From assembly GCA_017460885.1 (NCBI GenBank), contig JAFUAB010000032.1, positions 1 through 39,439 on the forward strand: DNA of 39,439 nt, given 5' to 3'. The notes beneath the pieces were generated by a model. That model did no database searches. It saw only the letters and a list, made by a program, of their open reading frames with translations, and was not told the DNA's origin. The stretch comes from Lachnospiraceae bacterium. Its GTDB lineage: Bacteria; Bacillota; Clostridia; Lachnospirales; Lachnospiraceae. A program made the translations under genes and the position numbers. How positions within the stretch are numbered: position 1 is the stretch's first letter; each line of letters opens with the position of its first letter. Below, piece by piece: positions 1-39,439 of this stretch.

Positions 1-358
1 CGGGCTTCTTGCCAGGACCATAAGCGTATTTGACAGTGATGAATCTTTCTACCATGGATTTTTTCTTTCGCTGTTATACAACGTGCCGAATTATTCTCCC
101 AGGTCCAACAGGGAGGAAGGAGACGGACGCCCGGACATAGTACTGTATCCGAACCGGCCGACCGATCCGGCTATCATCTTTGAGATCAAGATCAGACGTA
201 AGTTTAACGAGATGCAGGATGGACTAAAGGAAGCATATGACCAGATCCGTGACAGGAAATACGAGGAAGGGATCCTCGAGGACGGCTACGCCGGGGTGGT
301 TTCCTACGGCATCTGCTTCTGCAAAAAGAGCTGCATCGTGGGCGCGTATGTCGGATGA
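1..358 (+). CDS. AAA-ATPase-like / PD-(D/E)XK nuclease protein, C-terminal part (5' end outside window)
   Basis: The reading frame is open from base 2 and so enters from outside the window; about 118 C-terminal residues are visible, to a TGA at 356-358. They hold a PD-(D/E)XK nuclease core: GRPDIVLY supplies the aspartate and, after about 14 residues, FEIKI supplies the E-x-K. This arrangement is typical of the C-terminal nuclease domain (PDDEXK_9, DUF1703) of AAA-ATPase-like proteins that are abundant and multicopy in Lachnospiraceae and Bacteroidetes. The next gene (628-2232) is a full-length member of the same family, so these are tandem paralogues. The biological role of the family is not established; nucleic-acid cleavage is an inference from the fold. 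An internal GTG at 83 could be mistaken for a start, but the upstream frame (SVFDSDESFYHGFFLSLLYN) is typical family sequence. Confidence 0.8.
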   Translation, partial: GLLARTISVFDSDESFYHGFFLSLLYNVPNYSPRSNREEGDGRPDIVLYPNRPTDPAIIFEIKIRRKFNEMQDGLKEAYDQIRDRKYEEGILEDGYAGVVSYGICFCKKSCIVGAYVG

Positions 359-367
359 TACAGGGAG

Positions 368-428
368 TGACACCCGGGGACGGAGTCAGGGGTTCATTTT
401 GACACCCAGGCATGACACCCGGGGACGG
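368..428. repeat. REP-like short GC-rich repeats
   Basis: The 16-mer TGACACCCGGGGACGG occurs exactly at 368-383 and 413-428, and its first eight bases occur a third time at 400-407. The core GGGGACGG reappears in inverted orientation at 32742-32787. Short intergenic GGGGACGG-type repeats of this kind are known in Firmicutes and are often linked to IS200-like (RAYT) transposases; that link is inference here because no such transposase lies in the window. They follow directly behind the stop codon of the partial gene. Confidence 0.6.
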
Positions 429-435
429 TCAGTCA

Positions 436-466
436 GGAACTGAACATCACGATTCAGTTGTTCCTT
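436..466 (+). terminator. weak hairpin, possible terminator of the partial gene
   Basis: AACTGAA (438-444) pairs with TTCAGTT (453-459) across an 8-base loop, followed by GTTCCTTTAT. The thymine tract is poor, so termination is only possible. The rest of 359-627 holds the REP-like repeats and a TATAAT at 523-528 without a recognisable -35; I see no gene there. Confidence 0.3.
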
Positions 467-627
467 TATCCCGGATCATTCATCACCGGCAGGTGGCGCA
501 AGCCATCTGTTTTTGATATACTTATAATTGCTTATTAATCAGTGCCCTGAGTCGATTTTCTTCAAGATAGTTTTATGGAAGTTACGATACTGTTAATTGT
601 TGATAGTATGTTCAAGGAGACATGATC

Positions 628-2232
628 ATGGGAATTTATCTTGATCCCGGAAATGAGAGTTTTCGCAGTGCAATTAGCTCTGATATTTATGTAGATAAAA
701 CCGGTCTGCTGGAGATATTAAATGACAGGCTGGGTAAGGAAAAGCGTTTTTTTGCGGTAAGCCGTGCCAGACGATTCGGTAAGTCCATGGTTGCAGGGAT
801 GATTAAGGCGTATTACAGCATCGGCTGTGATTCACGAGAGATTTTTGCGCCATATCGGATAGCACGGAGTACGGATTTTGAGGAGCATCTGAATAAATAT
901 CACGTACTTCATATAGACATGGCTACGTATTTAAATGCTGCCGGAAAGGACGAAAACCCCGTCGACCTGATGAATGATGAGGTTCTTAAGGATTTCAGGG
1001 AAGCCTATCCTGAACTGATGGATGGGATAAAGACGCTTCCGAAAGCTGCGGAAGCGGTTTGGAAAAAAGACGGCATAAGATTTGTCGTCATAATAGATGA
1101 ATGGGAATGCATAATAAGGGATGCAAAAAACGACGTTGATCTGATCACGCATTATCTTAAGTACCTCAGGGGATTCTTTAAGACGGAGGAATCAAAGGAA
1201 TTCCTTGCGCTTGGCTATATCACGGGAATCCTGCCGATCAAGAAGTTCGACGGTGAGTCTGCCATGAATAATTTCATTGAATATACAATGATATCACCAA
1301 AGCAGCTTGCCCCTTACTTTGGCTTTTCAGATCAGGAAGTTCAGGATTTATGTGTTGAAAGGCCATATATGTCGATGGATGACATACGCAGATGGTATGA
1401 TGGGTACCTAATGAAGCATATAGCACCGGACAGAACGGTCGAATATCTGCATATGTATAATCCCAACTCCCTGGTCTGTGCATTTACGGACGGAGAGTGT
1501 GAATCTTATTGGAAAAACACCGGAGCCTTCGCCGGCCTGAATGACTACATAGGCCTGAACATGGATGGTCTGAAGGATACGGTACTAAAGCTCCTTGCCG
1601 GAGAATCGTGTCCCGTAGACACAAGCGGATATCAGAATGACCTGACCAGCTTTAAGTGCAGGGATGACGTGCTGACGGCGCTCATACACATGGGATATCT
1701 GGGCTATGACGTCAGGACGGAAGAGGCTTACATCCCAAATGAAGAGGTCAGGGAGGTCTTCAGTTCTGCAATCAAGGTCGGTGACTGGACTGAAATAGCG
1801 GAGGCTCTCCGCGGATCTGACGAGCTGCTCAAGGCCACCTGGGCCGGGGATGCCGAGAAAGTGGCTGTGACCATAGAAAAGTCCCATCAGGACTATACCT
1901 CCATACTGGAGTATCATGATGAGAATTCCCTGGCACTTGCCATACAGATGTCTTATTATACGGCAAGGAAGCATTATGTGGTCGTCAGGGAATTGCCTGC
2001 CGGAAAAGGGTTCGCAGACATAGCGTTCATTCCCAAAAAGGGATCGGATAAGCCTGCCATGATCGTTGAACTCAAAAGGAATGATGATGCCGACTCGGCG
2101 GTCAGCCAGATTCATGACAGGAATTACGCAGGCCAACTTAGGGACTATGGCAGTGAGATCCTGCTTGTTGGGATCAGTTACGATAAAGCTGGTAAGAAAT
2201 ATGGATGCATCATTGAGTCAATTGGGAAATGA
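628..2232 (+). CDS. AAA-ATPase-like protein with C-terminal PD-(D/E)XK nuclease domain
   Basis: A 534-residue protein of the AAA-ATPase-like / PDDEXK_9 family. The N-terminus (GIYLDPGNESFRSAI...YVDKTGLL) is the family signature, followed by an atypical P-loop RARRFGKS at residues 46-53. A Walker-B-like strand, VVIIDEWE, lies near residue 155. The C-terminal nuclease core has D464 (GFADIAF) and E481-L-K483 (IVELKR). Two in-frame ATGs exist; AAGGAGA (614-620) lies about 8 bases before the ATG at 628 but only about 2 before the one at 622, so 628 is preferred. The family usually has 500-580 residues, so it is full length. It sits directly behind a broken-off paralogue and shares the same C-terminal architecture. 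Function is unknown; the family is widespread, multicopy and often neighbours repeats. ATP binding and nuclease activity are inferred from motifs. Confidence 0.88.
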   Translation: MGIYLDPGNESFRSAISSDIYVDKTGLLEILNDRLGKEKRFFAVSRARRFGKSMVAGMIKAYYSIGCDSREIFAPYRIARSTDFEEHLNKYHVLHIDMATYLNAAGKDENPVDLMNDEVLKDFREAYPELMDGIKTLPKAAEAVWKKDGIRFVVIIDEWECIIRDAKNDVDLITHYLKYLRGFFKTEESKEFLALGYITGILPIKKFDGESAMNNFIEYTMISPKQLAPYFGFSDQEVQDLCVERPYMSMDDIRRWYDGYLMKHIAPDRTVEYLHMYNPNSLVCAFTDGECESYWKNTGAFAGLNDYIGLNMDGLKDTVLKLLAGESCPVDTSGYQNDLTSFKCRDDVLTALIHMGYLGYDVRTEEAYIPNEEVREVFSSAIKVGDWTEIAEALRGSDELLKATWAGDAEKVAVTIEKSHQDYTSILEYHDENSLALAIQMSYYTARKHYVVVRELPAGKGFADIAFIPKKGSDKPAMIVELKRNDDADSAVSQIHDRNYAGQLRDYGSEILLVGISYDKAGKKYGCIIESIGK

Positions 2233-2282
2233 ACGAACGAAACTATGTTAACTTCACCCCCAAAATCATTCAACGGCATAAC

Positions 2283-2311
2283 TTGATATTACGCTGACAT
2301 AAGCATATGAT
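2283..2311 (+). promoter_or_regulatory. sigma-A-type promoter of the secreted protein gene
   Basis: TTGATA (2283-2288), a 17-base spacer, then TATGAT (2306-2311). Predicted transcription start is near 2318, giving an untranslated leader of about 50 bases before the ATG at 2367. Confidence 0.5.
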
Positions 2312-2366
2312 ATAAGAAATTGGTCATGTATGATCGGTGACCTTGCAAGTGAGAAAGGAGACTGAA

Positions 2367-5300
2367 ATGAAAATGAAGAACGTCAAATCCCGGATTGGCA
2401 GATCCTTCAGGCGATCCATGGCAGGTCTGTTGACAGCCGCGATGCTGGTTGGAACGGAGGCCGGTGCGATAGTCACCATGCCCCTGGTTGCCAACGCCGA
2501 GGAGGTGCAGGAAGATGAACTGTCATCGGAGGACCTGACCATTGATCAGCTGGCTGCTGACTCGGTGAGTGAAATACCGGATGACGCGAATGTTGTGGGA
2601 GCCACGGAGAAAGATCAGGCTGGCGCCGTTGAAACAGACTTAAGTGGAGATGAGATTACCGTTACCGATTTAGATAATGATGCTTCACAGAACATAGAGG
2701 CATCTGACGCTGAGATCGTTGACGTTACGGATGTTTCTGAGGATGCTGACGGGGTTGATGCCGATGATTACGTATATGTGGATCAGACAAGCTGGCATAC
2801 GACCTTTTACGTGATGAGCGATGGGGTGATTCATGAGATACAACGGAATACGCCAGCTTCATCAGCATCGGCTTCATCTGTTCTAGGTTCTGCCGGTCTG
2901 GCTGAAATCAAGGAGGCAGCAGGCAATAATGAGATCATTGAATGGGAGGTTAACAAGAACGGTCATTATGAAACCACAATAAGTAATCTGTCGTCATACA
3001 GCTTATCACCTAAGATGGATTATTCCTTTACGGCAGTTTTGGCCGGACAGATTGCTGAAAATCTCTACGTAAGGGCCATACCTGCCGTTTACTATGACGG
3101 CCGGGCGCATGTTTCCACCCTGCAGAATGTCACTGCTAAGGCATATAAGAAAACGGTAGATGATCTTGAATTGGACATATGCTATGTTCCGGATGGCAAA
3201 ACAGTGAATGATGCAGAGTCTCTCAGGTACGGCGTAGATTATAAAGTTACGTACAAAAATAACGTCAATGCTTCGATGAAGATGAATGATGACGGAACCT
3301 ATGAAAGGCTAAATCTCACAGATGCCAAAAGACCTCAGGTGCAGATTACCGGATTGGGTAATTACGCGGGGTTTTCGGCATTGGCGTATTTTGACATTCT
3401 TCCCTATAACATTGGAGAGCTGAATCAGTTTCTCAATTATAATTTCGTTGCTGAGATAAGCGGCCTCAGTTCCAGCTATGTTTTAAAGAATGGGAAACTG
3501 AGCGGCACCATTAATCCTAAGGTGTCATACTATAATTCCTATAACGATTCCTACACCACGCTAAAAAAGAATAAGGATTATGTGATCAGGCTCTATAGAT
3601 ATGATGAGGCAGGAAAATGGGTAAACAGGGAAAGGGTCGATGATACCGGCAGATGGCTATGCACGGTGAGAGGCATCGGCAATTATTGCGGAACGGCATT
3701 TGGGCAGGCTTATAATACCAAAAATGCCGTGTTTAATGATGGTACCCAGGGTTCAACTATCAATCCTGCTGTGTGTACGTACCAAACTGCCAGCGTACCT
3801 GCTGCGCAATTTAAGGTGGAAGACATTTCTTTGGATATCTCCAAGGCAAAGATTACGATAAAAAAGACGTCAGTTCCATATAAGCATGGGAAATACTATT
3901 CGGCGACCGATGATCTTGGGATCGTGGTGAAACTTGGAACATATGAACTTACGGAAGGCACACATTATACCGTTATTTTTGATGGCGAAGATTATGAATA
4001 CATTACTTCGAAGGATAACAGCGGAGCTTACAGCCTTGTAGAGAGCGACGCTCGATTTGTTGGCAAGGTATGGATGGCCAATAAATACAGAGTCATCATT
4101 TCTGCCGTACCCGGGAATGCAGAAGGCTATTACGGGACCAATGACAGCAAAAAAACGGTTACTGTAAATGGCGTGTCGATCAAGCCTGCGTGGTTTAAAC
4201 TGAATTCAAATGCCATACCATATGATGGTGAAAGAGCTAAACCCGGCAATTATGGCATGGCAACTGATTCCGGAGTTGAGGCCGTGAATTTAAGCGTTGA
4301 TTCGATCCTTTCGGGACACTATACGTACAGTGGCGGTACCACGACGTATGATTATATAGGTGGTGTGGAAGACATATTCAATAAAGAGTATTATACGGGG
4401 AAAAAATATGATTATGGTGTCATAGTGCTTAGGGATGATGCCGTAATTCCCGGAACGTATAACGAGCATGTGTATCCGTTTGGGCCGGGCGTAAATCATG
4501 GCTCAACTACTAAGATCAATTATAAGAGAACGCCGATTTCCATGAAAGATGCCCTGAACAAGAAACTGATAAGAATCACGCCTTCGGAATCCACATATTA
4601 CAACGCAGGAGGTTCCCTCCCTGAGAGCGTTGATATTTACTTTAATGGCAATACCACTACAGTGGAGATGCCACATAATAAACGCACTTATCTTGTTTCG
4701 GATAAGTGGGGGTATTATACGTTTATCACGCTGACAGCAAGTAAAAATACGTCGTGTGGAAACGGTCGGATCAGCATATCGGCAAGCGATGGAGGATATC
4801 CTTATTTCTGCGTGGGCTTTAAGGGCAGCGCCCAGGCAGCGACATTTAGGATTAATCCGAAGCAGGTTACCGCATCAACCATTCACGTGCTTTCCGATTC
4901 GGACTATCAGGTCGTATATGGCAAGAAGACCGAGACGGTGGCCGTGAATGCCTCCAATCCGGTCGGAACGATATATGCGACGCTCAAGCCCGTTGCGACC
5001 GGTAAGAATGGCGGTGAACCCGCCAAATCCGGAATAACCCTGTACCAGTCATATTATGCGGATGCTGACGGATATAGCAGTGGCAGGGCTGCCCTTAAGA
5101 AACTTTCAACCAGTCAGTATGACCTTGCCCTTAACGGCTCGGATCTGTACACTTACAATGTATCCGTTTCCAACGGAAAGACCGGCCCGAACAAAACGGG
5201 ATTGGATTTCAAGACTACGGCTTCGCTTGACAAGACCTATGATGCCTATTCAGAGGTTGTCACGATCAGCTCGGTTACCGTCGTGTATGATGGAAAAGAG

Positions 5301-5576
5301 TATGAGCTTCCGACGGACAAGGCTTTTGCCGCCAACTACGAAGGCGAGCAGGTCAGGTTTGACAGCATTAAGAGCGTAAAGGTTAAGCCAAAGGGTTCCG
5401 GAGAATATGAGGCTACTTCCGATTACTATGAAGTGATCTATGGGGATAACGTCATCGCCGGCAAGAATAAGGGAACAGTGACCATAAACCTCAAGAAGGG
5501 TCCGGGCGGATTTTCGTATTATGCAAGCAAAACATTTACGTTTACCATAACTGCTGCTGAAAAGAAGACGCTGTAA
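2367..5576 (+). CDS. large secreted repeat protein of unknown function
   Basis: A 1069-residue protein with a Sec signal peptide: basic start (MKMKNVKSRIGRSFRRS), hydrophobic core (AGLLTAAMLVG...) and a likely cleavage after VANA. The next ~90 residues are highly acidic (EEVQEDELSSEDLT...), a feature of exported Lachnospiraceae proteins. The body contains repeated beta-rich modules with the pattern 'YGVDYKVTYKNN...VQITGLGNYAG' (near residues 285-340) and later 'ATSDYYEVIYGDNV...GTVTINL', resembling bacterial Ig-like repeats found in surface proteins of this family. No LPXTG motif, S-layer domain or C-terminal membrane helix is visible, so anchoring is unknown. Start chosen at the ATG preceded by AAAGGAG (2354-2360) with 6-base spacing; an earlier in-frame GTG at 2337 lies upstream of that site. 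It shares the architecture of the 33181-38769 protein. Adhesion or matrix binding is speculation. Confidence 0.85.
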   Translation: MKMKNVKSRIGRSFRRSMAGLLTAAMLVGTEAGAIVTMPLVANAEEVQEDELSSEDLTIDQLAADSVSEIPDDANVVGATEKDQAGAVETDLSGDEITVTDLDNDASQNIEASDAEIVDVTDVSEDADGVDADDYVYVDQTSWHTTFYVMSDGVIHEIQRNTPASSASASSVLGSAGLAEIKEAAGNNEIIEWEVNKNGHYETTISNLSSYSLSPKMDYSFTAVLAGQIAENLYVRAIPAVYYDGRAHVSTLQNVTAKAYKKTVDDLELDICYVPDGKTVNDAESLRYGVDYKVTYKNNVNASMKMNDDGTYERLNLTDAKRPQVQITGLGNYAGFSALAYFDILPYNIGELNQFLNYNFVAEISGLSSSYVLKNGKLSGTINPKVSYYNSYNDSYTTLKKNKDYVIRLYRYDEAGKWVNRERVDDTGRWLCTVRGIGNYCGTAFGQAYNTKNAVFNDGTQGSTINPAVCTYQTASVPAAQFKVEDISLDISKAKITIKKTSVPYKHGKYYSATDDLGIVVKLGTYELTEGTHYTVIFDGEDYEYITSKDNSGAYSLVESDARFVGKVWMANKYRVIISAVPGNAEGYYGTNDSKKTVTVNGVSIKPAWFKLNSNAIPYDGERAKPGNYGMATDSGVEAVNLSVDSILSGHYTYSGGTTTYDYIGGVEDIFNKEYYTGKKYDYGVIVLRDDAVIPGTYNEHVYPFGPGVNHGSTTKINYKRTPISMKDALNKKLIRITPSESTYYNAGGSLPESVDIYFNGNTTTVEMPHNKRTYLVSDKWGYYTFITLTASKNTSCGNGRISISASDGGYPYFCVGFKGSAQAATFRINPKQVTASTIHVLSDSDYQVVYGKKTETVAVNASNPVGTIYATLKPVATGKNGGEPAKSGITLYQSYYADADGYSSGRAALKKLSTSQYDLALNGSDLYTYNVSVSNGKTGPNKTGLDFKTTASLDKTYDAYSEVVTISSVTVVYDGKEYELPTDKAFAANYEGEQVRFDSIKSVKVKPKGSGEYEATSDYYEVIYGDNVIAGKNKGTVTINLKKGPGGFSYYASKTFTFTITAAEKKTL

Positions 5577-5623
5577 TCAATCATAATCAGCACGTTTATT
5601 TGGTGACAGGCATGAGAAAAAAC

Positions 5624-5660
5624 AACAGGCAGACCGCAGATCGCGGCCTGCCTGTTTTAT
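5624..5660 (+). terminator. strong intrinsic terminator
   Basis: AACAGGCAG (5624-5632) pairs fully with CTGCCTGTT (5648-5656). After one A/C mismatch the helix continues with CCGC/GCGG around an AGATC loop. TTTTAT follows. It closes the secreted protein gene; an A-run on the upstream side may also let it serve the opposing ATPase gene. Confidence 0.85.
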
Positions 5661-5668
5661 ACGACGTC

Positions 5669-5698
5669 GTTGACATCGCATATTATGTAAACTATATC
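5669..5698 (+). promoter_or_regulatory. promoter-like sequence facing into the 3' end of the opposing ATPase gene
   Basis: TTGACA (5670-5675), 17 bases, TATATC (5693-5698). The same stretch contains an imperfect inverted repeat, GTTGACAT (5669-5676) and ATGTAAAC (5685-5692). It would produce transcripts antisense to the gene at 5700-6794. Purely sequence-based. Confidence 0.3.
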
Positions 5699-5699
5699 G

Positions 5700-6794
5700 T
5701 CATCTCTTTGAGGACACGAATTCGTCAAACAGGGGTAGTGCGAATTTCAGATAACCGTATTGCTTTCCGTCGGCTATGCCGCTTTGGATCAGACGTTCCC
5801 TGTATTTTGAAAAACTGTCTGAAGTCATGTCCGTCTTGGCTCGTATGTCCTCAACCTTAGCGAGGTCACTTTCCTTTTCGTGGGTAATCATCACCATTGC
5901 CTTGACTATGCGTTTGTCAGTTTCTGACAGCTCATCCCAGATTTTATCATAGGCAAGTTCCGTAAGCGTGATCCCGACCATGCGGTCTGTTTCGGAAATA
6001 TCCACTTTTTCATACTTTCCGGCATCACTGATGGCATTCCAATAATGATATCCGAAGGCTTGAAACGCCAGAGAATAGCCCCTTGTTTTATAGGCAATGT
6101 CTTCAGCCTGTGTTTTGGATAGGTTCAGGCTTTTTTGATATGAATCCGTGATGAGAGTGACATTCAGGGCATCCAGCTCTACGATCTTGGCACGATAAAG
6201 AAACGTCAGGGAGGGTTTGTTTTTGATATTGTTGATGTTATCCCTTAATCCGGTCATGAGCACGTATATGTCCAAATCTGAATTAGTATAGGAGGAGAGC
6301 GCATGAAAAAAAATGGCCACGCTCTGACTGTATGTTATTTCGTCTATCGTAACCAGCAGCTTTATTCCTTTTTTCTTAAGAACGTTCAGCATCAGCCTCA
6401 CCGCAGTTTCATCATCGGATGCAACCATCTCGGCATTTTCTATATGGGCTCCTATGCCAATGATGCTGAAATCCAGGCTGGCTTTGATAAAAAGGGATCG
6501 GAGTTCGGGCATCATGTACAGATTTGCCGCTAAAGAAGCTAACAGGCTGCCTTCAGGATTAATGTCTACGGAAATCCAATTGTCCTCTTGACTCAAACGA
6601 TTCCTGATCTCGGCAAGCATGACCGTCTTACCGCAACCGCGGACGCCCGTGACGAAGACACCCCTGTAGGTTGGAACCCTTCTGGTGAAATTGTTTAGCA
6701 ATTCATCGGTTATAAGCGTTCTGTTGATGAACAGTGGAGGATGGTAGCTGAATTGTAACGTATATGGATTATCATTTTTTTTCAGGCTGTTCAT
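5700..6794 (-). CDS. P-loop ATPase (archaeal-ATPase/orc-like family)
   Basis: A 364-residue AAA-type ATPase. Walker A is GVRGCGKT at residues 50-57 and Walker B is LLVTIDE with D151-E152. A following 'TGLRDNI' segment and an arginine-rich C-terminal region fit the ATPase family in which a winged-helix domain follows the nucleotide-binding core (here ~280-364). Start chosen at the ATG at 6794 (MNSLKKNDNPYTLQF) because GAAGGAGA lies about 6 bases upstream on that strand. A longer reading frame reaches 6881, but that extension runs through the promoter and the decamer repeats. Related proteins are common in Firmicutes and are sometimes fused to nucleases; this one is stand-alone. It converges on the secreted protein gene and is divergent from the SNF2 helicase gene. 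Substrate unknown. Confidence 0.85.
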   Translation of the reverse strand: MNSLKKNDNPYTLQFSYHPPLFINRTLITDELLNNFTRRVPTYRGVFVTGVRGCGKTVMLAEIRNRLSQEDNWISVDINPEGSLLASLAANLYMMPELRSLFIKASLDFSIIGIGAHIENAEMVASDDETAVRLMLNVLKKKGIKLLVTIDEITYSQSVAIFFHALSSYTNSDLDIYVLMTGLRDNINNIKNKPSLTFLYRAKIVELDALNVTLITDSYQKSLNLSKTQAEDIAYKTRGYSLAFQAFGYHYWNAISDAGKYEKVDISETDRMVGITLTELAYDKIWDELSETDKRIVKAMVMITHEKESDLAKVEDIRAKTDMTSDSFSKYRERLIQSGIADGKQYGYLKFALPLFDEFVSSKR

Positions 6795-6854
6795 TATTTG
6801 TCTCCTTCGTGGCATTTTGTGAATAAAGGCCGGTTTTTTGCTTTTTATATGTTC

Positions 6855-6883
6855 ATAATACCATCTTTCACAACCATTCACAA
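6855..6883 (-). promoter_or_regulatory. promoter of the P-loop ATPase gene
   Basis: Read on the minus strand: TTGTGA (6878-6883), a 17-base spacer, TATTAT (6855-6860). Predicted start near 6848 gives a leader of about 55 bases to the ATG at 6794. The -35 hexamer lies inside the decamer repeats, so a protein binding those repeats would be expected to affect this promoter. Confidence 0.5.
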
Positions 6884-6930
6884 CCTTTCATAACTCTTCA
6901 CGACTTCAGACACCTTTCACAACCGTTCAC
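6867..6930. repeat. 10-bp phased repeat array TTCACAACCN
   Basis: TTCA(C/T)(A/G)AC(C/T) units begin at 6867, 6877, 6887, 6897, 6916 and 6926, with a degenerate unit between the fourth and fifth. The spacing is exactly 10 bases, or 19 across the degenerate unit, so all copies face the same side of the helix. The array covers the -35 region of the ATPase promoter and lies in the space shared with the divergent helicase gene. This is what an operator array or binding-protein nucleation site looks like; no known consensus was recognised. Confidence 0.7.
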
Positions 6931-7022
6931 GACTTTTTATGTTAACTAAATATTTCCGTTATTCAAGTATTTTTTTGGATGATCGACTGTTGCTGTTTCC
7001 AGGGAAAGGTTTTGACTGGTCA

Positions 7023-7051
7023 TTGTAGTTTTCAATTCTTTTTGCTATTCT
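7023..7051 (+). promoter_or_regulatory. possible promoter of the SNF2 helicase gene
   Basis: TTGTAG (7023-7028), 17 bases, TATTCT (7046-7051). The start codon follows at 7120 with a GAGAGG ribosome site at 7105-7110. Confidence 0.35.
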
Positions 7052-7119
7052 ATTAGTGTTTGTTATATATTGACCGGATTGTTACCCCGACGTGCGTAAA
7101 TGATGAGAGGACAGCTGAG

Positions 7120-9723
7120 ATGGCGAATGAAAACAACATATCCTTTGTATTTACCGAGGATTCCTTCAGGGTGGACAGGCCCGGAGACGATGCGGGCTCA
7201 AATGATTCACTGAAAAGGGAATTTATTGCGGACAAGTATTCCGCCCTGTTTGCGTTGGGATTTAAGCCACGTGAAAAAACCATGAGTCCGACCCTGAATT
7301 ACCTGCGTGAGGTCGCAGCTCAGTTTCTGGAAGACTTAACTGGCCAGCCCGATCTCGAAGTCGCCAGGGAATGGACGAAAGTGGAGCTTACGGATGAATC
7401 ATATGAGAAGCTGATCCGTCAGGTTCCTTTTGGCATCGGCACGGAGTACGTGAACCGTTCGTGGCTTGCCCTTACCTACATGCAGCTGCAGTCCGTTTTT
7501 GCACGTGACCTCAAGAATTACGACGGTACGGTGAGGATGTTTCTGACTGAACGCAGTCAGAACCTTAGGATCCCTGAGCGTATTTTCTTTCATCTTGTGG
7601 AAAATACCAAAGATGAATATGCTCCGTTTGCCTTCATGGCGACGTACTCCACCCATGCCGATGATGGCGGAGTCAGGCATATGCCGCTGTCATATGCGCT
7701 GGAGGAATATAAGGCGGATCGCGGCAAACTGCTTGAACTTCTGGCATGTTTGTCCAAGGTGGCGGAGATCTCGCCCATGATGGGACGGTTCATTGAGTCG
7801 GGTGAACTTTTTCATCCTCTTTATTTTGATTCCGGCGATGCATATGAATTCCTTAAGTCCGTGGAAAAGATCGAGCAGTGCGGCATAGTCTGCCGAATCC
7901 CCAACTGGTGGCGCAACAGGTACTCACAGATCGGCATGCAGGTGACGCTGGGAGACAAGAAACCGCCCATGCTGGGATTTGACTCTCTCGTAAGCATGAG
8001 TCCGTCACTGACGGTTAACGGCATCACGCTCACGCAGGCAGATATAGAGAAGCTGCTTAAGGAGACCGAGGGCCTGGCCATGCTCAAGGGCAAGTGGGTC
8101 GAGGTCAATCATGACAGGCTTCACACCTTGCTTGACTCGATGGAAAAGAACAAGGGTGAACTGACCCTGCTGGAAGCACTGAAGCTTGAAGCTGGCATGG
8201 ATGAGGACATAGACGTAGGTCAGATGGTCACCAACGGCAAATGGCTCGGAGACCTGCTTAAGAACCTGCGGCAGCCCTCATCCATCAAAAAGGAAAACGT
8301 CCCAAAGAACGTGAAGGCCGAGTTAAGGTCATACCAGGAGACGGGCTTCAGGTGGCTATGCTATATGGAAAAGATGGGCTTTGGAGGCTGCCTGGCCGAT
8401 GACATGGGACTTGGCAAGACCCTGCAGGTGCTGACCTTTCTGGCTTGGCTTTATAAATCCAATAAGGATGCCAGGGTACTGCTGATAGTTCCTGCGTCAC
8501 TCATAGGCAACTGGTCCAAGGAGGCGGAGAGATTCACGCCCGGGCTGCCGGTTCAGGTGCTCCATGGAGAAAGCGCAAAGAATCTTGAGACGAAGTACTT
8601 TGGACATCCGTCTTTTTTGAACATAACGACGTATGGCATGGCGCTCAGGATGGAACGCCTCCAGGAGGAAACCTTTGAATACGTGATACTTGACGAGGCA
8701 CAGGCCATCAAGAATCCCGCGGCCAAGCAGACCAGGGCCATCAAGAAGCTAAAGACGGCTCACAGGATTGCCATGACCGGCACTCCCATAGAAAACAACC
8801 TGACGAACCTGTGGTCCCTTTTTGATTTCCTGAACAAGGGATTGCTCGGCAGTTCCGATGAATTCCGGGATTTCGTGAGCGGCATCAGTGATGACAATGG
8901 AGGATATGAGAAACTCAGGAACATGATATCACCCTTTATCCTGAGGCGTCTTAAATCCGACAAGCGTATAATTGCCGACCTGCCCGACAAGCTCGAAAAG
9001 AACGAATACGTGTCGCTTTCGCAGAAGCAGGTTGTCCTATATCGCAAGCTGGTTGAGGATCTCCAACATGCAGTGGAGGACGTGGACGGAATGCAGAGAA
9101 AGGGACTTGTGCTCGCATATATAACCAAACTCAAGCAGATATGCAATCACCCCGACCAGTATTTGGGACAGGAGGCTTATGCGCCCAAGGAAAGCGGCAA
9201 GTTTGAACTGCTTGGCACAATATGCGAGACGATATACGAAAAAAGGGAAAGGGTGCTGATATTCACTCAATACAAGGAAATAATCCCGTTTCTGCAAAAG
9301 TTTCTGGAGGGGATATTCGAATCCAAAGGACTCGTCATCCACGGAGGCGTGCCGGTTGCAAAAAGGCAGAAGCTTGTGGACGAGTTTAACGGAGAGGATT
9401 ACGTTCCCTTCATGATATTGTCGCTTAAGGCGGGCGGCACGGGCCTCAACCTGACTTCAGCGAATCACGTGATACATTTTGACAGATGGTGGAACCCGGC
9501 AGTGGAGAATCAGGCAACCGACAGGGCTTACAGGATCGGACAGACCAGGAGCGTCATCGTGCATAAGTTTGTATCCACCGGCACGGTTGAGGAAAAAATA
9601 GACAGGATATTGAACGACAAAAAGGACCTGGCCGAAAACGTGATAGGCTCCGGAGGTGGCGAGAACTGGATCACCGAGATGTCAAATGAAGAGATCGTAA
9701 ACATGCTGAAGCTTGAGATCTGA
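7120..9723 (+). CDS. SNF2-family DEAD/DEAH helicase (bacterial Swi2/Snf2 type)
   Basis: An 867-residue DNA-dependent ATPase/translocase. The N-terminal ~380 residues end with a region like the bacterial SNF2-associated domain (PF12419 type; 'GLAMLKGKWVEVNHDRL'). The helicase core follows: motif I DDMGLGKT at 427-434, the Walker-B box DEAQ at 525-528, motif III MTGTPIENNL shortly after, motif V KAGGTGLNL, and motif VI QATDRAYRIGQ at 798-808. These are canonical RapA/HepA-like SNF2 motifs. Start chosen at ATG 7120 (MANENNISFVF), with GAGAGG about 9 bases upstream; an in-frame TTG at 7060 is less likely. The SWIM zinc-finger gene follows 44 bases downstream. SNF2 helicase and SWIM protein pairs are a recurrent bacterial arrangement, suggesting joint action on DNA or nucleoprotein. 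Exact role unknown. Confidence 0.93.
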   Translation: MANENNISFVFTEDSFRVDRPGDDAGSNDSLKREFIADKYSALFALGFKPREKTMSPTLNYLREVAAQFLEDLTGQPDLEVAREWTKVELTDESYEKLIRQVPFGIGTEYVNRSWLALTYMQLQSVFARDLKNYDGTVRMFLTERSQNLRIPERIFFHLVENTKDEYAPFAFMATYSTHADDGGVRHMPLSYALEEYKADRGKLLELLACLSKVAEISPMMGRFIESGELFHPLYFDSGDAYEFLKSVEKIEQCGIVCRIPNWWRNRYSQIGMQVTLGDKKPPMLGFDSLVSMSPSLTVNGITLTQADIEKLLKETEGLAMLKGKWVEVNHDRLHTLLDSMEKNKGELTLLEALKLEAGMDEDIDVGQMVTNGKWLGDLLKNLRQPSSIKKENVPKNVKAELRSYQETGFRWLCYMEKMGFGGCLADDMGLGKTLQVLTFLAWLYKSNKDARVLLIVPASLIGNWSKEAERFTPGLPVQVLHGESAKNLETKYFGHPSFLNITTYGMALRMERLQEETFEYVILDEAQAIKNPAAKQTRAIKKLKTAHRIAMTGTPIENNLTNLWSLFDFLNKGLLGSSDEFRDFVSGISDDNGGYEKLRNMISPFILRRLKSDKRIIADLPDKLEKNEYVSLSQKQVVLYRKLVEDLQHAVEDVDGMQRKGLVLAYITKLKQICNHPDQYLGQEAYAPKESGKFELLGTICETIYEKRERVLIFTQYKEIIPFLQKFLEGIFESKGLVIHGGVPVAKRQKLVDEFNGEDYVPFMILSLKAGGTGLNLTSANHVIHFDRWWNPAVENQATDRAYRIGQTRSVIVHKFVSTGTVEEKIDRILNDKKDLAENVIGSGGGENWITEMSNEEIVNMLKLEI

Positions 9724-9757
9724 GGAGATCGTAAACACGCTGAGGCCTGAGATTTGA
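9691..9757 (+). repeat. tandem duplication of the last 33 bp of the SNF2 gene
   Basis: The last 33 bases of the helicase gene, including its stop codon (9691-9723), are repeated at 9725-9757. The copies differ at four positions and all four are transitions. The second copy is untranslated and ends in the TGAGGA that serves as ribosome site for the SWIM gene. Confidence 0.85.
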
Positions 9758-9767
9758 GGAATTTATA

Positions 9768-10502
9768 ATGAGCAGATACTGGGACGACGATACGATATAT
9801 TCACAGCCGAGCGCGGAAGAGCTGCGTGCCAAGGCAAACGAGAGCGTCAGGCGTGCAGGCAAAAAGGGACAATCATATGAACCCGTAACGTGCCGCAGCA
9901 GGCGCGGTGAGATCTGTGAAAGCTGGTGGGGACAGGCATGGTGTGAAAACCTTGAGAAATACGCGGACTACGCCAGTCGCCTGGATCGCGGCAAGGGCTA
10001 TGTCAGAAGCGGTGCGGTGATCGACCTGCAGATCTCGTCCGGCAGGGTCGAAGCGAAGGTACAGGGGCGCAGGAAGACACCCTACAAGGTGGAGATAAGA
10101 ATAGGACGTCTCAAGGAAGAAGACTGCCAGCGCATCATAGACAGGTGCACCAGCAGGATCGAGAGCCTTGAGACGCTGGCAAACGGAGATTTTCCCGAAG
10201 AACTAAAGGACATCTTTACCGAGCGGGGAGGTTTGTTTCCATCGCCGAATGAAATATCCTTTTCCTGCAGCTGCCCTGACTGGGCCATGATGTGCAAACA
10301 CGTTGCGGCAGTAATGTATGGCATAGGACTCAGGTTTGATAATAATCCCTTCTATTTTTTCACGCTGAGGGGAATAGACCCTGACAGGTTCATAGGAGTA
10401 GCCCTGCAGAACAGCGTGGAGAAGATGCTTGCCAATGCGGATAAAGGTTCCGACAGGATCATAGATGAAGGCAGCATCACGGAATTGTTCGGAGTGCTGT
10501 AG
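9768..10502 (+). CDS. SWIM zinc-finger domain protein
   Basis: A 244-residue protein. The SWIM zinc ligands are C167-x-C169 and, six residues on, C176-x-H178 (CSC...MCKH), the signature CxCx(n)CxH. The N-terminal part begins MSRYWDDDTIYSQPSAEELRA, and the stretch ESWWGQAWCENLEKY is characteristic of bacterial SWIM proteins that accompany SNF2 helicases. SWIM domains mediate DNA or protein binding. Start at ATG 9768 has TGAGGA (9755-9760) seven bases upstream. It probably forms a two-gene operon with the helicase gene (44-base gap, no terminator seen). No clear terminator follows; 10503-10748 contains only the promoter described next. Confidence 0.9.
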   Translation: MSRYWDDDTIYSQPSAEELRAKANESVRRAGKKGQSYEPVTCRSRRGEICESWWGQAWCENLEKYADYASRLDRGKGYVRSGAVIDLQISSGRVEAKVQGRRKTPYKVEIRIGRLKEEDCQRIIDRCTSRIESLETLANGDFPEELKDIFTERGGLFPSPNEISFSCSCPDWAMMCKHVAAVMYGIGLRFDNNPFYFFTLRGIDPDRFIGVALQNSVEKMLANADKGSDRIIDEGSITELFGVL

Positions 10503-10609
10503 TACAGTACTCGCCGGCGTTTATTGTGAACGTTTTATCCTGTATCGGTCAGCATACGTATTGTGCCTGCACCGATCAATATGCTGCATCTAAGGAGACC
10601 GTATGATGC

Positions 10610-10638
10610 TTGACTTTTGATCCGTACTTTTTTATAAT
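10610..10638 (+). promoter_or_regulatory. promoter upstream of comEC
   Basis: TTGACT (10610-10615), a 17-base spacer, TATAAT (10633-10638). The match to the vegetative consensus is strong. The leader to the ATG at 10749 would be about 105 bases; no obvious riboswitch is visible in it. Confidence 0.65.
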
Positions 10639-10748
10639 CATTTCACTTGTTCATTAAATATCAAAGCAGTGAGTAATTCATAGCTTACCTGCATGCGATA
10701 CACATATCGGGATCAACAGACCTGTGTCCGTCAGAAGGGAGGCGTGTT

Positions 10749-12911
10749 ATGCGCAGACCGCTGGCCAGTGCAGGTCTTGTTTTTGTCTTTATACTTCTTT
10801 TGATCCAGCTTCTGATGGGAGACCGGGTAACAGATTACTCATATTATGATGGCAGAACAATCACGGTATCAGGTCGTCTGATGCGTATTGAATCAAGGCT
10901 GAAGGATGGTGTGATCACGTGGATCTGGTATATCAAAGACACTGATATCTCGGAGAAAGACAGTGTTATGTGTCGTATGTCACAAGAATACCCCGAAGCA
11001 GTTTTGGGGAGTTTCGTCAGCATTTACGGTAAGGCAGGATGCTTTAGTCATGCTTCTAATCCGGGAGCCTTTGATATGGCAGATTACTATGACTGTATGA
11101 GAGTTGCCTTTTCATTGAACGGAGCTGAAATGACGGGATACGATGCTTCGGGACTGAATCCGTACTGGCGGATGCGGGGGGGATTGCAGCGTATCAGGCA
11201 TAATATCGGCATATTGTGTGATCTGTGTTTCAATGATGATGATTCCCCGGTCATCAGAGGAATACTGCTGGGAGATAAGTCCCTGATAGACAATGATATC
11301 AGGGATCTGTATTCCCGGAACGGTATTGCTCATATACTTGCGATCTCGGGACTTCATATCTCAATGCTTGGCATGGGGTTCGCGTCATTGATGAAAAAAT
11401 GCAGAGTCCCGATCTCTCTTACCAATATCACTGTAATACTGCTTATGATCATGTATGGCCTGATGACCGGGATGGCTGCTTCTGCCTGCAGGGCCATCAT
11501 TATGTTTTCGCTTCGTATGATCGCTCAGGTTATAGGCCGGACGTATGATGCTGCTACGGCACTTGTGATAGCCGCCCTCATGCTCCTGTTTGAGCAGCCT
11601 GCATACCTTTTTTATTCGGGGTTTCAATTCTCGTTCGGAGCCATAGCCGCTGTGCTGCTTGTGATCCCTGTTCTGGAGGATGTGATTCCCAAACCGGTTG
11701 CCGGCGGAGTATCGGTAAATGTGATCACGCTCCCGATCTATCTGTACAACTATTTCTTTTTTCCGGTTCTTTCGGTCCTTCTGAATTTTATTATCATTCC
11801 CCTTATGAGTGTTCTGCTTGGATGTGCGATCATCGCTCTTGCCGGATGTGCATTATATATCCCTTTGGGACGGCTGCTGGCATTTCCGGCGCACCTGATA
11901 TTGCTGATATATGAGTATACCTGTCGGATCTGTGATCTTATCCCCTGGAACAGGTTTGTTACGGGTAAACCCGGGACACTTCAGATCATCCTGTACTGTC
12001 TGATCGTCGGTGGAGTGCTGCTTTTTCGGAGATATCAGACCGGACTGCAGATTGTTATGCATATGCTTTTTGCGGGAATTATCCTGACCCTGAATCTGCA
12101 TTTTGGGATATCGGTAACGCTGATAGATGTAGGGCAGGGAGACGGGATCTATATCACCGACCATGCAGGAAGCGACATTATGATCGACGGCGGATCGACC
12201 AGTGAGAAAAGCGTGGGAGAGTACGAACTGATGCCTTATCTGTATTCACAGGGCGTGGCTTCTCTGGACGGCGTATTTATTACCCATATGGACGCGGACC
12301 ATTATAACGGAATAGTTGAAATGCTGACTGATAACGGCCTGAACGGACCGAGGATAGACTGCCTGTATCTTACGTCATCTGCGGCTGCCGGTGACAGTGA
12401 TGCATACAGACTGGTAAGGGAGGCAGCGGAATCCGGAGGGATACCGGTTGAGATAATCACTCAGGGAGATCTGTATGTCAGCGGGAAACTGGAGTTGGAA
12501 TGTCTGTATCCTGACGCATCCTGCCGGGGTGCTGATACCAACAACGAGAGTCTGGTTATGAGACTCAGATACGGAGACGTGAATATGCTTTTCACCGGAG
12601 ATTTGGGAGGTGACGGGGAACTGGCACTGGACGAATTGATTCGAAGTTCAATGCGGCCAGAGGATACGCTGATACTCAAGGTCGCTCATCACGGATCCAA
12701 GTATTCTTCATTGGATGGGTTTCTTGATCTGGCAGGCCCGGATCTGGCTCTTATTTCAGCCGGAAAGGACAATTCCTACGGCCACCCGCATGCCGAACTT
12801 ATAGGCCGTCTCGAGGAGCGGGGCATTCCCTGGTTCAATACCGCTGACCACGGCGCCATCACGGTCGACATACGCGGCGGCAGCGTCAAAGTCAGCGGTT
12901 TTCTGGATTAA
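10749..12911 (+). CDS. comEC: ComEC/Rec2 family DNA uptake channel protein
   Basis: A 720-residue membrane protein. Order: N-terminal membrane segment and DUF4131-like/OB region (~1-160), the Competence-domain core with 'HILAISGLHISMLGMG' (~197-212) and many transmembrane helices to ~460, then a C-terminal metallo-beta-lactamase-like domain starting at 'TLIDVGQGDGIYI'. In that domain HxDxDH is visible at residues 513-518, followed later by LFTGD and VAHHGSKYSS. ComEC carries single-stranded DNA across the cytoplasmic membrane in natural transformation, and the C-terminal domain is thought to degrade the other strand. Start at ATG 10749 has GGGAGG about 8 bases upstream. Length is normal for the family (700-780). 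No comEA lies beside it; whether the host is competent is unknown. Confidence 0.93.
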   Translation: MRRPLASAGLVFVFILLLIQLLMGDRVTDYSYYDGRTITVSGRLMRIESRLKDGVITWIWYIKDTDISEKDSVMCRMSQEYPEAVLGSFVSIYGKAGCFSHASNPGAFDMADYYDCMRVAFSLNGAEMTGYDASGLNPYWRMRGGLQRIRHNIGILCDLCFNDDDSPVIRGILLGDKSLIDNDIRDLYSRNGIAHILAISGLHISMLGMGFASLMKKCRVPISLTNITVILLMIMYGLMTGMAASACRAIIMFSLRMIAQVIGRTYDAATALVIAALMLLFEQPAYLFYSGFQFSFGAIAAVLLVIPVLEDVIPKPVAGGVSVNVITLPIYLYNYFFFPVLSVLLNFIIIPLMSVLLGCAIIALAGCALYIPLGRLLAFPAHLILLIYEYTCRICDLIPWNRFVTGKPGTLQIILYCLIVGGVLLFRRYQTGLQIVMHMLFAGIILTLNLHFGISVTLIDVGQGDGIYITDHAGSDIMIDGGSTSEKSVGEYELMPYLYSQGVASLDGVFITHMDADHYNGIVEMLTDNGLNGPRIDCLYLTSSAAAGDSDAYRLVREAAESGGIPVEIITQGDLYVSGKLELECLYPDASCRGADTNNESLVMRLRYGDVNMLFTGDLGGDGELALDELIRSSMRPEDTLILKVAHHGSKYSSLDGFLDLAGPDLALISAGKDNSYGHPHAELIGRLEERGIPWFNTADHGAITVDIRGGSVKVSGFLD

Positions 12912-12927
12912 CCCCATTAAATACTGT

Positions 12928-13818
12928 TTATTTTACATCATATTCCAGCCTCACCGTGATCGAGGCGGTTTTATGGCGGGAAGTTGTATCCAGGTATCCG
13001 TCATAAGAATAATATGAGGTGCCTGAATTCTGAGCCGTGATCTGGAAAACTCCGAGATTTGAAGAACGAAGCTTGCCGATGTTTGCACCTGACTGCCTGG
13101 CCATAATATCAATTCTGGCGCGGGCGTTCTCGGTAGCCTTGTCGATCAGGTCAAGCTTGATCTCGTCGAGTCCGGTACAGTAGTATTCCGGAGTTCCGCT
13201 CGTGAGCTGCACGCCGTTGTCAAGCAGCGTGGAAATGTCACGTGAAATCTCCTCGACCAGATCTATGTTATTGGAACTTATGACCACGTTCTGCGACAGA
13301 TTGTATCCCTCAACAAGAGTTCTTATGTAATTGCCGTTTTCGTCATAGTCGTTAACCGTGCTTTCGGAAATATCCACTGCGGAAAATACGTAATCGTCAG
13401 AGCTTAAGCCCTTGTTCTTGAGATAATCCTCAACCCAGGTAGCTTCTTTTTTGATCTGGGAATATGCACGGCTTGAGCTTTCGGAATAAGCCGTGAAATA
13501 TCCTCTCCAGACGATAAGATCCGCGTCGAAATCCACGCTTGCCGAACCTGTGGCGGAAATGGAGCGTGAGTTATCGGTTTTATATTTGACAAAAGCACCG
13601 CCCAGGATCGCTGAGCTGATGACTATCGCGAGTCCTATGAGAAGAGGCGCGATGAAGTCGGGTTTCTTTTTGGGAGGAAAAGGAATGCCCGGAGCGGGTA
13701 CCTGATTATTATATGACGCTCCGGTGGCATGGTTTGGTGCATTATTTCCCATATACCCGGATGGAGCGTTCTGAGTGGTTGTTGAAGATGTGATGGTTTC
13801 GTTTGCGATTGGTTCCAT
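12928..13818 (-). CDS. SIMPL domain (DUF541) membrane-anchored protein
   Basis: A 296-residue protein. The N-terminal ~65 residues are Thr/Asn/Pro-rich and cytoplasmic by appearance. One transmembrane helix follows (FIAPLLIGLAIVISSAIL, ~75-95), then a SIMPL domain beginning 'ISATGSASVDFDADLIVW' and ending 'TASITVRLEYDVK'. SIMPL (DUF541) proteins resemble BP26/OmpB-type oligomeric proteins; in bacteria they are envelope proteins without a defined reaction. Start chosen at ATG 13818 (MEPIANETITSS) because AGAAAGGG lies 6-7 bases upstream; the frame extends to 13917 without a ribosome site. It converges on comEC with only 16 bases between stop codons and no clear terminator, so transcripts may overlap. 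Confidence 0.88.
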   Translation of the reverse strand: MEPIANETITSSTTTQNAPSGYMGNNAPNHATGASYNNQVPAPGIPFPPKKKPDFIAPLLIGLAIVISSAILGGAFVKYKTDNSRSISATGSASVDFDADLIVWRGYFTAYSESSSRAYSQIKKEATWVEDYLKNKGLSSDDYVFSAVDISESTVNDYDENGNYIRTLVEGYNLSQNVVISSNNIDLVEEISRDISTLLDNGVQLTSGTPEYYCTGLDEIKLDLIDKATENARARIDIMARQSGANIGKLRSSNLGVFQITAQNSGTSYYSYDGYLDTTSRHKTASITVRLEYDVK

Positions 13819-13890
13819 TGTAATCCCTTTCTTAATGCGTTTTCGAATCAGTTTTTCCAAGTGATCGATTATGTAGTAAAATATGCAAAG

Positions 13891-13934
13891 CATGGTAAAA
13901 GACAGAACGGTTTTCATTTTGCCTGTTTACCATG
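13891..13934. repeat. 9-bp inverted repeat in divergent promoter region
   Basis: CATGGTAAA (13891-13899) and TTTACCATG (13926-13934) are perfectly inverted, 26 bases apart, in the space between the SIMPL gene and the divergent lipoprotein gene. They may be regulatory half-sites; 13819-14071 holds no gene otherwise. Confidence 0.4.
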
Positions 13935-14071
13935 CCGGATTGTATCGGTCCGGATCATGCAGGCCGTCCCCGCACGCGTGTCCCTGCCCATGAAAGTTTA
14001 CGTGACGCGACGAAGGAACCGTTTCTGTGTATCCTAAAGACAGTATAGCATATACGGAGTGAAATGATCAT

Positions 14072-14701
14072 ATGATGAAGAGGAAATATGCAGAAGTTTA
14101 CATAAATAAACTTATGTCAACCAACAATCCCCGCCCCAAAGCATTGCTCATATTCTTGCTGGCGGCGGCACTGTCAATTGCCCTCGCCGGCTGCGGCGCC
14201 GGCGGAAATGATGAGATCGTGCTGATTGACGACATGGCGCAGGTGGATTTTGACATTGACTATCCCGTGGGACAGATCACCCGGGACGTGACCGTCACGC
14301 AGAGCTTCGTCAGCAACTCGGACGTGATCACGCAGCTATGGCTCTTTGGCGCCACCTACATGCGTGACAACACGGCGACCATCGAGGTGGCGCTCGACCT
14401 GACTGACGACTCAGGGGTTCCCGTGACGTCCATTGCGCGCTGGACGATCGATTCCGCCGGGATGGAGGATAATTCTATCATCAAGCTGGACGTGGATCCT
14501 GCCGGTCCTGACAACCATGACCTTTGCGGCAAAAGCTGCCTGATCACGATCACCTCCCCGAACGGGGAACCCGAGCTTTCACCGACATTTTGGATGACGG
14601 AGGAGGACGTCTATCCGGACGGAAGCCTAAGCATCAACGGGTATGCACAGTACAATGACCTGTGGTTTCAGGTTACCGGGCGCCGGGTCTCATCCGATTA
14701 A
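14072..14701 (+). CDS. putative lipoprotein
   Basis: A 209-residue protein with a lipoprotein signal: a basic N-terminal stretch, a hydrophobic segment (ALLIFLLAAALSIA) and the lipobox LAGC at about residues 37-40, followed by GAGG. The lipid-modified cysteine would hold it on the outer face of the cytoplasmic membrane. The rest is beta-rich and acidic ('DDMAQVDFDIDYPVGQITRDVTVTQSF'), with no recognised domain. GGAGTG (14056-14061) lies about 10 bases before the first of two consecutive ATGs. An out-of-frame ATG at 14064 meets a stop after three codons. Local base use is more GC-rich than its neighbours. Function unknown. Confidence 0.75.
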   Translation: MMKRKYAEVYINKLMSTNNPRPKALLIFLLAAALSIALAGCGAGGNDEIVLIDDMAQVDFDIDYPVGQITRDVTVTQSFVSNSDVITQLWLFGATYMRDNTATIEVALDLTDDSGVPVTSIARWTIDSAGMEDNSIIKLDVDPAGPDNHDLCGKSCLITITSPNGEPELSPTFWMTEEDVYPDGSLSINGYAQYNDLWFQVTGRRVSSD

Positions 14702-14739
14702 TGGCCGCACGCATGCATGCGCCGGGCAAGCGGTCTCAT

Positions 14740-14768
14740 TTAACTTCACTCCATCCCTTTCTTATGAT
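14740..14768 (+). promoter_or_regulatory. promoter immediately upstream of mutS2
   Basis: TTAACT (14740-14745), 17 bases, TATGAT (14763-14768). Transcription would begin near 14775, only about six bases before the ATG at 14781. No ribosome-binding sequence precedes that ATG, which suggests a leaderless or nearly leaderless mRNA. Confidence 0.45.
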
Positions 14769-14780
14769 AAACTAATATCC

Positions 14781-17276
14781 ATGAATGCCAAAGCTTTACA
14801 TATACTCGAATTTGACAGGATAATAGAGATGCTCACGGCTCATGCGGATTCCGAGCCTGCCGGACATATGTGCGAGAAGCTCCGTCCTTCCGGCAAGAAC
14901 GGCTGGATACGGGATGCACTCGATGAGACCGATGCGGCAGTAAACCGTATTATGAAGAACGGAAGTATTTCCTTTGGTTCCAACCGTGACTTCGGCAGTG
15001 CGCTTAAGAGTCTTGCGATCGGTCATTCGCTGTCGATTCCGGAGCTCATAGCGCTGGGCTCTTTTCTTGAGAATGTCTCGAGGGTCAAATCCTACGGATC
15101 CACCGATTCCCGACCCGTATCCGGAAATGACGTATCACGCGGCTCCGATACTGCTTCGGCCTCCGGGCGGAATGAGTCGGGCGCTGATCCTGAGGATGTG
15201 CCGCGCCGTGACGTGCTGTCCTCTTTCTTTGATGATCTGACACCAATACCGGCTCTGACCAGACGTATATCCGGGGTGATCATTTCCGAGGAAGAGATTT
15301 CCGATAATGCCTCACCTGAGCTGGCTTCCATCAGGCGAAAGGTCCGCCGCACCGGTGAAAGGATTCATTCTCAGCTTAATTCCATGATAAACGGATCGGT
15401 ACGTACCTATCTGCAGGATCCGGTCATCACCATGCGCGGAGACAGATACTGTATCCCGGTCAAGGCCGAATACAAGAGTCAGGTGCCCGGAATGGTACAC
15501 GATCAGTCCTCCACCGGATCGACCTTTTTTATAGAACCCGCGGCTGTAGTGGAGCTCAATAACGAACTCAAGAATCTGGCCATAGAGGAACAGCGCGAGA
15601 TAGAGCGCATCATCGCCGAGATATCCGCTATGGCGGGAGAACATATAGAAGATATCGAAGTCAACTGCAAGCGAATGACGCGTCTTGACTTTATCTTTGC
15701 CAAAGCCAGGCTGGCACTTGAAATGAACGCGATGAGGCCGGTCATCAATGACGACCGTATCATACGTATCCATAAAGGCAGACATCCACTGATAGATCCT
15801 AAGAAGGTAGTGCCGATAGACGTGACCCTTGGAGATGAATTCAGTATGCTGATCATCACAGGACCAAACACCGGCGGCAAGACTGTTTCATTAAAGACTG
15901 TGGGACTTCTCACCCTGATGGGGCAGGCAGGATTGTTCATCCCGGCCGGAGACAGATCAGAGTTATCCGTTTTTAACGAGGTCTTTGCGGATATCGGAGA
16001 CGAGCAGAGCATTGAGCAGAGTCTGTCGACATTCAGCTCGCATATGACCAATATCGTTGATATTCTGAAGAATGCAACTGAACGCAGCCTGTGTCTTTTT
16101 GATGAGCTGGGAGCGGGTACCGACCCAATAGAAGGAGCGGCGCTGGCCACCGCGATCCTTGACAATATGCACAGGCGAACCATCAGGACAATGGCTACGA
16201 CCCATTACAGCGAGCTCAAGGTATACGCCCTTTCCACCGAGGGAGTGGAGAACGCCAGCTGCGAGTTTGATGTTGAAAAGCTGAGCCCGACATACAGGCT
16301 TCTTGTAGGAATTCCGGGACGCAGCAACGCTTTTGCGATCTCCCGGCGTCTGGGGCTTTCCGGAGATATTATTGAAGAAGCCCATCTGCATATGAGTGAG
16401 GATCAGGAGCGGTTCGAAGACCTGATGGCGGATCTTGACAGGCGCCGTATGAATATGGAACGCAAGGAAATGGCGCTTTCCGAGGATGAGGACAGGATCA
16501 GAGCCGACAGGCAGAAGGTGGATGCGGAAAAGGGCAAACTGGACGATGCCAGAAACAGGATCCTTGCCGAGGCAAGAGAAGAGGCACGGCAGATACTTCA
16601 GGAGGCAAAGGACGAGGCAGACCGCACCATCAAATACTTCCGGGAAGCCGGCGGAGTATCCATGAGAGATCTGGAGGCAGCCCGAAGCAGGGTTCGTGAC
16701 AGTATAAACAAAAATAATGATGCTCTGGCCAAAACGGGCAAAAAACAGCCCAAGCCGATGACCGACGGGAAGAAACTTCGCCCGGAGGATATAAGGCTCG
16801 GTGACAGCGTTCAGATCGTTTCGATGGGATTAAAGGGGACCGTGACCTCACTGCCTGACAAATCCGGCAAATTGAAGGTTCAGTGCGGTATCATGAATTC
16901 ACAGACCAGCATAGATGATATAATACTGATAGACGAAACGGATATCACCGCACCCGGTTACACATCCTCGTCAGGCAAAAGAAAAACCGGCGGATCAGGA
17001 TCCGGTGGCGGCAGCTTCAGCAAGGCCAAGTACATATCTCCCGAGATCAATCTGCTGGGAATGACGGTGGATGAAGCTGTTTACACTTTGGATAAGTATC
17101 TGGATGATGCGTATCTGTCGCATCTGCCCAGTGTCAGGATAGTTCACGGCAAGGGGACAGGCGCGCTTCGGAATGCGGTGACGGATCATTTGAGACGCAC
17201 CGGCTATATCGCGTCCTTCCGTCTCGGAGAGTACGGAGAGGGAGACGCGGGTGTTACAATAGCCGAGTTTAAATAA
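14781..17276 (+). CDS. mutS2: endonuclease MutS2
   Basis: An 831-residue MutS2/RqcU protein. MutS2 is a MutS-like ATPase with a C-terminal Smr domain; it suppresses homologous recombination and, in Bacillus, binds collided ribosomes. Visible: the N-terminus MNAKALHILEFDRIIEML; Walker A GPNTGGKT at 361-368; Walker B region 'LFDELGAGTDP'; a long charged coiled coil (~530-640); a KOW-like linker; and the Smr domain with HGKGTG from residue 789. The length exceeds the usual ~785 because residues ~104-145 form a Ser/Arg/Asp-rich insertion. The start is set by conserved N-terminal sequence; the frame is open further upstream to 14643, but that part overlaps the lipoprotein gene. No Shine-Dalgarno is visible. 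The DUF853 gene follows 15 bases downstream. Confidence 0.95.
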   Translation: MNAKALHILEFDRIIEMLTAHADSEPAGHMCEKLRPSGKNGWIRDALDETDAAVNRIMKNGSISFGSNRDFGSALKSLAIGHSLSIPELIALGSFLENVSRVKSYGSTDSRPVSGNDVSRGSDTASASGRNESGADPEDVPRRDVLSSFFDDLTPIPALTRRISGVIISEEEISDNASPELASIRRKVRRTGERIHSQLNSMINGSVRTYLQDPVITMRGDRYCIPVKAEYKSQVPGMVHDQSSTGSTFFIEPAAVVELNNELKNLAIEEQREIERIIAEISAMAGEHIEDIEVNCKRMTRLDFIFAKARLALEMNAMRPVINDDRIIRIHKGRHPLIDPKKVVPIDVTLGDEFSMLIITGPNTGGKTVSLKTVGLLTLMGQAGLFIPAGDRSELSVFNEVFADIGDEQSIEQSLSTFSSHMTNIVDILKNATERSLCLFDELGAGTDPIEGAALATAILDNMHRRTIRTMATTHYSELKVYALSTEGVENASCEFDVEKLSPTYRLLVGIPGRSNAFAISRRLGLSGDIIEEAHLHMSEDQERFEDLMADLDRRRMNMERKEMALSEDEDRIRADRQKVDAEKGKLDDARNRILAEAREEARQILQEAKDEADRTIKYFREAGGVSMRDLEAARSRVRDSINKNNDALAKTGKKQPKPMTDGKKLRPEDIRLGDSVQIVSMGLKGTVTSLPDKSGKLKVQCGIMNSQTSIDDIILIDETDITAPGYTSSSGKRKTGGSGSGGGSFSKAKYISPEINLLGMTVDEAVYTLDKYLDDAYLSHLPSVRIVHGKGTGALRNAVTDHLRRTGYIASFRLGEYGEGDAGVTIAEFK

Positions 17277-17291
17277 TAAATGAGGTGAAAT

Positions 17292-18998
17292 ATGATCAGA
17301 GATAACAAAATTTTCCTTGGAATGAGCGGAGATGAGAGAGTTGAACTGGATGTCAGGATGGCTAACCGCCACGGACTGATCGCGGGAGCTACAGGTACCG
17401 GTAAGACCGTGAGTCTGAAGGTACTGGCAGAGAGCTTTTCCGATGCGGGAGTTCCCGTGTTTATGGCTGATGTCAAGGGTGACCTTGCGGGAGTGTACGA
17501 AGCGGGAAAGGACAAAGAGTCCGTTAAAGCCAGGATCGATCAGTATTCCCTTACGGAGCAGGGCTTCGGATACAAGAGCTATCCCGTTAATTTCTGGGAT
17601 GTTTATGCAGAAGGAGGTATGCCTCTCAGAACCACGATCTCCGAAATGGGGCCGCTCCTTCTTTCGCGTATATTGGGACTGAGCGAGACTCAGAGCTCGG
17701 TATTGACAGTGGTATTCAAGATCGCCGATGACAACAATCTGTTGCTTATAGATACCAAGGATCTTAAGGCCATGCTTGCGTATGTTCAGGAACATACCGC
17801 TGATTATACGATGGAATACGGCAATATGAGCAAGCAGAGTCTGGCCGTGATAGTCAGGGCAGTAGTTGCCCTCGAAAGCCAGGGCGGAGACCAGTTCTTC
17901 GCGGAGCCCGCGCTCGATATCGCGGACTGGCTCAGTGTAAATTATGACGGCCGGGGCATGATCCAGATACTGGATGCGAGAAAGCTGGTCAATTCTCCCG
18001 TTATGTATTCCACCTTCCTTCTCTGGATGATCTCCGAACTGTATGAAACGCTTCCGGAGGTGGGGGATCTGGACAAGCCCAGGATGGTATTTTTCTTCGA
18101 TGAAGCGCATCTCCTTTTTGAGAACGCGTCCAAAGCATTGTTGGAAAAGATAGAGCAGGTAGTCAAGCTGATCCGTTCAAAGGGTATCGGTATTTATTTC
18201 GTTACACAGTCGCCGCGCGATATCCCGGACGGGATCCTGGCTCAGCTCGGCAACAAGGTTCAGCATGCGCTTCGCGCTTATACACCTGCCGAAACCAAGG
18301 CTGTCAAAAAAGCGGCTGAATCCTTCCGTGAAAATCCTGAGTTCGACACATATGATACACTGCTTAATCTCGGTATAGGTGAAGCTCTTGTTTCGACACT
18401 TGATGATGACGGTATTCCTACTATCGTCCGTAAGACATCGATCTTGCCGCCCCAGTCCTCGCTTGGCGCGATCGACGATTCGGTACGCCGTGCGGCCATT
18501 GAGGGCAGCGCATTGTACAAGAGATATAATGATTATTTCGACCGCGATTCCGCCTATGAATTCCTGACCAGAAAGAATGCCGAGGCTGCAGCCGAGGCAG
18601 CCCGTCTGGCTGAAGAAGAGGAGCGTGCAAAGGCGGCGGCCAAAGCTGAGGCAGAGGAAGCCAGAGCAGCCGAAAAGCAGGCGGCGGCAGAAGCCAGAGC
18701 AGCCGAAAAGCAGGCAGCGGCAGAAGCCAGAGCAGCCGAAAAGCAGGCAGCGGCAGAAGCCAGGGCAGCCGAAAAGCAGGCGGCAGCCGCAGCCAAAGCA
18801 GCTGAAAAAGAAGCTGCAGCGAAAAAGAAGAAGGTGACCGGAGTGATCTCCACCACAGTCGGAAGTGCGGGCTCTACCATAGGACGTGAATTGGGCAGTA
18901 CTCTCGGCAAGACTATGGGAGGTTCATTTGGCAAGAAGATCGGCGGGAACGTCGGTTCAACACTCGGACGCGGTATACTTAAGACTTTGTTCTCGTAG
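17292..18998 (+). CDS. HerA-like helicase/ATPase, DUF853 family (YjgR-like)
   Basis: A 568-residue P-loop NTPase. Walker A is GATGTGKT at 32-39, followed by the family signature 'PVFMADVKGDLAG'. A DEAH box (FFFDEAHLLFEN) sits at 270-273, followed by GIYFVTQSPRDIP and a long conserved stretch to residue ~425. This is the DUF853 domain of E. coli YjgR-type proteins, related to HerA/FtsK translocases; the substrate is unknown. The C-terminus adds a predicted coiled coil made of an 11-residue repeat EARAAEKQAAA (~456-499) and a Gly-rich tail (GSTIGRELGSTLGKTMGG). A GAGGTG ribosome site (17282-17287) precedes the ATG. It lies 15 bases behind mutS2, implying co-transcription. Confidence 0.93.
   Translation: MIRDNKIFLGMSGDERVELDVRMANRHGLIAGATGTGKTVSLKVLAESFSDAGVPVFMADVKGDLAGVYEAGKDKESVKARIDQYSLTEQGFGYKSYPVNFWDVYAEGGMPLRTTISEMGPLLLSRILGLSETQSSVLTVVFKIADDNNLLLIDTKDLKAMLAYVQEHTADYTMEYGNMSKQSLAVIVRAVVALESQGGDQFFAEPALDIADWLSVNYDGRGMIQILDARKLVNSPVMYSTFLLWMISELYETLPEVGDLDKPRMVFFFDEAHLLFENASKALLEKIEQVVKLIRSKGIGIYFVTQSPRDIPDGILAQLGNKVQHALRAYTPAETKAVKKAAESFRENPEFDTYDTLLNLGIGEALVSTLDDDGIPTIVRKTSILPPQSSLGAIDDSVRRAAIEGSALYKRYNDYFDRDSAYEFLTRKNAEAAAEAARLAEEEERAKAAAKAEAEEARAAEKQAAAEARAAEKQAAAEARAAEKQAAAEARAAEKQAAAAAKAAEKEAAAKKKKVTGVISTTVGSAGSTIGRELGSTLGKTMGGSFGKKIGGNVGSTLGRGILKTLFS
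18657..18788 (+). repeat. 33-bp tandem repeats coding for EARAAEKQAAA
   Basis: Four consecutive 33-base units, nearly identical at the nucleotide level, encode an 11-residue Ala/Glu/Arg/Lys repeat in the C-terminal coiled coil of the DUF853 protein. Such repeats are prone to copy-number change by slippage without frameshift. Confidence 0.9.
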
Positions 18999-19002
18999 TT
19001 CC

Positions 19003-20838
19003 ATGAAGAAAAAGGTTCTTTCATCATTATCCATACTGGATCTACTTGGAATCATATTTCTGACAGCCGGAGCAGGTATCCTGATAAGGACGGCCTGCTT
19101 TGCTGTGTCCGGGGATATCTGGTTTGATGAACTCTTTACGGTAGAGCTGGCTTCCCGACCGGTCGGTGAACTGATCAGCCTCGCGGCACGCGATGTTCAC
19201 CCTCCGCTGTATTATATCATCGTCAAGCTGGTTTACATAATATTAACTCCGTTCGGAATAGATGCCGTGACAGCGGCCAAGCTTTCCTCCGTTATCCCGT
19301 ATCTGCTGTTCGGTGTATATGCCGTGGCTTTTGTCAGAAAAAGATACGGCTGGTTCGGAACCGGACTTACGATCTTTATGGTTGAAACGATGCCTCAGAT
19401 GTCGCAGTATATTATTGAGGCCAGAATGTACTCATGGTGTGCATTCTGTGTTGCCGCGATGTATATACATACTGAAACGGTTCTGAATACGGTTAACATA
19501 ATTTGGAATCCGGATCACAAACCGGTTGACATAACAGGGAACGTATCAAACCGTGAAGTTGACATAACACAAAACGCCACGACTCACGTGGTTGACATAA
19601 CAAAAAAATACCGCCGTATATACATAAATATGACCGCGGTTCTGTTGTATGGAACGGCTGCCATGTATCTGCATTATTATTCTGCGATAGCTGCCGTCAT
19701 GACCGTCATTTATATGATTACCGGTCTTGCACTTGCGCACAGAAGGAACAGAGGAAACCGTGGTTTACATAATTCAAATAATCACATTAGCGTAACAGAA
19801 ACCGGCAGTCACACCCGTATTTTCGTTTTATCCGGCATATGTATTCTTGCAGCCGCAGCTTCATATCTGCCCTGGGTCGGAAATATGCTTGCCCAGGCCG
19901 GAGCAGTCAGGAGTGCTTATTGGATACAGCCTTTGACCTGGAGAGTGTTTCCCGGCTGTCTCAAGTTTATATTTTTGCCCGATTTCACATCGAATGTAAT
20001 AAATCTGATCTTTGCATCTGTGCTTATGGCAGGATATGCGATCATGTTTACAGCATATATCGCAAAACGCTTTGGATACCTTGAGGATGCACATGACCGT
20101 GAACCCGGCACCCGTGAAGGAACCCCTGCAGGATTGAGTATACCGGGAACACTGATCATACCCGTCTGCACAGCCATGACAGGTATTATCGCCTCTTTTC
20201 TGGTCCGTCCGGTTTTTGTATACAGATACCTGATCCCGGTCATGTTTCTTTTTTGGATGGGATATGCGTGCCTGATCTCGGATACTATTGGCGGTATTGT
20301 ATTTGTGAAGGAAAGTTCCGACGAGGAGGTATCCATTCCGGTTCCGTATCGGACATACAGATGGATATACGGAGTGACGATAATTGTCTCATTTGTCACA
20401 TTGCTTACCGGAATGCGCTGCTTTGACATGTTCAGGGGATCGGAACAGATCAAATATGACGGCATGGACCGGACAACGGATATCTTAAATGCGGTGTCAG
20501 AGATTTATCCGGATGAAAAAATAATTTGCAATTTTAACCAAATTCAGGCTCTGATGTGGTATTATCAAGATTGTGACTCGATTTTGTGGGGAGAGACGGA
20601 TGAGACTCTGATAGCCGATATATGCGGCAGATCGCCCATGATCATGACCACGGACGCGGAGGAACTTGAGCGTATCATCCGCAGCGACGGCGCCGGTTCA
20701 TTCCTGTTTTTCGGCAGCTTCAATGCCAGGGACGAGATCATTGATGAGTGGGGATCGGCCGGGTTTAAGAGCAGTCTTATTTTTGACAGCGTTTTTCTTG
20801 AAAGATATTATTTCAATATTTATCATATAAGGCTATAG
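19003..20838 (+). CDS. polytopic membrane glycosyltransferase (GT-C / GT39-like)
   Basis: A 611-residue membrane protein. After the first transmembrane helix, the outside loop has the acidic pair in 'DIWFDELFTVELA' followed by 'ARDVHPPLYYIIVKL'; this D-E plus HPPLY pattern is typical of GT-C enzymes such as the dolichyl-phosphate-mannose or ArnT-like family, which use lipid-linked sugar donors on the outer face of the membrane. About ten hydrophobic helices follow, then a C-terminal soluble domain (~490-611). Between helices lies an 11-residue repeat insertion (nt 19492-19602). The start is placed at ATG 19003, four bases after the DUF853 stop. No ribosome site is visible, so translational coupling is likely. 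An upstream in-frame start would overlap the DUF853 gene. Donor and acceptor unknown. Confidence 0.82.
   Translation: MKKKVLSSLSILDLLGIIFLTAGAGILIRTACFAVSGDIWFDELFTVELASRPVGELISLAARDVHPPLYYIIVKLVYIILTPFGIDAVTAAKLSSVIPYLLFGVYAVAFVRKRYGWFGTGLTIFMVETMPQMSQYIIEARMYSWCAFCVAAMYIHTETVLNTVNIIWNPDHKPVDITGNVSNREVDITQNATTHVVDITKKYRRIYINMTAVLLYGTAAMYLHYYSAIAAVMTVIYMITGLALAHRRNRGNRGLHNSNNHISVTETGSHTRIFVLSGICILAAAASYLPWVGNMLAQAGAVRSAYWIQPLTWRVFPGCLKFIFLPDFTSNVINLIFASVLMAGYAIMFTAYIAKRFGYLEDAHDREPGTREGTPAGLSIPGTLIIPVCTAMTGIIASFLVRPVFVYRYLIPVMFLFWMGYACLISDTIGGIVFVKESSDEEVSIPVPYRTYRWIYGVTIIVSFVTLLTGMRCFDMFRGSEQIKYDGMDRTTDILNAVSEIYPDEKIICNFNQIQALMWYYQDCDSILWGETDETLIADICGRSPMIMTTDAEELERIIRSDGAGSFLFFGSFNARDEIIDEWGSAGFKSSLIFDSVFLERYYFNIYHIRL
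19492..19602 (+). repeat. 33-bp periodic element GTTGACATAACA inside the glycosyltransferase gene
   Basis: GTTAACATAATT at 19492 and GTTGACATAACA at 19525, 19558 and 19591 recur every 33 bases exactly, while the intervening bases are not conserved. They encode V(N/D)I(I/T) every 11 residues. The related GTTTACATAAT occurs at 19231 and 19763 in the same gene. Confidence 0.75.
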
Positions 20839-20863
20839 GATATTTATTTGGAGTTGTGCATAG

Positions 20864-21616
20864 ATGAAGAAGTTTAAGGTTAAGATAAAAAGTGCTCTGG
20901 TTGGGGCAGTAACGGGAGTTGCGATCGTAGTTGCGCTGCTTTGCGTTTTTGGATTTGATTCAAAACAAGACGATGATGCTTCGGGGCGATACGTTGAATC
21001 TCTCGAGGACGGAACCGTTATAGAAGCCTACGCGGCAGCTCCTGCTCCGGAGTTTACAGAACGTCTTATTGAATATATAGACGCCGATAAGGATTATCTT
21101 AAGGATCTGTCGGAGGAGGAGCTTGTCGAACTTTCCAGGGAAGCGCTGGATGCATCGGGTAAGAATACTTCGCTTGCAGACGGGGATCTTAAGACAACGG
21201 GCATAACCTTTGAACTGCCGGAGGGGTTCATGGCATCGGAGGACACGCCGGGTATGTATGTTCTCAAACGTTATCCCATAGATGCCAGCAATATCCGTTA
21301 TATCGAAATGAATGTGGATTATACCCTTCAGCTGATGGATGAGAGTTATTTTGAAGAAATGCTGGAGGAAATGCTTGAGTCCGGCTACGGTTCGGCTGTA
21401 GATGTCAATATTTCGGAATTTAAGCATATTACGATCGACAGTGTGCCGGCTGTAAGAGTCAAGACCGAATATGATCTGGAGGAAAATCACATCACGCAGC
21501 TTATCGTGGCGATCAACGGATCCAGAACCTATATGCTCATATATACCCAGACACATGATTATGATCGTATGGATGAGTTCGAGACCAGTGTAGCGTCCAT
21601 ACATGTATCGAAGTAA
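20864..21616 (+). CDS. membrane-anchored extracytoplasmic protein of unknown function
   Basis: A 250-residue protein with an N-terminal signal/anchor (KIKSALVGAVTGVAIVVALLCVFGF, ~7-31) and an acidic outside domain. The domain pattern 'GITFELPEGFMASEDTPGMYVLKRYP' followed by 'IDSVPAVRVKTEYDLEENHITQLIVAINGSRTYMLIYTQ' resembles lipoprotein-like domains that start with a 'LPEGF' strand in Lachnospiraceae proteins. No catalytic motif is seen. TGGAG (20849-20853) lies 10 bases before the ATG. It follows the glycosyltransferase gene by 25 bases and precedes the thioesterase gene by 32, so it is probably part of the same transcription unit. Confidence 0.75.
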   Translation: MKKFKVKIKSALVGAVTGVAIVVALLCVFGFDSKQDDDASGRYVESLEDGTVIEAYAAAPAPEFTERLIEYIDADKDYLKDLSEEELVELSREALDASGKNTSLADGDLKTTGITFELPEGFMASEDTPGMYVLKRYPIDASNIRYIEMNVDYTLQLMDESYFEEMLEEMLESGYGSAVDVNISEFKHITIDSVPAVRVKTEYDLEENHITQLIVAINGSRTYMLIYTQTHDYDRMDEFETSVASIHVSK

Positions 21617-21648
21617 ATTTTGGTCAGCATTTTCACAGGTAATGACAA

Positions 21649-22047
21649 ATGGGAAGATTTAACAATACCGAGGAAGCAGCAGAATATTTTAAAGGAGACC
21701 GTTTTGCAACATCAAACGGTATGAGGCTTGAGGAACTGACGGAGGAGTATTCCCTGTGCAGCTGTGAGCTTGGTGATATCCATCGCAACGCCAACGGCGG
21801 TATAATGGGCGGAGTCAGTTTTACACTTGCCGATTTTGCTTTTGCTATTCTGGCAAATAACCTGCATATGCCCACAGTTGCCCAGCAGGTCAGCATCAAT
21901 TATCTGAGTGCTCCCAAAGGGAAAACGCTCTATGCCAAAGCAACCTGCAAAAAGGACGGAAGCCGGACTATGGTGATCATAGTCGATGTCACCGATGATA
22001 CGGGACGTGATATTGCACAGTTTGTGGGCACCGGATTCAAGCTGTGA
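21649..22047 (+). CDS. PaaI-family hotdog-fold thioesterase
   Basis: A 132-residue protein of the PaaI/4HBT hotdog thioesterase family, which hydrolyses acyl- or aryl-CoA thioesters in the cytoplasm. The family's active-site strand appears as 'HRNANGGIMGGVSFTLADFAFAI', with the HxNxxGxxxGG-type pattern and the helix Asp. The second half has 'VSINYLSAPKGKTLYAKATCKKDGSRTMVIIVDVTDDTGRDIAQFVGTGF', the usual VxYLxPA-like strand and terminal strand. Full length for the family (130-145). The ribosome site is weak. It is the last gene of the 14.7-22 kb run and is followed by a hairpin. Confidence 0.88.
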   Translation: MGRFNNTEEAAEYFKGDRFATSNGMRLEELTEEYSLCSCELGDIHRNANGGIMGGVSFTLADFAFAILANNLHMPTVAQQVSINYLSAPKGKTLYAKATCKKDGSRTMVIIVDVTDDTGRDIAQFVGTGFKL

Positions 22048-22054
22048 CATGGTG

Positions 22055-22085
22055 TTCAGTAATATTCGCCGTCAATATTTCTGAA
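22055..22085 (+). terminator. hairpin after the thioesterase gene, terminator-like but without T-tract
   Basis: TTCAG-T-AATATT (22055-22066) is mirrored by AATATT-T-CTGAA (22074-22085) around a 7-base loop. No thymine run follows, so it may block exonucleases or be a weak terminator. Confidence 0.35.
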
Positions 22086-22118
22086 AATGCGCTGTCAGAT
22101 GTTTCCTGAAATATCTGC

Positions 22119-22147
22119 TTGACACGCATCAGCAGTTGTGATATTTT
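22119..22147 (+). promoter_or_regulatory. promoter of the infC-rpmI-rplT operon
   Basis: TTGACA (22119-22124), 17 bases, TATTTT (22142-22147). Transcription should begin near 22154, giving a leader of about 160 bases before infC. Confidence 0.7.
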
Positions 22148-22152
22148 ACATA

Positions 22153-22312
22153 AGTACGCGCAAGCGTTTGGTATTAACAAAGCAGAGTATCCGCTCTCAC
22201 CCGTCGGTCACCGGATCGCACGGCGTCGATATATTTTCACAGACTGCTGTGGTATGTATTGTATTTTGAGTGGATAGATATGCTATCCACTTTTTTTACG
22301 GAGGATACAACC
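22153..22312 (+). ncRNA. L20-type autoregulatory leader of infC operon
   Basis: The ~160-base untranslated leader lies between the TTGACA/TATTTT promoter and infC and ends in an intrinsic terminator. In Bacillus subtilis and many Firmicutes the infC-rpmI-rplT leader binds ribosomal protein L20 and attenuates transcription (Rfam L20_leader). Position, gene order and the terminator fit; I could not check the covariance model, so class assignment is by context. Several GC-rich segments (GCGCAAGCG; CCGTCGGTCACCGG) could form the upstream rRNA-mimic helices. Confidence 0.65.
22270..22297 (+). terminator. attenuator terminator upstream of infC
   Basis: GTGGATAG (22270-22277) and CTATCCAC (22283-22290) form a perfect 8-bp stem with loop ATATG, followed by seven Ts (22291-22297). 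It lies 15 bases before the infC start codon and only 2-3 bases before its ribosome site, where it can stop transcription before the operon. Confidence 0.85.
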
Positions 22313-22822
22313 ATTAGCGAATTATTCATTAACGAGCAGATCAGAGCGAAGGAAGTCAGGGTCATCGGAGAGGATGGTAATCAGCTCGGTATCATGGACC
22401 TGAAGGAAGCACTGCATTTGGCTGATGAGGCAGGTGTTGATCTGGTAAACATCGCACCGACCGCTAATCCGCCGGTATGCCGTATCGTTGACTATGGTAA
22501 GTTCAAATATGAGCAGACACGTAAGGAGAAAGATGCCAAGAAGAAGCAGAAAGTAGTTGAGATCAAAGAGATCCGGCTTTCACCTAACATCGATACCAAT
22601 GATTTAAATACCAAGACTCAGAATGCCCGCAGATTCCTGGAAAAAGGAAACAGAGTGAAGGTTACGCTCAAATTCAGAGGGCGTGAGATGGCTCATATGG
22701 CACAATCCAAGCATATTCTGGATGATTTTGCTGAGGCACTTTCGGATATTGCCGTTATGGACAAGGAGCCTAAGGTTGAAGGAAGGTCTATGACCATGTT
22801 CCTGGCCGAAAAGAAAAAGTGA
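22313..22822 (+). CDS. infC: translation initiation factor IF-3
   Basis: A 169-residue IF-3, which binds the 30S subunit and controls start-codon selection. Family sequence is clear: INEQIRAKEVRVIG, 'DLVNIAPTANPPVCRIVDYGKFKYEQ', then the C-terminal domain 'VKEIRLSPNIDTNDLNTKTQNARRFLEKGNRVKVTLKFRGREMAH'. The likely start is ATT at 22313 (ISELFINEQIR), because GGAGG (22300-22304) lies 8 bases upstream. An AUU start is the classic self-regulation device of infC. The in-frame ATG at 22280 is inside the attenuator hairpin loop and has no good ribosome site; the TTG at 22259 is even less likely. First gene of the operon with rpmI and rplT. Confidence 0.93.
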   Translation: MSELFINEQIRAKEVRVIGEDGNQLGIMDLKEALHLADEAGVDLVNIAPTANPPVCRIVDYGKFKYEQTRKEKDAKKKQKVVEIKEIRLSPNIDTNDLNTKTQNARRFLEKGNRVKVTLKFRGREMAHMAQSKHILDDFAEALSDIAVMDKEPKVEGRSMTMFLAEKKK

Positions 22823-22856
22823 TCCCTACGGGAATGATTATTAGGAGGAAAAGACA

Positions 22857-23054
22857 ATGCCCAAGATGAAGACAAGCAGAGCCGCTGCCAAGAGATTCAA
22901 ACCCACCGGCACCGGTAAGCTTAAAAGAAACAAAGCCTACAGACGTCATATTCTGACCAAAAAGACTACCAAGAACAAGAGACAGCTGCGTCATCCCGCT
23001 ATGGCAGATGAAACTAACGTAAAGAATATGAAGAAGATCCTGCCCTACCTGTAA
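22857..23054 (+). CDS. rpmI: 50S ribosomal protein L35
   Basis: A 65-residue highly basic protein with the L35 signature [21 protein letters not shown] and the C-terminal '[12 protein letters not shown]'. It is a structural protein of the large ribosomal subunit. AGGAGG lies about 9 bases before the ATG. Standard middle position between infC and rplT; gaps of 34 and 36 bases. Confidence 0.97.
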
Positions 23055-23090
23055 GGCACGGAGTGGTTTTTGTAGACGGAGGAATAAACA

Positions 23091-23453
23091 ATGGCAAGAA
23101 TAAAAGGCGGATTGAACGCTAAAAAGAAACATAACAGGGTTCTTAAACTCGCAAAGGGTTATCGCGGTGCCCGTTCAAAACAGTATAGAGTTGCTAAGCA
23201 GTCTGTAATGAGAGCACTCGCTACATCATATGCAGGTCGTAAGGAGCGTAAGCGTCAGTTCAGACAGCTTTGGATCGCACGTATCAATGCAGCTGCAAGG
23301 CTTAACGGCATTTCCTACAGCAAATTTATGTACGGATTAAAGAACGCCGGTGTGGATATGAACCGTAAGATGCTGGCCGAAATGGCTGTAAATGATGCTG
23401 AGGGATTTGCAACGCTTGCAGAGCTGGCTAAAGCAAATCAGACGCCTGCCTGA
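23091..23453 (+). CDS. rplT: 50S ribosomal protein L20
   Basis: A 120-residue basic protein, [26 protein letters not shown]..., ending after '[24 protein letters not shown]'. L20 nucleates early assembly of the 50S subunit on 23S rRNA and, in Firmicutes, represses its own operon by binding the leader. GGAGG precedes the ATG by 9 bases. It is the last gene of the operon; its 3' UTR contains 59-bp hairpin repeats before the terminator. Confidence 0.97.
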
Positions 23454-23455
23454 TC

Positions 23456-23592
23456 CGGGCGTGGAAATGCATCCGTGCATTTCCGGACACGCCCTGTCCC
23501 ATCCATGGTACAGTCGGGCGTGGAAATGCATCCGTGCATTTCCGGACACGCCCTGTCCCATCCATGGTACAGTCGGGCGTGGAAATGCATCC
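23456..23592 (+). repeat. 59-bp tandem hairpin repeats in the rplT 3' UTR
   Basis: Identical 59-base units start at 23456 and 23515, with a 19-base partial unit at 23574-23592. Each full unit has a nested palindrome: GGGCGTG pairs with CACGCCC, and inside it GAAATGCA pairs with TGCATTTC around a TCCG loop. A second small palindrome, CCATGG, lies near the end of each unit. The array begins 3 bases after the rplT stop and ends 11 bases before the terminator stem, so it is transcribed as part of the ribosomal mRNA. Confidence 0.92.
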
Positions 23593-23603
23593 CCAAAAAC
23601 ACA

Positions 23604-23631
23604 GAAGAGCGGCATTCCGCTCTTCTTTTTT
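23604..23631 (+). terminator. intrinsic terminator of the infC operon
   Basis: GAAGAGCGG (23604-23612) and CCGCTCTTC (23617-23625) form a perfect 9-bp stem with a CATT loop, followed by six Ts. Confidence 0.93.
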
Positions 23632-23710
23632 GTGCGCAGTGCCTCCGGCGGGATGCGCTGATGGGCGACTCGCGGGCAGGTGCGGCTTCGTCTTCAATGC
23701 TCGATTACGG

Positions 23711-23740
23711 TTGCCCGGACATGTAATTTGAGAGTATAAT
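23711..23740 (+). promoter_or_regulatory. possible promoter of the diguanylate cyclase gene
   Basis: TTGCCC (23711-23716), 18 bases, TATAAT (23735-23740). The predicted leader to the start at 23800 is about 53 bases. Confidence 0.45.
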
Positions 23741-23799
23741 ATGAGATAAGGGTCAAAAGGTTTTGGCTCTGACATTATACAATATATTAGGAGCTTATG

Positions 23800-24870
23800 A
23801 TGAAGCTTATCGATCTGATCAATAAGGATGTAAAGGCAGAGAATGAATCAAAAAAGGTCATGGTTGCGTTAAGGGTGTTATACCTTATTGTTGCTGTAGC
23901 TTTTTTACTTGACATGATCCTGGTCGGAGGGCATAATTTCCGGATATACTGGAGAGGCTTCTGCGGTTTCTATGCTGCACTGATCATTCTATTTATCTAT
24001 ACCTATTATTCCAAAACGAGAATTTCGCTTTGGCTATTTCTCTTATATGTCTTTTCGTGGTCACTGTATATGATCCCCAAGGTCGGCTGGAGTGCGGGCA
24101 TGCAGAATTTCTTTATTTTGGTGCTTCTGATGGTGTTTTTCGGATCGTATGCGGGCCTTGGCGTCAAACTGATCCTAGCGGCGATCGTTCTTGCGGCGCG
24201 GGTTGTTGTGATACTTACTCTCGGTGGAGTCAAGCCGGTAGGCGAGATATCATGGCTTACGGATAAGCTTCTGCAGATAGTGAATATATCAGCGGTTTTC
24301 TCCGCGATAATATATGTTTCATATACATTCAGCAAAGCGGAAAAGGAGCATGAGGGCAAGCTTGTCGAATATAATGACAGGCTCAGGAAAGAAGCTTATA
24401 CGGATCAGCTTACCGGCCTATATAACCGGAGACGAGCAAAGGATTATCTGGCGGATCTGAACGATTCGGATACCGTTTCAACCATCAGTCTTGCGATAGG
24501 TGATATAGATTTTTTCAAAAAGGTCAATGATACATACGGACACGATTCCGGTGACGAAGTACTCAAAAAAATGGCTGAGATAATGACTGCTTCCATGAGA
24601 AGCAATACATTTATTGCCAGATGGGGCGGAGAGGAGTTCCTTATAGTTTTTCCGGATTGTAACGGAGATGAAGCACATATCGCGCTTGAGAGGCTCAGAA
24701 GGACCATTCAGAATACAACGATTACCGTTGGCGGTCAGCAGATCAATGTGACAATGACATTTGGCCTGGCAGAGTATGATTATAGCGGAGATTTTGAGAA
24801 ATCAATAAAGGCCGCGGATGATAATCTGTATCGTGGCAAGGAAAACGGCAGAAACCAGGTTGTGTATTAA
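23800..24870 (+). CDS. membrane-bound GGDEF diguanylate cyclase
   Basis: A 356-residue signalling enzyme. About six hydrophobic segments fill residues ~22-175 with no recognised sensory domain. A short linker (KAEKEHEGKLVEYNDRLRKEA) leads to the GGDEF domain, starting 'YTDQLTGLYNRRRAKDYL'. The active-site motif is GGEEF at 276-280, and 'GDIDFFKKVNDTYGHDSGDEVL' supplies metal and GTP contacts. It should make cyclic di-GMP from two GTP. The RxxD inhibitory site is absent (RSNT in that place), so feedback inhibition is not expected. ATGs exist at 23797 and 23800; AGGAG (23789-23793) spacing favours 23800. It has its own promoter and is followed by a large inverted repeat. Confidence 0.92.
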   Translation: MKLIDLINKDVKAENESKKVMVALRVLYLIVAVAFLLDMILVGGHNFRIYWRGFCGFYAALIILFIYTYYSKTRISLWLFLLYVFSWSLYMIPKVGWSAGMQNFFILVLLMVFFGSYAGLGVKLILAAIVLAARVVVILTLGGVKPVGEISWLTDKLLQIVNISAVFSAIIYVSYTFSKAEKEHEGKLVEYNDRLRKEAYTDQLTGLYNRRRAKDYLADLNDSDTVSTISLAIGDIDFFKKVNDTYGHDSGDEVLKKMAEIMTASMRSNTFIARWGGEEFLIVFPDCNGDEAHIALERLRRTIQNTTITVGGQQINVTMTFGLAEYDYSGDFEKSIKAADDNLYRGKENGRNQVVY

Positions 24871-24894
24871 GTTTAGGGGATAAACGTTTTCTTT

Positions 24895-24931
24895 TATAGT
24901 GAACGTCAAAATATTTTTGACGTTCACTATA
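24895..24931. repeat. perfect 17-bp inverted repeat
   Basis: TATAGTGAACGTCAAAA (24895-24911) and its exact complement (24915-24931) are separated by three bases. No thymine run follows on the + strand, so it is a poor terminator. It overlaps the -35 hexamer of the downstream promoter, which suits an operator; it could also be a cruciform or the end pair of a tiny mobile element. Confidence 0.85.
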
Positions 24932-24945
24932 AGTCTGTCTATTGT
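24917..24945 (+). promoter_or_regulatory. possible promoter of the dehydrogenase gene
   Basis: TTGACG (24917-24922), 17 bases, TATTGT (24940-24945). The -35 is inside the right arm of the inverted repeat. Transcription would start close to 24952, very near the CGGAGG ribosome site at 24951-24956, so the real start may differ by a few bases. Confidence 0.35.
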
Positions 24946-24961
24946 TAGAACGGAGGTAAAT

Positions 24962-25924
24962 ATGAAGATCGTAATGCTTGAAAGACATAGCGTCGGAACG
25001 GACGTAGACGTATCGTGCATGAATGAACTCGGCGATTTTACCGCATATGACAATACGGTCACGCCGGAGGAGGTCATGGAGCGCATAGGTGATGCCGAAG
25101 CGGTTATTGCCAATAAAGCTCCGCTTAATGCAGATACCCTGAAAAATGCGGCCAAGTTGAAATTCATTGGCGAGCTTGCGACGGGCTATGACAACATCGA
25201 TATAGAATACTGCAAAGAAAAAGGCATCCGCGTAGCCAATGTCAGGGATTATTCCACTGCGATGGTGGCGCAGCATACGTTCACACTCGCTCTTGCGGTA
25301 TCACAGAAACTCGTACATTATGACTCTTACGTCAAATCCGGACAGTATGCGGCACAGCAGAGATTTTCCAATTTCGACATTCCTTTTTATGAGCTGGATA
25401 AAAAGACGTGGGGTGTTGTCGGACTCGGCAATATAGGTTCTAAAGTGGCGCGTATCGCCGATGCATTCGGATGCCGCGTGATCACGCATTCCATTACCGG
25501 CAGCAGGCATGACGACAGCCCGTATGAGCAGGTGGATAAGGAGACTCTTCTCAGGGAAAGCGATTACATATCCCTGCACTGTCCGCTCAGTGACTTAAGC
25601 CGCGGTTTTATAGATGCCGGTGCATTGGCGGCAATGAAGCCTACTGCCATACTGATTAACGTTGCCAGAGGCCCCGTGGTTGATTCGGCCGCTCTGGCGG
25701 ATGCCCTGGAAAAAGGCATAATAGCCGGAGCAGGACTGGACGTACTTGAAAAAGAACCCATAGCCGCCAACGATCCGCTCGGAAGGATCAAAGACAGCAA
25801 CAGACTCATCATAACTCCTCATCTTGCGTGGGCGAGCGTGGAAGCGCGCACCAGGTGCGTGGAGGGCGTCTACCTGAATCTCAAGGCGTTTATGAACGGT
25901 GAAGTAAGGAACGCGGTATGCTGA
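24962..25924 (+). CDS. D-isomer-specific 2-hydroxyacid dehydrogenase (NAD-dependent)
   Basis: A 320-residue cytoplasmic oxidoreductase that interconverts 2-oxoacids and D-2-hydroxyacids. The NAD-binding Rossmann motif is GLGNIG at 154-159. Catalytic residues can be placed: R236 in NVARGP, E265 in EKEP, H287 in TPHLAW. The N-terminal catalytic half has 'AEAVIANKAPLNADTLKNAAKLKFIGELATGYDNID'. The closest recognisable type is glycerate dehydrogenase/hydroxypyruvate reductase, but substrate cannot be fixed from sequence. GGAGG precedes the ATG at 24962; an in-frame GTG at 24899 lies inside the inverted repeat and is rejected. Full length for the family. Confidence 0.92.
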   Translation: MKIVMLERHSVGTDVDVSCMNELGDFTAYDNTVTPEEVMERIGDAEAVIANKAPLNADTLKNAAKLKFIGELATGYDNIDIEYCKEKGIRVANVRDYSTAMVAQHTFTLALAVSQKLVHYDSYVKSGQYAAQQRFSNFDIPFYELDKKTWGVVGLGNIGSKVARIADAFGCRVITHSITGSRHDDSPYEQVDKETLLRESDYISLHCPLSDLSRGFIDAGALAAMKPTAILINVARGPVVDSAALADALEKGIIAGAGLDVLEKEPIAANDPLGRIKDSNRLIITPHLAWASVEARTRCVEGVYLNLKAFMNGEVRNAVC

Positions 25925-25947
25925 GGAACTGTTTCGAAATAACTTGA

Positions 25948-26118
25948 GCCAAAAAGTTCAAGGAACTGTTTCCGGATCAAGTTAAGCTCCGCGTGCGCTT
26001 TTCGCCAGATAATTTAAAACTAGACGATGATGTGCTGAATATACCTTTTTTTATGGCAGATCAAGCAGATCGATTGATTGGGTTGGCGTTAGAAAAGAAG
26101 GAATGCTCGGATCAGTGA
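25948..26118 (+). pseudogene. coding remnant, unrecognised
   Basis: After an in-frame stop, 56 codons read as protein-like sequence (KKFKELFPDQVKLRVRFSPD..., later LDDDVLNIPFFMADQADRLIG) with no start codon or ribosome site. It looks like the C-terminal tail of a lost gene. Family not recognised. The rest of 26119-26287 holds hairpins only. Confidence 0.4.
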
Positions 26119-26135
26119 TAGCTTTCCAATAACAC

Positions 26136-26172
26136 TTCCTGTACGCTGAACTCTGAAACCAGAGTACAGGAA
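26136..26172. repeat. 9-bp inverted repeat hairpin
   Basis: TTCCTGTAC (26136-26144) and GTACAGGAA (26164-26172) are perfectly inverted around a 19-base loop, with AAATATATT after. It may be an old terminator of the remnant before it. Confidence 0.4.
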
Positions 26173-26254
26173 AAATATATTCTAAACAAGACATATAGTT
26201 GTCTTGGGGCAAGCCCTTAAATTATTTTGGACATTTTTGAAAACGTCTCAAAAT

Positions 26255-26279
26255 AAACCCCCATTTGAAATTGGGGTTT
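26255..26279. repeat. hairpin similar to an IS200/IS605 end
   Basis: AAACCCC (26255-26261) pairs with GGGGTTT (26273-26279), extended by CATTT/AAAT with one mismatch. The sequence resembles the hairpin at 39320-39338 (AAACCCCCAT(T/C)TGA(A/G)AT shared). Such subterminal hairpins are read by TnpA of IS200/IS605; no transposase gene lies next to it, so at most it is a relic. Confidence 0.4.
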
Positions 26280-26287
26280 GCTGACTT

Positions 26288-26533
26288 ATGATCATGATCA
26301 GGGATTTTAGCAACATGTTCCAGCAGATGTCCGGTATGCCAATAAACAGCAAGGGCGAAAAGGCTATGCTGAAAAAATACGGAATAGATACCAACAGCGC
26401 CCGGTATAAGGCTGCCATGAAACAGATGTCGCAGAGCGCAGGAGGCGGAGTTGGTTACACTAATCCCCAGGCTATTAAGAATGTAATGTCAGGGTTTGAT
26501 AAGGATGGGGATCATTGTGAGCACGTTGAATAA
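26288..26533 (+). CDS. small protein, probably the truncated N-terminal part of a Lachnospiraceae DUF3879-like protein
   Basis: An 81-residue reading frame, MIMIRDFSNMFQQMSG..., with 'GEKAMLKKYGIDTNSARYKAAMKQM' and 'GYTNPQAIKNVMSGFDKDGD'. I recall this N-terminal pattern from longer (~200 residue) uncharacterised Lachnospiraceae proteins, tentatively DUF3879. Here the frame ends shortly after FDKDGD with the unrelated tail HCEHVE, suggesting a deletion or frameshift. No Shine-Dalgarno is seen before the ATG. It stands before a DUF6033-like gene, and both may belong to the same uncharacterised gene group. No signal peptide or membrane helix. Confidence 0.5.
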   Translation: MIMIRDFSNMFQQMSGMPINSKGEKAMLKKYGIDTNSARYKAAMKQMSQSAGGGVGYTNPQAIKNVMSGFDKDGDHCEHVE

Positions 26534-26643
26534 TAACAGTAGTTTTTAAGATTTTTAGAGTTTATAGAATTTTGTCAGGCAGAGGTGTAAAGAATTTACG
26601 TCAAACAGACGATAATAAGATTAAGATAAATGTAACTATATCT

Positions 26644-26673
26644 TTTTGTGCTTATCAGGGAGGATAGCACAAA
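26644..26673. repeat. hairpin before the DUF6033-like gene
   Basis: TTTGTGC-T-TATC is mirrored by GATA-GCACAAA, with a one-base bulge and a short loop. It ends about 10 bases before the ribosome site at 26684-26690 and could affect translation or be an operator. Confidence 0.35.
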
Positions 26674-26698
26674 TCAAAACTACAAGGAGGTAGGAAAT

Positions 26699-27595
26699 AT
26701 GGCAGGAATGTACGGAGTGTCTGCATATCAGCAGACAAACAGATCCTGGGGAGCAAATCATACGGGGGTGAATCGCGCCGCTTCATCTTCTCCCGGGACA
26801 GATCAGGCGAATCAGGCAAAGGAGAGCAGTGCCGCTAAAGTGGAAACAAAAGGCTGGTCTCCGATCGACACAGGCAGTTCCCTTGTACCCAGAAAAACAG
26901 AATATGGGAATACCATTGGTGACGTGCAGTTATCAGAAAAGGCTGCAGATTATCTTGATAAGCTGAAATCCAAGTTCCACAACATGGAATTTATCACGGT
27001 CAGCAAGGATATGAAGGCGCAGGTTCAGCAGAATGCGGCTGCATATGGCAACGCCAACAAGATGGTTGTGCTGATCGATGATGAAAAGCTGGAGAGGATG
27101 GCAACGGATGAGTCCTATCGCAAGAAGTATGAGGGGATCATCGCCATGTCCCAGAGCAAGATGGATGCAGCAAAGAACAGCCTTGCAGGTACAGGAGCGA
27201 GCGTAAAGAACTTTGGGATGTCGGTGGATTCTGGTGGCAAAGAGAGCTTCTTTGCAACTGTTGAGAAGTCAGGGGATCTTCAGAAGAAGCGGATAGAGAA
27301 GAAAGCGGCCGAGAAGAAAGAACAAAAGATCAAGGATAAAAAGAAGGCTGAGAAGAAAGCGCAGGAAGAGCGCATTCAGAAGGCAAAGGAAAAGAAAGCG
27401 GAAAAAGCGGATAACGATGATAAGGATGAAGAAGAAATCGAATCCGCAGATGATAAAGAGTATGTTACTTTTGAGGCCAATTCGATGGATGAACTTCTTT
27501 CCAAGGTTCGTACCTATACCTATAATGATGCATCCTCAAGAGTAATGACCGATTCTGAGAAGATGCTTGGAACACAGGTAGATTATAAGGGTTAA
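26699..27595 (+). CDS. DUF6033-like protein of unknown function
   Basis: A 298-residue soluble protein. It begins MAGMYGVSAYQQTNRSWGAN, has a Ser/Gln/Ala-rich stretch, then a conserved globular part ('VQLSEKAADYLDKLKSKFHNMEFITVSKDMKAQVQQNAAAYG', 'MVVLIDDEKLERMATDESYRKKYEGII'). A long Lys/Glu/Ala coiled coil (~200-255) precedes an acidic segment and the ending 'ANSMDELLSKVRTYTYNDAS'. This is the layout I associate with DUF6033, common and multicopy in Lachnospiraceae. Start at ATG 26699 has AAGGAGG 8 bases upstream. No export signal or enzyme motif. It is followed by a broken gene and a chimeric gene of the same kind of family, forming an uncharacterised cluster. Confidence 0.65.
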   Translation: MAGMYGVSAYQQTNRSWGANHTGVNRAASSSPGTDQANQAKESSAAKVETKGWSPIDTGSSLVPRKTEYGNTIGDVQLSEKAADYLDKLKSKFHNMEFITVSKDMKAQVQQNAAAYGNANKMVVLIDDEKLERMATDESYRKKYEGIIAMSQSKMDAAKNSLAGTGASVKNFGMSVDSGGKESFFATVEKSGDLQKKRIEKKAAEKKEQKIKDKKKAEKKAQEERIQKAKEKKAEKADNDDKDEEEIESADDKEYVTFEANSMDELLSKVRTYTYNDASSRVMTDSEKMLGTQVDYKG

Positions 27596-27607
27596 GGAGC
27601 TGTGGCT

Positions 27608-27891
27608 ATGCCGGTTTATCTTTATGGTAATGCTATCGTAAGCTGTCAAAAGATGAAGAGCTGGATATCCTTCAGCAGGAATTTGAGGAATTTACCGAAT
27701 CCCGGTTTGGAAAGTAACAGCAGGAAGCCGCTGAAATGGTGAATAAACAGATGGAAGAACTGCAAAAAGTTCTTGAGAGAAGCGGAAAGAGCAGTATCAG
27801 ACAGAAAGCGTACCAGACGGAAAAGATACCGGAGGACTTTTTGGAAAAGATACTGGAACGGGCAAGGATGCATATTGCGGGACTAAAATAG
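27608..27891 (+). pseudogene. broken small gene of the same Lachnospiraceae cluster
   Basis: AAGGAG (27594-27599) and ATG at 27608 start MPVYLYGNAI, after which coding sense jumps to another frame at about 27643 (LSKDEELDILQQEFEEFTES...), interrupted by a TAA near 27718, and continues as a helix-rich tail (QQEAAEMVNKQMEELQKVLERS) to a TAG at 27889. So one frameshift and one internal stop. The intact form would be a ~95-residue coiled-coil protein of unknown function. Confidence 0.6.
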
Positions 27892-27920
27892 TATTTGATG
27901 TAACACATCAGGTATGGAAT

Positions 27921-27954
27921 GCGGGAGGGCACAGAGCCTTCCCGCTTTGCATTT
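27921..27954 (+). terminator. intrinsic terminator
   Basis: GCGGGAGGGC (27921-27930) pairs with GCCTTCCCGC (27936-27945) around ACAGA, then TTTGCATTT. It closes the DUF6033-like gene and its broken neighbour. Confidence 0.75.
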
Positions 27955-28050
27955 CACAACAAAAAAACTGCGGTTCACGTATCGGTGATCATTAGTGCGT
28001 CTGAAATAACCGATAATAAAAATATAGTATGCCCAAAGGAAGGATGTTAT

Positions 28051-29037
28051 ATGAAGCTGGCAATCTGTGATGATGATAAGAAAATACGGGAACTGATTGA
28101 GGAGTCTGTCAGGGAAGTATCCGGAGATATGGAGATCGAAGTGTTTGCTGATGCAAGGGGTATCCTGGCTCCCGGATTCGACGCAGATATACTTTTTCTG
28201 GATATACAGATGCCGGGGATTGACGGAATGAATGCCGCAAGGAAAACTGGCAGTTCTTATGAAGAAAATCCTCTTCCCGGATTTGGAATGGCCCTTGCCG
28301 GGAATATGGGATACGGAATGAAAGCATCCTTGGTATCTACCGGCTCAACTGATGATGTGATCGTGCGTGTAAAGCTTGCAACAGGCGGCGGCAACTATGA
28401 ATCAGTGGATGTGAATCTGTCTGAGTTCAATCCCAGGAATGCAACAGCTGTCGAGATGTTCGCATACTGTCAGTATAAGGATGCCATGGGCGAAGGATCC
28501 GGTCATACGTGGGGAAGTTGGAGTGCTATCAAAAAAGTAATCTCTCCTGGTGATGGGATGAATTTTGGCTCTTTAGAGAATATCATGAATGAAAAAAGAA
28601 ACTGGACCGGCGCATTGGCTGAATCCAAGACATACATGGAAAATCCGAAGTCGGGAGAAACACTCAGCGCAGCAGACCTCTTAAAAATGTTTGAAGAGCA
28701 GAATAAACTGACGGCAGAAGAACTTAAAGAAGGTGACGATTGGCGCAATATGTCTGATGATGACTGGGACAAGCTTTTGTCCGGAGTTGATAACTATATT
28801 GATGCATATAAAGAAGAAATCCGGGAGAAAGTAAAGAAACAGATGGAAGCAGCCCGGAAGGCGGCAATGGAGGCAGATCCGGGTATCGACCATGAGAAAA
28901 ACTGGACTAAAAAACTCATGACGGATGATCAGACGGTATTACGCACGGCTAAGGCGGCACAAGCTATGGAGAGCATGGCGTTGAACCGGATGGAGGAAAT
29001 GGCATGGGGAGTGCGGTCTGACATATCCCAAAGATAA
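28051..29037 (+). CDS. chimeric ORF: truncated response-regulator receiver fused to a Lachnospiraceae protein of unknown function
   Basis: A 328-residue open frame. Residues 1-65 are the front half of a receiver domain of the LytTR/AgrA type: acidic pair D7-D8 (LAICDDDKKI) and phospho-acceptor D51 in ILFLDIQMPGIDG. It breaks off before the conserved Thr/Ser and Lys, so it should not fold or signal as a receiver. From residue ~66 it switches to an unrelated part, 'ENPLPGFGMALAGNMGYGM...VIVRVKLATGGGNYESVDVNLSEFNP', followed by a helix-rich C-terminus with a coiled coil (EEIREKVKKQMEAARKAAMEA). The second part looks like proteins that neighbour DUF6033 genes, but I cannot name its family. AAGGAAGG precedes ATG 28051. 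The junction near base 28246 is in frame, so a fusion protein could be made. Confidence 0.65.
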   Translation: MKLAICDDDKKIRELIEESVREVSGDMEIEVFADARGILAPGFDADILFLDIQMPGIDGMNAARKTGSSYEENPLPGFGMALAGNMGYGMKASLVSTGSTDDVIVRVKLATGGGNYESVDVNLSEFNPRNATAVEMFAYCQYKDAMGEGSGHTWGSWSAIKKVISPGDGMNFGSLENIMNEKRNWTGALAESKTYMENPKSGETLSAADLLKMFEEQNKLTAEELKEGDDWRNMSDDDWDKLLSGVDNYIDAYKEEIREKVKKQMEAARKAAMEADPGIDHEKNWTKKLMTDDQTVLRTAKAAQAMESMALNRMEEMAWGVRSDISQR

Positions 29038-29093
29038 AGGGCTGTTCCGTATGAATAAATCACTTTTGGGTTATTCGCCTGTATGATCTGGAG

Positions 29094-29342
29094 TTCATCA
29101 GGAAATTCATCTGCGTAATAGTATATCCCGCGACCTTCCTTGACAAGCTTCATGAGAGTGAAGCGGCTGCCGATGATGGCGTGCGTGAAGCAGTTGACAC
29201 GATGAAGAAGTATTCCGGGGAACAGGAACTGACCAAAGAGATAGCAGATGTGTTCATTGATAGGATTCTGATATATGATCCGAAGCATATTGAGATTCAG
29301 TGGAAACTTCCGGATGAAGTAATAAAGTTCATAGAAGGGTAG
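29094..29342 (+). pseudogene. C-terminal remnant of a large serine recombinase
   Basis: From about 29181 the frame reads as the last ~50 residues of a TnpX/Tn4451-type large serine recombinase: 'KKYSGEQELTKEIADVFIDRILIYDPKHIEIQWKLPDE'. The I-x-V/I-Y-x-P-x-x-I-E-I-x-W pattern is typical of that tail. The 30 codons before it are unrelated or scrambled, and no catalytic N-terminal domain is present. It marks a former integrative or mobilisable element. Confidence 0.65.
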
Positions 29343-29348
29343 GCGGCG

Positions 29349-29381
29349 GAGCCGGTTGGAGAGATCTGACCGGTTCTTTTT
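29349..29381 (+). terminator. intrinsic terminator of the recombinase remnant
   Basis: GAGCCGGT (29349-29356) pairs with ACCGGTTC (29369-29376), including one G-T, and five Ts follow. Confidence 0.75.
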
Positions 29382-29385
29382 CTGC

Positions 29386-29413
29386 TTGAAAAAACGGCGG
29401 TTTCTGTTATACT
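29386..29413 (+). promoter_or_regulatory. promoter of the XRE regulator gene
   Basis: TTGAAA (29386-29391), 16 bases, TATACT (29408-29413), in an AT-rich tract (TATATTATAC follows). Confidence 0.5.
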
Positions 29414-29463
29414 ATATATTATACAAATAAGATAACGATTGATCAGAACTTGGGAAGTGAATT

Positions 29464-29682
29464 ATGGTCAAGAACAATATAGAAGTCGATGTGAAAGTAA
29501 AGTGCATAGAACAGGGAAAGACGCAGGCCAAGCTGGCGGAAGAGATTGATACCACCAAGGCCTATGTAAACCGTGTGATCAAGAAGAATGATAGTGTGGT
29601 CAATAACACCTTCGTTAAGATGATGGAGGCACTTGGTTATGATATTGAACTGCACTATGTTAAGAGGGACGAATCTGAATGA
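29464..29682 (+). CDS. small XRE-type helix-turn-helix protein
   Basis: A 72-residue DNA-binding protein made almost only of a Cro/C1-type HTH: 'VKCIEQGKTQAKLAEEIDTTKAYVNRVIKKND' contains the two helices (Q-x-x-L-A-E-x-I ... T-x-x-Y-V-N-R). It ends 'MMEALGYDIELHYVKRDE', common to small XRE proteins from integrative elements and antitoxin-like regulators. It probably autoregulates from the promoter 50 bases upstream. Its partner, if any, was lost: what follows is a kinase remnant. Confidence 0.82.
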   Translation: MVKNNIEVDVKVKCIEQGKTQAKLAEEIDTTKAYVNRVIKKNDSVVNNTFVKMMEALGYDIELHYVKRDESE

Positions 29683-29691
29683 AGCAACTGA

Positions 29692-29877
29692 AGGAAAAAG
29701 AATCTGCCGGACAGGACAAACATAAGCAAGGAAGAGTTTGATAAGAAACTTGTAGAAATCCTAAAAACGGAAAGCTGGATCATAGATGGAAATTACGGAA
29801 GAACGATTGAGATGAGAATGAAATACTGTGATACGGTCTTTTTGCAAATAGGTATTTGGAGACAGGTATATGAATAA
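29692..29877 (+). pseudogene. remnant of a DNA topology modulation (FlaR-like) kinase
   Basis: An open stretch without a start codon reads 'NLPDRTNISKEEFDKKLVEIL', then 'WIIDGNYGRTIEMRMKYCDTVFL', the middle part of FlaR-type adenylate-kinase-like proteins. The N-terminal P-loop and the C-terminal half are missing. Its end overlaps the start of the GNAT-Nudix gene by 8 bases. Confidence 0.65.
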
Positions 29878-30949
29878 AGCGGGAACGCAGAAAATAGAAA
29901 CGCAGAGGCTGATTCTGCGGAGGTTCAAAATAGAAGATGCCGAGGATATGTATAACAACTGGGCATCCGATCCGGAGGTCACCAGATACCTCACATGGCC
30001 TGTGCATTCAAGTTTAGAAGTTACGAGAAGTTTACTCGAAGATTGGGCCGCTCACTATACTGATGGCGGATACTTCAACTGGGTCATGGAGTATAAAGAA
30101 ACAGGCAAAGCTATCGGAAACATATCTGTGGTCAAGTTAAATGAAAACACGGAAGCGGCTGATATGGGATACTGCATGAGCAGAGCCTGTTGGGGTCAAG
30201 GATTAATGCCCGAAGCACTGAAAGCAGTAATGACTTATCTGTTTGATGTGGTGGGACTAAACCGTATTGCGGCCTGCCATGATGTGAACAATCCAAAGTC
30301 TGGTCGGGTAATGGATAAAGCTGGTATGAAGCAGGAAGGGGTTCTTCGTGCAGCCGGGAAGAACAATCTTGGAATATGTGATGAAGTATGGCATGCAGCA
30401 ATCCGTGCAGACAGAGATACTCTTTCGGAACTTGTGATTGAACTTCAGGATATGGAATGGCCGTTTGAGTTTACAGATCATGACCGTCTGATTGCCAGGG
30501 CAATCTGCTTTGATGACGATGGATTTTTCTACTTTGTCAGAGCAGAACGGGATGATGATTTTGGAAAGGCAACTCTAATCGAAACATCCGGCGGTGGTGT
30601 AGAGGCAGGTGAAGATCTACAGTCTGCAATCAGGCGGGAACTAAAAGAAGAATTAGGCGCAGAAGTGGATGATGTCCGCAAGATTGGTGTTGTCAGTGAT
30701 TATTACAACCTGATCCACCGTCATAATCTGAACAATTATTTCCTTTGTAAGATTAAAGCTTTCGGTGATAGGAATCTGACACAGGATGAAATAGAGGATT
30801 TCCATCTGTCCACATTGAAGATGACTTACGAAGAGGCAATCCGAGAATATGAAAAGCGGCGAGAGACAAGGATCGGAAGGCTGATTGCTAACAGGGAATT
30901 GCCTGTGCTTTTAAGAGCAAAAGAAATGATGGAACGAAAGGATTATTGA
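29870..30949 (+). CDS. GNAT acetyltransferase-Nudix hydrolase fusion protein
   Basis: A 359-residue two-domain protein. Residues ~8-182 are a RimJ/RimL-type GNAT domain (TQRLILRRFKIEDAEDMYNNW..., 'GYCMSRACWGQGLMPEALKAV' as acetyl-CoA loop, 'NRIAACHDVNNPKSGRVMDKAGMKQEGVLR'). Residues ~205-359 are a Nudix domain with the box G242-x5-E248-x7-R256-E257-L258-x-E260-E261-x-G263-A264; the final hydrophobic position is a small Ala. GNAT enzymes acetylate amines and Nudix enzymes cleave nucleoside diphosphates linked to another group; substrates are unknown. GGAG (29858-29861) lies 8 bases before the ATG. The gene is intact within an array of remnants. Resistance or metabolite repair is speculation. 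Confidence 0.85.
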   Translation: MNKAGTQKIETQRLILRRFKIEDAEDMYNNWASDPEVTRYLTWPVHSSLEVTRSLLEDWAAHYTDGGYFNWVMEYKETGKAIGNISVVKLNENTEAADMGYCMSRACWGQGLMPEALKAVMTYLFDVVGLNRIAACHDVNNPKSGRVMDKAGMKQEGVLRAAGKNNLGICDEVWHAAIRADRDTLSELVIELQDMEWPFEFTDHDRLIARAICFDDDGFFYFVRAERDDDFGKATLIETSGGGVEAGEDLQSAIRRELKEELGAEVDDVRKIGVVSDYYNLIHRHNLNNYFLCKIKAFGDRNLTQDEIEDFHLSTLKMTYEEAIREYEKRRETRIGRLIANRELPVLLRAKEMMERKDY

Positions 30950-30952
30950 ACT

Positions 30953-31443
30953 ATGAAGCTTAAGATTGCATTGCTGCAATTACTTCCCGGAGGAAGCCTG
31001 GAAGAACAACTGAATATAGGAAAAACGGCTTGTATTAAAGCAAAAGATATGGGGGCAGATATTGCTCTGTTTCCGGAGATGTGGAGTGATGGGTATTATC
31101 TGCCGCAGGAAGAAGGTGCTGCCCAATGGAAATAAACAGGTTGGCGGCTTTGCGTACCAGAGCATATGAGAACAAGGTTGCAATAGCCACATGCAATTAT
31201 CCGAAGGGACAGCCGGACTGCAACGGTCATTCCACTCTCTTTGATGGCGTAGCATGGCTGATGGATGAGCCCGGAGTGAGAGATATGTGCACCCTTGAAG
31301 CACCGGAAGAGGAAGGAATCTATCTTGCGGAGATTGATATGGATATGCTCAGAGATTACAGAGAACATGAAGTTATGGGTGAGAAATACCGGCATCCGGA
31401 TAAGTATAGAATCATTACGAATGATGGAATAAGCTTCAGATAG
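30953..31443 (+). pseudogene. carbon-nitrogen hydrolase (nitrilase family), internally deleted and frameshifted
   Basis: The first 60 codons (30953-31135) are the N-terminus of a nitrilase-family amidohydrolase, MKLKIALLQLLPGG..., with the catalytic-Glu strand 'ADIALFPEMWSDGYYLP'. The frame then stops. In another frame, 31126-31443 gives the C-terminal part 'INRLAALRTRAYENKVAIATCNYPKG', then 'CNGHSTLFDGVAW' and 'HEVMGEKYRHPDKY'. The middle ~100 residues with the catalytic Lys and Cys are missing. So it is inactive. It starts 3 bases behind the GNAT-Nudix stop codon. Confidence 0.82.
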
Positions 31444-31521
31444 AGTAATTGTGACAACACTGTTGGCACAAGTGTACATTGATAAGTGAAAACTCCGCCA
31501 TCCGGAAAAACTTTTAGACCT

Positions 31522-31641
31522 ATGTTGACATACTCTGACGAGGCGCACAGGTCCATTTATAACAAATACAGAGATAGCTTTGCCTACTTTGATGCTCCGT
31601 TGGTGGGTTTGACGGCTACACCGAAAGAAAATCGTCTCGAT
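31522..31641 (+). pseudogene. fragment of a type I restriction enzyme R subunit (HsdR)
   Basis: The stretch '[19 protein letters not shown]' followed by '[15 protein letters not shown]' is the DEAH box and motif III of HsdR. Only ~35 codons remain; the frame then runs into a terminator hairpin. No hsdM or hsdS is nearby. Confidence 0.72.
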
Positions 31642-31656
31642 ATTGTAAATAAAGAG

Positions 31657-31686
31657 AAGCACCCGCTTATGCGAGTGCTTTTATTC
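31657..31686 (+). terminator. intrinsic terminator
   Basis: AAGCAC (31657-31662) and GTGCTT (31675-31680), continued by CGC/GCG after one mismatch around TTAT, followed by TTATT. Bases 31687-31821 hold nothing recognised. Confidence 0.65.
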
Positions 31687-31821
31687 TCTCAGTATGTAAA
31701 AGAATTGGATGGGCGGCGTATCCATCATATCAGGTTCCCCGAAGGGAGCGCAGGGTGCCTTTCCTGCTCGTCAATCTCTTTACACCTATAAGGTAGCATT
31801 TTATAACCGGTCAGTCAAGGG

Positions 31822-32193
31822 CTATTTGCCGTTTATCTCAACTTTTTTCAGCCTTCCTGTCTTCAGATAGTACTCAATCTTTCCCATTTTTACATCGAAC
31901 ATAGTAGCAACATAATACTGATGTTTTTTACCATCAAGTTTAATGCTGATAAATATATTGTCCTTGAAAATCTTTACCAATTCTATATTTCCATCATAAT
32001 ATCCGGCATAGTCCGGTGTTTCGATGATTTCCGGCAGGTAATCCACATACTTTGCAGCAGTAAAGTGTTTTCGCTTTATCAGATGTGTCAGCAGCCCTTT
32101 GGAGCGATATATGGCAAAAGCCTGATACTCCGTACCGAGCAGTGCATTCAAGTTAGTATTGAAGGTTGCTATTCTAATTAGTTTATCACTCAA
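31822..32193 (-). CDS. PBECR-type (phage-Barnase-EndoU-Colicin-RelE-like) small protein
   Basis: A 123-residue protein: 'KGLLTHLIKRKHFTAAKYVDYLPEIIETPDYAGYYDGNIELVKIFKDNIFISIKLDGKK', then 'YYVATMFDV' and 'LKTGRLKKVEING'. This resembles PBECR3-type domains, RelE/barnase-like nucleases found in phages and mobile elements, in which a His-containing helix, 'PDYVG' loop and 'IELVK' strand recur. Assignment is from memory of the family and moderate. The start is TTG at 32193 with AGAAGGA about 8 bases upstream on that strand. It is the only gene on the minus strand in this remnant zone; no obvious antitoxin lies next to it. Confidence 0.6.
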   Translation of the reverse strand: MSDKLIRIATFNTNLNALLGTEYQAFAIYRSKGLLTHLIKRKHFTAAKYVDYLPEIIETPDYAGYYDGNIELVKIFKDNIFISIKLDGKKHQYYVATMFDVKMGKIEYYLKTGRLKKVEINGK

Positions 32194-32536
32194 AAACTAT
32201 TTCCTTCTTTCAAAATAATGGCGTGGAGGTTCGCTGTAAGTTAAACCTTGGAATATTTGTCAGTCCAAATGTCAATTTTATGATATCACGAACAGTTGGA
32301 AAGACAAGGTATTTTACGAGGAAATCACTTTTTCCTACGCTGACTGATATTGCTTTTGAGAAGAGGAGACAGCTTTATTATATCGAGAACGGTTTGCCGC
32401 TGATCATCGCTCATTTTATCTGCCGGTATCTGTAACTGACCAAGGAGTATATCCATAAGTTGCTACGGGGATCCTGCATTTGAATCTGAACTGATATCAA
32501 GTGCTTGTGTCATCTGATCAAGCATAAGAAGAGACA

Positions 32537-32740
32537 TTGCGCATCATAGCACAGGAGGAGAGGGAAGAGGGCCGCGAGGAAGGCCGCGCAGAAGGCCGTA
32601 AAGAAGGTCGTGCAGAGGGGCTTCGTGAGTCCATCGGGAACATGCTTCGGAGAGGTAAGACCGTTGATGAGATCGTTGACTTCTGTGATTATCCGAGAGA
32701 ATTTGTAGAGGAGATCAGAGAGCGGGAGGGCATCTCATAA
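32537..32740 (+). pseudogene. C-terminal tail of an Rpn/PD-(D/E)XK nuclease-transposase family protein
   Basis: The segment 'AQEEREEGREEGRAEGRKEG' followed by 'MLRRGKTVDEIVDFCDYPREFVEEIRERE' is the typical Glu/Gly/Arg-rich tail of Rpn-type recombination-promoting nucleases in Clostridia. The nuclease part is absent; an in-frame stop lies just upstream of 32537 and no ribosome site is seen. The 32200-32536 interval contains protein-like fragments (MISRTVGKTRYFTRKSLFPT) not assigned to a family. Confidence 0.6.
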
Positions 32741-32741
32741 A

Positions 32742-32787
32742 AGACAGAGAACCGTCCCCTGTATTCTTCGTCCCCTGTCTTCTGAGA
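32742..32787. repeat. REP-like repeat, inverted relative to 368-428
   Basis: CGTCCCCTGT occurs twice (32753-32762 and 32769-32778), bounded by AGACAG (32742-32747) and CTGTCT (32775-32780). On the minus strand it reads CAGGGGACGG, like the CGGGGACGG unit near the start of the window. Confidence 0.55.
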
Positions 32788-32923
32788 TAAAATATTACAA
32801 ATTGGTGATAGACTTTTTATACGGGGGATGATATCATAGTATGAAATAGATATGCTTTCTTATGTGACCTGATGAAGAACCGTATTCAAAAGATTCATAA
32901 GTAAAGAGGGGGAAATTTTCATC

Positions 32924-32952
32924 TTGACACAGGGTTTTAGCTGGAGGATAAT
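32924..32952 (+). promoter_or_regulatory. promoter upstream of the surface protein leader
   Basis: TTGACA (32924-32929), 17 bases, GATAAT (32947-32952). Predicted start near 32959. The first product is a ~90-base RNA ending in a terminator; readthrough would transcribe the surface protein gene. Confidence 0.55.
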
Positions 32953-32958
32953 CCTTGC

Positions 32959-33049
32959 ACCAGCAGCCAGCAGGCAGTTAGTAGCTGCAAATCGTCTTTT
33001 TTGTGTACCCTCATAAAAGTGATTAAAGCGGAGCCATGCTCCGTTTTTT
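32959..33049 (+). ncRNA. candidate small RNA or attenuated leader
   Basis: A promoter and an intrinsic terminator bracket about 90 bases with no reading frame or ribosome site. The first half can pair locally (GCAGC near 32965 with GCTGC near 32987). It may be an independent small RNA or the first half of a regulated leader for the gene at 33181. No known class recognised. Confidence 0.4.
33029..33049 (+). terminator. intrinsic terminator
   Basis: CGGAGC (33029-33034) and GCTCCG (33038-33043) with a CAT loop, followed by six Ts. Confidence 0.8.
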
Positions 33050-33064
33050 GTTTTTATCGCAAAA

Positions 33065-33140
33065 CCGTCGAAAGGAAAATGTCAGCTAAAGCTGACCGAC
33101 GGCTCGCGGACGAGCAGGGGGATCTCATATCCTCTGCTCG
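33065..33140 (+). promoter_or_regulatory. structured 5' UTR of the large surface protein gene
   Basis: CCGTCG (33065-33070) pairs with CGACGG (33097-33102), enclosing a second perfect stem GTCAGCT/AGCTGAC (33081-33087/33090-33096) with a one-sided A-rich bulge (AAAGGAAAAT). A third helix, CGAGCAG/CTGCTCG (33111-33117/33134-33140), continues inside with GGAT/ATCC. About 30 bases later comes the GAGGAGG ribosome site. This is an ordered RNA fold; it lacks the GACGCAAAGC core of c-di-GMP-I riboswitches. Confidence 0.5.
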
Positions 33141-33180
33141 ATTATAAATATAGATCAAAGTAGATTTGAGGAGGAAGATC

Positions 33181-36100
33181 ATGAAAAGAAGGAAAACATT
33201 AAACCGGCTGCTTGCCATGCTGCTGACGCTCATCCTGTGCGCAGGTGAATTATCTGCCACAGGGCTTAAGGTATTTGCGGCGGATGATGCAGAGGCTGCC
33301 GTATCGGGAAATGATGCGCTGAGTGTGTATGAGATCAGCGAAAATGATACGGGTGAAGATCTTATAAGTGAAAATGCACCCGGCGAAAACGCTGTCACGG
33401 ATAACGATGAAAAAGATGCAACGGAAGCCCCCGACGAAGAGATCGCTGTTGATGATATGGCGGATCCCTCGGCGGAGGAAGAGGAAGCAGAATCAGAAGG
33501 AACGGAGGAGGAAGAGCTTGACGAAGATCCTGCTTCTGAGGAAGATGCCGGAACGGAAGAGGGTATCATCATTGTGGACGGGGATGCAGGCAGCGAGGAG
33601 ATCACGGCGGATAAGGATGCCGATTCCTTTGAAAATACGGAGATCACCCCCGATGGCAGCGGGGAGGATTTTCAAAAGACTGCTGATAATACGATGTTTG
33701 GTAATGTGGGGATGGTCAATCCCAGAGTTCCCAATTCAGTTAATGATGAATGGCAGGGAAGTTATGTGTACTATGGGAAATATAATGGTAAGGCGGTAAA
33801 ATACCGTGTTCTCGATAAAAGCACCAGTGGCGAATACAGCTTAACCAATACCATGCTTTTGGATTGTGATTCAGTATTGTACGATGGGAGAATGTCATGG
33901 GATGCTGGTGATATAAACTGGAATTCTGGTGGTGAGAAGTATGATAATGGTATAGATCATTATATCCAAACAATAATTAGAACCAACCTGAATGGAGAAT
34001 GGTTTTCTAATTCTTTTACTAGAATAGAAGGGGCCAGAATAGTAAAAAGCACCAAAAAGGAGAAAAGTGTAAAAGATGCAAATAAAGAGTACCCGGAGAG
34101 TGATTATCTTGTAAGAGATAGAATATTCATATTAGCGAATATAGAAGCGGAAAGGGAATCGTATGGATATGCTTCCAATGCACGATCAAGAGTTAGGCAG
34201 AATCAACAAGGTGACTTGTGTTTGTGGTTACGAAGTAAAGATAGCTATAGTGCGACCAAATCTATAGTATGGTATAAAGCTATTAATAGTGAGGGGAAGA
34301 CAGAAAGACGAGAGGCTTGGAGAGAGTATGCAGGCGTCTGTCCTGCCTTTAATGTAAAAACAGAAGATATATTGTTTTCCACAGCAGTAATGGGAGCAAA
34401 GGGACAATTAGGAACCGAGTATAAGCTTACCCTTCGAGCAGGCGATGACAGCTATATGAAGGTACAGCTTCCTTCGTCGAAAAAGGCGACTGTAACAGGG
34501 AAAAATGTCAGCGTACCCTTTTCCCTTACCGGAACGAATGCAACAGATGCTTCAGTATCCGTCATGATCCTTAACAGAACATATCAATGGGGTTATATGA
34601 ATGATGTTCCGATCAGGTACTACGGCAAACTGGAGGGTTCAGGGGACTTTACGACTAACGGAGTGGGAAGCTTCACTCTGCCTTCAGATCTTGATGTGAA
34701 TAATTGGGGCAGCTCCTACCATGTATACCTTATCCCGGAAGACATAAACGGTGAACATGAGACGGATTATGCCGGGGAACCCTATGAGATAACCAAGGAT
34801 ATGGTGAGCATAGATAATTCGGTTACCGTGACCTTCGACCTGCAGGGACACGGGAATGCCAATTCAAGCTACTATCAGCCGCGGAAGGTTGATAGCGGTT
34901 CTGCTATCGCAGAGCCTGTTGAACCTTCGGAGAGTGGTTATGCATTCAAGGGATGGTATACCTCTGTTTCCGATCACAGCTCTTCAAACGAATATGACTT
35001 TTCCACTCCGGTTAACGGAAACATCACTCTGTATGCCTACTGGGTGAAGACCTATGCGGTGAGCTTTGATCTTACTGAGCATCCAACCAGATCCGGGATC
35101 GAGCCCCAATATGTGGAAGAAGGGCAGAAAGCTACAAGGCCTGAGACCTTTAAGGTAAGCGGCTATGAAGTGGTGGACTGGTATACGGCCAAAACGAGAT
35201 GGAATTATCAATTATATGATTTTGATACACCCGTAACGGCAGATATAACCCTGTATGCATCATGGAAGGATGTATCCAATTGCAAGGTGACCTTTGATCT
35301 CAACGCTTCCTCCGGTATCGGACCGGGTACCTTATATGTTGCTACGGGAAGCAAGGTAGCAAAGCCGGATAATCCATCGAATTCGGAAGGCTGGGTTTTC
35401 GGCGGCTGGTATACGGATAAGGCATGTTCGGCCGGTAAGGAGTATGATTTTAACGCTGCCGTAAATGAGGATATGACACTCTATGCGAAGTGGACAGATA
35501 AGCTTAACCTGTGGGTGAACGGTGTACAACTGGGGAAGGATAACTTAAGCACAGGTGACTGGACATACACCTCCAAAACAAATGTGCTGGACCTTAAAAA
35601 TGTTACATTTGAGAAAACGCATATAGAAGATAACAATACAATAATGATGGGATCATATGCTTATGTAGCATATGTTTATGCCAAAGGGATACCTCTGAAA
35701 GTGACAGGAAAGGGATTGACCTCATCTTCGGCAAAGACCTCCAGCAACATAGCCGGCATATTGGTTGAGGATGCGCCTCTTACGGTTGATGCAGACCTTG
35801 AGCTTACCGGTACCGGAGCGGGTATATGTGCAAAGAATGTGACCATAGAAGGCGGAAGGATAAATATCTCAAGCAGTGCTTCCGTTGAAAAAGTCGATCT
35901 GGGCAGGGGACGTACTTATACAAAGACTCCCTACGGCATATATGGTCATGATTCCGTTACCATAAACGGCGGAGATGTTAATATCAACATGAGTGGAAAC
36001 GAAGCTATCGGTATCCGCCTCTGGTATGGAGATATAGATATAAGCGGCGGTTCCCTTAAGGTCAGTGTGAATGGTTCGAAGAGCAGTAGAGCTGTTGATG

Positions 36101-38769
36101 CTATGCAGGGCGGTATCAATAATTCCCTCTATTATGTAACGCCCGCAGGCGGTAAGGTGGATGCTTCGGGACACTTCTTTACCGACGCCTACGGTGATGA
36201 GGCTTACGAAATAGAGCTTGCGGGTGAGGACAGCCTTATGCGTACCGTAAGCTTTGACTTAAACGGCAAGCCCGGAACCGCACCCGCACCGCAGGTTCTT
36301 ATGAAGGGTAAAAAGGCAACGGCTCCGGCCGCTCCAGAAACACCCGGCTATACCTTTAAGGGGTGGTATACGAACGCGGATTGCAAGGATGAGGACCGGT
36401 ATTACTTTGATACGGGCGTTACCGAGAACATCACTCTTTATGCAGGCTGGGAAGAGATTATAATACCCAAGTATATCGTGAGCTTTGATCTTAAAGGACA
36501 CGGTGGAGCTATTGCCGCTGTGACCGTAAATGAAGGCGAATCCGTCACAAAGCCGATTGACCCTATAGAGGCAGGATATGTCTTTAAGGGCTGGTATACC
36601 GATGAGGAGTGTTCGGATGCGGCAAAATATGATTTTGCCGATAAGGTTTATGCAAACTTCACGCTATATGCCAAGTGGTCAAAGATTGAAACATTTACGG
36701 CAGAGTTTAATTTAAGCGGTCATGGAGACGCAATTGCTTCACAGAGTGTAACGGAGGGTGGAACGGTTACAAAACCGGCGGATCCCGTGGCGAGCGGCTT
36801 TACTTTTAAGGGATGGTATCTAGATGCGGAATGCACGTCGCCCTATGACTTTAATACGAAGCTGCATTCAGACGTGACCCTTTATGCCTGCTGGGTAAAG
36901 GACGGAGATACGGTGTATACCGTAAGCTTTATCATGGGAGGTTACGGCAAGTCCATACCGTCCCAGGTCGTGGCAAAGGGCAAGAAGGCCACGATGCCCG
37001 CTGATCCGGTGGACGCTTCCAGAGTGTTTGCCGGCTGGTATGCGGATGCCGGATTTACGGAGGGCTTTGATTTTGATAAAGCGATAACGGCGGATACGAG
37101 CGTGTATGCCAGGTGGGAGCCCATCGATCCGGATGGCTTCTACGCCTATTTTGCACCGGGCACATCCCTTAGCTACAATGATGGCTCGGGGCGTTATGAG
37201 CATGTTTATACCGGCTCCAAGATAACGCCCGGGATCGTGGTGGAGGACTGCGGCGGAAGGACTCTGAAAGAAGGAAAAGATTATACCGTAAAATACAGTA
37301 ATAATCAGAACGTGGATAAGAAGGGGAAGCCGGCCGTTGTAACGATCACGGGGAAGGGCCGATATAAGAATTCCAAGAAGCTTAACTTCTATATCCTGAC
37401 CAAGTCCCTCGGAAACGGAATGGATGCGACGCCCGCAGCCGGGATCTATATGGATGATTTCGTCCTGACAAGCGGAAGCAAGGCCGCACCGGTCATTTAC
37501 TATATGGGCAAAAAGCTTGGAAGTAAGGACTTTACGCTAAAGAGTAAGACAGGGGATTTGAAGTTTACGGATGCGGATGATGTGGCGGATCGAAAAATAA
37601 GCATCTACGGCAAGGGAAACTTTTCGGGCTGCATTTTTGAGGCTCCGGTGAGCCTGGTATCCAGGGACGAGCTTAAGGCCACGACCATCAATGTCAGCCT
37701 GAGTAATGTTAAATGCGTTTATAACGGGACGGCCTGGAAACTTACGGACAGCCAGCTCATCGTTAAGGACGGAGCTAAGAATGTGCTTGCTCCGGATAAG
37801 TACAAGGTTGTATATACAGACAACATGAATGCAGGAACAGCCAAAGTTACGGTATCCGGTATAAACGGCTATACCGGAACGTTTTCTAAGACCTTTAAGA
37901 TCGAACCCGATAAGAACCTGTCCGTGATGAAGGCGATCCCCGGATCCGATCCGGTCTATTATACACCCGAAGGTGCAGGTCCTAAGATTACCGTTACAGC
38001 CGATAGGGACGGTGTGACAAAGACCCTTCAGGAAGGGAAGGATTATAAGGTATCCTATTCAGGAAACAGGAAGGCTACCGATAAGGCAAAGTATACCGTA
38101 AGCTTTATCGGAAACTATAAGGGTCAGAAGAACCTTACAGGCACATATAAGATCAATGCGGCACCGTTTGAAATAAGCCGCCTTAAGGTAAACGCATCGG
38201 ATCTCGTGTACAAAAAGCCCGGGAAGTATCTCTCGGCGCCGGATGTCATGTACGACGGAGTGCTGCTGAAGAAGTCGGATTATACGGTTGTATATAAGAT
38301 CAGCGGAGAGGATATCAGCAAGGCGAATTACACGCTGACAGGATCCGCAGCTTCCGTGGATGTAACCATCACCGGAAAGGGGAACTATGCGAATACATCC
38401 GTAACGATCAGCTGCTGCTATACCATAAGGACCGCGCCGGCCGGAGCCATAGACCTAAGCAAGGCAAAGATCACGATGAAGGGTGATATGAAAAAGAAGG
38501 TACCCACGCAGGAATATTCCGGCAAGGAGCTGAAGCCGGAATTCGATCTCTACATCAAATCGGGCAACGCATGGATGAGGGCGGAGGAGCTGGGGCTTAT
38601 CCTGGGTACGGATTATGCGGTTACGTACATAAACAACACAGATAAGGGAAATGCGTACATCCTTGTTGATTCGCTGAGCAGCTCCGTGAAATGCGTTGGA
38701 CACAGGAAGGAACAGTTTAAGATCCTTCAAAAAAGCTTTGGGGGTCTCCAACTGCTTTTTAAGCTGTAG
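33181..38769 (+). CDS. giant secreted surface protein with DUF6273-like module, seven InlB B-repeats and Ig-like repeats
   Basis: An 1862-residue exported protein. Order: signal peptide (MKRRKTLNRLLAMLLTLILC...), Asp/Glu-rich segment (~35-160), a DUF6273-like domain (~170-400; 'VYYGKYNGKAVKYRVLDKS', 'LWLRSKD', 'PAFNV'), a linker, three InlB B-repeats (~547-775; VTFD...GYAFKGWYT...YDF...ITLYAYW), a beta-helix-like part ('LWVNGVQLGKDNLSTG' to ~1020), four more B-repeats (~1020-1320), then repeated Ig-like modules ('LKEGKDYTVKYSNNQNV...VVTITGKGRYKN') to the end. B-repeats are found in adhesins and surface proteins of Firmicutes. No LPXTG or membrane anchor is seen. Start ATG 33181 has GAGGAGG ~7 bases upstream. 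The DUF6273-like part is visibly richer in A+T than its flanks. Likely roles are adhesion or substrate binding, inferred. Confidence 0.9.
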   Translation: MKRRKTLNRLLAMLLTLILCAGELSATGLKVFAADDAEAAVSGNDALSVYEISENDTGEDLISENAPGENAVTDNDEKDATEAPDEEIAVDDMADPSAEEEEAESEGTEEEELDEDPASEEDAGTEEGIIIVDGDAGSEEITADKDADSFENTEITPDGSGEDFQKTADNTMFGNVGMVNPRVPNSVNDEWQGSYVYYGKYNGKAVKYRVLDKSTSGEYSLTNTMLLDCDSVLYDGRMSWDAGDINWNSGGEKYDNGIDHYIQTIIRTNLNGEWFSNSFTRIEGARIVKSTKKEKSVKDANKEYPESDYLVRDRIFILANIEAERESYGYASNARSRVRQNQQGDLCLWLRSKDSYSATKSIVWYKAINSEGKTERREAWREYAGVCPAFNVKTEDILFSTAVMGAKGQLGTEYKLTLRAGDDSYMKVQLPSSKKATVTGKNVSVPFSLTGTNATDASVSVMILNRTYQWGYMNDVPIRYYGKLEGSGDFTTNGVGSFTLPSDLDVNNWGSSYHVYLIPEDINGEHETDYAGEPYEITKDMVSIDNSVTVTFDLQGHGNANSSYYQPRKVDSGSAIAEPVEPSESGYAFKGWYTSVSDHSSSNEYDFSTPVNGNITLYAYWVKTYAVSFDLTEHPTRSGIEPQYVEEGQKATRPETFKVSGYEVVDWYTAKTRWNYQLYDFDTPVTADITLYASWKDVSNCKVTFDLNASSGIGPGTLYVATGSKVAKPDNPSNSEGWVFGGWYTDKACSAGKEYDFNAAVNEDMTLYAKWTDKLNLWVNGVQLGKDNLSTGDWTYTSKTNVLDLKNVTFEKTHIEDNNTIMMGSYAYVAYVYAKGIPLKVTGKGLTSSSAKTSSNIAGILVEDAPLTVDADLELTGTGAGICAKNVTIEGGRINISSSASVEKVDLGRGRTYTKTPYGIYGHDSVTINGGDVNINMSGNEAIGIRLWYGDIDISGGSLKVSVNGSKSSRAVDAMQGGINNSLYYVTPAGGKVDASGHFFTDAYGDEAYEIELAGEDSLMRTVSFDLNGKPGTAPAPQVLMKGKKATAPAAPETPGYTFKGWYTNADCKDEDRYYFDTGVTENITLYAGWEEIIIPKYIVSFDLKGHGGAIAAVTVNEGESVTKPIDPIEAGYVFKGWYTDEECSDAAKYDFADKVYANFTLYAKWSKIETFTAEFNLSGHGDAIASQSVTEGGTVTKPADPVASGFTFKGWYLDAECTSPYDFNTKLHSDVTLYACWVKDGDTVYTVSFIMGGYGKSIPSQVVAKGKKATMPADPVDASRVFAGWYADAGFTEGFDFDKAITADTSVYARWEPIDPDGFYAYFAPGTSLSYNDGSGRYEHVYTGSKITPGIVVEDCGGRTLKEGKDYTVKYSNNQNVDKKGKPAVVTITGKGRYKNSKKLNFYILTKSLGNGMDATPAAGIYMDDFVLTSGSKAAPVIYYMGKKLGSKDFTLKSKTGDLKFTDADDVADRKISIYGKGNFSGCIFEAPVSLVSRDELKATTINVSLSNVKCVYNGTAWKLTDSQLIVKDGAKNVLAPDKYKVVYTDNMNAGTAKVTVSGINGYTGTFSKTFKIEPDKNLSVMKAIPGSDPVYYTPEGAGPKITVTADRDGVTKTLQEGKDYKVSYSGNRKATDKAKYTVSFIGNYKGQKNLTGTYKINAAPFEISRLKVNASDLVYKKPGKYLSAPDVMYDGVLLKKSDYTVVYKISGEDISKANYTLTGSAASVDVTITGKGNYANTSVTISCCYTIRTAPAGAIDLSKAKITMKGDMKKKVPTQEYSGKELKPEFDLYIKSGNAWMRAEELGLILGTDYAVTYINNTDKGNAYILVDSLSSSVKCVGHRKEQFKILQKSFGGLQLLFKL

Positions 38770-38790
38770 GAGCAGATGAGACGGAGCATC

Positions 38791-38874
38791 CATTGGGCGG
38801 ATTGTAAAGGCGGCACCTTATGCAAGGTGCAACCTTGGCCCAGTGATGTGTTGCCTGCGACACATTGTACTGGG
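38791..38874 (+). other. structured 3' segment with mutually exclusive pairings
   Basis: CATTGGGC (38791-38798) can pair with GCCCAGTG (38838-38845), enclosing the hairpin GCACCTT/AAGGTGC (38813-38830). Alternatively CCCAGT (38839-38844) pairs with ACTGGG (38869-38874), enclosing ATGTGTTGC/GCGACACAT (38846-38865). The two folds compete. It lies between the surface protein stop and its terminator. Confidence 0.5.
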
Positions 38875-38966
38875 TTATTATCTGTCGCGCTCCGCAATCA
38901 ATCGGCTTCGTCGGTGACCCTAAAAATTTAACAGAAAATCAAAAAAACAGTAAAGACTGTGAGAAG

Positions 38967-38995
38967 AGGAACCGAGTAAAATCGGTTCCTTTTTT
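38967..38995 (+). terminator. intrinsic terminator
   Basis: AGGAACCGA (38967-38975) and TCGGTTCCT (38982-38990) form a perfect 9-bp stem with loop GTAAAA, followed by five Ts. It probably terminates the surface protein transcript. Confidence 0.88.
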
Positions 38996-38996
38996 C

Positions 38997-39263
38997 GTGC
39001 CGGAAAGAAAATGCAATTTTGATCAGGTAGAGCTCGCGTATTACGCACAGAAATTTGGTGATTCCATCGATGCTCAAAATGAGCGGCATGTGGCATCAAG
39101 ACATATGGATCGAATCCGATCGGTAGAAGATGTTTTAAAGGATCCGAAAACCTGTCCGGAAGAAACCATATATCAGCTGGGTACTATGGATGAACATGAG
39201 GACTATAAAGTTTTGATGATGGTAGCGGTAGAAATGTTTGAGGAGGCTGAAAAATATCTGTAA
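38997..39263 (+). pseudogene. fragment of a plasmid recombination/mobilisation (Pre/Mob-type) relaxase
   Basis: About 80 codons ('AYYAQKFGDSIDAQNERHV', 'HMDRIRSVEDVLKDPKTCPE', 'ETIYQLGTMDEHED') resemble the N-terminal region of Pre/Mob-type relaxases of Lachnospiraceae elements, where 'IDAQNERH...R..TVED...CPEE.I.QIG' recurs. The upstream open frame runs through the terminator stem and is not coding. No ribosome site is seen (GTG at 38997), and the relaxase core after 'EEAEKYL' is missing. The assignment is from memory, so moderate. Confidence 0.5.
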
Positions 39264-39292
39264 ATCCTGCTTTTATGGCAGGATTTCTTTAT
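39262..39292 (+). terminator. intrinsic terminator after the relaxase fragment
   Basis: AAATCCTGC (39262-39270) pairs with GCAGGATTT (39278-39286); CTTTATT follows. Confidence 0.75.
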
Positions 39293-39316
39293 TATAGGTC
39301 TGATTGAAGCGATAGC

Positions 39317-39360
39317 AAACCCCCATCTGAGATGGGGGAACCGGCAAAGCCGTGGCGTTG
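39317..39360 (+). mobile_element. IS200/IS605-like end hairpin
   Basis: CCCCCATC (39320-39327), TGA loop, GATGGGGG (39331-39338), then the mini-hairpin CGGC-AAA-GCCG and GTGGCGTTGCG. This type of subterminal hairpin is found at the ends of IS200/IS605 elements, next to tnpA or tnpB. It is probably the left end of an element whose transposase gene starts beyond the window. Confidence 0.45.
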
Positions 39361-39424
39361 CGTAGAGTATAAAAGAAAAACCTCCAGTGATAGAATAATG
39401 TGGGTTTCGCGATCCACAACTATC

Positions 39425-39439
39425 AAAGGAGGTATCCAC
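39425..39439 (+). promoter_or_regulatory. ribosome-binding site of a gene starting just outside the window
   Basis: AAAGGAGGT (39425-39433) is a perfect Shine-Dalgarno sequence 6 bases from the window end, so a start codon is expected within a few bases after 39439. A short hairpin (TGTGG/CCACA) lies just upstream. The gene is probably a transposase, by context only. Confidence 0.55.

Follow-up and report, generated by a model that had tools for sequence, protein, structure and literature searches.

A dispersed, terminator-seated element with a group IIC intron-like tail in the leader of a Lachnospiraceae surface-protein gene

The leader of a surface-protein gene in a Lachnospiraceae bacterium carries, between its terminator and its ribosome-binding site, one copy of a dispersed family of elements of ~87 nt, which sit behind terminators and whose 3′ end, together with the T that follows it, is common to group IIC introns of the same bacterial family. 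The gene lies in a 39,439-nt stretch of DNA (GenBank assembly GCA_017460885.1, contig JAFUAB010000032.1, positions 1 to 39,439 of the forward strand), hereafter "the window", to which all plain coordinates refer. Based on these comparisons, we consider it fairly probable that the element is a miniature, ribozyme-less, group-IIC-like retroelement that was inserted behind the terminator of the surface-gene leader, and we infer that such elements are mobilised by group IIC introns, or descend from or depend on them. It seems to represent a kind of mobile element, spread family-wide, seated behind terminators and tailed like a group IIC intron, that has not been described before. No description of it was found in the journal articles searched, which included PMC8040213, PMC8919778, PMC10190682, and PMC4424553; it may be in print elsewhere.

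The leader of the surface-protein gene

The surface-protein gene (33181–38769, + strand) encodes 1862 amino acids with List_Bact_rpt/InlB-type repeats. Elsewhere, a 4608-residue open frame (G000:C28:37404-39962) shows 43% identity to residues 1017–1859 of this protein. Upstream of the gene, and on the same strand, lies a promoter (32924–32952) with the −35 hexamer TTGACA (32924–32929), a 17-nt spacer and the −10 hexamer GATAAT (32947–32952), which matches the consensus at 11 of 12 positions and was the best of the eight promoter-like sites in 32000–34000, a region in which shuffled sequences gave a mean of 3.6 sites. The stretch from the putative transcription start to the terminator (32959–33024, + strand) comprises an interrupted CAG-rich stretch and then a TACCCT motif (33006–33011); no tandem repeat was scored in the window leader. 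It is followed by an intrinsic terminator (33025–33050, + strand), the stem-loop of which (33025–33047) has 10 pairs and a loop of 3 and runs into TTTTTTG. The fold of 32959–33053 has a z-score of −3.0 relative to shuffles and, when the leader is cut before the 3′ arm of the terminator, the remainder folds at −17.2 kcal/mol, with part of the 5′ arm paired. Finally, a ribosome-binding site, GAGGAGG, is read from the sequence at 33168–33174 (+ strand), ahead of the ATG start codon at 33181.

The promoter, the terminator, a second fold with a bulge, and the ribosome site had all been described in the original prediction; each is present in the sequence, and the folds beat shuffled controls. Its statement that no known riboswitch class could be recognised also agrees with our Rfam search, in which no family reached its gathering score in the leader region. 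The best sub-threshold matches in 32800–33250 had E values of 0.024 and 0.042, and weak matches to AS-pc01 and Clostridiales-2 were taken as chance. The sole gathering-score match in the window is a skipping-rope RNA on the opposite strand (31700–31779, − strand; 51.8 bits).

Among 61 genomes compared at the DNA level (the window's own plus 60 relatives), there was one strong relative, which we take to be Lachnospiraceae bacterium NK4A179; in it the whole window leader recurs once, ahead of an orthologous gene. The two are identical at 24 of 29 promoter positions, including both hexamers in full, at 25 of 26 terminator positions, and at 42 of 72 positions of the leader between them, where the alignment has 18 gap columns. 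In the same check for a candidate antiterminator, the ortholog leader, with part of its repeat omitted, folds at −6.6 kcal/mol. Further upstream, the region ahead of the −35 hexamer (32809–32923) is conserved with NK4A179 at 85 of 113 positions and contains another promoter-like site. NK4A179 also has a paralog of the gene, whose leader consists of TTGACA, a short repeat, a 13-bp terminator, a T-run, and a ribosome site; no full promoter was scored there by the promoter scan.

Each of the two NK4A179 leaders starts with a short, perfect tandem repeat, the ortholog with (GTCA)10.5 (L022:1100-1141) and the paralog with (GATTC)8.2 (L302:1060-1100); these are possible contingency loci. Since the promoter, leader, and terminator recur in the ortholog, and a repeat and terminator recur in the paralog, it is plausible that the surface-protein gene has a terminator-controlled leader, in which case the gene would be expressed by read-through of that terminator. 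The repeats at the leader starts make variable surface-protein expression worth testing, and this is what survives of the earlier idea of phase control.

An element of two hairpins

The segment behind the terminator is a dispersed, intron-like element of ~87 nt (33056–33142, + strand). Its edges were set by comparison, and the 5′ edge is uncertain by a few nucleotides beside the T-run. The second fold (33056–33150) reaches −38.3 kcal/mol, with a z-score of −5.6 and none of 200 shuffles as good. A third hairpin (33111–33140), which had not been separated previously, goes with this fold, so that the element is made up of two hairpins; the segment around the third hairpin (33108–33145) has a z-score of −4.3, with 1 of 200 shuffles as good.

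The left hairpin (33058–33108, + strand), which on our reading is domain-I-like, shows two-sided compensatory changes in helices 1–3. It carries a one-sided, purine-rich bulge of 10 nt, AAAGGAAAAT (33071–33080, + strand; family consensus roughly AARGRAAWWT), which resembles AAAGA, the bases with which a group IIC intron binds its exon, and by analogy may have the same function. Because the 5′ flanks of the elements are T-runs, covariation between bulge and flank is not usable, and the bulge was compared with published EBS1 only; a bulged A was considered as EBS3, and was not counted. The right hairpin and its AT tail (33111–33142, + strand) correspond to domain VI plus the 3′ terminus in group IIC introns (3′ end CTGCTCGAT, family consensus CCTACTCGAT; the window copy ends TGCTCGAT, the consensus TACTCGAT). 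Right after the element, the T at 33143 (+ strand) takes the place that IBS3 has in group IIC targets. A mini-ORF within the element (start ATGTCAGCTAAAGC, with AAGGA upstream) was rejected, as the stems of the element and the reading frame differ among copies, one of which lacks AAGGA.

We built a covariance model, R1, from ten copies, and it matches the window copy, itself one of the ten, at 33054–33142 with 94.4 bits. The structure of the element is kept by compensatory change. In an alignment of 95 rows (A4), 95.0% of the cells are paired (70.2% in shuffles), 20 of 27 pairs show two-sided change (534 such cells versus 168.6 in shuffles), and the covariation score is 0.502 (0.116 in shuffles, 0.049–0.075 in slid controls), while an alignment of a second set of elements (A7) has 94.8% of cells paired, two-sided change in 19 of 27 pairs (284 cells versus 87.2), and a score of 0.479 (versus 0.126); both alignments were fitted to the R1 model, and the counts lean toward structure to that extent. 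Helices 1–3 of the left hairpin vary in sequence, and helix 4, the right hairpin, is almost invariant, a constancy that is partly built in, as the pattern used to fetch the loci required that sequence.

A family spread across Lachnospiraceae

A part of the window leader, ~100 nt in length, was matched in eleven further places in NK4A179 (two pairs of which look like one place each at overlapping contig ends), and two more were found later. These copies stand behind different terminators and have unrelated neighbours, including tRNA-Lys and tRNA-Gln; one is the same as the copy on ATWC01000015. At E ≤ 1e-4, R1 matches 73 of 397 Lachnospiraceae genomes, with a second subtype included. Ten candidates were scored per genome, and copy numbers per genome are therefore "at least" values. 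The window genome itself has five R1 matches. In an order-level draw, 5 of 196 genomes match R1, two of them, both weak, outside Lachnospiraceae. A search of GTDB contigs with a pattern for the right hairpin returned at least 119 stretches, and the 80 titles among the matches listed are mostly of Lachnospiraceae. When R1 was run on the pattern loci, it gave 95 matches in 77 of 80 loci (the first set) and 55 matches in 37 of 39 others (the second set).

At E ≤ 0.5, no Rfam family matched the element in 14 element loci, and a blastn search of plasmid and phage record collections with one NK4A179 copy gave no match. A phage contig in IMG/VR, however, holds one copy (L313:8077-8166), which lies behind a terminator-like hairpin and just upstream of a terminase small-subunit gene.

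Several loci hold tandem arrays (L159:93-397 and L223:2748-3186, and also L105, L139, L178, L186, L192, L204, and L242), in which the junction is often CTCGAT followed directly by TGCACAGG, and the stems differ between some units. In one of them, two tandem elements lie behind a 6S RNA gene (L105:799-1203). The second subtype (L078, L085, L090–L096, and L103) has an extra hairpin ahead of the left hairpin and a right end reading GAGTCTTGAC, with one copy differing; many of its copies are nearly identical, and they do not lie behind T-runs. Five inspected cases that are degenerate or retain the right end only could be read as 5′-truncated products of reverse transcription, but we make no such claim, since the pattern selects right ends and 3′-truncated copies exist too.

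Elements follow terminators, and an orthologous site is empty in congeners

A terminator-like stem and T-run lies directly upstream of 64 of 78 elements in the first set (the 95 matches less 12 internal tandem units, 2 with short flanks, and 3 weak partial ones). The same test was positive for 1 of 77 when applied to the opposite end, and for 44 of 1560 when applied to random positions. When the same code was afterwards applied to the second set (40 elements, after 13 tandem units and 2 with short flanks had been left out of the 55), terminators were found upstream of 33 of 40, at the other end of 1 of 39, and at 10 of 800 random positions. Some of the elements failing the test still follow terminators by eye, and by eye so do all five copies in the window genome, one of which lies between the terminator of a cobalamin-riboswitch leader and its ribosome site.

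One clean orthologous empty site was examined, the spoVG–pth interval, and it reveals a lineage-specific insertion. In the window genome the interval holds a terminator, the element, and the start of pth, whereas six congeners (G001–G006) have the orthologous spoVG terminator and pth and no element; R1 found nothing in these six loci up to an E value of 10. The T-run of the spoVG terminator is 7 long in two of the congeners, which equals the 5 before plus the 2 after the element in the window genome, and 4 long in the other four; a run of 7 split into 5 and 2 fits insertion within the run without duplication. A transketolase locus (G067) was set aside as an empty site, as the relative lacks the terminator too. 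At the surface-protein gene, the NK4A179 paralog leader is free of the element when searched with R1, and its homology to the window resumes at 33142–33143, the 3′ edge of the element. This element-free paralog leader suggests that the leader of the surface gene is probably older than the insertion.

The tail and target of group IIC introns

According to two published studies, the insertion sites of class C introns lie immediately behind Rho-independent terminators (PMC8919778), and the Eubacterium rectale (E. rectale) IIC intron acts on a DNA stem-loop with IBS1 CTTT, IBS3 T, and an EBS1, AAAG, that is extended by A (PMC10190682). We sought group II introns in 12 of the genomes and found them in five. 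Several of these introns end in CTCCTACTCGAT, like the element, and others in CTACTCGAC or differently. A domain VI running from GAGAGG to CCTACTCGAT, with the end CTACTCGAT, was seen in 22 of 25 inspected intron loci (the other three had none), although the intron-end motif used in these 25 loci was close to the end being counted. The pattern from GAGAGG to CTCCTACTCGAT occurs in 120 of 397 Lachnospiraceae genomes, and its backward control gave 1 hit. The element reads GAG-T-AGG at the corresponding place and closes with the same CCTACTCGAT, so that the basal helix is as in the intron, apart from one extra base facing the branch-site A.

In the family-genome set, 37 of 52 main-type rows end TACTCGAT (14 of the 66 rows, of the second subtype, being set aside), as do 82 of the 95 first-set rows, and 91 of 95 rows close with the 3′ AT. 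At the 5′ end most rows read ATGCRC; by a crude count, GTGCGC occurs in 2 of 147. A T comes directly after 53 of 61 first-set elements (from 92, with 27 followed by another unit and 4 without a recognised end excluded), 24 of 27 second-set elements (with 20 followed by a unit and 8 without an end excluded), and 17 of 22 introns, against a background of 0.233.

Group IIC-like enzymes were found beside two of the introns. A reverse transcriptase encoded near an intron in the window genome matches GsI-IIC (4.3e-111) and 7uim (8.8e-107), the latter presumably the E. rectale IIC enzyme, and is a group II reverse transcriptase by NCBIfam. The other, in G361, matches 7uim at 2.1e-209; this genome also has a group IIC intron that abuts an element on its upstream side. 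At a further locus (L330), a more distant group II reverse transcriptase unit, a group IIC intron, and an element are stacked in series.

The element itself holds no reverse transcriptase, the group IIC enzyme of the window genome being encoded elsewhere, and domain V (RF00029) gave no match, either at gathering score in the window or up to an E value of 10 in 32800–33250. The position of the branch site is base paired (U-A in 84 of 95 rows, C-G in 4 of 95), and in the window copy it is a G paired with C, which makes lariat branching of the element unlikely. Beyond a similar first hexamer, we saw no sequence shared between the left hairpin and domain I or the 5′ region of the introns.

Across genomes, the association between element and intron is weak. 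An exact intron 3′ end is present in 28 of 73 element genomes and in 92 of 324 others (p = 0.064), and 21 of 86 genomes with a IIC-like reverse transcriptase hold the element, compared with 52 of 311 others (p = 0.073). A subset of close reverse transcriptases (≥71% identical), which was chosen afterwards, gave 14 of 39 versus 59 of 358 (p = 0.005). The R1, reverse-transcriptase, and intron-end searches were each made on the 397-genome family draw, and all R1 and reverse-transcriptase positives were among the genomes covered by the intron-end search. Draft assemblies tend to break at multi-copy introns, several of which lie at contig ends, and the test for co-occurrence is blurred as a result. 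In NK4A179, where copies of the element are nearly identical, these thresholds gave neither a IIC-like reverse transcriptase nor the intron 3′ end; the group II introns that this genome does have end CTACTCGAC.

Alternative origins and functions

The element could instead be a dispersed, palindromic DNA repeat akin to REPs or MITEs, mobilised by a hairpin-preferring transposase, in which case its likeness to an intron tail would be due to chance or capture. Being short, palindromic, extragenic, and multi-copy, with tandem arrays, it has the look of such a repeat, and the weak co-occurrence with group IIC introns points the same way. Tandem arrays, moreover, could also arise by unequal crossing-over, which we counted against a retroelement. 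We nevertheless regard this origin as unlikely. Genes for Y1 transposases, the one family searched for, are present in 8 of 14 genomes at 21 loci, and no element lies within their flanks of ~1.5 kb; a Y1/RAYT transposase was consequently rejected as the mover. The Y1 gene that was read in NK4A179 is flanked by a different palindrome, GGGGACGGGG, and the 3′ decamer, the T at +1, the strand, and the target of the element all coincide with those of group IIC introns. The window also contains, at 32744–32783, CGTCCCCTGT repeats and a palindrome like the GGGGACGGGG palindromes around the RAYT-like Y1 gene of NK4A179 (L112).

The genes beside the elements bear on a second alternative, that of a cis-regulatory RNA class (riboswitch or attenuator) serving many genes. 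On this account the window copy would be half of a two-part switch for the surface protein, with transcription stopped first and translation controlled second, as the original prediction had proposed. Its fold is strong and covarying, and both here and in the cobalamin-riboswitch leader of the same genome the element sits between terminator and ribosome site. However, with one element taken per locus and mechanically called ORFs, the downstream gene in 77 loci is on the same strand in 40 cases and convergent in 28 (28 of 68 classified), with 5 short and 4 without a gene, and the downstream genes are unrelated. On the upstream side, the neighbouring gene has its end at the element in 51 cases and its start there in 11, with 9 short and 6 without a gene. 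Elements were found behind tRNA genes, a 6S RNA gene, and ordinary genes, and are missing at orthologous and paralogous sites. This pattern fits an element seated behind terminators, not a class of leader RNA, and a cis-regulatory class is to our minds very improbable.

The proposed switch thus divides. Its first part, a terminator-controlled leader, is plausible, as the promoter, leader, and terminator recur in NK4A179. Its second part, a matched module for translational control, was not supported: the second fold is a dispersed element that occurs with unrelated terminators and with unrelated or convergent downstream genes, it is missing from the paralog leader, and 25 nt separate its end from the ribosome site. 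The covariance search and comparison of homologous leaders that had been suggested as checks divide likewise, with the promoter and terminator recurring and the second fold turning out to be a member of a dispersed family.

Finally, we think it very improbable that the element is a functional 3′-end module, gained where useful, that serves as a backup for termination or in the processing of read-through RNA. In favour of this are the tight one-strand association with terminators and the 51 of 62 classified cases in which the upstream gene ends at the element; against it are a patchy distribution (73 of 397 genomes), absence from six congeners at spoVG, near-identical copies within one genome, and tandem arrays.

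A proposed retroelement as a part of the leader

We return to the favoured reading, a miniature group-IIC-like retroelement. It would move as RNA, and a group IIC ribonucleoprotein would insert it in trans, recognising the terminator stem-loop and T-run. As the target is terminators, regulatory ones included, insertions would enter leaders such as those of the surface gene and of the cobalamin riboswitch in the same genome. In the former, terminator read-through would add two stable hairpins 38–125 nt upstream of the start codon, and in the read-through mRNA the element would form a structured spacer ahead of the ribosome site, with possible effects on mRNA stability or translation.

If group IIC introns do move the elements in trans, the latter would constitute a retroelement that is non-autonomous and aims precisely at a non-coding target, and a natural bacterial case of the proposed origin of spliceosomal introns, in which fragments need a shared catalytic core. 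Bacterial group II introns have mostly come to light through a reverse transcriptase or a domain V (PMC4424553), and a form with neither would therefore be missed. With slightly less than even confidence, we also suggest that the element may be a bacterial counterpart of SINEs and of the group III introns of Euglena, in which an exon-binding hairpin and a domain-VI hairpin, ~87 nt together, are reverse-spliced in trans by group IIC ribonucleoproteins into terminator stem-loops; such ribozyme-less intron parasites would have dispersed among Lachnospiraceae, entered at least one phage, and become parts of gene leaders.

Comparison with known systems

Bacterial surface genes with short-repeat, terminator-controlled leaders are a known type. 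The arrangement of promoter, repeat, terminator, and ribosome site is the same in the leaders described here, but the window leader lacks a scoring tandem repeat, and switching is only a candidate in this case. REP elements with RAYT transposases resemble the element in being extragenic, palindromic, multi-copy repeats; the element differs from them in having no Y1 transposase nearby in the loci searched, an intron-like 3′ end, and a seat behind terminators.

With group IIC introns (bacterial class C, as in E. rectale and GsI-IIC), the element has in common the 3′ end CCTACTCGAT and the basal stem of domain VI, the target of stem-loop and T-run, the T at +1, and the terminator strand, and its bulge is like the EBS1 AAAGA. 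In contrast to these introns, it is ~87 nt long, has no domain V and no reverse transcriptase, starts with AUGCRC rather than GUGCGC, has a base-paired branch site, and shows no domain I homology that we could see. The chloroplast group III introns of Euglena, as portrayed in PMC4424553, are excised from the mRNAs of genes, whereas the elements are intergenic in the loci seen, with no splicing known. They are small (~90–120 nt), sometimes comprise only DI and DVI motifs without domain V, and are thought to need trans-acting machinery (PMC4424553); the element fits them in its size and parts, although we saw no DI homology in it.
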